This document shows, piece after piece, positions 1 through 41,094 of a stretch of 41,094 bases of DNA. The DNA lies in NCBI GenBank assembly GCA_013388645.1, contig JACAEV010000229.1, forward strand, positions 1-41,094, written 5' to 3'. Within the stretch, counting starts at the first letter, position 1. Every line of letters begins with the position of its first letter. The DNA is from Syntrophaceae bacterium (GTDB lineage Bacteria; Desulfobacterota; BSN033; UBA1163). The translations under genes were made by a program, and so were the position numbers. Under the pieces are notes generated by a model, which saw only the letters and a program-made list of their open reading frames with translations, made no database searches and was not told where the DNA came from.

Positions 1-169
1 GAAGTGCCCAGGCTAAGTCCATCTTGAGGTCATCGACATGTTCCTGGAGTTTTCTCCGTTGCCACTTGCTTCTGGCTTGTTGCAATCGCTTCCGAGCGCA
101 AAGATACTTTCCCTGCAGGTCCTTTAATATTTCTTGATTATTAGGTGATGCTGAATCTTGCCTACTCAT
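1..169 (-). CDS. Hypothetical protein, 3' part cut off by window edge
   Basis: The reading frame opens with ATG at 169-167 behind a strong AAGGAGGG ribosome site and stays open to the left edge, giving 56 visible residues. The sequence begins MSRQDSASPNNQEILKDL and continues as a lysine/arginine- and glutamine-rich helix-forming stretch (RKRLQQARSKWQRRKLQEH), which could be a short coiled coil. There is no signal peptide or membrane segment in the visible part. I do not recognise a family. It lies downstream of two other small minus-strand genes and may share their transcript. The strong ribosome site and the lack of stops argue that it is real; its function and full length are unknown. Confidence 0.55.
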   Translation of the reverse strand, partial: MSRQDSASPNNQEILKDLQGKYLCARKRLQQARSKWQRRKLQEHVDDLKMDLAWAL

Positions 170-349
170 GATCCCTCCTTATACATCCATACTCAGTATG
201 GTTCTTTCTCATATCCTGAATCTTCTCCGGCGGCTTGAACACGAGATGCTTCCTGCCCTTTCTGATTCATCTACCCTGAAAAAAGCCATGTGGATCACTT
301 TGGCCTTCTTTGCTTATAAAATCTTATTGCACAGAGCCTATATCGTAAA

Positions 350-535
350 TCATCCATTCTTTCTGTCCCAAGCCTCTTCTTTTTTCACCCACCCAAATCC
401 TCCGCATTGACTGCAAACCTTTACTCCTTTATCACCATCAAATAATTTGCCCGTGCCTCGGCAACCTGAACAAAGTATCATTTTATATTTCTCTGGGTTA
501 AAGCTTTTATGCAATTTTTCTTTTTTTATTCCCAT
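350..535 (-). CDS. Small DnaJ-type zinc-ribbon protein (61 aa)
   Basis: This 61-residue basic protein contains two CxxCxGxG motifs, CSGCRGTG (Cys22, Cys25) and CSQCGGFG (Cys41, Cys44). Together they can form one zinc site like half of the DnaJ cysteine-rich domain. There is no J domain, membrane segment or signal peptide. The ATG at 535 lies 10 bases after the stop of the upstream interrupted gene, and the ribosome site is weak, so translational coupling is likely. Proteins of this kind are usually annotated only as zinc-finger or hypothetical; a role in protein or RNA binding is inference. The motif itself is unambiguous. Confidence 0.6.
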   Translation of the reverse strand: MGIKKEKLHKSFNPEKYKMILCSGCRGTGKLFDGDKGVKVCSQCGGFGWVKKEEAWDRKNG

Positions 536-544
536 GACTATTTC

Positions 545-900
545 TCAAGAGTAATGGTAGGTCTCAATTAGCTCTCTATCATTCAATTTTCTTTGGTCCT
601 TATAGAAATTTACATCCCACGTTCTCATTTGCTCCCTTTCTTCGTGGGTTAAGGACATATAGTATTTGTAATCATCCATCACCCATAACCTGCCATAGAT
701 GCATTTTACATAATCGGTAGGCTCCGCATTGACCGGCAAGTGCCCCGCAAGCCCCGCCTTGTAGGCGGGGTCGAGGGGCGCAATATTAATGAAATTACCT
801 ATCCGGGAAGCCCTGCCCTGTGGGCGGGGAGCTTCAATAGACCTCGAAAGCCACAAGATGGGCACCAAAACAAATGGGTCATTGGTATGTCCACTTCCAT
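545..900 (-). pseudogene. Small zinc-ribbon gene interrupted by REP-like palindromes
   Basis: ATG at 900-898 follows an AAGGAGG ribosome site and reads MEVDIPMTHLFWCPSCGFRG, a zinc-knuckle start (Cys13, Cys16). The frame stops after 33 codons inside a GC-rich palindrome. The second half lies in another frame and reads from about 740 down to 545 (containing VKCIYGRLWVMDDYKYY and ending IETYHYS). The start-to-stop distance is not a multiple of three. The break coincides with two copies of a palindromic repeat (742-770 and 803-829), so the simplest reading is a gene of roughly 80-100 codons disrupted by repeat insertion. A continuous 136-codon frame across the region exists, but it reads through the ribosome site of the true start and is probably spurious. 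Confidence 0.5.
742..829. repeat. Pair of REP-like GC-rich palindromic repeats
   Basis: Two related hairpin units lie about 30 bp apart. One is at 742-770, with core CCCCGCCTTGTAGGCGGGG (arms CCCCGCCT and AGGCGGGG). The other is at 803-829, with core GCCCTGCCCTGTGGGCGGGG. On the minus strand they align as CCCGCC(C/T)ACA(A/G)GGC(A/G)GGGCTT. They resemble dispersed REP elements and are much richer in G+C than the AT-rich sequence around them. They sit inside a small zinc-ribbon gene and appear to have broken its frame. Confidence 0.6.
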
Positions 901-1024
901 AGAAAACCTCCTTTTTAATTTTTTGGGATTTTTGGTTAGACGATTTATTATACAAGAGGACCTACCCCAGGAAGTGTCATAGGTCTAAATAATTGATATT
1001 TAATTGGAATTAAAGGCTGGATTC

Positions 1025-1537
1025 CTAATAAATCTTGGCAATTTTCTGAGCCTCGGTTTTGATCAAATCCCGGAGGCTTTCGGGTTTAATGACCGTCACG
1101 GCGTCCCCGTCCTTTAATATCTCTCTCTTTATCTCTGAGAAATCGGAAACGGGGAAGCTTATTTCAAGAAAACCCTCTTTGATGGAATCGTAAAAAGTCG
1201 TCATTCCCGTGAAACTTGTCCTCGACAACGATCGGGGAACGGGAATCCAGGGAATTCTAACTACATGAAAATACTGGATTCCTGCATGCGCAGGAATGAC
1301 AGAAAATGGCCTTTCCAGACTTTTTACGAGATCATCATCTTTGAGAAGCTTTAACCTCTGATCTTTGTGCTGTATCTGGTCTTTGATCCACTTCGACTTC
1401 TCCGGTGTAAACCTGAGAGTCACCTCTTAGGTGGACTTGCCTTTGTAAAGGGCAATTGGGGTAATAGGTTGGATAATGTTATCCTGAGGATAGGTTCCTG
1501 AATTAAATCGTTTAAAAATCCAGGTTGATGATTTCAT
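1025..1537 (-). pseudogene. Decayed WYL-domain transcription regulator (C-terminal part)
   Basis: The last 130 codons look like the C-terminal extension of a WYL-domain regulator: VTLRFTPEKSKWIKDQ followed by HKDQ, then LEISFPVSDFSEIKREIL and VIKPESLRDLI near the end. The frame from GTG 1423 has no N-terminal helix-turn-helix. Immediately upstream an in-frame TAA (1427-1429) separates it from more matching-frame sequence, which reads from ATG 1537 through ITPIALYKGKST, as if a CAA codon had become TAA. A 142-bp inverted-repeat element (1188-1329) is inserted within the extension and read through in frame. Lack of the DNA-binding domain, the in-frame stop and the insertion all mark it as a pseudogene. 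The WYL call rests on motif resemblance. Confidence 0.5.
1188..1329. repeat. 142-bp MITE-like inverted-repeat element (VIPAHAGIQ type)
   Basis: The ends are a perfect 12-bp inverted repeat, TCGTAAAAAGTC at 1188-1199 and GACTTTTTACGA at 1318-1329. Inside are the hallmark sub-palindromes GTCATTCCCG...CGGGAATCCAG and CTGGATTCCTG...CAGGAATGAC. These translate as the familiar VIPAHAGIQ string found in many hypothetical proteins of this bacterial group. A second member of the family, with different outer ends, is at 9089-9186. There is no transposase within it, so it would be a non-autonomous element. No clear target duplication was found. Confidence 0.6.
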
Positions 1538-1605
1538 GTTGATGTTTTTATTAAAATGCATTTAAAATATTTATAAATATCAAAAAGGGACATCCGTTCA
1601 TTCCT

Positions 1606-2211
1606 GTGAAACCTACCTATCTAAATCCTATCCAAGAAATTTATCACCTCTGGGAACCCGTCTACCCATATTTAAGCCAGCAGATTTTTGAGCTCTTTAA
1701 CCGGAAAGATGGAGATATTTTGGAAATGGGACCTTTCAGTGGGCTCATATTCCATTTGAAGAAAAGGGATATAGGCAACTCTTTTTTAATTGCCGCCTTC
1801 CCACCTGGAATGGGAAATTTTTTCCGTGATGAGGCAAGAAAACAAAAAATGGAAGATAGGATTAGGGTAATGGAAACGGACCCAGCCCTGACCGGCATAG
1901 GAGAAAAAAAGATTGACCTCGCTATCTTCAGGGGAGCTTTTTTCTTTCCTTCACTTTTTAAAGTTAATTTTTCTGCCATCGATAGAGTTTTAAAAACAAA
2001 TGGGGTTGCATTGATTGGCGGAGGGTTTGGAAAATTCACTCCGGATTGGGTGATTGAGAATATTGGAAAGAGGTCACGGGATCTTAATCGCGAGATCGGC
2101 GAGATTGAGATAGATGAAGACGGACTGAGACACCAAATCCAATCTGAGGTCGTGCAAGGGAAGATGGAGGTCATCTCCGAGGGAGGACTATGGGTACTGA
2201 TGAGAAAGTAG
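1606..2211 (+). CDS. Putative class I SAM-dependent methyltransferase
   Basis: This is a 201-residue soluble protein. Residues around 38-47 (DILEMGPFSG) match methyltransferase motif I, the glycine-rich SAM-binding loop after the first strand. A later segment (KKIDLAIFRGAFFF) fits motif IV, and VLKTNGVALIGGGFGKF fits motif V/VI where the product strand is formed. The C-terminal third is acidic and helical. The start is GTG at 1606 with only a weak ribosome site upstream. A small-molecule methyltransferase is most likely, but the substrate cannot be told. It may be monocistronic, because the following 300 bases are AT-rich and hold a separate promoter candidate. Confidence 0.65.
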   Translation: MKPTYLNPIQEIYHLWEPVYPYLSQQIFELFNRKDGDILEMGPFSGLIFHLKKRDIGNSFLIAAFPPGMGNFFRDEARKQKMEDRIRVMETDPALTGIGEKKIDLAIFRGAFFFPSLFKVNFSAIDRVLKTNGVALIGGGFGKFTPDWVIENIGKRSRDLNREIGEIEIDEDGLRHQIQSEVVQGKMEVISEGGLWVLMRK

Positions 2212-2514
2212 TTTCCTTTTCGGAAATCTCGTCTCAAAGAACGATCCAATTTAACAAACGAAGTTACAAATCGAGATTTAAATAGTATAAAAAATTTTTA
2301 CTGATCCTTAAGTAAGCTAATTCACTCCTTAAATTTCCCCCTTTTTCAGAATAGACAAATTTTGTACATCCCCTGAATTTTTGTTCAACATTATCTGCCC
2401 ATAGGAAGAGAACTATTTGAAATTTAATGATAAAATTTTATTTATATCATGGCATATAAAATGCACCTATATTCTTTTTAATGCAAAAGAAAATGAAAGT
2501 TTTAGGAGGTAAAT
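2212..2514. other. AT-rich intergenic region with promoter candidate
   Basis: Just past the methyltransferase stop, TTTCC/GGAAA arms (about 2213-2226) form a weak hairpin without a U-run. The rest is very AT-rich and has no credible reading frame. The only specific signal is the -24/-12 type promoter candidate at 2450-2464, followed by a leader of about 40 bases and the AGGAGG ribosome site of the next gene. Confidence 0.5.
2450..2464 (+). promoter_or_regulatory. Candidate sigma-54 (-24/-12) promoter
   Basis: TGGCATATAAAATGC has the invariant GG (2451-2452) and GC (2463-2464) separated by exactly ten bases and matches TGGCAC-N5-TTGC closely. It lies 50 bases before the ATG of the double zinc-ribbon gene, which is a suitable distance. 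No enhancer site for an activator was identified, so this remains a pattern match. Confidence 0.35.
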
Positions 2515-3723
2515 ATGGTCATCTGCCCTCAATGTAATATGGAACACCAAGAAGGAGAGGAATTTTGTAGAAAATGCGGAAAATTCTTATTAACGGTTGA
2601 CGAGCCTCTTGGTGATGATCAAAATGATAAGATCAAACTGACCTGTCCCAAGTGCCAACTCCTTTACGCAAAAGGAAACTATTGCCGAAAATGTGGCTCT
2701 CTATTGATGCGTGGGACACCTCCTCAGGAAATGGAAACTCCACTTTCGGATAAACATTTAATTCAGAAAAGGTCAAAAGAATGGTTAAGGATATCCAGAG
2801 AAGAAAAGGAATTAAAAAACTGTATGGTCAAGTTGGAGGCCCAACGAGAAAAAATTTCAAATGAGGTTTTCCAACCCTTATTCACTCGATATAAAAATAA
2901 ATTGGAGTCCTTATGGCCTCTGCATCAGGAGGTCGAAGGGGAGCTTAAATCAATTCGAAAAAAAATAATGGATGAAATCGAGTTTCTCCAAAAAGAATTA
3001 AAACCTTTTCAAAAAAGATGGGAAGAGATTCAATCTCTTCATCGAACCGGGGCGATGACACAGGCCGATTTTACTCAAGACAAGAGGGAAATAAAAAAGG
3101 AAATTCAATCAAGGGAGAGGCACATAAAAAAGCATAGACACCTCCTCTCTCTCCTACCTAACCAAATGGGCGGAAAGATGGCCTCCAGTGGATTCAAAGA
3201 GAATCTCTTTAAACCTCTCCCGATAGCCGCATCGATCGTTTTGGTCATTCTGATGGGGGTAGGAGGATATTTTCATTTACAGGGCTACTCTTACCAAACC
3301 CGTAGCCCTCACCCAGAAGAAACATTCGCTCCACTCTCTCCTCCCTCTTCCACTCATGTCCAGACTTCTGCAGAAGCCAAAGAGGTAGAAAAGATTAAAT
3401 CCCTTTTTGAAGATATTAAAAAAGCCAATCTTCAGAAGAATATCGACCTCTTCATGTCTTGTTTCTCTCACGATTTTAAAGGGAAAGACGGAAAGCGATC
3501 CGATGCGCTCAAGATGTGGGAAAATTTTAATTATCTTGATCTCTCCTATGAATTGAAGAAAAAGAACATATTAGAAGACACCTCCTATATCCAATTAGAG
3601 TGGCTGGTTAAAACCTCTAAGAAAGGGAGCAGTAAAACTCAAGAAGACAAAACCTTGCTGGAGGTCACATTAAAAAGAGAAGACGGCTTATGGAAGATAA
3701 AAGAAATCAAACGCATCAGTTAA
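2515..3723 (+). CDS. Double zinc-ribbon, coiled-coil membrane protein with NTF2-like C-terminus
   Basis: This 402-residue protein starts at ATG behind TTTTAGGAGGTAAAT. The N-terminus has two Cys4 zinc ribbons (Cys4, 7, 18, 21 and Cys44, 47, 57, 60). Residues about 85-215 are a charged helical segment likely to form a coiled coil. A single membrane helix follows at about 236-254 (PIAASIVLVILMGVGGYF), then a proline/serine linker. Residues about 288-402 resemble a SnoaL/NTF2-like ligand-binding fold, ending LWKIKEIKRIS. This puts the ribbons in the cytoplasm and the C-terminal domain outside the membrane. It is followed 25 bases later by another zinc-ribbon membrane protein, so the two probably form an operon. 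The function is unknown; a sensing or scaffold role is inference. Confidence 0.7.
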   Translation: MVICPQCNMEHQEGEEFCRKCGKFLLTVDEPLGDDQNDKIKLTCPKCQLLYAKGNYCRKCGSLLMRGTPPQEMETPLSDKHLIQKRSKEWLRISREEKELKNCMVKLEAQREKISNEVFQPLFTRYKNKLESLWPLHQEVEGELKSIRKKIMDEIEFLQKELKPFQKRWEEIQSLHRTGAMTQADFTQDKREIKKEIQSRERHIKKHRHLLSLLPNQMGGKMASSGFKENLFKPLPIAASIVLVILMGVGGYFHLQGYSYQTRSPHPEETFAPLSPPSSTHVQTSAEAKEVEKIKSLFEDIKKANLQKNIDLFMSCFSHDFKGKDGKRSDALKMWENFNYLDLSYELKKKNILEDTSYIQLEWLVKTSKKGSSKTQEDKTLLEVTLKREDGLWKIKEIKRIS

Positions 3724-3748
3724 GGTTTTATTCCATCAGGGGGAATTT

Positions 3749-4231
3749 ATGTATTGTACAAATTGTGGTGCTGCCAATAAAGAGGAGGCAGAACTCTGTA
3801 TTAATTGCGGTGAGTCACTGAGTGAAGATCTGGGGGAAGAAAGTCTTCCGCAACAAAAAAAATCGAGTGACGTTTCGATTCTGAAGGAGGCCAATATCCT
3901 CCGGCCTCTTTTTGATTTTTCATTTGGGCAGCTTGCCAGCCCAAAAATAATGACCTTTCTTTATGGTCTCTCTATTTTATGGGCGGGCTTGATCGCCGTC
4001 TTTTTGGTCATCGTGGGATTTAATGTCTCAAGAGGACTCGGGATTTTTGCACTTTTCGTCGGAGCTCCTTTGACGTTCTTGATCATGGTGATTTATAGCA
4101 GGGTCTTCTTGGAAATGGTTTTGATCACTTTTCGTATAATGAATCAACAGACCACCCTTCAAGGCGATATGGGATTATATCATCAAGAGGACCATTCCGA
4201 ATCAAAAGATAGCATCCAATGGAATGTATAA
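3749..4231 (+). CDS. Zinc-ribbon DUF4282-like membrane protein
   Basis: This 160-residue protein has an N-terminal zinc ribbon (Cys3, Cys6, Cys17, Cys20; MYCTNCGAANKEEAELC). After a linker comes a DUF4282-like region: LFDFSFGQLASPKIMTFLYG, two membrane helices (about residues 66-120), and the characteristic end of the second helix YSRVFLEMVLITFRIMNQ. DUF4282 proteins are small bacterial membrane proteins of unknown function. The gene follows the double zinc-ribbon gene by 25 bases with a GGGGGAA ribosome site, and the shared N-terminal ribbon suggests they act together. The C-terminal tail is hydrophilic and acidic. Confidence 0.7.
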   Translation: MYCTNCGAANKEEAELCINCGESLSEDLGEESLPQQKKSSDVSILKEANILRPLFDFSFGQLASPKIMTFLYGLSILWAGLIAVFLVIVGFNVSRGLGIFALFVGAPLTFLIMVIYSRVFLEMVLITFRIMNQQTTLQGDMGLYHQEDHSESKDSIQWNV

Positions 4232-4375
4232 CTTCGTCGCGATCTCCAAAGATTCCACGATATCTTTTTAAACTCCCCTCACTTCATCTCTGTTCTACCG
4301 ATAGTGATTGCTCCGATAACAATGTTATCTCCTAATGAAATACCATCATTCACTATAGGGGAAGGAATAAAGCCT

Positions 4376-5032
4376 CTATGATCCTATCTCGAGTCTCAAT
4401 TTTCGAATCGTCTCCTCATAATCACCGGTTTTGAAGATCCCTGTGCCGACGACGAAGATATCTCCACCGGCCCTCGAGACCTCTCGGATGTTCTCGATTT
4501 TGATTCCCCCATCGACTTCGATCTCGAGTGGATAACGGTTTCGATCAGCGATCTTTCTTAATCTTTCGATTTTCTTCAGGGTGGAGGGAATAAACGATTG
4601 GCCACCAAATCCAGGATTGACGGACATGATCAAAACCAAATCAATCTGGTCGAGGACAGGGTAAAGCCTCGTTAATGGCGTAGCAGGCTTGAGCACCATG
4701 CCCGGCCTTACCCGCAACTGACGAATTTTCTTTATCATCTGTTTCAATCTTGGACATACTTCAACATGAACGGTGATCCAGTCGCTCCCCGCCTGGGCAA
4801 AAGTTTCAATATATCGGTGGGGCTCTTCAATCATCAAATGGACGTCAAGAGGGAGGGAGGTCATTTTTTTTAATCCCTGGACCACCAAAGGGCCGATTGT
4901 AAGATTGGGAACAAAATGTCCATCCATCACATCCACATGGATCACATCCGCTCCAGCCTTTTCAACCGCCCTGACCTCATCGCCGAGACGGCTGAAGTCT
5001 GCAGATAAAATCGAAGGTGCTATTTTTTTCAA
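4376..5032 (-). CDS. rpe: Ribulose-phosphate 3-epimerase
   Basis: This enzyme interconverts ribulose 5-phosphate and xylulose 5-phosphate in the pentose phosphate pathway. From the TTG at 5032, preceded by GGAGGAGGTCATC, the product is 218 residues, the normal length for the family. It opens with the usual IAPSILSADFSRL. Metal and catalytic residues are visible as IHVDVMDGHF (His32, Asp34), DVHLMI (His65) and EVDGGI (Asp174), with the phosphate loop VNPGFGGQSF. The frame is open further upstream to an ATG at 5194, but that extension has no family resemblance and the ribosome site fixes the TTG start. It is the last gene of the minus-strand housekeeping block, separated from rsmB by a plus-strand gene. 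Confidence 0.93.
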   Translation of the reverse strand: MKKIAPSILSADFSRLGDEVRAVEKAGADVIHVDVMDGHFVPNLTIGPLVVQGLKKMTSLPLDVHLMIEEPHRYIETFAQAGSDWITVHVEVCPRLKQMIKKIRQLRVRPGMVLKPATPLTRLYPVLDQIDLVLIMSVNPGFGGQSFIPSTLKKIERLRKIADRNRYPLEIEVDGGIKIENIREVSRAGGDIFVVGTGIFKTGDYEETIRKLRLEIGS

Positions 5033-5511
5033 GATGACCTCCTCCGTATATTCAAACGATGATTTCCTATCCAGTAGGGTCAGCTCCACGCCGCTTTTGT
5101 TTATATCTGATGGGTTGTGACAATTCAATAGAACTATATCAAAATTAAAATACGATGACAATCCGAAAGCGGACTGACCGTCGACCACCTTCATTGAAAT
5201 AGATTGTCGTAACGGTCAAATGGGCTGATGATGCATTTACGGAAGTGATGGACGGTCAAGAAACCGGGCCACCGCGCTTATCTTCGGCCTCTGAAGAGTC
5301 TTAAGGAGAGATCTTCAAGGGAGACCTTCAATGTAAAAATTAAGGGGAGCACAGAAACGGTAACTCGATGATCGAGAATTGTCCAATTTAAGAGGAGCGA
5401 AAATCTATAATTTTAAAAAAGTTATTGAATTTAAAGCAGTTATAAAGTAGCAGGGGATTGGCATTAAAGTTGCTTTTCGTTCGAAATAATCCATCCATCG
5501 GGGATAGGAAT
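5033..5511. other. Intergenic region between rpe and a small plus-strand gene
   Basis: About 480 bases with no convincing gene. The minus frame in front of rpe (5033-5194) and a short plus frame (about 5211-5309, containing VKWADDAFTEVMDGQETG) are both open, but they lack good start sites and recognisable motifs. The right part (5400-5457) is AT-rich, contains TATAAAGT near 5441, and may carry the promoter of the following small gene. Confidence 0.4.
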
Positions 5512-5745
5512 ATGGAAGATGGCGAATATTATGTGGTGGTTGATGAAAACCAAGACCCTAATGGCCCCATGTTGATCGTTGGCTATATATTAGATGGGAA
5601 AAGGGTCGAGATTTACAAAAACCGAGACACTTATATTGTCGTCAATATGAAAACAGAAAAATACCTCACCTGTATCAGTTATGAACATGCCCAGCATGTA
5701 TTTAAGGAATGTGTCAGAACACTCACCTCTGAAGGAAATGCATAA
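5512..5745 (+). CDS. Hypothetical small protein (77 aa)
   Basis: ATG at 5512 follows GGGGATAGGAAT, a better start than the TTG at 5458 in the same frame. The 77-residue product (MEDGEYYVVVDENQDPNGPM...) is soluble and mixed alpha/beta. It has alternating hydrophobic strands (MLIVGYILDGKRVEIY, TYIVVNM) and a helical C-terminus containing two Cys (YLTCISYEHAQHVFKECVR). No signal peptide or known family. It is encoded opposite to the surrounding housekeeping genes, between rpe and rsmB, so it has its own transcript. Its balanced composition and clean frame support a real protein of unknown role. Confidence 0.5.
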   Translation: MEDGEYYVVVDENQDPNGPMLIVGYILDGKRVEIYKNRDTYIVVNMKTEKYLTCISYEHAQHVFKECVRTLTSEGNA

Positions 5746-5789
5746 TCCCCTCCATCCCTCGGATTAAATGGGCAGCTCAGAAGAATCGA

Positions 5790-7184
5790 TCAATGAGATA
5801 AAGAGGAAAGGTTGCTCTCTTCTGACGGCCGATGGCTTTTGATCAATCTCGCAACAAAGAAACCATCCATCCCATCTTTTGGAGGAAAGCTTTTAAAATA
5901 TCGATTCTGGATAAAAGGCGAAAATTTATGGGGGAGGGTTTTATCGATTGCTTCCAAATGATATTCTGAATTTTTCTCCAAAAATTTTTCTACGACCTCC
6001 TCATTTTCTTCGCGAAAAATGGTACAGGTACTATAAAGTAGCACTCCTCTCTCTTTCACATAGGAAGCGAGATTGCTTAGGATCGCTAACTGGAGACCAC
6101 TCAGTCTCCTAATCTCCCTCTCCCCTTTTTTCCACTTTAAATCCGGATTTCTTCTAAGCGTCCCAAACCCGCTACAGGGTACATCTGCCAAGATCCGGTC
6201 AAACTTCACTCCCCGAGGGAACGGAAGGGGCTGGGTTGCATCTCCTCTGATTGTCTTGACTATTTTTATCCCCAACCTTTGACAAATCTCCTTGATCAAA
6301 TCTAATCTCCCTTTATGGATATCCAGGGCATAAATTTCTCCTCGATGTCCCATCCGCTGAGCGATATGGGTGGTTTTTCCACCCGGAGCAGCACACGCAT
6401 CGAGAATTCGTTCTCCTGGTTTTGGGTCTAAAATGGTCGTGACGAGTTGAGATGCTTCATCCTGAAGGATATAAAGTCCCTCTTTTATTAACGGAAGCTC
6501 TGAAGCGGGTGGAGGATTTTCTATAACCATCCCTTCTTCGGAATAATGGGTCGGATTTGTTTTGAGCCCTTTCTCTTTTAATTGATCAACGAGGTCTCTC
6601 GGACGAATCTTTAACGTGTTGATTCGAAGGGTACATGGGGAGATCTGGTTGTTGAACGTGCAGATTCTCATCGTTTCCTCAACCCCTACCTCCGTCACCC
6701 ATCTCTGAGTCAGCCAAAGGGGATGAGATTGAATGACAGAGATATGGAGGGCAGGATCGGAATCCATTTCCGGATAATGGATTTCATCTTTTCGTCTGAT
6801 GACAGAACGCAGTATCGCATTTACAAAACCCGCTCCCCCTTTTCCTCGGATCCGTTTTGCTAATTCGACAGACTCGTTCACTGCTGCTGAATCAGGAGTC
6901 CTCGACAAGAAAAGGATCTGATAAAGGCCGAGGCGTAGGATATAAAGTGTTTCTAACTCGATTTTATCAAAAGGAATGTTCGAGAATTGGCGGATCACCC
7001 AATCCAGTTTTTCCCGCCACCGTTGAATGCCATAGGTCAGTTCGGTGAGGAAAGAACGGTCGAGCGAAGTCAGATGTCGATAACGTTTGAAGGAGTGGCT
7101 AAGAAGATGATCGAGGGGAAGATCCGCTTCTTTCACGTTTTTCAGAATATCGAGGCAGATCGCCCTTGGAGTTTTTTCCCTCAA
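5790..7184 (-). CDS. rsmB: 16S rRNA m5C967 methyltransferase RsmB (Sun)
   Basis: RsmB methylates cytosine 967 of 16S rRNA using SAM. The 464-residue protein has the N-terminal NusB-like RNA-binding domain (about 1-135), then the Rossmann methyltransferase domain. This carries motif [14 protein letters not shown] (261-273), motif [21 protein letters not shown] with the releasing Cys337, and motif VI YSTCT with the nucleophile Cys387. The start is TTG at 7184, whose TTGA overlaps the htpX stop, with AGGAAGG just upstream, so it is translationally coupled to htpX. The last 15 residues ([13 protein letters not shown]) are a short hydrophilic tail beyond the usual end. Confidence 0.93.
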
Positions 7185-8041
7185 AACCTTCCTGTCCTCG
7201 CCATCTCCTCGAGCCTTGCGATACGCTCTTCAATGGGTGGGTGAGTGCTGAAGAGAGAGAGAACTCCCCCTCCTCTTAATGGGTTGACAATAAACATATG
7301 GGCAGTGGAAGGGTTGGCTTCCATGGGAATTCGTTGGGCAGCTATTTCTAATTTTCTCAGAGCTCTTGCTAAGGAAAGGGGATGGACGAGATGGGCTCCC
7401 CCCTCATCGGCTAAGTATTCCCGAGAGCGGGAGATCGCCATTTGTATCAGCATGGCGGCGATAGAGGCGACCATGGTAAAAAGGAGAACAAAAAGGAAAT
7501 TTCCACCTCCCCCTCCTTCATCATCATCCGCTCGTCCTACGCCAAAGATCGCCCCCCAACGGGCCATCGAGGCCAGCATGCTGATCGCACCCGCCATGGT
7601 GGCTGCAACCGTGCTGATGAGGATATCTCGGTGTTTTATATGAGAGAGCTCATGACCGATGACTCCCATCAGCTCCTCTTTTGACAAAATTCGGAGAATA
7701 CCCGTTGTCACTGCGACTGCCGCATGCTCTGGATTTCTACCGGTTGCGAAAGCATTGGGGGTATCGTTGTCGATGATATAAACTTTGGGCATCGGAAGGC
7801 CGGCTTTGTTGACCAGCTCTCCAACCGTCTGGTAAAGTTCAGGGGCTTCCCCCTGTGTGATTTGTTTGGCTCCATACATACGAAGAACGATTTTGTCACT
7901 GAACCAGTACATCCCAAAATTCATCAGGCCTGCCAAGATAAAGGCATAAATCGCCCCACTTCTTCCTCCAATGAAAGTCCCTACTAATATGAAAATTCCT
8001 GTCAGAACCAACATCAGGATGAATGTTTTAAAATGATTCAT
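7181..8041 (-). CDS. htpX: Membrane zinc metalloprotease HtpX (M48B)
   Basis: HtpX is an inner-membrane protease that degrades misfolded membrane proteins. The 286-residue protein has two N-terminal membrane helices (about 7-45). The catalytic HELSHIKH motif is at 130-137 (zinc ligands His130 and His134, catalytic Glu131), followed by two more hydrophobic segments and [14 protein letters not shown], which supplies the third zinc ligand. The glycine-rich loop [13 protein letters not shown] lies between helices. ATG at 8041 has AAAGGAGGG 11 bases upstream. Its stop overlaps the rsmB start by four bases, and it shares a transcript with DUF116 upstream, about 90 bases away. Confidence 0.93.
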
Positions 8042-8133
8042 AGCTTCTTAACCCTCCTTTATTCGAAAAAAGTATAATCATTTCGGTCTGTATTGTCAAA
8101 TGGTGGATTCCTCCCTACTCTCCTATATCGTCC

Positions 8134-8916
8134 TTAACCCAACGGAGGATGATCGGGTGATTTGGGTTTAAGGAAATCCAAAATGGCCTCCCTCACCTTT
8201 TCGATGTCCACTTTGGTATTAATGCATGGACCGTTTGGCCTTTCATTCAGAATTCCAATTACCGGAATGGGATAACTATCCTGGATCCCACTGGTCAAGT
8301 CGAGTTCACAGGCAACGGCCACGATCGCCTCCGGCCTATTTTCCACAATAATTCTTCTCGCTAAGGTCCCCCCTGTCGCCACAGCGATCTTTACTTGATA
8401 TTGATCGGAGAGTTCATTTAAATCTTTAATTTCGCACTTTCCGCAACCTTTACAGTTCTTGACATTCCCTGTAATCTTAATCTGACAATCAAAATCCTGA
8501 ATACAGTGAGGAAGTAGGATCAATAAGTTATTGGGTCGCGTCCGGTGGTGGTTAGACCGGACGAGATGATTATTTAACTCGATGAAGGATTGCTGAACTT
8601 TTTCTTTCGATACCCCGACCAATCGACCCATTAAGATCATAAAAGGGAAAAGGACCTTGGCTACAATCCCCCTTAATTTATGGGAAAGTAAAATATCCTT
8701 TCTCATGAAGATGGTGAAGACAAGGAGGAGACCCCCTGAAAGCATGAGAATGACCAAGATCCCAAGGATGACGGTAAAGAGAAGCGGAAGGGAGGGATGA
8801 ATATTTTTCAACCCCACCATCGGGACATACCAGATCAGAAAGATGAGAAAGAAGAGGATCAAACAGGTCAAAACCAAAAGTCCGATAAAGATTCTCTTCT
8901 TGGGTTTAATGTCCAA
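8134..8916 (-). CDS. DUF116 family membrane protein
   Basis: This 260-residue protein has two N-terminal membrane helices (about 10-32 and 42-70) and a cytoplasmic cysteine-rich domain typical of DUF116. The motifs include LLPHCIQDFDCQIKI, NCKGCGKCEIKDL, VATGGTLARRII, AVACELDLTSGI and GPCINTKVD. The Cys pattern suggests a metal or Fe-S site, but the biochemical function of DUF116 is not established. Genes of this family are often found beside fmt and rsmB in related bacteria, as here. The start is TTG at 8916 with GAGGTAACA directly before it. Confidence 0.85.
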   Translation of the reverse strand: MDIKPKKRIFIGLLVLTCLILFFLIFLIWYVPMVGLKNIHPSLPLLFTVILGILVILMLSGGLLLVFTIFMRKDILLSHKLRGIVAKVLFPFMILMGRLVGVSKEKVQQSFIELNNHLVRSNHHRTRPNNLLILLPHCIQDFDCQIKITGNVKNCKGCGKCEIKDLNELSDQYQVKIAVATGGTLARRIIVENRPEAIVAVACELDLTSGIQDSYPIPVIGILNERPNGPCINTKVDIEKVREAILDFLKPKSPDHPPLG

Positions 8917-9297
8917 TGTTACCTCAATCTGTTCAAAAGGGTCACTCCGCCGTTCAGAATATCCTAAAAATTTTTTATCCCGAACTCATCACTCCGAACT
9001 TTAGACCAAATCCTCCCTCGCCTCGAAGGCGAGGGGTTCCTAAAACATATCGACTTCAAGTCGACTTGGGTCCTAATTCCCTCTTCTTCGTCATTCCTGC
9101 GGAAGCAGGAATCCAGACTTGTCCCTGCGAAAGCAGGGAACCATATAAAGAACTTCCTGGATACCCGCTTTCGCGGGTATGACGGAATGGTCGGGTTCAT
9201 TCTCATATTTGGCTCATGTTCACTCTGTTCACATTTCGCCTATTTTCGCTCCGCCTCAAGGCGAGGGGTTTCCACCATTCCCAATGGAGACACTAAA
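8917..9297. other. Repeat-rich spacer between DUF116 and fmt
   Basis: No gene. The spacer holds a perfect hairpin CCCTCGCCTCGAAGGCGAGGG (near 9014-9035), the short palindrome CGACTTCAAGTCG (near 9051-9063), a VIPAHAGIQ-type inverted-repeat element (9089-9186), and a second partial copy of the first hairpin (near 9250-9270, CCGCCTCAAGGCGAGGGG). Short open frames over this stretch on both strands are translations of the repeats. Confidence 0.65.
9089..9186. repeat. VIPAHAGIQ-type inverted-repeat element, copy 2
   Basis: The left part is CGTCATTCCTGCGGAAGCAG followed by GAATCCAG. The right part is CTGGATACCCGCTTTCGC followed by GGGTATGACG. The two halves are imperfect reverse complements, and an internal hairpin (CCCTGCGAAAGCAGGG) lies between them. 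It matches the core of the element at 1188-1329 but not that copy's outer TCGTAAAAAGTC ends. No transposase is present. Confidence 0.65.
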
Positions 9298-10242
9298 TCA
9301 ATGAAAAACGGTTCCCACAGGGATGGAGTGTCCGGAGAGGAAGTCACGAATGATCATCTTTCTCCTTCCCTCCAATTGGATTTCCTTGATCAGGAAGGAA
9401 TCCTTCCCTGTTTCCACCTCAATGAAATCTGACCCCACCCAGACCACCCCACCCGGGTTTCCTGTCTGGGGTCTTTCTCTGACTTCTCCTTTATAAATTT
9501 TTAACCATTGGTCACCCCATTTCGTAAAGGCACCAGGCCAAGGATTGAATGCCCGGACCTGACGATCAATCTCCATGGCCTGCCTCTTCCAATCGATATG
9601 CCCATCCTCCTTTTTAAAAGGCGGGGCATAGGTGGCCTTCGAGTGGTCCTGTGGGATAGGGTGAATATTTCCCGCCTTCATCCTCTCTACCGTCTCCTTG
9701 AGCAATTGGGCTCCTAAGCCGGCCAATCGATCATGGAGGGTTTCACACGTTTCTTCCTTTCCGATAGGGGTCTCCACTTGCAACAGAATATCTCCTGTAT
9801 CCATCCCTTCATCCATCATCATGGTGGTAATACCTGTGCTGATCTCCCCATTTAGAATGGACCAGGCAATGGGAGCGGCTCCCCGATATTTGGGGAGTAA
9901 GGAGGCATGCACATTGATCGCTCCGTATTTTGGAATTTTTAAAATGGACTTCGGTAAAATTTGACCAAAAGCGACTACGATGACGAGATCGGGCTGAAGA
10001 CCCCTGAGGGTCTCCTGAAAAGCTTCCTCCCTCACCCTTTCAGGCTGGAGGAGGGTGAGGTGATGTCGAAGGGCCAGTTCCTTCACCGGTGGAAAAACAA
10101 CCTTTCTCCCCCTTCCCTTTTCCCTGTCGGGTTGGGTGACCACGGCGACCACCTGATCAGCGCCCTCCAAAAGAGCATGTAGGGGCAGGAGGGCAAATGA
10201 CGGGGTGCCGAAAAAGACGATCCTCCAAGGTGGTGCCTTCAA
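9298..10242 (-). CDS. fmt: Methionyl-tRNA formyltransferase
   Basis: Fmt transfers a formyl group from 10-formyl-tetrahydrofolate to initiator Met-tRNA, allowing formyl-Met initiation. The protein is 314 residues, as usual. It starts with the Rossmann strand RIVFFGTPSFALLPL. The signature NVHASLLPKYRGAAPI contains the formyl-THF-binding and catalytic Asn/His, and the matching Asp lies in GMDTGDILLQ. The C-terminal beta-barrel tRNA-binding domain begins near residue 205 (FNPWPGAFTKW). The ATG at 10242 overlaps the def stop codon by four bases, so def and fmt are translationally coupled and act in consecutive steps of the formyl-Met cycle. Confidence 0.95.
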   Translation of the reverse strand: MKAPPWRIVFFGTPSFALLPLHALLEGADQVVAVVTQPDREKGRGRKVVFPPVKELALRHHLTLLQPERVREEAFQETLRGLQPDLVIVVAFGQILPKSILKIPKYGAINVHASLLPKYRGAAPIAWSILNGEISTGITTMMMDEGMDTGDILLQVETPIGKEETCETLHDRLAGLGAQLLKETVERMKAGNIHPIPQDHSKATYAPPFKKEDGHIDWKRQAMEIDRQVRAFNPWPGAFTKWGDQWLKIYKGEVRERPQTGNPGGVVWVGSDFIEVETGKDSFLIKEIQLEGRRKMIIRDFLSGHSIPVGTVFH

Positions 10243-10754
10243 CTTTTTTCTTCCTTACGTTTTTCTTTCTTTAACTTATTCCGGTAAATTTCTCTCTTCA
10301 GTCGACTCACCCTATCCAAAATGAGAATGCCATTGATGTGATCAATCTCGTGTTGAAGGGCCATCGCTAATATTCCCTCCCCCCTCAATTCCACCTCAAT
10401 TCCATCGGGAGATAACCCTTTTACATAAACCTTTTCTTTTCTTTTCACCTTTTCAAGACAATCGGGGACGCTCAAACATCCTTCTTCATGGTCTATCTCA
10501 CCTTCTTCCGAGATGATCTCAGGGTTGATCAAGGCAAAAAAACCATATCGGGAGTCCATAGGGCTCACATCGAGAACAATCACCCTCTGAGAGACGCCCA
10601 CCTGACAGGCCGCCAGACCGATCCCACCTGCCTGATACATCGTCTCTCTCATGTCTTGTATCAGTTGTTTGACTCCCTTGTCAATTTGGCTCACTGCATC
10701 AGAGCGCTTCTTCAAATTAGGATGGGGGTACTTCAGAATTTCTAAAACAGCCAT
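10239..10754 (-). CDS. def: Peptide deformylase
   Basis: This enzyme removes the formyl group from nascent proteins. The 171-residue protein carries motif 1 GIGLAACQVG (44-53), motif 2 EEGCLSVP with metal ligand Cys93, and motif 3 QHEIDHING with His135, Glu136 and His139. Motif 1 has Cys50 where proline is most common (GLAAPQ); other residues are tolerated there in this family. The tail is strongly basic (KLKKEKRKEEKS). ATG at 10754 lies four bases after the lgt stop, with GGGAG upstream. It overlaps fmt downstream. Confidence 0.94.
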   Translation of the reverse strand: MAVLEILKYPHPNLKKRSDAVSQIDKGVKQLIQDMRETMYQAGGIGLAACQVGVSQRVIVLDVSPMDSRYGFFALINPEIISEEGEIDHEEGCLSVPDCLEKVKRKEKVYVKGLSPDGIEVELRGEGILAMALQHEIDHINGILILDRVSRLKREIYRNKLKKEKRKEEKS

Positions 10755-10758
10755 CTTT

Positions 10759-11529
10759 TCATCTCCCGTATTTTTTCTTCATATAAAATAACATAAAAAG
10801 AGAGAAAATGGCTAATAGCGTTCCGATCCCCTGGGAGGTAGAAAGAAGATTTCCAAAGAAAAACCCCCTGGGATCCCCTCTGAGGGTTTCGATGAAGAAG
10901 CGTGTGAGGGCGTAGAGTAGAAGTAAAAGCCAGAAGATTTGGCCATCAAAGGTTTTTCTCTTCTCCATCCAGTTCAAAAAGAAAAAGAGGGCTAAACCAT
11001 TGGCCGCCTCATAAAGTTGAGTGGGATGAAGCATGACATTTAATGGGGCTAACGAATGAGGGTTTCTAAAAACCACACCCCACGGCAAGGACGTCTCTTT
11101 CCCATAACAACATCCAGCGAAGAAGCAACCTAATCTTCCGAAAAAGAGACCCAAAGCGATCAGAGGAGAAAACAGGTCGGCTATTTTCCAGATGGGTAAC
11201 CGGTGCCATCTCATATACCAAAAAGAAACGCCGACGGCAAGGACCAGCCCTCCATAAAAGACCAATCCTCCCTCCCCAAGGTTAAATATCTGTAGAGGGT
11301 TTTGGCGATATTCATTGAAATGGATCAAACCAAAAAGGAGTCTCGACCCGATGATCGCAGATAAGACGGTATAGAAAAAAAGGTCGATGAGATTCCCAAA
11401 AGAAATTCCGATGGTTGATTTTCGAATTCTCAGGCTGGCCAAGACGAACGTCGTAATAAAACCTAAAGCGATAAAAAACCCGTAAGCATAAACCTTGAAG
11501 CTGCCGATTTGAATCAGGATGGGGTACAT
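10759..11529 (-). CDS. lgt: Prolipoprotein diacylglyceryl transferase
   Basis: Lgt adds diacylglycerol from phosphatidylglycerol to the lipobox cysteine of prolipoproteins in the inner membrane. The 256-residue protein has about seven hydrophobic segments. The signature GRLGCFFAGCCYGKE is followed by HPTQLYEA, and the conserved early residues YAYGFFIALGF are present. ATG at 11529 has no good ribosome site; the sequence upstream is repeat-derived. The next enzyme of lipoprotein maturation (LspA) is the upstream neighbour, separated by a repeat-filled gap of 260 bases. Confidence 0.94.
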   Translation of the reverse strand: MYPILIQIGSFKVYAYGFFIALGFITTFVLASLRIRKSTIGISFGNLIDLFFYTVLSAIIGSRLLFGLIHFNEYRQNPLQIFNLGEGGLVFYGGLVLAVGVSFWYMRWHRLPIWKIADLFSPLIALGLFFGRLGCFFAGCCYGKETSLPWGVVFRNPHSLAPLNVMLHPTQLYEAANGLALFFFLNWMEKRKTFDGQIFWLLLLLYALTRFFIETLRGDPRGFFFGNLLSTSQGIGTLLAIFSLFMLFYMKKKYGR

Positions 11530-11789
11530 ATTAAGGGATGAAGAATTATAAGTTACCAGTTACAAGTTATAAGTTACTAATCAGTCCATAATTGTATGGA
11601 CATTGAAGACCAAATCCCTCCTCCCCTCCCTTTTGCAAAGGGAGGAATTACCCCTCTTTGGCAAAGGGGTAAAGGGAGATTTTCAGAACGATATGTCTTT
11701 TAAATTATGGACTCCTTAGTATAAGTTATGAGTTACAAACCGTGAGCGATGTATTGGATGCTACGGATGAACGATGATTCCATAAGGAT
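11530..11789. repeat. AAGTTA-type iterated repeats and MITE-like element in lgt-lspA gap
   Basis: The lgt-proximal part (11549-11579) and the stretch at 11719-11738 consist of degenerate repeats of AAGTTAC/TATAAGTTA. Between them lies a 131-bp nested inverted-repeat element (11583-11713). No gene is supported here. The repeats have replaced any normal ribosome site ahead of lgt. Confidence 0.6.
11583..11713. repeat. 131-bp MITE-like nested palindrome
   Basis: The outer ends are an 11-bp perfect inverted repeat, AGTCCATAATT (11583-11593) and AATTATGGACT (11703-11713). Nested inside are CTCCCTTTTGCAAAGGGAG, CCCCTCTTTGGCAAAGGGG, and the pair AAATCCCTCC / GGGAGATTT. There is no coding capacity. 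The element appears to have inserted into a tract of AAGTTA repeats, which continues on both sides. It is probably a mobile non-autonomous element. Confidence 0.6.
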
Positions 11790-12305
11790 TCATCCAGGGC
11801 TTTTTAGTTTCTTTCTTTCCTGTTTCAATAATTCTAAAACCAACAAACCGATCCCAATACAAATAACAGAATCTGCAATATTAAACGTAGGCCAGGGATT
11901 AAAAATCCGCCAGGGCAAAAAAGGAAGGTAAAATTGGAGAAAATCGATCACTTCTCCATACCGGAATCGGTCGATCAGATTTCCAATGGCACCACTTAGA
12001 ATGAGAGATAATGAGAGGGCAAGGAGTCTTTCGTGGTCCTTTATCTTAATGAATAGGAAGGTAATCGCTCCAATCGCCGTCAAGGAGACAAAGATGAAGA
12101 GCAAAGAACCCGATCCCCCTTTTTCACCTCCAAAAATTCCAAAGGCTCCACCTGTATTTCGAACATGAATGATGCTGAAAAACCCTTCTATCACCTCCAC
12201 CTTTTGATAGAGAGCCAGTTTTTCGACCACGACATATTTGGTCCACTGATCCAAGATGAGAATCCCGATAGAGAAGATTAAAAGGATCCAATACTTACGT
12301 TTCAT
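11790..12305 (-). CDS. lspA: Lipoprotein signal peptidase (signal peptidase II)
   Basis: LspA cleaves signal peptides of diacylglyceryl-modified prolipoproteins in the inner membrane. The 171-residue protein has four membrane helices. Family motifs are DQWTKYVV near the N-terminus, HVRNTGGAFGIF, GNLIDRFRYGEVIDFL (first catalytic Asp) and FNIADS (second catalytic Asp). A short glycine/serine insertion (GGEKGGSGS) lies in the periplasmic loop. It follows ileS by 64 bases on the same strand, the classic ileS-lspA pairing. The ribosome site is weak, so coupling to ileS transcription is likely. Confidence 0.94.
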   Translation of the reverse strand: MKRKYWILLIFSIGILILDQWTKYVVVEKLALYQKVEVIEGFFSIIHVRNTGGAFGIFGGEKGGSGSLLFIFVSLTAIGAITFLFIKIKDHERLLALSLSLILSGAIGNLIDRFRYGEVIDFLQFYLPFLPWRIFNPWPTFNIADSVICIGIGLLVLELLKQERKKLKSPG

Positions 12306-12369
12306 TGGTAGGATTCCAGTCTATAGCTCAAAAACCAAACTGAGGGCTTTTCGGCCAAGAGCTTTCAGC

Positions 12370-15132
12370 TCAATGCTGAATCGCTTCAAGACACCTCTGG
12401 CAGATGGCGGGATGATCTGCGTGACGGCCCACGCTCACCTCATAGTTCCAGCACCGTTCGCATTTCTTTCCTTCCGCTCGGAGCACTTCCACTCCGATCT
12501 CTTTTTCGTCCTCCCCTCGGTGAAGGGTAACGGATGAGACGATAAAAATAAATTTCAAGTCTGCCTGATAAGGCTGGAGAAATGAATAAACCTTTTCAGG
12601 AAGATGAAGATGAACCTGTGCATCCAACGAAAGCCCAATTTTCTTTTCCTTCCGAGCCTCTTCGAGGGCTTTGGTCACGACCGCTCGAATTTCCCAAACC
12701 CGTTCCCATCGCTCATTCAGGGCATCGTCCAAATACTCTTTTTTGATTTCAGGAAAGGAGGTCAAATGAACACTTTCGGCCTTCCCGGGCTCTTGGGGGA
12801 TTGCCTTCCAAACTTCCTCGGTGGTAAAAGAGAGGATGGGAGCCATGAGGCAGGTCAGGGCCTTTAAAATTTCGTATAGGGCTGTTTGGGCGGATCTTCT
12901 CCCCTGAGAATGAGAAGAAAATGTGTAAAGCCGGTCTTTCAAAATATCAAAATAGAGAGCGCTCATCTCTACCGCGCAAAAATTCTGAACACTGTGGTAG
13001 ACCATATGGAATTCGAATCTTTCATAAGCTTCACGAACCCGAGAGATCAGTCTTTGAAGCTGATGGAGAGCCCACCGGTCAATCTCAGGGAGGTCCGGGT
13101 AGGGGACCCGGTCCTTTTCGGGGTTGAAGTCATAGAGATTTCCTAAGAGAAACCGATAGGTATTTCGAATTCGAAAGTAACTATCAGCCAATCGTTTCAG
13201 AATTTCATTGGAGATCTTAATATCATCTTTATAATCTTCCGCAGCAACCCAGAGCCTCAGGACATCTGCCCCCAATTGATTGATGACCTCTTCGGGTGCG
13301 ATCACATTTCCTGCTGACTTAGACATCTTTTTTCCCTCCCCATCCACGACAAATCCGTGGGTGAGAACGGATCGATAAGGAGCCCGACCTCTGGTCCCCA
13401 CAGAGGTCAAAAGGGAGCTGTGGAACCATCCCCGGTGCTGATCACTTCCTTCCAAATAGAGACTGGCGGGAAATTCAAGGTCGTCCCGCTTCTCCAAGAC
13501 GGCGGCATAGGAAACACCTGAATCGAACCAGACATCCAGAATGTCCATCTCTTTGACAAACTCCTTTCCGCCACATTGAGCACATTGGATCCCTTTGGGC
13601 ATTAGGCGACCGGCTTCCTCTTGAAACCAGATATCTGCCCCTTTCTCTTCAAAAAGGCGAACGACATGATCGATGGTCTCCTGATTGACCAGAGCTTGGC
13701 GGCAGGCAGTGCAATAAAATACGGTAATGGGGATCCCCCAAGCCCTCTGCCTCGAAACACACCAATCCGGTCGATTCTCAATCATCCCATAAATCCGATC
13801 CTTTCCCCAAGGAGGAATCCAGGTGACTTCGTTGATGGACTTCAATGCATTCTTTCTCAATCCCCTTTTATCCATCGAGATGAACCATTGTTCGGTGGCC
13901 CGAAAGATGATCGGGTCGTTGGTTCGCCAGCAATGCGGATAGGAGTGCACCATCATCTCCTCTTTAAGGAGGGCCCCCACCTCAGCCAGTTTCTTGTTTA
14001 CCGCCTCGTTGGCATCGAAAACAAACTGTCCGGCAAAAAAAAGAACATCCGGGGTAAATCGGCCATCATCATCAACAGGACTGTAAATATCCAAACCATA
14101 TTGCACTCCGCTCTCATAGTCCTCCTGACCATGGCCAGGTGCGGTATGAACACAACCGGTCCCAGCATCCAATGTCACATAGGGGGCGAGAATGATGAGG
14201 GAGTCCCGGTCGAGGAACGGATGCCGACACCTCAGCCCCTCTAATTGTTTCCCTGAAAATTTTTCTAATACTGGATATTCTTTAATCCCGAATTTCTCCA
14301 TCACGCCTTCCAAGAGACCCTCTGCTAAAATGTAGATCTCTCCTTTTACCTCCACCGCCACATAGGTGAAATCCGGGTGAAGGGCAATGGCTAAATTGGC
14401 TGGAATCGTCCAGGGAGTGGTGGTCCAGATGATGACGAAGATGGGTTTGCCCATGAGGCTTGGAAAATCTTTCCCCATCTCAGAGACCATTTTGAATTTG
14501 ACATAGATGGAAGAGGAATGGTGGTCTTCATATTTAACCTCGGCTTCGGCTAATGCCGTCTTACACGTCGGGCACCAGTGAACAGGTTTCTTTCCTTTAT
14601 AAACGGACCCATCCAAGAGAAACTTTCCAAATTCTCTGACAATCGTCGCCTGATATTCAAAATTCATAGTCAAATAGGGATGCTCCCACTCCCCAAAGAC
14701 CCCAAGGCGCTTAAATTCCTCTCTCTGAATGCCCACAAACTTAGAGGCATACTCCCGGGAGCGTTTGCGGATTTCAATAATGGAAAACTCCCCTTTTTTT
14801 GCCCCGAAACTCTTTTCCACTTCGTGCTCAACCGGCAATCCATGGCAGTCCCATCCTGGAACATAATGGCTGTCGAATCCGGCCATGAATTTCGATTTCA
14901 CGATGAAGTCTTTCAGAATTTTATTCAGAGCTGTCCCGATGTGAATGTTTCCATTCGCATAGGGAGGCCCATCGTGAAGAATATATTTAGGTCTTCCCTT
15001 GGATCGTTCAATTAACTGGCGATAGATACCCTTCTCCTCCCATGCCTTAAGAATATCTGGCTCCCTCTTGGCCAAGTTGGCTTTCATGGGGAAGTCGGTT
15101 TTAGGAAGATTCAAAGTTTGACGGTAATCCAT
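12370..15132 (-). CDS. ileS: Isoleucyl-tRNA synthetase
   Basis: IleRS charges tRNA-Ile with isoleucine. The 920-residue protein has the class I HIGH region as [12 protein letters not shown] (HIGT at 64-67, a common variant), the editing (CP1) domain with [16 protein letters not shown], the second signature KMSKSAGN, and WFHSSLLTS. The C-terminal zinc finger is intact (Cys891, Cys894, Cys911, Cys914; CERCWNYE...CQRC). ATG at 15132 has AGGAAGGAAAG upstream. It heads the minus-strand housekeeping block. The leader was inspected for a T-box and none was found; it does contain a perfect 12-bp palindrome at 15152-15163. Confidence 0.96.
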
Positions 15133-15271
15133 TTTCTTTCCTTCCTATTCAAAGTGATCACTTCCGATTTTTTTTCGTTGAACGACAATGAAAAATCTAT
15201 TATGTTTAGGACTATTTAATTAACATAAAAACAAGCGCTTATCAATGTTTTCGTGATCGGAGGGGAGTAAG

Positions 15272-15805
15272 ATGAAAACAAAAAAGAAAAGAGAAAGGCC
15301 TCAGGGTGTGAAAAAAAGAAGCCCTGACCGGAAATGGAGGTCTATCTTAGAAGGGGTCTCTCCGGAGGCCCCTTCCCTCTCCCAAGCCTATCAATTGACC
15401 CGGCGAGCCTCTCGGGTGGGATTCGACTGGCCAAACCTCGAAGGGGTGTTAAAAAAATTAGAGGAAGAGTTAAGAGAGCTCAAGGAGGCCCTTCTTCTCC
15501 AAAATAGAAAAAGAATTCGTGAAGAAATAGGGGACCTCCTTTTTGTCTTAGCCAATATCTCCCGGTTTCTTCACATCCATCCAGAGGGGGCGTTAAAAAC
15601 AACCTTAAAGAAATTTATGGCTCGATTTAATTATATCGAGAGAACGCTCCACCAGGAAGGAAAATCCCTTCAGGACTCTGACCTGATGGAAATGGACTGG
15701 CTATGGGAAGAATCGAAAAAGAAAAGAGAGGATGGCGTAGGATGGTGGAACCGACGGGCGGGAAATAGCAATCGGAGAGCTATAAAGCGAACTCGGCGAT
15801 GTTGA
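15272..15805 (+). CDS. mazG: MazG-like nucleotide pyrophosphohydrolase
   Basis: This 177-residue protein contains one MazG domain (about 35-135), opening SLSQAYQLTRRASRVGFDWP. The metal-binding pattern is EEELRELKEAL followed by EEIGDLLFVLANI (the E-x-x-E and E-x-x-D clusters), then KFMARFNYIE. MazG hydrolyses NTPs to NMP and pyrophosphate. Full-length MazG has two such domains and about 260 residues, so this is a single-domain form matching the C-terminal half. Both ends are basic. ATG at 15272 has CGGAGGGGAG upstream. Its 3' end overlaps the convergent HD-GYP gene by 26 bases. Confidence 0.85.
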   Translation: MKTKKKRERPQGVKKRSPDRKWRSILEGVSPEAPSLSQAYQLTRRASRVGFDWPNLEGVLKKLEEELRELKEALLLQNRKRIREEIGDLLFVLANISRFLHIHPEGALKTTLKKFMARFNYIERTLHQEGKSLQDSDLMEMDWLWEESKKKREDGVGWWNRRAGNSNRRAIKRTRRC

Positions 15806-17228
15806 TATGATACTCGTTTGGATCGAGGGTCTTGACCACGCTTCGTTTAAACTCCTTGCTCTCCTCGTCTCTCTCCCTCAAGTCTACGACATCGCCCTTC
15901 CGGTATTCCCCATCTTTATAGTAAATCAGGCAAACTTTCGGTCGATCGATCAGCTCTGTCTCCTCATGAATCTGCGTGACAATCCCTATCTCATTGGTAT
16001 TCAACAATACCAGGGTTCCAAGGGGAAAGACCCCGATCATGTTAATAAAGACTTTCACCAACACCGGGTCGAAGTCTTTTCCGCTTCGCTCTAACATGAT
16101 CCCTAAAATTTTTTCGGACACATAAGGAAACCGGTTATACACTCTGGGTCTCACCAGCGCATCATAGAAATCGGCGAGGGTGATGATCCGGCCGAATAAA
16201 GAAACCTTTCTTTTTCGGGTCAGTCGGGGATATCCGGTCAAATCATATCGTAGGTGGTGCTCAAAAGCACCGTTCATCATCCGGGTGGAGAGCTCCCCCC
16301 ATTCTTTCATCTTCATGATCAGCTCGGTTCCCATAACAGGGTGGTACCGCATCATCGCCCATTCTTCCGGAGTGAGTTTCTCTGTTTTATTGAGGATGTC
16401 CTTTGGGATCTTCGTCTTCCCGATATCGTGAAATAGACCCGCCATGCCGAGATGGGAGAGATGTTTCTTCGGAATTCCGATGCGATGGCCAAGAACCATG
16501 GCGTAGATGGCCACATTGACCGAATGATTGAAGGTATATTCGTCATAATGTTTAATATTCGCCAAACCCAACAATGTGGAATCATCCTGCAGGATCGTGT
16601 TGACAGCGTTCTGCATGAGGCGTTTGGCCTTTCGGATATTCAGCATTTTCTGCTGTTGAATGCTGTCGATGACCTCTTTGATGAGAGCAATCGATTTAAA
16701 ATAGATCTCCTTAGAATATTTCTTTTGATCCTCCGAGTCGATATAGATCTCTTCGTCTTTAAACGATTCTAATTTACCGACGCGGACCGATTCGATGTTT
16801 CGATTTTCTAATCTTTGATTGAGATAGAGGTAATTGCTCTCGTTTCCTTCCTCCAACCCTGAAATCAGGTAGATGAATTCTCTGAGATCCTCTCGGCTCA
16901 TCTCCTCTAAAACTTCCACCTCTCCGATCCGCCGCTTTCTCATCTCATGCCAGAAAGCTTTAAAGAGGGGATACTTGTCCGCCTTGATGATCATACGGAT
17001 ATTATTGAAAAAGAAATTGTCACGAACAATTTTTAAGAAAAGATTCCCCTCCGATTGGATGATGTCGTTTACCACCTGGAGGCATTCCTGGATGAGATGA
17101 TCGATGAGGACATTCTTCCGGTCATAGAGCATTGCCCCTTTCAGAAGTCGATAGAACTTGATGACCCATTCTGTCCCTAATTGGGTGGAGAGGTGTTCTT
17201 GTTCAAGAGGAGATTTTTCTTCTGCCAT
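15780..17228 (-). CDS. HD-GYP domain phosphodiesterase-like protein
   Basis: From ATG 17228, whose A overlaps the stop of the HEAT gene, the protein is 482 residues. A GTG four codons upstream is an alternative start. Residues about 15-130 form an N-terminal domain also present in the upstream HEAT-repeat protein. The HD-GYP domain carries His235, the HD pair at 267-268 (LFHDIGKTKIP), His296, His324-His325 and the GYP at 332-334, with LADFYDAL as the last metal site. HD-GYP enzymes hydrolyse cyclic di-GMP or cGAMP. Here the usual HHER-DGTGYP reads HHLR-DLTGYP, so two usual residues are changed although the metal ligands remain. A C-terminal beta-rich region (about 400-450) follows. Confidence 0.85.
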   Translation of the reverse strand: MAEEKSPLEQEHLSTQLGTEWVIKFYRLLKGAMLYDRKNVLIDHLIQECLQVVNDIIQSEGNLFLKIVRDNFFFNNIRMIIKADKYPLFKAFWHEMRKRRIGEVEVLEEMSREDLREFIYLISGLEEGNESNYLYLNQRLENRNIESVRVGKLESFKDEEIYIDSEDQKKYSKEIYFKSIALIKEVIDSIQQQKMLNIRKAKRLMQNAVNTILQDDSTLLGLANIKHYDEYTFNHSVNVAIYAMVLGHRIGIPKKHLSHLGMAGLFHDIGKTKIPKDILNKTEKLTPEEWAMMRYHPVMGTELIMKMKEWGELSTRMMNGAFEHHLRYDLTGYPRLTRKRKVSLFGRIITLADFYDALVRPRVYNRFPYVSEKILGIMLERSGKDFDPVLVKVFINMIGVFPLGTLVLLNTNEIGIVTQIHEETELIDRPKVCLIYYKDGEYRKGDVVDLRERDEESKEFKRSVVKTLDPNEYHINIAEFAL

Positions 17229-19009
17229 CAGACCTGCCACTCCCTCGAGGATTGGCTTCTTAACGCTTGGACACAGGCTTCCCGAACGGATTCATCCTTT
17301 GAATTCTTCCCAGCCTCCAGAATCGCCTTCGCCTCGGAGGTCCCTATCATAGCGATCGCATTGGCTGCCTCCATTCGAATCTGATCGGTCTTCCCTCGAC
17401 CCAACCAACTCTTTCGTTCTAAGAGTTGCTGCAGGACAGGGGTCGCTTCATTGGAGCCCACCATTCCGATCGCACTAAAGAAGGCGTTGATTTCTGCCGG
17501 TTCCCTTTTATAAAAATCTTTTGATCGGACGATTTCCAAAAGGGGAATCAGGCCTGCCTTTTTTCCCACTTTGCCTAAATTGATGGCTGCGATACAACGG
17601 ATGCGAGCGTCATTGTCCGTGAGGGCATTCACCAACAACCCAATAGCTTTCTGGCCACCCATTCCCCCCAATGCCTGGACAGCCTCTCTCCTCACCCGAA
17701 GGTCCTCATGGCGCAGTGCCTTCTGAATGGTCGGAAGGGATACTTCCTTTCCTATTCGACCCAAGATATAGATGATATTCCGCACTAAAAACCATCGTCG
17801 GTCATCCACAAAAGGAATGAACTCATCGATGGCATTCTTTCCAATTTCAGAGAGGGCGTCGCAGAAGGCCCTTCTCGTCTTTGAGTTTTTCAGCTCTCCC
17901 AACAATTTAACCAATGGCTTAATGGCATTTTTAGGGAGAAGTGAAAGATAGGCATTGACCTCCTCCGCACGACTCTCCTCCCGTTCTAATATTCTTCCAA
18001 TCCGGTCGACCCGGACCTCTTCCCCGGCTTCCACAATGATTTTCCGGATCGCCTCCACCTGCCAATCCTGAAGGTCATACGTTTTAAGGATGAGATAGAC
18101 TCGCCTTAAAAGATCGGCCGCTTTGGTGAAATCGCCCAGAGTTAAAAAGGCATCCAACACCTTCGTCAAGGTGTGGGTAGCCTCCTGATAGGGTTCTTGC
18201 TCCTTCTCTAATGCCAAGATCTCAAAAAGGATGTCCACGATCTGAAATATAAAGGTCGGGTCGATCTCAGTCTCGACATCCTTTCTTAATCCTTCGACCT
18301 CCTCTGGACTAAGAAAATATACCCTTCGGTCTGAAACAAAAGGGAGAGGTTCTTCGATCACCTTGGAGAGAATCGCATCCAGATCTACCCCCTCCTCTGA
18401 TCCTTCCTCAGCGAGGTCCACCTCGACATAATGGGCAGGAGGTTTGAACACCATATTTTTCCTAAATTGATCGATATTGTCTGGGACGATGATGGGAGTT
18501 TCCTCCAGAAACTCATCGGTTGCGACAAAACCGATATGGACGAAATCTTTTTCCCACATCAAGGTGACCAGGTCATCCTCAAATTGATTGATGCTCCCCC
18601 CTTGCTTTAAAATATCAACAAGCCCTTGAACCTCCCACTCCTCCAAGCCCTTCATAAATCGAAGTTCCCTCAACCCATCTTGGTATAAAAGAAAAGCAAG
18701 GCTGGTCTTCATCTCCCTATTTTCATATAAGGTTTTACCCTTAAAGGAGAGATGGTATTCCCCAATTTTAATGACGAAGGATGGATATTTATTTAAGAAA
18801 AATTGAAATTTTTTGAGAAGCTGGTCTCGAAACCCTTGAAGGGTGGGATTATCTGGCGGATAAAATCGAAAGGCCTTGACAGCCTTGATGAAAGCTCCGA
18901 TTAAATCGCGGGCCAGGAGAAGTTCTTCATCCGTCTCAACCTCTTCGATCCCTGGCATTTCGGCACTGAGGTCGAGGGCTTTTTTGTCTCCTGAAATCTC
19001 TTCGGGCAT
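17228..19009 (-). CDS. HEAT-repeat protein paired with HD-GYP protein
   Basis: This 593-residue soluble protein starts at ATG behind AAAAGGAGCTT. Residues about 25-145 match the N-terminal domain of the downstream HD-GYP protein: an FYPPDN turn, a KIGEYHLSFKG strand pair, and helices ending in GLVDIL. A middle helical region (about 250-350) has TPR-like periodicity. The last 220 residues are HEAT repeats (for example RRAFCDALSEIG, RREAVQALGGMG, RCIAAINLGKVG, RMEAANAIAMIG). HEAT repeats are protein-binding scaffolds. The one-base stop/start overlap with the HD-GYP gene implies the two proteins are made together and probably interact. The function is inferred only. Confidence 0.8.
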   Translation of the reverse strand: MPEEISGDKKALDLSAEMPGIEEVETDEELLLARDLIGAFIKAVKAFRFYPPDNPTLQGFRDQLLKKFQFFLNKYPSFVIKIGEYHLSFKGKTLYENREMKTSLAFLLYQDGLRELRFMKGLEEWEVQGLVDILKQGGSINQFEDDLVTLMWEKDFVHIGFVATDEFLEETPIIVPDNIDQFRKNMVFKPPAHYVEVDLAEEGSEEGVDLDAILSKVIEEPLPFVSDRRVYFLSPEEVEGLRKDVETEIDPTFIFQIVDILFEILALEKEQEPYQEATHTLTKVLDAFLTLGDFTKAADLLRRVYLILKTYDLQDWQVEAIRKIIVEAGEEVRVDRIGRILEREESRAEEVNAYLSLLPKNAIKPLVKLLGELKNSKTRRAFCDALSEIGKNAIDEFIPFVDDRRWFLVRNIIYILGRIGKEVSLPTIQKALRHEDLRVRREAVQALGGMGGQKAIGLLVNALTDNDARIRCIAAINLGKVGKKAGLIPLLEIVRSKDFYKREPAEINAFFSAIGMVGSNEATPVLQQLLERKSWLGRGKTDQIRMEAANAIAMIGTSEAKAILEAGKNSKDESVREACVQALRSQSSREWQV

Positions 19010-19044
19010 AAGCTCCTTTTCCTTAAGGTTCCAACATGTTTATA

Positions 19045-19073
19045 TCTTTATGAATATTAGAAAGATTTGTCAA
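19045..19073 (-). promoter_or_regulatory. Candidate sigma-70 promoter of HEAT/HD-GYP operon
   Basis: On the minus strand, TTGACA (19073-19068) is followed after 17 bases by TAAAGA (19050-19045), with ATG 36 bases beyond. The -35 is perfect and the -10 only half-matching. The divergent rsmI gene starts at 19237, so the 227-base gap holds both promoters. A possible plus-strand promoter is TTGATC then TATCTA near 19098-19126. Confidence 0.4.
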
Positions 19074-19236
19074 TATTTTTTTTGCTCTGGCCCTCTTGAT
19101 CAATCTATCAATCAATGGTATCTAATGAATTGCCCTTGGTGGAGAGGCCATTGACGAACCACGAAAGGGGGTAATCCATTATGGGCTGTTGCCTTGAGAT
19201 GGAACCGTTATCTTCTGATCAGGATTTGATATCATC

Positions 19237-19998
19237 ATGAAGCCTTCTTCGCTTAACCCAACGAAAGGCATCCTTTACATTGTCTCCACCCCCATTGGAA
19301 ACCGAGAGGACATCACTTTGAGGGCTCTTCGGATATTAAAGGAAGTGAATCTCATCGCTGCTGAAGATACCCGGCATACTCTTCCTCTCCTCAGACACTT
19401 TGGAATCCACACCCCACTCACCAGTTATTTTGAAGGAAATGAATTGAAGAAAAAGGAATTCATCCTCTCGAAATTAAGGCAAGGAGATCAAATCGCCTTG
19501 GTCTCAGATGCGGGGACGCCTGGTATCTCAGATCCTGGATTCCGTCTGATTCAAGCAGCTATCGAAAACCATATTCCCATCGTTCCTATCCCCGGTCCTT
19601 CGGCGGCCATCACGGCTCTCTGTGTTTCTGGCCTTCCCACCGATTCCTTTCTCTTTAAAGGGTTTCTTCCTCACAAATCAAAGAAGAGAAGAGACTGGCT
19701 TGAGGCATTAAAAGAAAGAAAAGAGACGCTCATCCTTTACGAATCTCCACATCGCATCGTGGAGTCTTTGAAAGACATGTTGGATATCCTGGGCGACCGG
19801 GACATCGTTCTAACCAGAGAATTGACAAAGAAATATGAAGAAATCTTGAGAGGAAAAATCAGCGAAATTAAAGCTCAGATTGGGGAAAAGAAGTTAAAGG
19901 GAGAAATCACATTGGTCATTTCGGGGAAGGGACGTAAAAACCGATTGGGAGAGAACGAGATAGGTGACGAGGAGATGGAGAAACGAATCGATCATTGA
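19237..19998 (+). CDS. rsmI: 16S rRNA 2'-O-ribose C1402 methyltransferase
   Basis: RsmI methylates the 2'-O of C1402 in 16S rRNA. The 253-residue protein belongs to the tetrapyrrole-methylase fold. It has LYIVSTPIGNREDITLRAL at the start, AAEDTRHT, the SAM loop VSDAGTPGISDPGF, PIPGPSAAITAL and LYESPHRI. It is about 30 residues shorter than the E. coli protein and ends after the EITLVISGK strand with a charged tail, so the small C-terminal domain is mostly missing, as in several RsmI homologues. The ribosome site before ATG 19237 is weak. Confidence 0.93.
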   Translation: MKPSSLNPTKGILYIVSTPIGNREDITLRALRILKEVNLIAAEDTRHTLPLLRHFGIHTPLTSYFEGNELKKKEFILSKLRQGDQIALVSDAGTPGISDPGFRLIQAAIENHIPIVPIPGPSAAITALCVSGLPTDSFLFKGFLPHKSKKRRDWLEALKERKETLILYESPHRIVESLKDMLDILGDRDIVLTRELTKKYEEILRGKISEIKAQIGEKKLKGEITLVISGKGRKNRLGENEIGDEEMEKRIDH

Positions 19999-20043
19999 AA
20001 AAAGTAAGGGGACAGAAAGAACTGATTTATTTGATTTAAATTT

Positions 20044-20976
20044 ATGGAAGATTTATTTCAAAAGGAAGTTGTCCTTCAAACAAAGGATCTCACCAAAAAG
20101 TTCGGGAGACGCTGGGCTGTGAAAAACCTCAATGTCCAGGTTCACCGTGGTGATGTCTTCGCTTTTCTCGGACCCAACGGTGCGGGAAAAAGCACGACCA
20201 TCCGGATGATCCTAACCCTCCTCCTGCCCACGTTTGGTTCGGTGGAAATGTTTGGAGAAGATCTTCATAGGAATCGCAGTGCGGTCCTCTCCCGTGTCTG
20301 TGGAATCGTCGAGAAACCGGATTTCTATCTCTACCTTTCAGCATATAAAAACCTGGAGATCATCGGTTCGATGACCCGAAGGGTCCGAAGCCGGGAGATC
20401 ATGGAAGTGCTCGAATTGGTAGGGTTAGCGGCTCGCGCCTTTGAAAAGGTAAAAACCTTTTCTCACGGGATGAAGCAACGTCTCGGAATTGCCCAGGCCA
20501 TTCTGACCAAACCGGAACTGATCATCCTTGACGAACCAACCGCAGGTCTTGATCCACAGGGAATGAAGGAGGTCAGAGACCTGATCCGGGGGCTCACGAC
20601 GAAGAGGGAAATGACCATCTTTCTCTCCACCCATCTCCTTTCAGAAGTGGAACAGGTGGCCACGAGGATGGCGGTAATCAACCGAGGTGAACTCCTTGCT
20701 CAAGGTTCTGTCCAGGAGCTCCTCAACCAAGAGCCTTCCGATTATTTCATTCAGGTTTCTCACAACGATTCTGCTCTCAAATTGATCCAAGCACTTCCCT
20801 GGGTCCAAGTCCTTTCATCCCAGACTGATCGGATGGAGGTGCGCCTCGAAGGAGGACGTGCCTCTGAACTAAACCGACTTCTGGTGATGCATGGAGTAGA
20901 GGTATCGTCTTTTGTTCCTCATCGGACGCTTGAAGACTTTTTCTTGAAGATCACCAAGGGGAAAACGGAGCTATGA
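20044..20976 (+). CDS. ABC-2 type transporter ATP-binding protein
   Basis: This 310-residue ATPase has Walker A GPNGAGKST, Q-loop region GIVEKPDFY, signature FSHGMKQRLGIAQ (LSGG variant), Walker B LIILDEPTAGLD and the H-loop LSTHLL. The C-terminal 80 residues form the extra domain typical of CcmA/NatA/DrrA-type exporters. The next gene (ABC-2 permease) overlaps it by four bases, followed by a LolA-like periplasmic protein, so the three form a coupled export unit. No ribosome site is evident close to ATG 20044. The spacer contains AAGTAAGGGGACAG, a string common in repeat debris. Confidence 0.9.
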   Translation: MEDLFQKEVVLQTKDLTKKFGRRWAVKNLNVQVHRGDVFAFLGPNGAGKSTTIRMILTLLLPTFGSVEMFGEDLHRNRSAVLSRVCGIVEKPDFYLYLSAYKNLEIIGSMTRRVRSREIMEVLELVGLAARAFEKVKTFSHGMKQRLGIAQAILTKPELIILDEPTAGLDPQGMKEVRDLIRGLTTKREMTIFLSTHLLSEVEQVATRMAVINRGELLAQGSVQELLNQEPSDYFIQVSHNDSALKLIQALPWVQVLSSQTDRMEVRLEGGRASELNRLLVMHGVEVSSFVPHRTLEDFFLKITKGKTEL

Positions 20977-21818
20977 TGCTCTTCTGGTTTGAAATCTTTA
21001 AAACATTTCGCCGCTGGCGCACCTATATCAGTTTTACGGTCATCGCCTTAATTGTCATTTTGACCGAGGTGGTCATGAAACTAAGTGCCGGTGAGGTGGT
21101 TCATCGGATGCTCAGGCCTTTTCAGAGAGATTTTCTCATCACCGGGAATATTCTCAATGCCTGGTTTGTGACGGCATTTATCATGAACAGCCTCCACATT
21201 CATATTCCCTTCCTCATCACCCTTGTCGCAGGAGATATGGTCTCGAGTGAAGCCACATCGGGTACGATCCGCTTTCTTCTGATACGACCTCCCTCTCGGG
21301 GTCGGATCATTACGGCCAAATACCTAACAGCACTCTTTTATACGGCGATCCTGGTGATCTTCTTTGCCTTGGTGTGCGTCTTGCTGGGGGTTCCCCTTTT
21401 CGGCAGTGGCGACTTGATCATCCATCACTACGGCAAGTTTGATATTGCCTTTATCCCCGAATCGGAGATCCCCCTAAGACTCTTTTTCGCTTTTGCCGCT
21501 GCCATCTGGTCCATGAGTGTGGTGGCTTCCATCGCCTTTCTTTTCTCAACCCTTGCAGAAAACTCCATCGGTCCCATCATCGGCACCATGGCTGTGGTGA
21601 TTGTCTTTCTCGTTCTCGGAAATTTACCTCTCGATTTTTTTCGGAACATGAAACCCTATCTTTTCACCACTTACATGATCAATCTCTGGCAGCAATTTCT
21701 TAACCTCCGCATCCCGTGGCCTGAGATCGGCAGATCCGCCATCATTCTCGGTCTCCACAATGTCGGTTTGTTTTTGATCGCCTTCTTTGTCTTTAAGAGA
21801 AAGGATATTAAAAGTTGA
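20973..21818 (+). CDS. ABC-2 type transporter permease
   Basis: This 281-residue membrane protein has about six hydrophobic segments. The first is at about 18-36 (YISFTVIALIVILTEVVM), and there is a conserved cytoplasmic motif EATSGTIRFLLIRPPSRGRII after the second helix. This is the ABC-2 pattern for exporters moving drugs, lipids or polymers. ATG at 20973 overlaps the ATPase stop (ATGA). A periplasmic insert of about 40 residues (FGSGDLIIHHYGKFDIAFIP) separates middle helices. The substrate is unknown; the coupled LolA-like gene hints at lipid or lipoprotein traffic. Confidence 0.85.
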   Translation: MMLFWFEIFKTFRRWRTYISFTVIALIVILTEVVMKLSAGEVVHRMLRPFQRDFLITGNILNAWFVTAFIMNSLHIHIPFLITLVAGDMVSSEATSGTIRFLLIRPPSRGRIITAKYLTALFYTAILVIFFALVCVLLGVPLFGSGDLIIHHYGKFDIAFIPESEIPLRLFFAFAAAIWSMSVVASIAFLFSTLAENSIGPIIGTMAVVIVFLVLGNLPLDFFRNMKPYLFTTYMINLWQQFLNLRIPWPEIGRSAIILGLHNVGLFLIAFFVFKRKDIKS

Positions 21819-22504
21819 AAAAGATTTGGTTGGGGTTCTGCGTACTTTTCCTTCTTTGGCCTCATTGGACTCAGGCTCAGGAGGATGCCTTTCGCTACCT
21901 CGAACCAATCGAAAAGAAATATGCCGGTTTAAAAGATTACACCGCCGATGGAGTTGTCCATTTTGATATAGAAACTTTCAAGGCTCCGGATATGGGAGTG
22001 AAACTTTATTATAAAGCTCCTGATAAAATGAAAGTGGAATCCAAAAGAATTTTATTTTTCCCAAGGGAAGGTGGTTTCTTTAACCCCTCCCTTTTCAAGA
22101 AAGAGGGGTTCGAAATCAAATTTTTGGAGCGGTTCACCTACGAGGGCGCCAGGGCGGTTAAACTGCAGCTCACTCCCCAAAAACCGAAGAGGAACACCAA
22201 AGAGTGGGTGGTGACCATTGATACGGACCATAATTTAATTCGCGAAATCGGGATCACTCAATACGATGGTAGGGAAATCAAGGCGGTAATCCACTACGGT
22301 ACATTCGATGGGTTTGAACTTCCCTTCCATATCCGGCTCACGCTGGACCTCCCCTCTTTTGAAACTGAGGGGCCGAAGGAGTTTGATCAGTGGGTCCAAA
22401 AACCAAAGCGGGTGACCGGCACCATCGATATTCGTTATTCAAATTATAAGGTGAATCGTGGACTTCGAGATGAGTTGTTCGTAAACCCCGAGGGGGAAAA
22501 GTGA
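21815..22504 (+). CDS. LolA-like periplasmic protein
   Basis: This 229-residue protein has a cleavable signal peptide (KKIWLGFCVLFLLWPHWTQAQ, probably cut near residue 21). A beta-rich body resembles the LolA/LppX fold: an N-terminal helix YAGLKDYTADGVV, then strands such as MGVKLYYKAPDKMKVES and EWVVTIDTDHNLIREI. The start is a TTG overlapping the permease stop (TTGA), so translation is coupled. Proteins of this fold carry lipids or lipoprotein acyl chains through the periplasm. With the ABC-2 pair, it may receive or regulate an exported lipid. The fold assignment is by pattern only. Confidence 0.65.
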   Translation: MKKIWLGFCVLFLLWPHWTQAQEDAFRYLEPIEKKYAGLKDYTADGVVHFDIETFKAPDMGVKLYYKAPDKMKVESKRILFFPREGGFFNPSLFKKEGFEIKFLERFTYEGARAVKLQLTPQKPKRNTKEWVVTIDTDHNLIREIGITQYDGREIKAVIHYGTFDGFELPFHIRLTLDLPSFETEGPKEFDQWVQKPKRVTGTIDIRYSNYKVNRGLRDELFVNPEGEK

Positions 22505-22605
22505 GTAACATCAAACATCAGATATCGGAGGAGAAACTCAAAAAATTATTTTATCACCCTCGGGAAAAAGCCGAAAACAAGAAGGTGAGAAACAACAAAA
22601 GATGA
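22501..22605 (+). CDS. Possible coupled small protein (34 aa)
   Basis: A GTG at 22501 overlaps the stop of the LolA-like gene (GTGA) with GGGGG five bases upstream, and reads 34 codons to a TGA at 22603. The peptide is highly charged and helical (SNIKHQISEEKLKKLFY, ending VRNNKR), with no membrane segment. Good spacing and the coupling pattern shared with the three genes before it favour translation, but the short length leaves chance possible. No family is recognised. Confidence 0.35.
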   Translation: MSNIKHQISEEKLKKLFYHPREKAENKKVRNNKR

Positions 22606-22628
22606 GACAGTGCGATTCATCTACTCCT

Positions 22629-23276
22629 TCATTTGATCTTCTGAATATCCTTTTCTTTACCGATGACCACCAAGACGTCACTATCCTTAATCACAAAATC
22701 GGCGCGAGGGACCATCTGAATGCGGTCAGGGAGGACCTCCTTCACAGCAATCACTTCAACATGATATTTGCTTCTCAAATGGAGTTCTCCAATCGTCTTT
22801 CCGAAAAAACTTGGAGGAGGGATCACTTCGCTAATGGTATAATCCTCTGACAGAGGAATATAATCGAGGACGTTGGGGGAAATTAGACTTTTGGCCACTT
22901 TGTCCGCCATGGCTCTTTCCGGAATGATCACCTCTGTTGCCCCTACCTTCTCTAAGACATGTTTATGATCTTCATTGGGAGCCTTGACAATAATGGTATC
23001 CACTTTCATCTCTTTCAGATAGAGGGTGATCAGGGTGCTGGCCGCCAGGTCCTCACCAAACGAGATGATCACGACGTCATCGGTTTGAACGCCAAGGGAT
23101 TCCAAAACCTCCTTATCCGTCACATCAGCAAGAATCGCCTTGGTGGAGAAATCTTTGATCTTCTGAATGATCTCTTTATTTTTATCCACAGCGATCACTT
23201 CAAATCCATTTTCATAAAGATCTTTTGCAATGTTGAAACCAAAAATACCCAACCCAATGACCACGACTCGTTTCAT
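22629..23276 (-). CDS. trkA: TrkA/KtrA-type potassium uptake regulatory subunit (single RCK)
   Basis: This 215-residue cytoplasmic protein has one RCK module. The N-terminal Rossmann half has the NAD-binding GLGIFGFNIAKDL, acidic AVDKNKEII and DVTDKEVLESLGV. The C-terminal RCK_C half runs from about 135 to 215 (FFGKTIGELHLRSKYHVEVIAVKE...DVLVVIGK). The single-module size matches KtrA/KtrC more than the double TrkA of E. coli. These subunits gate the TrkH/KtrB channel in response to nucleotides, and RCK_C of KtrA can bind c-di-AMP in Firmicutes. The ribosome site TTAGGAGGGTATTG is strong. It lies 89 bases after the channel gene on the same strand. Confidence 0.92.
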   Translation of the reverse strand: MKRVVVIGLGIFGFNIAKDLYENGFEVIAVDKNKEIIQKIKDFSTKAILADVTDKEVLESLGVQTDDVVIISFGEDLAASTLITLYLKEMKVDTIIVKAPNEDHKHVLEKVGATEVIIPERAMADKVAKSLISPNVLDYIPLSEDYTISEVIPPPSFFGKTIGELHLRSKYHVEVIAVKEVLPDRIQMVPRADFVIKDSDVLVVIGKEKDIQKIK

Positions 23277-23365
23277 TCAATACCCTCCTAACTTGGGATG
23301 CCCACTATCCTTCTGCTTTCTATCTTCTTCCTTCTGCTCGCTGCCTACTGCCTCTTATCATTTTC

Positions 23366-24745
23366 CTATCCTACCATGACGCCTTCTTCCGCATAAGTCA
23401 ACCCTTTTCCCCCTGGACCTCGAGAGAGAGAAAAAGCAAGGGTCAAAGGCCCAACCCTTCCTGCAAACATGAGCAAAGTGATCGCGCCCTTCTGAATGTC
23501 ATTCAGAGCTGAAGTCACCCCCATGGATAGTCCCACGGTTCCGAAAGCAGATACCGCTTCAAAGAGATATTCGATAAAAAAATGGCGGCTCTCCAGAGGC
23601 GGGAGAGTTCCCCTGCCGGCGATTAGAAGAACCGACGTGATGATTGCAACTGAAAACGCGGATGCAAAGATGATCGAAATCGATCGGCTCACGATCTCCC
23701 TCGGAATGGTCCGATTAAAGATGTTGACATCCAGATTTCCCTTCAGCCGGTTCCACATCAACAGGGTGAGAAGGGTGGCGCTCGTTGTTTTTACCCCTCC
23801 ACCTGTCGAACCCGGAGAGGCTCCAATGAACATAAGGACAAGCATCAGAAGAAGGGTGGCATTGGTTAGGGATCCAATATCCACAGTGTGAAAACCGGCT
23901 GTCCTGGGGGTGACCGATTGGAACATGGAAGCAAGGATCTGGTTTAGAACGGGGAGATCCCTTAGGGTATGATTCCGTTCAAAAATAAAGAATAAAACCG
24001 ACCCAGAGAAAATAAGGATGGCCGTCGTGATGAGTGCCATCTTGGCGTGAATGGATAACTTTTTTTGAACCCTCTTTAACCTGGAAAAGACTTCATTTTG
24101 CACAATGAAACCAATCCCTCCATGAACGATTAATCCCATCATGGTCAAATTAACGATCAGGTCTCCTTGGTAGCCGATAAGGCTGTCGGAATGAAGAGAA
24201 AAGCCAGCATTGTTGAAAGCAGAGACGGCATGGTAGAGGGCCTGGTAAAGAGCTGTCCCAAAGGAAAAGTCAAAGGAAAATCGGATGGAAAGAAAAAGGG
24301 TGCCCAGAGCTTCTGTGACGAAGGTAAACCAGAGGACGGATTTCAGAATCGCAAAAAAATTTCGGGTGGGGGTATGAATGAAGGTGGATTGGACAATCTC
24401 CCTCCCTTTAAAGGAGATCCCTCGTCCCATCAGGACAAAGAAGACCGTTGAAAAAGTAATGATTCCTAAACCCCCAATCTGAATCAGGAACAAAGTGATC
24501 ACCTGACCGATCAGGGAAAGATCTTTCCCAGTATCCACCACAATCAGCCCTGTGACGCATACCGCGGAGGTGGAAGTAAAAAGGGCATCCACAAACCGGA
24601 GGGGACCCTTCGTCGCTGAGAAAGGGAAATGGAGGAGAATGGCGCCCAGGAGGATCACTCCAGCGAAACTGAGGACGAAGATCCTGCTCGGGGAGAGATG
24701 TCTTGAGAAGAAATTCTTTATCTTAATGTAAATCTTCATCGACAT
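23366..24745 (-). CDS. trkH: TrkH/KtrB family potassium channel subunit
   Basis: This 459-residue membrane protein has the four-fold M1-P-M2 repeat of the superfamily. The pore loops are visible as TSTSAVCVTGLIVVDTG, SAFNNAGFSLHSDSL, SVTPRTAGFHTVDIG and SAFGTVGLSMGV, each with its selectivity-filter glycine, and the gating loop GASPGSTGGGVKTTS lies in the third repeat. The size and single-RCK partner fit a KtrB-like uptake system. It follows kdpD by 181 bases and precedes trkA, so high-affinity (Kdp) and constitutive-type uptake genes lie in one minus-strand run. The start used is ATG 24745; ATG 24739 is equally possible, and the ribosome site is weak. Confidence 0.93.
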   Translation of the reverse strand: MSMKIYIKIKNFFSRHLSPSRIFVLSFAGVILLGAILLHFPFSATKGPLRFVDALFTSTSAVCVTGLIVVDTGKDLSLIGQVITLFLIQIGGLGIITFSTVFFVLMGRGISFKGREIVQSTFIHTPTRNFFAILKSVLWFTFVTEALGTLFLSIRFSFDFSFGTALYQALYHAVSAFNNAGFSLHSDSLIGYQGDLIVNLTMMGLIVHGGIGFIVQNEVFSRLKRVQKKLSIHAKMALITTAILIFSGSVLFFIFERNHTLRDLPVLNQILASMFQSVTPRTAGFHTVDIGSLTNATLLLMLVLMFIGASPGSTGGGVKTTSATLLTLLMWNRLKGNLDVNIFNRTIPREIVSRSISIIFASAFSVAIITSVLLIAGRGTLPPLESRHFFIEYLFEAVSAFGTVGLSMGVTSALNDIQKGAITLLMFAGRVGPLTLAFSLSRGPGGKGLTYAEEGVMVG

Positions 24746-24926
24746 CGAAATATTAAGACCCTTTTAAAGGAGATCAAATGGACCACCCCATATTACATGA
24801 TATTTTCTAAAAACTAAATATTCTTGCTGCGAATCATTACTTCTGCTCAAAATGGCAAATACCTCATCTTATAAAGAAGGGAGAGGCATCTTTTTTGAGA
24901 GGGGTTAAAAAGAAATAAAATAACGA

Positions 24927-26978
24927 TCATTTGACCGCCCATATTTTGATCCATCTGGCTGCGGCAAGAGCGGAAAGATTGGATAGCACCCCCAAGAGAC
25001 GTCTCTGTTCAAGCAGAAGACTTTTAAAATCGTACTGAACGCCGATCACACCAATCGTTTCTTCAAGCGATTTCATCGGCAGGAAGAAGACGTTAATGTT
25101 TGGAAGCGTTTGGGTGCCTGAGCCAGCCGGCTCTCCGTGGGTATAGGTCCACTCTGCCACCGCCATCTCATTCGTTGTGAGGTCAATATCCGTGTGACTC
25201 CGAGCCCAAACCTGTAGCCTTCCCTCTTTTCCGCTGAAGAGTACATAGGACGGTGCATCCGTAATCTTCGAGAGATACTTCATGGCAATATGACTGATAT
25301 GATCGAGAACCGTAGTACGAAACAGCGTTAATACATTCTCCCATTCCTTTGAATTCTGGACAAGCCCTCCAACAAATTGCTCAATGGGAGGGAGCGCCAA
25401 AAATTCTTTGCTCATCTCCTCAATCAGCGTGATGCGCTTGATGCGCAACTGTAAAGCAAGATTTTGGCGTCTCGTTATTTTGACGAGTTGTCCGATAATA
25501 ATGGAAGTTAGTAAAAAAACCACTACATTGATAATATCATGGGGATGATTCATGATGAGGGTGTATTTGGGCTCGGTGAAGAAAAAATCAAAAGTGAGGA
25601 GGCAGAGGACTGAAGAAAAAAGGGAGGGCCATGTGCCGAAAAGGAGAGCACTGGCAATCGTCACAATTAAATAGACAAAAACGAGTGACATGGGATGAAT
25701 GAACCTTTCGAGGAAAAAGTTCAACAAGGTCACGGCGATAACCATCATGAGGGTGAGCAAGTAATCTTTTGGATTGAACATTAGCCGCTCCGGCGTTGGC
25801 CTTACCTCACTCTCTCTTTTTTCAATCGTGGGGGTGATAAGATGCAGCTCAAACTCGCTCTGAGTGTGAAGCAAACGAGAGACCGGTGAGCCTTTCCAGA
25901 ATCCTAAAAGCATGGAGTGGAGCGGTTTACCGATCACAATATGATTAATATTGTACTCACGGGCAAACCGGAGGATCTCCTTGGCGACATCTGTCCCTGA
26001 AAGGGTTGCAATTTTTGCCCCCAATTCCTCGGCAAGGTTCAACGCCTCAGTGATATAGGTTTTATCTTTATCCGACATCTCTTTCAGGGTTGGGGTAGAG
26101 ACATACACCGCATACCATTCTGCATGGGCATCTTTGGCAATCGTATAACCTTTCCGGAGAAGCTGTTTTGCATATGGACTTGGGGCAATGCAGACCATTA
26201 ATCTTTCCGCTGCTGGCCAAGGGCCAGTAATGGCCTTGGCCCTCATATAGTTCAAAAGTTCACGGTCCATTTTATGAGCGACATGGGTCAGCGTGAGTTC
26301 CCGAAGGGCAACCAGATTGCCTCGTCGGAAAAAGTTTTCGAAGGCCTGTTTGGCCTGTGGAGGAATGTAGACTTTCCCTTCTTTCAGCCGCGTAAAAAGT
26401 TCTTCCAGGGGAATGTCAATGACCTGAACTTCATCCGCCCGATCTAAAAAAGTATCCGGTAATGTCTCTTGCATCCGGACTCCTGTTATTTTTTCGACGA
26501 CATCGTTCAGGCTCTCGAAGTGCTGAACATTTAAGGTCGTATATACATCAATGCCACACCCGAGCAATTCTTCAACATCTTGGTACCGTTTTGGATGTCG
26601 ACTGCCCGGAGCATTGGTGTGCGCAAGTTCATCAACCAAGACCACCTTTGGCCTTCTCAGAAGAATGGAATCGAGATCCAATTCTCCAAGGATGATGCCT
26701 TGATATTCTGTACGCCGTCTTGGAATCACCTCCAACCCTTTCAGTAATTCCTCCGTTTCGATCCGCCCATGGGTTTCTGCAATACCCACCACTACATCCT
26801 CACCACGTTTCTTCAATACCCGTGCTTCGTTAAGCATCGTATAGGTTTTCCCCACCCCTGGCGCATAGCCTAAGAATATTTTTAATCTTCCCCTTTTTAT
26901 CTCCTCCCGCTGCACTTCTTTCAAAAGGGCATCCGGATCGGGCCTCCTACTCTCCTCCAAACGACGCTCCTCTTCCAT
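24927..26978 (-). CDS. kdpD: KdpD-like sensor lacking the histidine kinase domain
   Basis: This 683-residue protein has the KdpD N-terminal domain (about 30-240: Walker A GYAPGVGKT at 37-45, VVLVDELAHTNAPGSRHPKR at about 112-130) and a USP-like domain (about 258-385). Four membrane helices follow at about 405-500, then a GAF domain (about 545-665). It ends at residue 683, just where the dimerisation/phosphoacceptor helix and ATPase domain begin in full-length KdpD (about 890 residues). No H-box or N/G boxes follow, and there is no room for them before trkH. No kdpE is nearby. It follows kdpC by seven bases, so it is made with the pump. It probably acts as a direct sensor or modulator, not as a kinase. 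Confidence 0.9.
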   Translation of the reverse strand: MEEERRLEESRRPDPDALLKEVQREEIKRGRLKIFLGYAPGVGKTYTMLNEARVLKKRGEDVVVGIAETHGRIETEELLKGLEVIPRRRTEYQGIILGELDLDSILLRRPKVVLVDELAHTNAPGSRHPKRYQDVEELLGCGIDVYTTLNVQHFESLNDVVEKITGVRMQETLPDTFLDRADEVQVIDIPLEELFTRLKEGKVYIPPQAKQAFENFFRRGNLVALRELTLTHVAHKMDRELLNYMRAKAITGPWPAAERLMVCIAPSPYAKQLLRKGYTIAKDAHAEWYAVYVSTPTLKEMSDKDKTYITEALNLAEELGAKIATLSGTDVAKEILRFAREYNINHIVIGKPLHSMLLGFWKGSPVSRLLHTQSEFELHLITPTIEKRESEVRPTPERLMFNPKDYLLTLMMVIAVTLLNFFLERFIHPMSLVFVYLIVTIASALLFGTWPSLFSSVLCLLTFDFFFTEPKYTLIMNHPHDIINVVVFLLTSIIIGQLVKITRRQNLALQLRIKRITLIEEMSKEFLALPPIEQFVGGLVQNSKEWENVLTLFRTTVLDHISHIAMKYLSKITDAPSYVLFSGKEGRLQVWARSHTDIDLTTNEMAVAEWTYTHGEPAGSGTQTLPNINVFFLPMKSLEETIGVIGVQYDFKSLLLEQRRLLGVLSNLSALAAARWIKIWAVK

Positions 26979-26985
26979 CGGTATC

Positions 26986-27561
26986 TTACTCTCCCTTCAA
27001 TTGATCCATTGCAAGGTTGAGTTTTAAAACATTCACCCTCGGCTGCCCCCAGATCCCCAGCAGACGAAGTTCAACCGACTGACGAACTATCTCTTCGACC
27101 TTAGCCTCGGATAATCCCCTTTCTCTCGCAATTCGCTTGACTTGAAGCATGGCTGATTCCACGCTGATATGGGGGTCGAGCCCACTGGCTGAAACCAACA
27201 CTAAATCTGCCGGAATGGCTGCCTGAGGAGGCAATCTATTCTCATGCCGCACTCGCCCCACTCGCTTCTTGACCGCCTCAATCCATTTGGCATTGGATGG
27301 ACCCAAATTACTTCCCGTTGAAGCGCTTGCATTGTAAGCTGGATCTGTTTCAGAAGGTCTCCCATGAAAATATTTAGGACCATCAAACTTTTGTCCAATG
27401 AGCTCTGAGCCAAGGATCTCATTTGCTGAGGTAATGATACTCCCATTTGATTTCCAAGGAAACAGAAATTGAGATATGGCAGTCATAAAAAGTGGGTAAA
27501 TTAGGCCGCATAAAACAGAAAAAACTACAAAGACCAGAATCGGCTGCTTTACTTGTCTCAT
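26986..27561 (-). CDS. kdpC: Potassium-transporting ATPase subunit C
   Basis: KdpC is the single-span subunit that helps assemble the KdpFABC high-affinity K+ pump. The 191-residue protein has one N-terminal membrane helix (about 6-32). Family motifs are SELIGQKFDGPKYFHGRPS, SNLGPSNAKW and, near the C-terminus, ASGLDPHISVESAMLQVKRIA, with VNVLKLNLAMD close to the end. ATG at 27561 is 18 bases after the kdpB stop, with GAGAAGG upstream. Operon order kdpA-kdpB-kdpC-kdpD is canonical. Confidence 0.96.
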   Translation of the reverse strand: MRQVKQPILVFVVFSVLCGLIYPLFMTAISQFLFPWKSNGSIITSANEILGSELIGQKFDGPKYFHGRPSETDPAYNASASTGSNLGPSNAKWIEAVKKRVGRVRHENRLPPQAAIPADLVLVSASGLDPHISVESAMLQVKRIARERGLSEAKVEEIVRQSVELRLLGIWGQPRVNVLKLNLAMDQLKGE

Positions 27562-27579
27562 GAAAATCTTACCTTCTCT

Positions 27580-29616
27580 CTATACCAAATTCAGTCCGGA
27601 AATTAAAAGATCGATCAATTTAATGCCGATAAAGGGAATCATTAGCCCCCCAAATCCAAAGATCAAAAGATTACGGCGAAGCAATGCAGAAACCATAGTG
27701 GGTCTGTATCGAACCCCTCTCAAGGCAAGAGGGATAAGCATGGGAATGATGATCGCATTAAAGATCACGGCAGATAATACCGCTGTTTTAGGGCTTGCAA
27801 GGTCCATAATATCAAGAATTCCAAGCAACGGGTATTGGGCGATGAACATGGCAGGGAGGATCGCAAAATACTTGGCCAAGTCATTGGCGACACTAAAGGT
27901 CGTCAGTGCACCCCGGGTAATAAGGATTTGTTTACCGATCTCGACAATATCGAGGAGCTTCGTTGGGTTTGAATCAAGATCTACGATATTGGCGGCTTCT
28001 CGTGCCGCCTGTGTCCCTGCATTCATGGCCACCGCTACATCAGCCTGTGCCAGGGCTGGTGCGTCGTTCGTTCCATCCCCTATCATGGCAACAAGGTGTC
28101 CTTCAGCCTGGTATTTCCTGATGAGCTCCAGTTTGATATTGGGTTTTGCCTCTGCGATAAAATCACCCACACCAGCTTCTGCTGCGATCGTGGCTGCCGT
28201 TAATGGATTATCTCCGGTAATCATGACAGACTTTATACCCATTTGACGGATTTGGGATATTCGTTCATGGATGCCTTTTTTAAGAACGTCCTTTAAGCGA
28301 ATCACACCCAGAATTTTTCCATCCTCCGCAACGACCAGAGGAGTACAGCCTTCCTGGGAGACTGCATCCACGATCTGTCGAACCTTTTCTGGCATCGTCC
28401 CTCCCTGAGCTGTCACAAAATCCTTAATGGCATCATATGCCCCTTTACGTATTCGATGACCGCTCCAGTCAATGCCGCTCATTCGTGTATCCACGCTGAA
28501 AGAGAAAAAAGAAGCACCGACCGGAGCGCGGATGTCCCGACCACGCATTCCTAACCTTTCTTTTGCGAGGACCACGATACTTCTCCCCTCGGGCGTGTCA
28601 TCAGCAAGGGAGGCCAGCAGGGTAGAATGGATAAGATCCTTTTCACTCACCCCTTCAGTTGCGAGAAACTCAGTGGCCATTCTATTCCCGAGAGTGATGG
28701 TTCCCGTTTTATCCATAAGGACAACATCTACATCCCCCGCTGCCTCTACAGCTCGACCACTCATCGCAATAAAGTTATGTCGTAGTAATCGATCCATCCC
28801 TGCAATGCCGATGGCCGGTAATAATCCCCCAATCGTTGTTGGCATTAAGCAAACCAGTAAGGCAACCAATATTGGGGTGGTGGTGCTAACACTCATGTAT
28901 TCTGCAAAATATCTTAATGTAATGACCACCGTGATGAAGGTGACCGTAAGCCCAATAAGAAGAACGTCCAGCGCCTTCTCGTTAGGTGTTTTTTTTCTTT
29001 TTGCGCTTTCAACCATAGTAATCATCTGGTCAAAAAACGTTTCACCTGGATTGGCCGTTATTCGGACCTTTATCTTTCCTGAAAGGACACGAGTTCCTCC
29101 GGTCACACCGCTTCGGTCCCCTCCCGCCTCTCTGATCACAGGTGCCGATTCACCGGTGATTGCCGATTCGTCGACCAGGGCAACGCCTTCGGTCACTTCA
29201 CCGTCGCCAGGAATCGGATCACCCTCCTCCACCCAAACGACATCCCCTTTATGGAGGGATAGTGCAGAGATCGTCTCGAGACTTCCATCAGCGAGCAACC
29301 TCTTTGCAAAAGCCTCGCTACGGGTTTTTTTCAAAGACTCTGCCTGAGCCCTGCCTTGACCTTCAGCGAGAGCTTCGGCAAAGTTGGCAAAAAGGAGGGT
29401 GAACCACAACCAGAGACTGATCTGGCCGTTAAATCCAAAGTCTCCTCCTGTGAGGAAGTCCCTCACCGTAATCCATAAGGTGATCACAGAAACCATTTCC
29501 ACGATAAACATCACTGGGTTTTTTGCCATGATCCGGGGATTAAGCTTACGCACAGAGTCCTTTAAAGCCTGTATCATCAATTCTGATTTCCAAATTCTTA
29601 GTTTCTTCTCTTTCAT
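27580..29616 (-). CDS. kdpB: Potassium-transporting P-type ATPase subunit B
   Basis: KdpB is the ATP-hydrolysing subunit of the KdpFABC pump. From ATG 29616 it has 678 residues, close to the 682 of E. coli KdpB. A TTG at 29643 in frame would overlap kdpA and lacks a ribosome site. The actuator loop AITGESAPV, phosphorylation site DKTGTITLG, nucleotide-binding GAYDAIKDF and hinge [18 protein letters not shown] are all intact. The K+/P-ATPase serine phosphorylation region near TGES is also as in the family. It sits between kdpA (10 bases away) and kdpC. Confidence 0.96.
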
Positions 29617-29626
29617 CTCAACCCGC

Positions 29627-31339
29627 TTAAAATGTTTTTCCAATCTGAACGAGGAGGTGTTCCAGAAGTGGCCCCAGTGTTAGAGCCGGGAAAAATGTCA
29701 ACGCACCCACAACGATCACCACACCGACGAGCATCATTACAAAGAGCATATTTGTCGTTGGAAAGGTCCCTGTGCTGACTGGGATAATCTGTTTCTTGGC
29801 GAGAGAGCCTGATATGGCAAGGGCCGGAAAAATGGTAGAGAATCGACCTACCAACATGGCAAAGGAAGTGGTCAAGTTGTAAAAAAGCGTATTGGCATTC
29901 AGTCCTGCAAAGGCAGAACCATTGTTATTTGCCGATGAGGCATAGGCATAAAGAACTTCTGAAAGTCCGTGAGGCCCTGCATTACTAAGACTTGAAAGGC
30001 CGATTTTTGTCGAAATCGCGATGCTCGCCATCAAGAGCATGGTTACAGCTGGAGACAAAACTGCAATAACAGACATCATCATTTCGTAAGGTTCCAGCTT
30101 CTTACCGATAAATTCAGGAGTTCTTCCAATCATCAATCCTGCAAGAAACATCGTAAGGATGGCATAAATGATCATACCGATGAGCCCTACCCCGACACCG
30201 CCAAAGATGACTTCGCCGATAGCCATATTAAAAATCAGAACCAACCCGCTCAGAGGCATCAGGCTATCATGCATACTATTAACAGCTCCACTCGCAACAG
30301 CCGTCGTCGATTGTGCAAATAGGATAGAGTGAATGACCCCAAATCGGACTTCCTTCCCCTCCATGTTGATCCCGTTGTGAATTCCAATTCTTTCAAGGAT
30401 CGGGTTTCCCTGAAATTCTGACCAGAGGGTCACGGCCAACCCAATTAGGAACAGAGCCATCATGGAAGCGAAAATTGCCCAGCCCTGTCTGCGTTTATTT
30501 AACATCGCCCCAAAGGTAAGAGGGAGGGACACTGGAAGAAGCATCAACCCGAAGACCTCCATAAAATCTGTCAGGGGTGTGGGACTTTCAAAAGGATGGG
30601 CAGAGTTGGTATTGAAAAAACCTCCTCCGTTGGTGCCAAGTTGTTTGATCGCTACCTGGGACGCCGTCGGGCCAAGGGCAATGACTTGCTCCCTTCCCTC
30701 AAGGGTCCGCGCATGGATGGAAGGTCTCAAGGTTTGGACAACGCCCTGTGATGATAGTACAATTGCCCAAATAATAGTCAATGGCAATAATACATACAAC
30801 AGCGATCGAGTCAAATCCACCCAAAAATTTCCTATGGTTTCTGCTGTCCTTCGGATAAATCCTCTAATCAAAGCAATAACGGAGGAAAGGCCCACAGCAG
30901 CGGAAAGGAAGTTCTGCACAGTCAAACCTGCCATCTGGGTAAAATAACTCATGGTCATCTCACCACTGTAAGACTGCCAATTCGTATTGGTAACAAAGGA
31001 TATGGCTGCGTTGAGCGCGGTATCCCAACGGACAGCACCAAACTTCTGAGGATTAAACGGCAGCCATCCCTGGATGAGTTGAAGAATAAACAGGCCCATA
31101 ATCCCAATCGCATTAAAAATGATGAGTGAAAATGCATACGTCTTCCAAGACATTTCCTCTTTTTCATTAACACCAAAAACCCTATAGAGCACTCTTTCTA
31201 CTGGGCCCACTATTCGTGTAAGAAAAGTCCGTTTACCATTGAACACCTTTGCCATGAATTCTCCCAGAGGTAAGGCAAAGAGAGTCAGGAGACATAAAAA
31301 GAATAAGATGGGAAACAAATCATGAAAAGTCATACTCAT
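29627..31339 (-). CDS. kdpA: Potassium-transporting ATPase subunit A
   Basis: KdpA is the channel-like, K+-selective subunit of the KdpFABC pump. The 570-residue protein has ten or so membrane helices and four pore loops, including [35 protein letters not shown] and [15 protein letters not shown] at 31339 overlaps the stop of a 45-codon open frame (ATGA), and a second ATG two codons later has GGGAG at good distance. It is the first recognised gene after the c-di-AMP riboswitch and terminator. Confidence 0.96.
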
Positions 31340-31473
31340 CTCCCATGCGCAGATCGCTTATGAAGAAAAAGTGAGGTTTGGGGTTGAGATGGGAAGGGAA
31401 TGAAACGGTCTTTTACCCAAAGGTCTACCTTCTCAATAAAGGAGAGAATTGTTTCTTGTTCTGTATCTGCCAT
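31336..31473 (-). CDS. Possible small protein between riboswitch and kdpA (45 aa)
   Basis: From ATG 31473, right after the terminator U-run, a 45-codon frame (MADTEQETILSFIEKVDLWV...) reaches TGA at 31336, overlapping the kdpA ATG by four bases. The frame is also open upstream to 31506 and would add LAFLFAL if a CTG at 31494 were used. No ribosome site precedes the ATG. It stands where kdpF is found in other operons but is not a plain 29-residue membrane peptide like KdpF. It may be a real coupling peptide or only leader sequence. Confidence 0.3.
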   Translation of the reverse strand: MADTEQETILSFIEKVDLWVKDRFIPFPSQPQTSLFLHKRSAHGR

Positions 31474-31483
31474 AAGAGCAAAT

Positions 31484-31512
31484 AAAAAAGCCAGGAGGAG
31501 ATCCCCCTAGCT
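31484..31512 (-). terminator. Intrinsic terminator of the c-di-AMP riboswitch
   Basis: On the minus strand AGCTAGGGGG pairs with CCTCCTGGCT (10 bp, two G-U pairs, four-base loop), immediately followed by TTTTTTATTT. It lies directly downstream of the aptamer and before kdpA. This is the arrangement expected for a switch that stops transcription when ligand is bound. Confidence 0.8.
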
Positions 31513-31513
31513 T

Positions 31514-31633
31514 CCTTCTCTTCCCTTAGTTGCCTGCGGAGTTAGCTGACGGGTTAGAATTAAGGGATATCCTTTCCAGTTTGTCTGGAATTCACCCCAA
31601 AAAATGGTTCCCCCGCTTATTTCAATTCGGCCT
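31514..31633 (-). promoter_or_regulatory. c-di-AMP riboswitch (ydaO/yuaA type) ahead of kdp
   Basis: The aptamer carries the conserved blocks of this class in order. GGCCGAATT is at about 31632-31624 and GGGGGAACC at 31614-31606. Next come TTTTTTGGGGTGAAT (31604-31590), a variable hairpin TTCCAG/CTGGAA, GGATATCCC (31572-31564), ACCCGTCAGCTAACTCCGCA (about 31554-31535) and GGCAAC. These closely resemble the Thermoanaerobacter aptamers of known structure, as recalled without alignment software. Members bind cyclic di-AMP and usually turn genes off. An intrinsic terminator follows at once. Its target here is the kdp potassium pump, which fits the known role of c-di-AMP as the signal of potassium sufficiency. 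Confidence 0.9.
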
Positions 31634-31643
31634 ATTAATTTTT

Positions 31644-31672
31644 ATTAAATAACTAAACTTATATTTTGTCAA
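31644..31672 (-). promoter_or_regulatory. Strong sigma-70 promoter of the kdp transcript
   Basis: Minus-strand TTGACA (31672-31667), a 17-base spacer, and TTTAAT (31649-31644) give a near-consensus promoter. Its expected start, near 31637, lies just before the first conserved block of the riboswitch. The -35 begins only 12 bases after the livF stop codon. Confidence 0.75.
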
Positions 31673-31683
31673 TATTTAAAAAC

Positions 31684-32430
31684 TTATAGCCCAAAGTAAG
31701 CCGATTTCACATCGGGATTCTCCATCAGCTCCTGAGAGCTTCCTTCCAAAACCGCTCCTCCGTTTTCAAGAACATACCCATGGTGGACGATCGGTAAAAT
31801 GGGACGGGCGTACTGTTCCGAGATCAGAATGGTAATGCCCGTCTGGAGATTAATATCATGAATGGAACGGGCGAGCATTCCCTCCATCATCGGGCTCAAA
31901 CCCAGTAACGGTTCGTCGAGAAGAAGCAGTTTGGGCTGTGCCATCAAGGCCCTTCCAATGGCGAGCATCTGTTGCTCCCCCCCACTGAGAAATCCTCCCT
32001 CTCTGCTTTTAAGATTTTTCAAGGGTGGGAAAATGGTATAAATATATTCCAAGGTCTTCTTCGCCTGAGTTTTGGTCGCTAAGTAAGCCCCTATTTTGAG
32101 GTTTTCCAATGTGCTACTTTCAGCAAAGATCCTCCTTCTTTCAGGACAGAGGATGATCCCTTTCTTAGCCCTTTCACTTGGCTTCAGGTAGGTGATATCC
32201 GTTCCTTCAAAGATGATATTCCCAAGAATCGTGATCCTCTCTCCCCCCTTCATCTCTTCTTTCTTTTTCACATCTAAAATGATCCCTGAGATCGTATACA
32301 TCAATGTGGATTTGCCCGCGCTGTTGGCGCCGAAGATGCCTGTGACCTTCCCCCCTTCGCATTTCATATTGATATTATTGATAGCAATGGCATTCTCATA
32401 AAACACCATAAGGTTTTTAATCTCTAACAT
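31684..32430 (-). CDS. livF: Liv-type ABC transporter ATP-binding protein LivF
   Basis: This 248-residue ATPase of a branched-chain amino acid (HAAT) family importer has Walker A GANSAGKST (usual GANGAGKTT), signature FLSGGEQQMLAIGRALM, Walker B LLLLDEPLLGLSP and the C-terminal HGYVLENGG strand. A charged insertion of about a dozen residues (VKKKEEMKGGERI) follows the Walker A helix. It overlaps livG by seven bases. It is the last gene of the liv operon, and the kdp promoter follows at once with no terminator between. Confidence 0.92.
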   Translation of the reverse strand: MLEIKNLMVFYENAIAINNINMKCEGGKVTGIFGANSAGKSTLMYTISGIILDVKKKEEMKGGERITILGNIIFEGTDITYLKPSERAKKGIILCPERRRIFAESSTLENLKIGAYLATKTQAKKTLEYIYTIFPPLKNLKSREGGFLSGGEQQMLAIGRALMAQPKLLLLDEPLLGLSPMMEGMLARSIHDINLQTGITILISEQYARPILPIVHHGYVLENGGAVLEGSSQELMENPDVKSAYFGL

Positions 32431-33185
32431 AGCGCAGCCTCCGTCCCGAGATAAGCTTCCCTGACCTCTTTGTTCTCCATGACCTCTTCAGGGACACCCT
32501 CAGCAAGTTTTTCTCCGAAATTCATAACCATCACCCGATTGACCAAACGGAAAAGCTCTCTCAATCGGTGTTCGATCATCATGATCGTCATCCCCTCCAT
32601 CTGCAGTTTTTCAATCAGGGGCACCATGGTGGAAATTTCACTCATGCTGAGGCCTGAAAAGATCTCATCACAAATGACGACCTCAGGCTTCAAGGCCAAG
32701 CACCTGGCAAGTTCAAGACGTTTTAAATATCCAAGTGGAAGAGAAGAGGCAATTTTGTAAGGGACGTAGGCATCCCGCTCAAAACCAATCTCTTCCAGAA
32801 TATCGATGGCCACGCCATCCTTATCCCCAAGTTTCCCTCCCCGAGTTCTTCGGATCCTCGGTGAATTCAAAGGTACGATGAGGTTTTTGAAAGCAGGGAG
32901 ACTATGATAAGGCCTCATGATTTGAAAGGTCCGGGTGACCCCAAGGTCGGCAATTTTATGGGGTGGTAAGCCTGTGATCTTTTTATGCTTGAAAAAAACT
33001 TCTCCTGAATCGGGTTTAACAAAACCTGTGATGAGGTTCACCAATGTCGTTTTTCCAGAGCCATTCGGACCAATGACGCCGAGGATTTCCCCTCTTGCTA
33101 TTTCAAAGCTCATGTCTTTGACGGCCATCACCCCACCAAATGATTTGGTTATTCCCTTCACTTGAAGAAAAATGCCTTCGCCCAT
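32424..33185 (-). CDS. livG: Liv-type ABC transporter ATP-binding protein LivG
   Basis: This 253-residue ATPase has Walker A GPNGSGKTT, a family loop with TRTFQIMRPYHSLPAF, and signature SLPLGYLKRLELARC in place of the usual LPYGxQRRLE. Walker B is VVICDEIFSGLS, in which the catalytic Glu is kept but the following Pro is Ile. The signature and Walker B departures are unusual but leave the key Gly and Glu. The C-terminal LivG extension ending EAYLGT is present. It overlaps livF and is one base from livM, so the operon is tightly packed. Confidence 0.92.
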   Translation of the reverse strand: MGEGIFLQVKGITKSFGGVMAVKDMSFEIARGEILGVIGPNGSGKTTLVNLITGFVKPDSGEVFFKHKKITGLPPHKIADLGVTRTFQIMRPYHSLPAFKNLIVPLNSPRIRRTRGGKLGDKDGVAIDILEEIGFERDAYVPYKIASSLPLGYLKRLELARCLALKPEVVICDEIFSGLSMSEISTMVPLIEKLQMEGMTIMMIEHRLRELFRLVNRVMVMNFGEKLAEGVPEEVMENKEVREAYLGTEAALC

Positions 33186-33186
33186 C

Positions 33187-34209
33187 TTAAACTTCTTCCC
33201 AATGTTCGAATTGGTGATACTTTCTCTGAAGGACGTTCATCAACCCTTCAGGTTTGTAGACGATGAAGCCGATCAAAATAAGACAATACACGACAACCCG
33301 CATTTGGCCAAAACCGCGCAATGCCTCAGAGAGCGGAGTCAAAATAAACGCTCCAATCACAGGACCCACCAGAGTACCCATCCCACCCATGACTGTCGCG
33401 GCGATGGGGAGAATAGAATAATCCAACGCAAATTGGGATATTCCAACCCATCCATAGAGATGGCTGAGATAAGCACCCCCAAAACATCCCAACAAAGCGG
33501 CAATGAAGACGGCTTTGGTCTTATATGAAGTGATGCTGATGCCCGAGGCTTTGACCGCCTGGTCATTGTCCTTGATGGACCTTAAAATCAATCCAATGTC
33601 CTCCGTCACCAACCTTCTCAATGCAAAGAGAGCAATGATGACTCCCCCTAAGATGAGGTATTGGTCAACCCAGATATTGGGGAAGGTAGCCAGAGCGGTA
33701 ATGCCTTCGGTACCCCCAAAGATATTAAGAGCGATAATGATATAAACCGTCAGCAGAGGAAACATGAAGCTGATGATCGCAAAGTAGATGCCCCTGAGAC
33801 GAAGACAGGGGAGAAGAACTAAAGTACTAATCACAGCGCCGGCCACGGTTGCAATGGGTATGGTGAAGAAAGGAGCCCAGCCCAGTTTCGCATTTAAAAG
33901 CCCTGAGAGATAGGCGCCCGATCCGATGAAAAAAGCCCCGCCCAGACAAACCAAGCCGACATATTCAGCCAGAAAGTCAAATCCCAAAGCGAGCAGGGCA
34001 TAAATGCCAGCCTGGCATAGGACTCTCTGCCAGTACATCTCCAAAAAGAAAGGAGACAGGAGAAGACCAAAAATGAGGAGAGTTCTCGGCACCAGAAGAT
34101 AAAACATCTCTCTCCAAGAGGTCAGGGCATACAACCCTTCGGTCCGAACCTTGATCCCCCGGTCCAATCGCTCTTTTCGTCTTTGAATGGTACTCGTTTC
34201 CCTACTCAC
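33187..34209 (-). CDS. livM: Liv-type ABC transporter permease LivM
   Basis: This 340-residue inner-membrane permease has a basic N-terminal tail (about 1-35, STIQRRKERLDRGIKV), then about nine hydrophobic segments. It carries the family EAA-like loop DNDQAVKASGISITSYK, which contacts the ATPases. GTG at 34209 is the likely start, with only a weak ribosome site (GGACGAAG). It lies 35 bases after livH and one base before livG. Confidence 0.92.
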   Translation of the reverse strand: MSRETSTIQRRKERLDRGIKVRTEGLYALTSWREMFYLLVPRTLLIFGLLLSPFFLEMYWQRVLCQAGIYALLALGFDFLAEYVGLVCLGGAFFIGSGAYLSGLLNAKLGWAPFFTIPIATVAGAVISTLVLLPCLRLRGIYFAIISFMFPLLTVYIIIALNIFGGTEGITALATFPNIWVDQYLILGGVIIALFALRRLVTEDIGLILRSIKDNDQAVKASGISITSYKTKAVFIAALLGCFGGAYLSHLYGWVGISQFALDYSILPIAATVMGGMGTLVGPVIGAFILTPLSEALRGFGQMRVVVYCLILIGFIVYKPEGLMNVLQRKYHQFEHWEEV

Positions 34210-34244
34210 GGTTCTTCGTCCATCGTCCTTTGTTCATCATTTCC

Positions 34245-35129
34245 TCAGACTCTTTCCTCCAGTTCTTTCTGTTTTCCTAAAAGTCCAGAAGGCTTAAAAA
34301 TCAGGATCAAAATAATAGCCCCAACCAGCACCACCGATTCCCATACCGATCCGAATAAGGCCGTACTGATAATCATTGCAAAACCCAACACGAAGGAAGC
34401 TAATACCGCCCCTGCCCAACTACCCAGTCCCCCGATGATACAAACGGCGAGGGCATTGATTAAAATTCGATACCCTGCCTCGGCCGTTACATTACCGAGA
34501 GGGAGGATGATGACCGCTGCCAGACCCGCTAAGGCAGAACCAATGGAAAGGGAGATGATCGCTGCTCGATCCGAATCGATCCCAAGCATCATGGCAGCCT
34601 GTTCATCTTGAGCGATCGCTCGGAGCGATAAACCTGTTTTGGTGTGATGAGTAAAGAGCCATATCGAAACCACGACAGCCAATCCTCCCAGCATCACAAT
34701 CAGTCGCTGCGCATCGATGAGCACCCCTGCGATCTTTATCTTGGCATCAATAAAGGAAGGGAGAACATAAAAAGGGCCAATGAATCCTTTGAATCCCCCG
34801 ATCCCTTGTAGCCGTAATCCCTCCAATATGATCAGCCCCACAGCAAAAGAAGCGATAATTTCTGAGGTCGGCAAACCTCTTAGGCGTATGAGAACCAGAC
34901 GGTAGATCAATGCTCCTAATAAGGACGAAATTCCCAACGAGATGAGAATGGCGAAGGGATAGAATAATTTAAAGTCATTCACCATACTCCAGGTGAGAAA
35001 ACCAACTAAAACATATAATGCCCCATGGGCAAAATTGGGGAGTCGGCTCACCCCATATACAAGAGTAAAGCCTACGGCGACCAGAGCAAAGATGATGCTA
35101 TTGACTGTTCCGTAGATAAGGATGTTCAT
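34245..35129 (-). CDS. livH: Liv-type ABC transporter permease LivH
   Basis: From ATG 35129 the protein has 294 residues and about eight membrane segments. The N-terminal YGTVNSIIFALVAVGFTLVYG and the loop SLRAIAQDEQAAMMLGIDSD are family hallmarks. A TTG two codons earlier is an alternative. No ribosome site is visible, because the spacer to livK is filled with TGATCAATG-type repeats. Translation may depend on coupling to livK or on an unusual leader. Confidence 0.92.
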   Translation of the reverse strand: MNILIYGTVNSIIFALVAVGFTLVYGVSRLPNFAHGALYVLVGFLTWSMVNDFKLFYPFAILISLGISSLLGALIYRLVLIRLRGLPTSEIIASFAVGLIILEGLRLQGIGGFKGFIGPFYVLPSFIDAKIKIAGVLIDAQRLIVMLGGLAVVVSIWLFTHHTKTGLSLRAIAQDEQAAMMLGIDSDRAAIISLSIGSALAGLAAVIILPLGNVTAEAGYRILINALAVCIIGGLGSWAGAVLASFVLGFAMIISTALFGSVWESVVLVGAIILILIFKPSGLLGKQKELEERV

Positions 35130-35135
35130 AATCAA

Positions 35136-35258
35136 TGATCAATGGGCAGTGATCAATGGTCAATGATCAATGGATGGGCTATGACCAACGCTCAATGGTT
35201 TTAATAATTTCCTTTGATAATTGCTAATTGATCATTGAGAATTGATCATTGATCTTTT
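35136..35258. repeat. Iterated TGATCAATG repeats between livK and livH
   Basis: The spacer is built of many degenerate copies of TGATCAATGG and its complement (GATCATTGA), for example at 35133-35170 and 35229-35253. The complementary blocks at the two ends could fold into a long imperfect hairpin inside the liv transcript. No gene or ribosome site is present. Confidence 0.6.
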
Positions 35259-36542
35259 TTAGGCCTTTTTCAACCAGGGTGGCATCTTGATGGAACCCAT
35301 GGAGGCTGCCTGTGGAAAGATGGTGATCCTCTGTCCATCCTGCCATTGTACCCAGTTGCCTAACACACTGGTCTTCGGGTCATAGCCGTAAATAATTTGA
35401 TGATTTTCATTGAACCGAATCGTTCCCCGGACAGCAGGCAAATTTGTCTTTTCAAGGGCTGCGATGAGGGCATCCGTGTCGATCGAGCCGGCACGCTCAA
35501 TCGCATCCTTTAATACATAAAGGGCTTCATAGGCACTGACACATCCAGTGCTCCGGGGCGGAACTTTCCATCTCTTTTGAAACGCATCATAATATTTTTT
35601 TGTCCACGGAGTGACATTGGAGGGGGTACAACCTGCCTCCGAAAGAGTGACGATAGTATAAGCCCCTTTTCCCTTCGTCGCCTCCCAGAACCCCGGGTCC
35701 TCAGCGGCTCCGATGAAACCAATGGGTAGAGCAGGAATTTCCATGTCCGCCCATTGTCTCAACATGATTGATGTTTCAGGTGAATAGGCCCATATAAACA
35801 AAACTTGAGCGCCTGACTTTTTGCAATCTCCCAAAGCGACCGAATAATCCGTAGAGGCGATGGGGTGTTTGTCAAAACCTACCACTTCCCAACCATCTTT
35901 GACCGCCAGATTTTTTACAATATCTGCTGCAGCACGACACATGGCGCTATCATCAATAGAGATGAACATCTTATTAAATCCAAATTTTTCTTTAATTTCA
36001 TGGAGCAAATCCACACCTTCCTTAATATACCAAGCCACGCTTCCGCTTTCTCTGAAAGAATATTTATACTTATTTAGATCGGATCCAACCTTTTTATCCC
36101 ATCCAGGGGTGTAACAACCGATGGAAACAATATCGAGGATTTTATATTTGGCATAGAGATCAATGGCTGCCAGACCACATTCCGACATACAAGGCCCACC
36201 CACGATCATGTCGGATTTTTTCTGAAGAATCAGTTTCTCGATGGCAAGCAGAACCTCACTGGTCGGAACGCCTGGCTCTTCATCACGGGTATCAATAATT
36301 TCGAGCTTCAAAGGCCTCTTGGTATTACCCACCTTCACGCCACCTGCAGCATTAATTTCCTCTGATGCCAAGATCATGCCTCTTTCGCCATTCTGTCCAT
36401 AAGCACTTGCTCGGGGAACCGGGGCTCCGACCACAATTGGCTTGGCCTGAGAATGAACAACTGTCACGCCTGACATCATCGCCCCTGCCCCCACTGCAGT
36501 GGCTCCCAAAGTCTTTAAAAAATCACGTCTCGTTTTTTTCAT
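35259..36542 (-). CDS. livK: Liv-type ABC transporter substrate-binding protein (Tat-exported)
   Basis: This 427-residue periplasmic binding protein of the type I (Leu/Ile/Val-receptor) fold starts at ATG 36542 with AAGGAGGAG at ideal distance; the frame is open seven codons further to a TTG. The twin-arginine signal TRRDFLKTLGATAVGAGAMM is followed by cleavage near VVHSQA, so it is probably exported folded. The ligand domain begins IVVGAPVPRASAYGQNGERG. The ligand may be an amino acid, aromatic acid or other organic acid; neighbouring acyl-CoA genes favour an acid that is activated with CoA. It heads the livKHMGF operon. Confidence 0.9.
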   Translation of the reverse strand: MKKTRRDFLKTLGATAVGAGAMMSGVTVVHSQAKPIVVGAPVPRASAYGQNGERGMILASEEINAAGGVKVGNTKRPLKLEIIDTRDEEPGVPTSEVLLAIEKLILQKKSDMIVGGPCMSECGLAAIDLYAKYKILDIVSIGCYTPGWDKKVGSDLNKYKYSFRESGSVAWYIKEGVDLLHEIKEKFGFNKMFISIDDSAMCRAAADIVKNLAVKDGWEVVGFDKHPIASTDYSVALGDCKKSGAQVLFIWAYSPETSIMLRQWADMEIPALPIGFIGAAEDPGFWEATKGKGAYTIVTLSEAGCTPSNVTPWTKKYYDAFQKRWKVPPRSTGCVSAYEALYVLKDAIERAGSIDTDALIAALEKTNLPAVRGTIRFNENHQIIYGYDPKTSVLGNWVQWQDGQRITIFPQAASMGSIKMPPWLKKA

Positions 36543-36581
36543 GGGCTTCTCCTCCTTGATCAATTTATAAAAATCACCGAC

Positions 36582-36611
36582 TATATAACACGATCAAAAA
36601 CCACAAGTCAA
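36582..36611 (-). promoter_or_regulatory. Promoter of the liv operon
   Basis: Minus-strand TTGACT (36611-36606), an 18-base spacer and TATATA (36587-36582) lie about 40 bases before the livK ATG. The promoter is divergent from the acyl-CoA dehydrogenase promoter in the same 200-base region. Confidence 0.55.
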
Positions 36612-36643
36612 TTATAAAACTTGGCCCAAATTTCAAAAATCTC

Positions 36644-36671
36644 TTGACAAAAAAATTTCATGGTGTATCAA
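36644..36671 (+). promoter_or_regulatory. Promoter of the acyl-CoA dehydrogenase gene
   Basis: TTGACA (36644-36649), 16 bases, then TATCAA (36666-36671). The -35 lies in CTTGACAAAAAAA, the same 13-base string found in front of the small Cys-rich gene at 38421-38433. Two direct repeats of AATTATAAAAC (36610-36620 and 36682-36692) flank it. Confidence 0.5.
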
Positions 36672-36744
36672 ATTCATCAATAATTATAAAACAAGTTCAG
36701 TGCATCTTATTCACAAAAGAAATAAACATTTACGGAGGTGGTCT

Positions 36745-37959
36745 ATGTCGATGGACGTGATGCTTTCTCAGGATGAAATTTCCTTTCGAAATGAGTTTAA
36801 GATTTTTTTGGAGGGATTGGATCTCTCCTTCATCCTCCGAATGGACAAGGAGGATGAAAAAGAGTTCCCAAAGGATTTCGTCAAAGCCCTCGGACAGAAC
36901 AACTATCTGGGCATCCCATTGCCTAAGAAAATTGGAGGAAGAGGTCTCAATACCGTATGCGCTATTCTTGCAGAAGAAGAGCTTGGCGCTTTGGCCTTTC
37001 CGCTCGGTTGTGCCATGGGAATGTCAACCTATCTCTGCCGGGCCATTTATCAATATGGAAGTCCGGAGCTCTGGAAGAAATATATCATCCCCACGATGAA
37101 AGCAGATCTCATCTGTGCTGAGGGAATTACAGAACCCTTAAAAGGTTCGGATATTGCTCGTTTGCAGACCGTCGCAAAGAAAGAAGGAAACCACTACATC
37201 ATCTCAGGCGAAAAACGCTTCCAGAAAGGAGGGATTGGTGCAGATTGGTTTCTCACCTTTGCCAGAACGAACGCTGATGTTGCGCCTCACAAAGGAATCA
37301 CCGCCTTTGTAGCTGAAAGAAAACATGGCGTTAAAGTGGTGGAACAGTTCAATCTTTTAGGATGGCGTGGGATGGGAGCTTCCCATCTCCTTTTCAAAGA
37401 GGTGGCTGTCCCAGAGGAGAACCGGGTTGGCAATGAAGGCCAGGGATTTGAGATCCTCATGTATCTTCTTCAAACCGAACGCTTGATGGAGGCAGCCACC
37501 GCCTTGGGTTCTGCACGTGAATGCCTAAAGATGGCCGTGCGTTACTCGGATGCACGGGAACAGTTCGAACAGAAAATCAGGGAATTTCAGGGGATCAACT
37601 TTAAGGTTGCCGATATGGCTGCCACCCTTGATGCCGGAAGGCTACTCTGTTTGAGAGCAGCCAAGGTCATTGACCGAGAGGAAAAAAGGCCAAACAAGGA
37701 AGTAGCCATGGCGAAATTTTATGCCACGGAGGCAGCCTGGAATATCATTGATCAAGCCCTTCAGATCCTGGGAGGTATCGGTTATACCGATTATTATCCT
37801 ATCGAAAGGTTTCTCAGAGATGTTCGAGTTGCGAAGATCTACACCGGCACCAATGAAATCATGAGGGAACTCACCCAGCGAGGAACCTATGAGGAACTGC
37901 TGAAGGAAAAACCTTCACCCGCATGGAAACTCTGGAAAGGATCCAAGAATCTGATGTAA
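36745..37959 (+). CDS. Acyl-CoA dehydrogenase
   Basis: This FAD enzyme oxidises an acyl-CoA to enoyl-CoA. ATG 36745 follows ACGGAGGTGGTCT, giving 404 residues; the frame extends 15 codons further upstream without a ribosome site. All three domains are present: helical N-terminus, beta domain (CAEGITEPLKGSDI, FQKGGIGADWFLTFART) and C-terminal helices (SDAREQFEQKI, QILGGIGYTDYYPIERFLRD). The classical catalytic Glu position in IYEGT is Thr367 here (KIYTGTNEIM), whereas Glu245 in LLQTERLM fits the helix-G base used by isovaleryl-CoA and long-chain dehydrogenases. Branched or long-chain substrates are therefore likelier than short straight ones. The electron acceptor would be ETF. Confidence 0.92.
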   Translation: MSMDVMLSQDEISFRNEFKIFLEGLDLSFILRMDKEDEKEFPKDFVKALGQNNYLGIPLPKKIGGRGLNTVCAILAEEELGALAFPLGCAMGMSTYLCRAIYQYGSPELWKKYIIPTMKADLICAEGITEPLKGSDIARLQTVAKKEGNHYIISGEKRFQKGGIGADWFLTFARTNADVAPHKGITAFVAERKHGVKVVEQFNLLGWRGMGASHLLFKEVAVPEENRVGNEGQGFEILMYLLQTERLMEAATALGSARECLKMAVRYSDAREQFEQKIREFQGINFKVADMAATLDAGRLLCLRAAKVIDREEKRPNKEVAMAKFYATEAAWNIIDQALQILGGIGYTDYYPIERFLRDVRVAKIYTGTNEIMRELTQRGTYEELLKEKPSPAWKLWKGSKNLM

Positions 37960-37990
37960 TGGTTATCGGTCCAATGGCTAAGGTAATGAC

Positions 37991-38114
37991 GCCAGTTTTG
38001 TCGAAAGGTAAAGTGTGTGGTTGAAAAATCCTTATCCCTGACCTTTGAACCTTAAACCAAACTGGCTTCCTAACCTTTACCTAAATACCATGCGCCCATA
38101 TTTCATGGCGTATT
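37991..38114 (+). other. Interlocked inverted repeats ahead of the ferredoxin gene
   Basis: Two inverted repeats are arranged A-B-A'-B': GCCAGTTTTG (37991-38000) with CAAACTGGC (38058-38066), and AGGTAAAG (38006-38013) with CTTTACCT (38075-38082). Both cannot pair as nested stems, so in RNA they would form an H-type pseudoknot. A further imperfect hairpin (ATACCATG...CATGGCGTAT, about 38086-38114) sits just before the ferredoxin start. No promoter or gene is visible in this spacer. Confidence 0.35.
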
Positions 38115-38135
38115 TGTTTGATGCTTGGAAATAAA

Positions 38136-38327
38136 ATGAAACCCACTATTGAAATCCTCGATCACTGTAACGCCTGCGGGGCTTGTGTAGAAATCTGTCC
38201 TGTCTCTTGTTTAAAGCTTAACAATAGCTTACTCGAAGTTACCAACGAAGAGGTTTGCTTCGGTTGCCGCAAGTGCGAAGACGTATGTCCTAATGAAGCC
38301 ATTCGCATTAAAGGTATTGTACCTTAA
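38136..38327 (+). CDS. 2[4Fe-4S] ferredoxin
   Basis: This 63-residue protein has two complete cluster motifs, CNACGACVEICP and CFGCRKCEDVCP, a clostridial-type dicluster ferredoxin for low-potential electron transfer. ATG 38136 has TTGGAAATAAA in front. Upstream in-frame codons (ATG 38121, TTG 38118) would add a few residues. It lies between the acyl-CoA dehydrogenase and acyl-CoA synthetase genes, so it may serve redox steps of acyl-CoA oxidation or reduction, though this is inference. It points to anaerobic metabolism. Confidence 0.9.
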   Translation: MKPTIEILDHCNACGACVEICPVSCLKLNNSLLEVTNEEVCFGCRKCEDVCPNEAIRIKGIVP

Positions 38328-38659
38328 TAAAACCCTGTTTAACCTTTAATTCTTATAACTATTTAATATTAAAAGTTAAATTCAAAACATCTATCACATT
38401 ACGTAAACTGGAATTTTTTTCTTGACAAAAAAACAAGGTTTTGGTAATTAGGGTTGTAACTTGCGGTGGTTTATTCTTATTTGTTTCATTCCTTAAATAT
38501 TTAAAAAAATCTAAACAACTGGAATAAGGGGGGGTATATCCTTATACAAAAAATCATCCGAAAGAATGAAGGGAAAATTGGCTTCTTTATCGATTCCCCT
38601 TGCTCATTCTCTCCAAAATCAATCTTAGGAAACCCATACCTCAAACAGGTGAGAGACTT
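38328..38659 (+). other. Long AT-rich leader with promoter and hairpins
   Basis: The first 90 bases are AT-rich. A promoter candidate has TTGACA at 38422-38427 inside CTTGACAAAAAAA, with GGTAAT/TAATTA near 38443-38450. This would give an unusually long leader of about 200 bases for the next gene. Within it GAATGA-A-GGGAA (38564-38575) is complementary to TTCCC (38594-38598) and TCATTC (38604-38609), and GTATATCCTTATAC forms a small hairpin. No gene is seen. Confidence 0.4.
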
Positions 38660-38875
38660 ATGGATTGGAAACTGACTGCGACAACATTGTTCTGTGACAC
38701 GGTAAAGAAGTGGGTCCCCATCATGGTGTATAAGGATGGAAAAACGAATTGTGGTTATTACTACAGGCATCAGGTAGTTACTAAGGAAAATCCTGCTGGG
38801 TTTGCATGCCATGGACCCCAAGGATGTTCACTGTGTGAGGCTTATAAACAAGATGTTTTTTCTCGGCGTGGTTGA
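38660..38875 (+). CDS. Small cysteine-rich protein (71 aa)
   Basis: ATG 38660 follows AGGTGAGAGACTT; a TTG 20 codons earlier in frame is less likely. The 71-residue product, MDWKLTATTLFCDTVKKWVP..., has five Cys (LFCDT, TNCGYYY, and the cluster GFACHGPQGCSLCEAYK). No membrane segment or signal. The spacing C-x5-C-x2-C with a nearby His suggests metal binding. I do not recognise a named family. It precedes a lipoprotein and an acyl-CoA synthetase, possibly in one operon driven from the 38422 promoter. Confidence 0.6.
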   Translation: MDWKLTATTLFCDTVKKWVPIMVYKDGKTNCGYYYRHQVVTKENPAGFACHGPQGCSLCEAYKQDVFSRRG

Positions 38876-38945
38876 GTCATCTAAGAGGGTGTGAGTTAAA
38901 TCGTTTTAAATTTGCAATGAAGCAAACAAGATGAAGGAGGGTGCT

Positions 38946-39539
38946 ATGGAAAAAAAGGCGATGATCTTATTGATGGCGATGGTTTTTGGATTGGGTGTCT
39001 TGGGTTGCGCTGGGGAGAAGTCATTGGTTAAACCCACTCCCGCTCAAATTTTACCTGTTAAGGTAAAGGTCGATAGCATTGAGAGGCTCAATGCTATACC
39101 TGCTAAGCCCCCTTACCAAGCGACAGATGTCCTTGTATACAGGGTCAATTTCAGACTGACCAATCCAAACAATGCTCTAGCAAAGGTAGAAGATTTCTAT
39201 TTCGAGGCAAAAGTAGAGGATGGCACTCCCCAAAAGACGATCGTTCAGGCTGCTTCCATGCCGAGCTTGTTAATTCCCGCCAGCGGGGAAACTCTTTGGT
39301 CCTCCGTAGACATTTTTGTTTATGGTGGAGTGCTGGGTGCTTTTATCACCCGTGGTCTCGATGCAGGAGAGGGGATGAAAGGTGCAATACGAATGCGGGA
39401 AGAATTTTGGACGGACTTAGGGGCTGATAAAAGAAAATTCTTCATTGACGGCAATATCACTTATTCCCTCCCCGATTATCCCAAGTTGGGAACGGTTCGC
39501 GATCAATTCAAGAGCGAATTTACCATGCCAAAACTATAA
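38946..39539 (+). CDS. Lipoprotein with LEA/WHy-like domain
   Basis: This 197-residue protein starts at ATG 38946 behind GAAGGAGGGTGCT. The signal peptide ends with lipobox LGVLGC (lipidated Cys21), so it is processed by the Lgt and LspA encoded in this window. The body contains VLVYRVNFRLTNPNNALAKV and YFEAKVEDG, a pattern of beta strands like water-stress/LEA-2 (WHy) lipoproteins. The location is periplasmic face of a membrane. It is 23 bases before the acyl-CoA synthetase gene. A link to fatty-acid use is inferred from position only. Confidence 0.7.
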   Translation: MEKKAMILLMAMVFGLGVLGCAGEKSLVKPTPAQILPVKVKVDSIERLNAIPAKPPYQATDVLVYRVNFRLTNPNNALAKVEDFYFEAKVEDGTPQKTIVQAASMPSLLIPASGETLWSSVDIFVYGGVLGAFITRGLDAGEGMKGAIRMREEFWTDLGADKRKFFIDGNITYSLPDYPKLGTVRDQFKSEFTMPKL

Positions 39540-39562
39540 GTGCTGCACGAGGAGAGAGAATC

Positions 39563-41094
39563 GTGGCTAAGACGATTACAGAAGAGACCTGGGCCAAATT
39601 TCAGCCCTCTAAACAAGAGGACACTTTCCCCAAGTTACTGAAACAGAACTATTACAAATGGGGAGAAAAGAAAGTGGCCTACCGATATAAAGATTACGGA
39701 TACTGGAGGGAACTTACCTGGAAGGACTTCTATGAGCGAACCAAATGGCTTGCAGGAGGTCTGGCTGGCCTCGGTTTTGGACCGGGTGATAAAATTGCTA
39801 TTTGTGGAGAGAATGCTCCGGAATGGTTCTGGGGGCAAACCGCAGCTCAATGTCTCGGGGGGGCCTCTGTCGGTTTATATACGGATTCGATTCCTTCTGA
39901 GCTTCAGTATGTCATCGACCATTCTGATGCAAAAGTCGTCATGGTGGACGATCAAGAACAGGTAGATAAAATCCTCTCTATCAAGGAACAGATTCCTAAA
40001 GTGGAAAAAGTGATCTATTGGATCGCAAAGGGAATGTGGAATTATGACGACCCCTGGCTGATCGGTTTCGATGATATGATGGAGATGGGAAAGGATTATG
40101 AAAATATCCATCCCAACTTTTTCGATGAAAAGATCGATCAGACCAAAACAGATGATGTGGCCGTCCTCCTCTACACCTCAGGGACAACAGGGCTTCCCAA
40201 GGGTTCCATGGTCACTTATAGAAATCTTTTGAGTTTATTCAACGGCTGGGATGCTGCATTGCCTTGGAATGAGAAAGACGAAAACCTTTCCTTCCTCCCA
40301 CCTGCCTGGGTCGGGGAACAGATTTTTACAGTGGCACCCAATTTGGCAAAAGGGATTGTCGTCAATTTCATTGAAAAGGCCGAGACCGTTCGTTCCGATC
40401 TTCGCGAAATAGCCCCTGGTGTCATTCTCCTCGGAGCAAGACAATGGGAGATGACCTGCTCAGAAATCCAGGCCAAAATGATTGACTCCCCTTTCTGGAA
40501 AAAGTTTCTCTATAATTTATTTTTACCTGTGGGTTATAAGATCGCCCAATGCCAAGAGGAACGGAAAAGAGTCAGTTGGCTATGGCGTTTTCTTTTCTTC
40601 TTCGGATATTGGACCGTGTTTAGACACCTGCAGGACAAAATCGGAATGACCAGGACCAGAACCCCCATCACCGCCGGGGCTGCTTTAAGCCCGGACAATT
40701 TCCGACTTCTTCGGGCCATTGGAGTTCCGATCGCACAGGGATATGGTTCCACCGAGGTCTCTGGCCTTGACGTCCTCCAGCTTGAAAAGAATTACTACCG
40801 TTCCGAAGGGTCAGGGCAACCCTTTCCCGGGGTGGAGGTAAGGATCACCGAAGATGGAGAAATCCTGCTTGGTGGTGTGGGAGTGGTTCAGGGTTATTAT
40901 AAACGGCCTGAAGAAACTGAAAAAAGTTTTAAGGGAGGCTATTTCAATACCGGTGACGGTGGGTATATGGATGACGAGGGGGAACTTTATATCATCGACC
41001 GAGTGAGAGACATGCAGACCATGAAGAGCGGCGAAAAATTCTCTCCAACCTATATTGAAGGTCGATTAAAATTCAGTCCCTTTATTAAGGATGC
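39563..41094 (+). CDS. Long-chain acyl-CoA synthetase (AMP-forming), 3' end cut by window
   Basis: The start is GTG at 39563 with GGAGAG upstream. The frame stays open to the right edge, giving 510 residues, nearly full length. This enzyme activates a fatty or other organic acid to acyl-CoA through an acyl-adenylate. Motifs are the AMP-binding P-loop YTSGTTGLPKG (about 204-214), QGYGSTEVSG, and YFNTGDGGYMDDEGELYIID. The catalytic hinge region continues with RVRDMQTMKSGEKFSPTYIE. The size and the insertion between the P-loop and YGSTE segments fit the long-chain (FadD15/FAA-like) group. Its position after the acyl-CoA dehydrogenase and ferredoxin supports an organic-acid oxidation cluster. Confidence 0.92.
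   Translation, partial: MAKTITEETWAKFQPSKQEDTFPKLLKQNYYKWGEKKVAYRYKDYGYWRELTWKDFYERTKWLAGGLAGLGFGPGDKIAICGENAPEWFWGQTAAQCLGGASVGLYTDSIPSELQYVIDHSDAKVVMVDDQEQVDKILSIKEQIPKVEKVIYWIAKGMWNYDDPWLIGFDDMMEMGKDYENIHPNFFDEKIDQTKTDDVAVLLYTSGTTGLPKGSMVTYRNLLSLFNGWDAALPWNEKDENLSFLPPAWVGEQIFTVAPNLAKGIVVNFIEKAETVRSDLREIAPGVILLGARQWEMTCSEIQAKMIDSPFWKKFLYNLFLPVGYKIAQCQEERKRVSWLWRFLFFFGYWTVFRHLQDKIGMTRTRTPITAGAALSPDNFRLLRAIGVPIAQGYGSTEVSGLDVLQLEKNYYRSEGSGQPFPGVEVRITEDGEILLGGVGVVQGYYKRPEETEKSFKGGYFNTGDGGYMDDEGELYIIDRVRDMQTMKSGEKFSPTYIEGRLKFSPFIKD

Follow-up and report, generated by a model that had tools for sequence, protein, structure and literature searches.

A predicted c-di-AMP riboswitch and intrinsic terminator ahead of the kdp operon of a Syntrophaceae bacterium from the Desulfobacterota

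The window, by which we mean the whole stretch of 41,094 nucleotides analysed here (contig JACAEV010000229.1 of a Syntrophaceae bacterium, draft genome G000), carries on its minus strand genes for a Kdp-type K+ pump, which are followed by a kdpD-like gene and two Trk/Ktr-type genes and preceded by a structured leader. The elements are listed below from the promoter boxes downstream, with the method or model on which each assignment rests.

31667..31672, minus: −35 box TTGACA (direct reading; kept in the sister species G003)
31644..31649, minus: −10 box TTTAAT, 17-nt spacer (direct reading; 5/6 consensus, no A at position 2)
31516..31642, minus: c-di-AMP (ydaO/yuaA) riboswitch aptamer (RF00379, 94.5 bits, E 3.4e-21)
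31561..31567, minus: pseudoknot 5' strand UCCCUUA, perfect complement of 31528-31522
31544..31553, minus: aptamer 3' core segment CCCGUCAGCU, predicted 5' strand of the antiterminator (pairs with 31512-31503 when the terminator 3' arm is left out)
31522..31528, minus: pseudoknot 3' strand UAAGGGA, pairing with 31567-31561
31488..31513, minus: intrinsic terminator hairpin of 11 bp with a 4-nt loop, then a U-run (scan and folding)
31503..31512, minus: terminator 5' arm, predicted 3' strand of the antiterminator and alternative partner of the aptamer core (folding)
29627..31339, minus: kdpA, likely start at the second ATG, 31333 (TIGR00680, 745.7 bits)
27580..29643, minus: kdpB (TIGR01497, 1012 bits; TGES loop at residue 163)
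26986..27561, minus: kdpC (NF001454, 219.5 bits, above its cut-off)
24927..26978, minus: kdpD-like gene (KdpD, Usp, DUF4118 and GAF_3; no histidine-kinase domains; Pfam)
23366..24745, minus: gene for a trkH/ktrB-type K+ uptake protein (TIGR00933, 354.5 bits)
22629..23276, minus: gene for a trkA/ktrA-type protein with TrkA_N and TrkA_C domains (Pfam)

As the original prediction had proposed, the riboswitch and terminator lie on the same strand as kdpA and directly upstream of it, and kdpB and kdpC then follow. The kdpD-like gene is separated from trkH and trkA by a gap of 181 bp; trkH is possibly part of the same transcript as kdp, and the reach of the riboswitch may extend to both Trk genes (22629-24745, minus). 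In some other bacteria, domains of the TrkA_C type serve as receptors for c-di-AMP. The interval between the terminator and kdpA also contains an ORF of 45 codons (31473-31336, minus), the stop codon of which overlaps the first ATG of kdpA. A translationally coupled small protein is unproven at this position, with no visible Shine-Dalgarno sequence and no Pfam match over the cut-off; the ORF is not KdpF-like and has no counterpart in G051, one of the other genomes with a kdp-linked riboswitch.

The aptamer is matched end to end by RF00379 (31642..31516, minus; model positions 1-134 of 134 by cmscan), and its score of 94.5 bits compares with a gathering score of 38 bits, at which RF00379 is the sole Rfam match of the window. 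All conserved blocks of the ydaO/yuaA class are thus intact, as had been claimed from inspection, and the minus-strand covariance search that had been suggested as a check returned a strong match (E 3.4e-21) rather than none. The 250-contig draft of G000 (3.95 Mb) holds one RF00379 copy. Members of the ydaO/yuaA class form a pairing between the last hairpin loop and the 3' tail, a contact of a kind that the Rfam structure line cannot display; the solved structure of the class includes a pseudoknot (PMC5393176). In the window, this long-range pairing is a perfect 7-bp helix whose sequence is unlike that of most relatives. At 59 sites of this phylum, the pairing of each site's own strands averaged 17.1, compared with 13.9 ± 0.35 for swapped strands and a maximum of 15.2 over 5000 permutations that ignored relatedness among sites. 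The pseudoknot helix therefore covaries within the family, and the window fits that pattern. From the behavior of relatives, the aptamer of the window is predicted to bind c-di-AMP.

A promoter is predicted immediately ahead of the aptamer. The earlier description of it as near-consensus holds for the −35 box and is weaker for the −10 box, which is imperfect and in that respect counts against the switch model. A consensus promoter scan did not list the TTGACA/TTTAAT pair because its rule accepts only A as the second base of the −10 box. The −35 box recurs in G003, where its distance to the aptamer is the same within one nucleotide, though the upstream genes differ.

Downstream of the aptamer, the terminator reads AAGCUAGGGGG-AUCU-CCUCCUGGCUU (31513-31488) with the U-run 3' of the hairpin. 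The terminator and U-run had been anticipated correctly, with the length of the stem corrected from 10 to 11 bp; the stem is G+C-rich and extends to 15 pairs when the flanking A-U pairs are included. A scan of 9.5 kb gave 18 terminator-like sites (10.7 ± 2.8 expected), of which this hairpin has the most pairs, and its 34-nt stem folds at −20.5 kcal/mol compared with −6.1 ± 2.3 for shuffled letters. When the terminator 3' arm was left out of the folding, 31512-31503 paired with CCCGUCAGCU (31553-31544), which belongs to the conserved 3' core of the aptamer. The predicted antiterminator overlaps both aptamer pairs and terminator pairs and, since the CCC within CCCGUCAGCU is part of an aptamer helix, antiterminator, aptamer and terminator would be mutually exclusive, as expected of such a device; these foldings are thermodynamic predictions made without ligand or pseudoknot. 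In G003, both arms of the terminator are changed in sequence and still form a strong hairpin with a U-run at the same place. The predicted antiterminator of G003 likewise uses the ACC segment of the aptamer; its helix is not the same as that of G000, which counts against the switch model.

The kdpD-like gene encodes a protein of 683 amino acids in which Pfam recognizes KdpD, Usp, DUF4118 and GAF_3 and neither of the HisKA and HATPase domains (DHp/CA). No other protein encoded in the draft genome matches KdpD strongly, and no kdpE is found in the kdp cluster of the window. The N-terminal domain of E. coli KdpD phosphorylates Ser162 of KdpB and thereby inactivates the pump, and a short KdpD does the same under the control of c-di-AMP (PMC11018627). 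The KdpD of the window keeps Walker A (G-X5-GKT) and Walker B (DE), and KdpB keeps the TGES serine. The residue after GKT is Tyr, at the position of Trp39 in E. coli, and the Usp motif (A/G/C)xSxSxxN is represented by APSPYAKQ, which lacks the second Ser and the Asn; that motif was defined on Firmicutes (S. aureus), so that the KdpD of the window may still bind c-di-AMP. Because the Walker motifs of the KdpB-silencing serine kinase are retained, the protein probably serves post-translational control of the pump. At the level of transcription, the original prediction had left open whether the riboswitch would replace or override KdpDE. With a single KdpD that lacks HisKA and HATPase, replacement fits better, and the view that the riboswitch stands in place of KdpDE-type transcriptional control is well supported by this domain content. 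A short KdpD occurs in all four genomes with a riboswitch-kdp arrangement and also in 46 of the 70 genomes of the phylum sample that have a strong KdpD match; an enrichment in the former is not significant (4/4 by chance, P = 0.18).

The genome has the means to make and degrade the ligand. It encodes one protein with a diadenylate cyclase domain, of about 308 amino acids and with a DacZ_P sensor domain (E 4e-22; L002 964-1887, G000:C218), as well as a PgpH-type phosphodiesterase (7TM-HD, E 6e-42). A DisA/CdaA-type cyclase had been suggested as the enzyme to look for; a cyclase is present, so that refutation by its absence fails, and its type is DacZ-like. This type is known mainly from archaea. 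Similarly weak DAC scores were obtained for most members of family f1. A cyclase domain is found in all 51 genomes that bear the riboswitch, compared with 354 of the 395 genomes in the whole phylum sample. G000 also encodes the outer-membrane proteins Omp85/BamA (E 1e-63) and LptD (E 2e-24), both of which are absent from the Bacillus control, and the host is therefore not a member of the Bacillales.

RF00379 occurs in 51 of the 395 genomes sampled from the phylum, so that the class is not exotic there. The genes 3' of the 60 sites examined in this respect encode Kup (25), KimA-like APC (13), other APC (7), KdpA (4) and TrkA (2), that is, proven or likely K+ transport proteins at 51 sites; the remaining nine include small cell-wall-type proteins. 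The four kdp-linked sites are those of the window, G003 from the same genus, and G051 and G328 from other families, with the G328 aptamer interrupted by a contig end. The kdp locus of another genome, G160, has a KdpA 78% and a KdpD about 80% identical to those of the window and has no riboswitch, and the arrangement is thus not universal for this pump. The riboswitch is also absent from two loci with KdpA relatives, L010 (titled Deltaproteobacteria, tree grouping with Myxococcota) and L011 (Promineifilum). The KdpA tree, which needs four changes, does not support a single origin for the kdp-linked riboswitches. Two other sets of sites emerged from the survey. A divergent subgroup scoring 61-64 bits (G100:C32:32684, G398:C103:6258 and G229:C1:1579365), with the pseudoknot UGCUUUAG/UUAAAGCA, sits 5' of a small, apparently secreted protein of 118 amino acids. 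A strong c-di-AMP riboswitch (101.5 bits) at G241:C28:545-680 (L013) precedes a gene whose product reads like a radical SAM protein of the lysine 2,3-aminomutase type; it may be an osmolyte gene.

The G003 locus (L070 3377-12254, G003:C13) was compared with positions 24927-31339 of the window. Its riboswitch is nearly identical to that of the window (93.4 bits), and its downstream KdpD is 82% identical, with rsmI and HEAT-repeat genes after it that are the same as those at 17228-19998 of the window. Between riboswitch and KdpD lie a kdpFABC of another lineage and a BBP2-type porin; the KdpA of G003 shares 34% identity with that of the window, compared with 79-80% with the pumps of families f91 and f8. 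In G160 and G051, a pump of the window kind occurs together with a KdpD of the window kind. The simplest reading of the two draft genomes is that the pump genes were replaced in place in G003 and that the control elements were kept. The riboswitch and short KdpD may even form a portable c-di-AMP control cassette, with one transcriptional and one post-translational arm, between which the Kdp pump is exchanged, a tentative idea that we hold at somewhat less than even odds. The terminator of G003 is separated from kdpF by about 560 nt, within which lies a short repeat with relatives in the window, and for this reason the G003 pump may also have a promoter of its own. The repeat, CGTCATTCC...GGAATCCAG / CTGGATTCC, lies at about 1017-1280 and at 9089-9116 of the window and, in this terminator-kdpF interval of the G003 leader, at L070 2749-2803.

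Taken together, the computed aptamer, pseudoknot, terminator, gene order, KdpD domain content and presence of c-di-AMP enzymes point to a c-di-AMP riboswitch that acts with an intrinsic terminator to switch off transcription of the kdpABC-kdpD operon in place of KdpDE, a reading to which we assign a probability of about 0.9. We infer the OFF direction and the K+ dependence by analogy with related riboswitches. When K+ is replete and c-di-AMP is high, the ligand would lock aptamer and pseudoknot into their bound state; with the aptamer's 3' core then out of reach of the terminator 5' arm, the 11-bp hairpin would form, and RNA polymerase would stop ahead of kdpA. Under K+ limitation, c-di-AMP would fall and CCCGUCAGCU would form the antiterminator with the terminator 5' arm, which would allow expression of the pump.

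The alternatives differ in which part of this scheme they give up. Control of kdp might rest mainly with a histidine kinase and a response regulator that are unlinked to it, the riboswitch being a secondary brake. Some species with a short KdpD do use a separate two-component system (PMC11018627), and in a draft genome a KdpE or another histidine kinase may lie elsewhere. We regard this as unlikely, although it is the strongest competitor: the cluster has neither kdpE nor a KdpD that bears a kinase, and riboswitch and KdpDE were mutually exclusive in a published survey (PMC6488665). Alternatively, the aptamer could be real and act through translation or Rho, the hairpin being incidental. Actinobacterial c-di-AMP riboswitches can be terminator-less and may act on translation (PMC9960051), and the kdp-linked copy of G051 has only a weak hairpin 3' of the aptamer. 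The leader of the window, however, has a strong hairpin with a U-run directly 3' of the aptamer, and the hairpin stops short of the kdpA ribosome binding site, which lies about 150 nt further downstream. That G003 keeps a strong terminator in this position despite changes in both arms also speaks against incidental pairing, and we consider this explanation improbable.

Least probable of all, in our judgment, is that the riboswitch has decayed and lost its response to c-di-AMP, and that kdp expression comes from read-through or from another promoter. Its single copy and patchy occurrence, in G000 and G003 alone of the class members sampled, would suit decay, but the conserved blocks are all intact, the pseudoknot is perfect, and G003 retains both the −35 box and a terminator.

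The closest known system is that of Bacillus thuringiensis BMB171, in which c-di-AMP promotes termination ahead of kdpFABC and K+ limitation lowers c-di-AMP; a truncated KdpD was found in all 12 riboswitch-kdp species then known, and the pairing seemed restricted to Bacillales (Wang et al. 2019, PMC6488665). The two systems share the aptamer class, a terminator 3' of the aptamer, a kdp operon downstream, a KdpD without kinase domains and the lack of a linked KdpE. They differ in that the host of the window has outer-membrane markers and is outside the Bacillales, no kdpF was seen ahead of kdpA, Trk genes follow the operon, KdpD keeps its DUF4118 and GAF regions, and the cyclase is DacZ-like instead of DisA, CdaA or CdaS. 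The RF00379 riboswitches before kimA and ktrAB in Bacillus subtilis resemble that of the window in the aptamer, the K+ uptake target and a terminator-type OFF logic, whereas the target in the window is the Kdp ATPase. The KdpD of the window likewise resembles the short KdpD serine kinase (PMC11018627) in its G-X5-GKT and DE motifs, its Usp domain, the missing kinase half and a cyclase in the genome; unlike that protein, it is longer, contains DUF4118 and GAF, departs from the S. aureus-type Usp motif and has Tyr for Trp. With E. coli KdpDE it shares the sensor domains of KdpD, and it differs in having neither DHp/CA kinase domains nor a linked KdpE.

The novelty is modest, a known device in a new context, as riboswitch-kdp control has already been published for Bacillales. 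What is new is its occurrence in an outer-membrane-bearing phylum, at four of the 60 sites, and the range is therefore wider than reported. The pairing of a riboswitch with a kinase-less KdpD is now seen in a diderm lineage, in a genome whose sole detected cyclase is DacZ-like, which lends support to a possible takeover of both levels of Kdp control by c-di-AMP. In addition, the riboswitch and KdpD kept around an exchanged pump would allow a test of whether control parts and transporter evolve separately.
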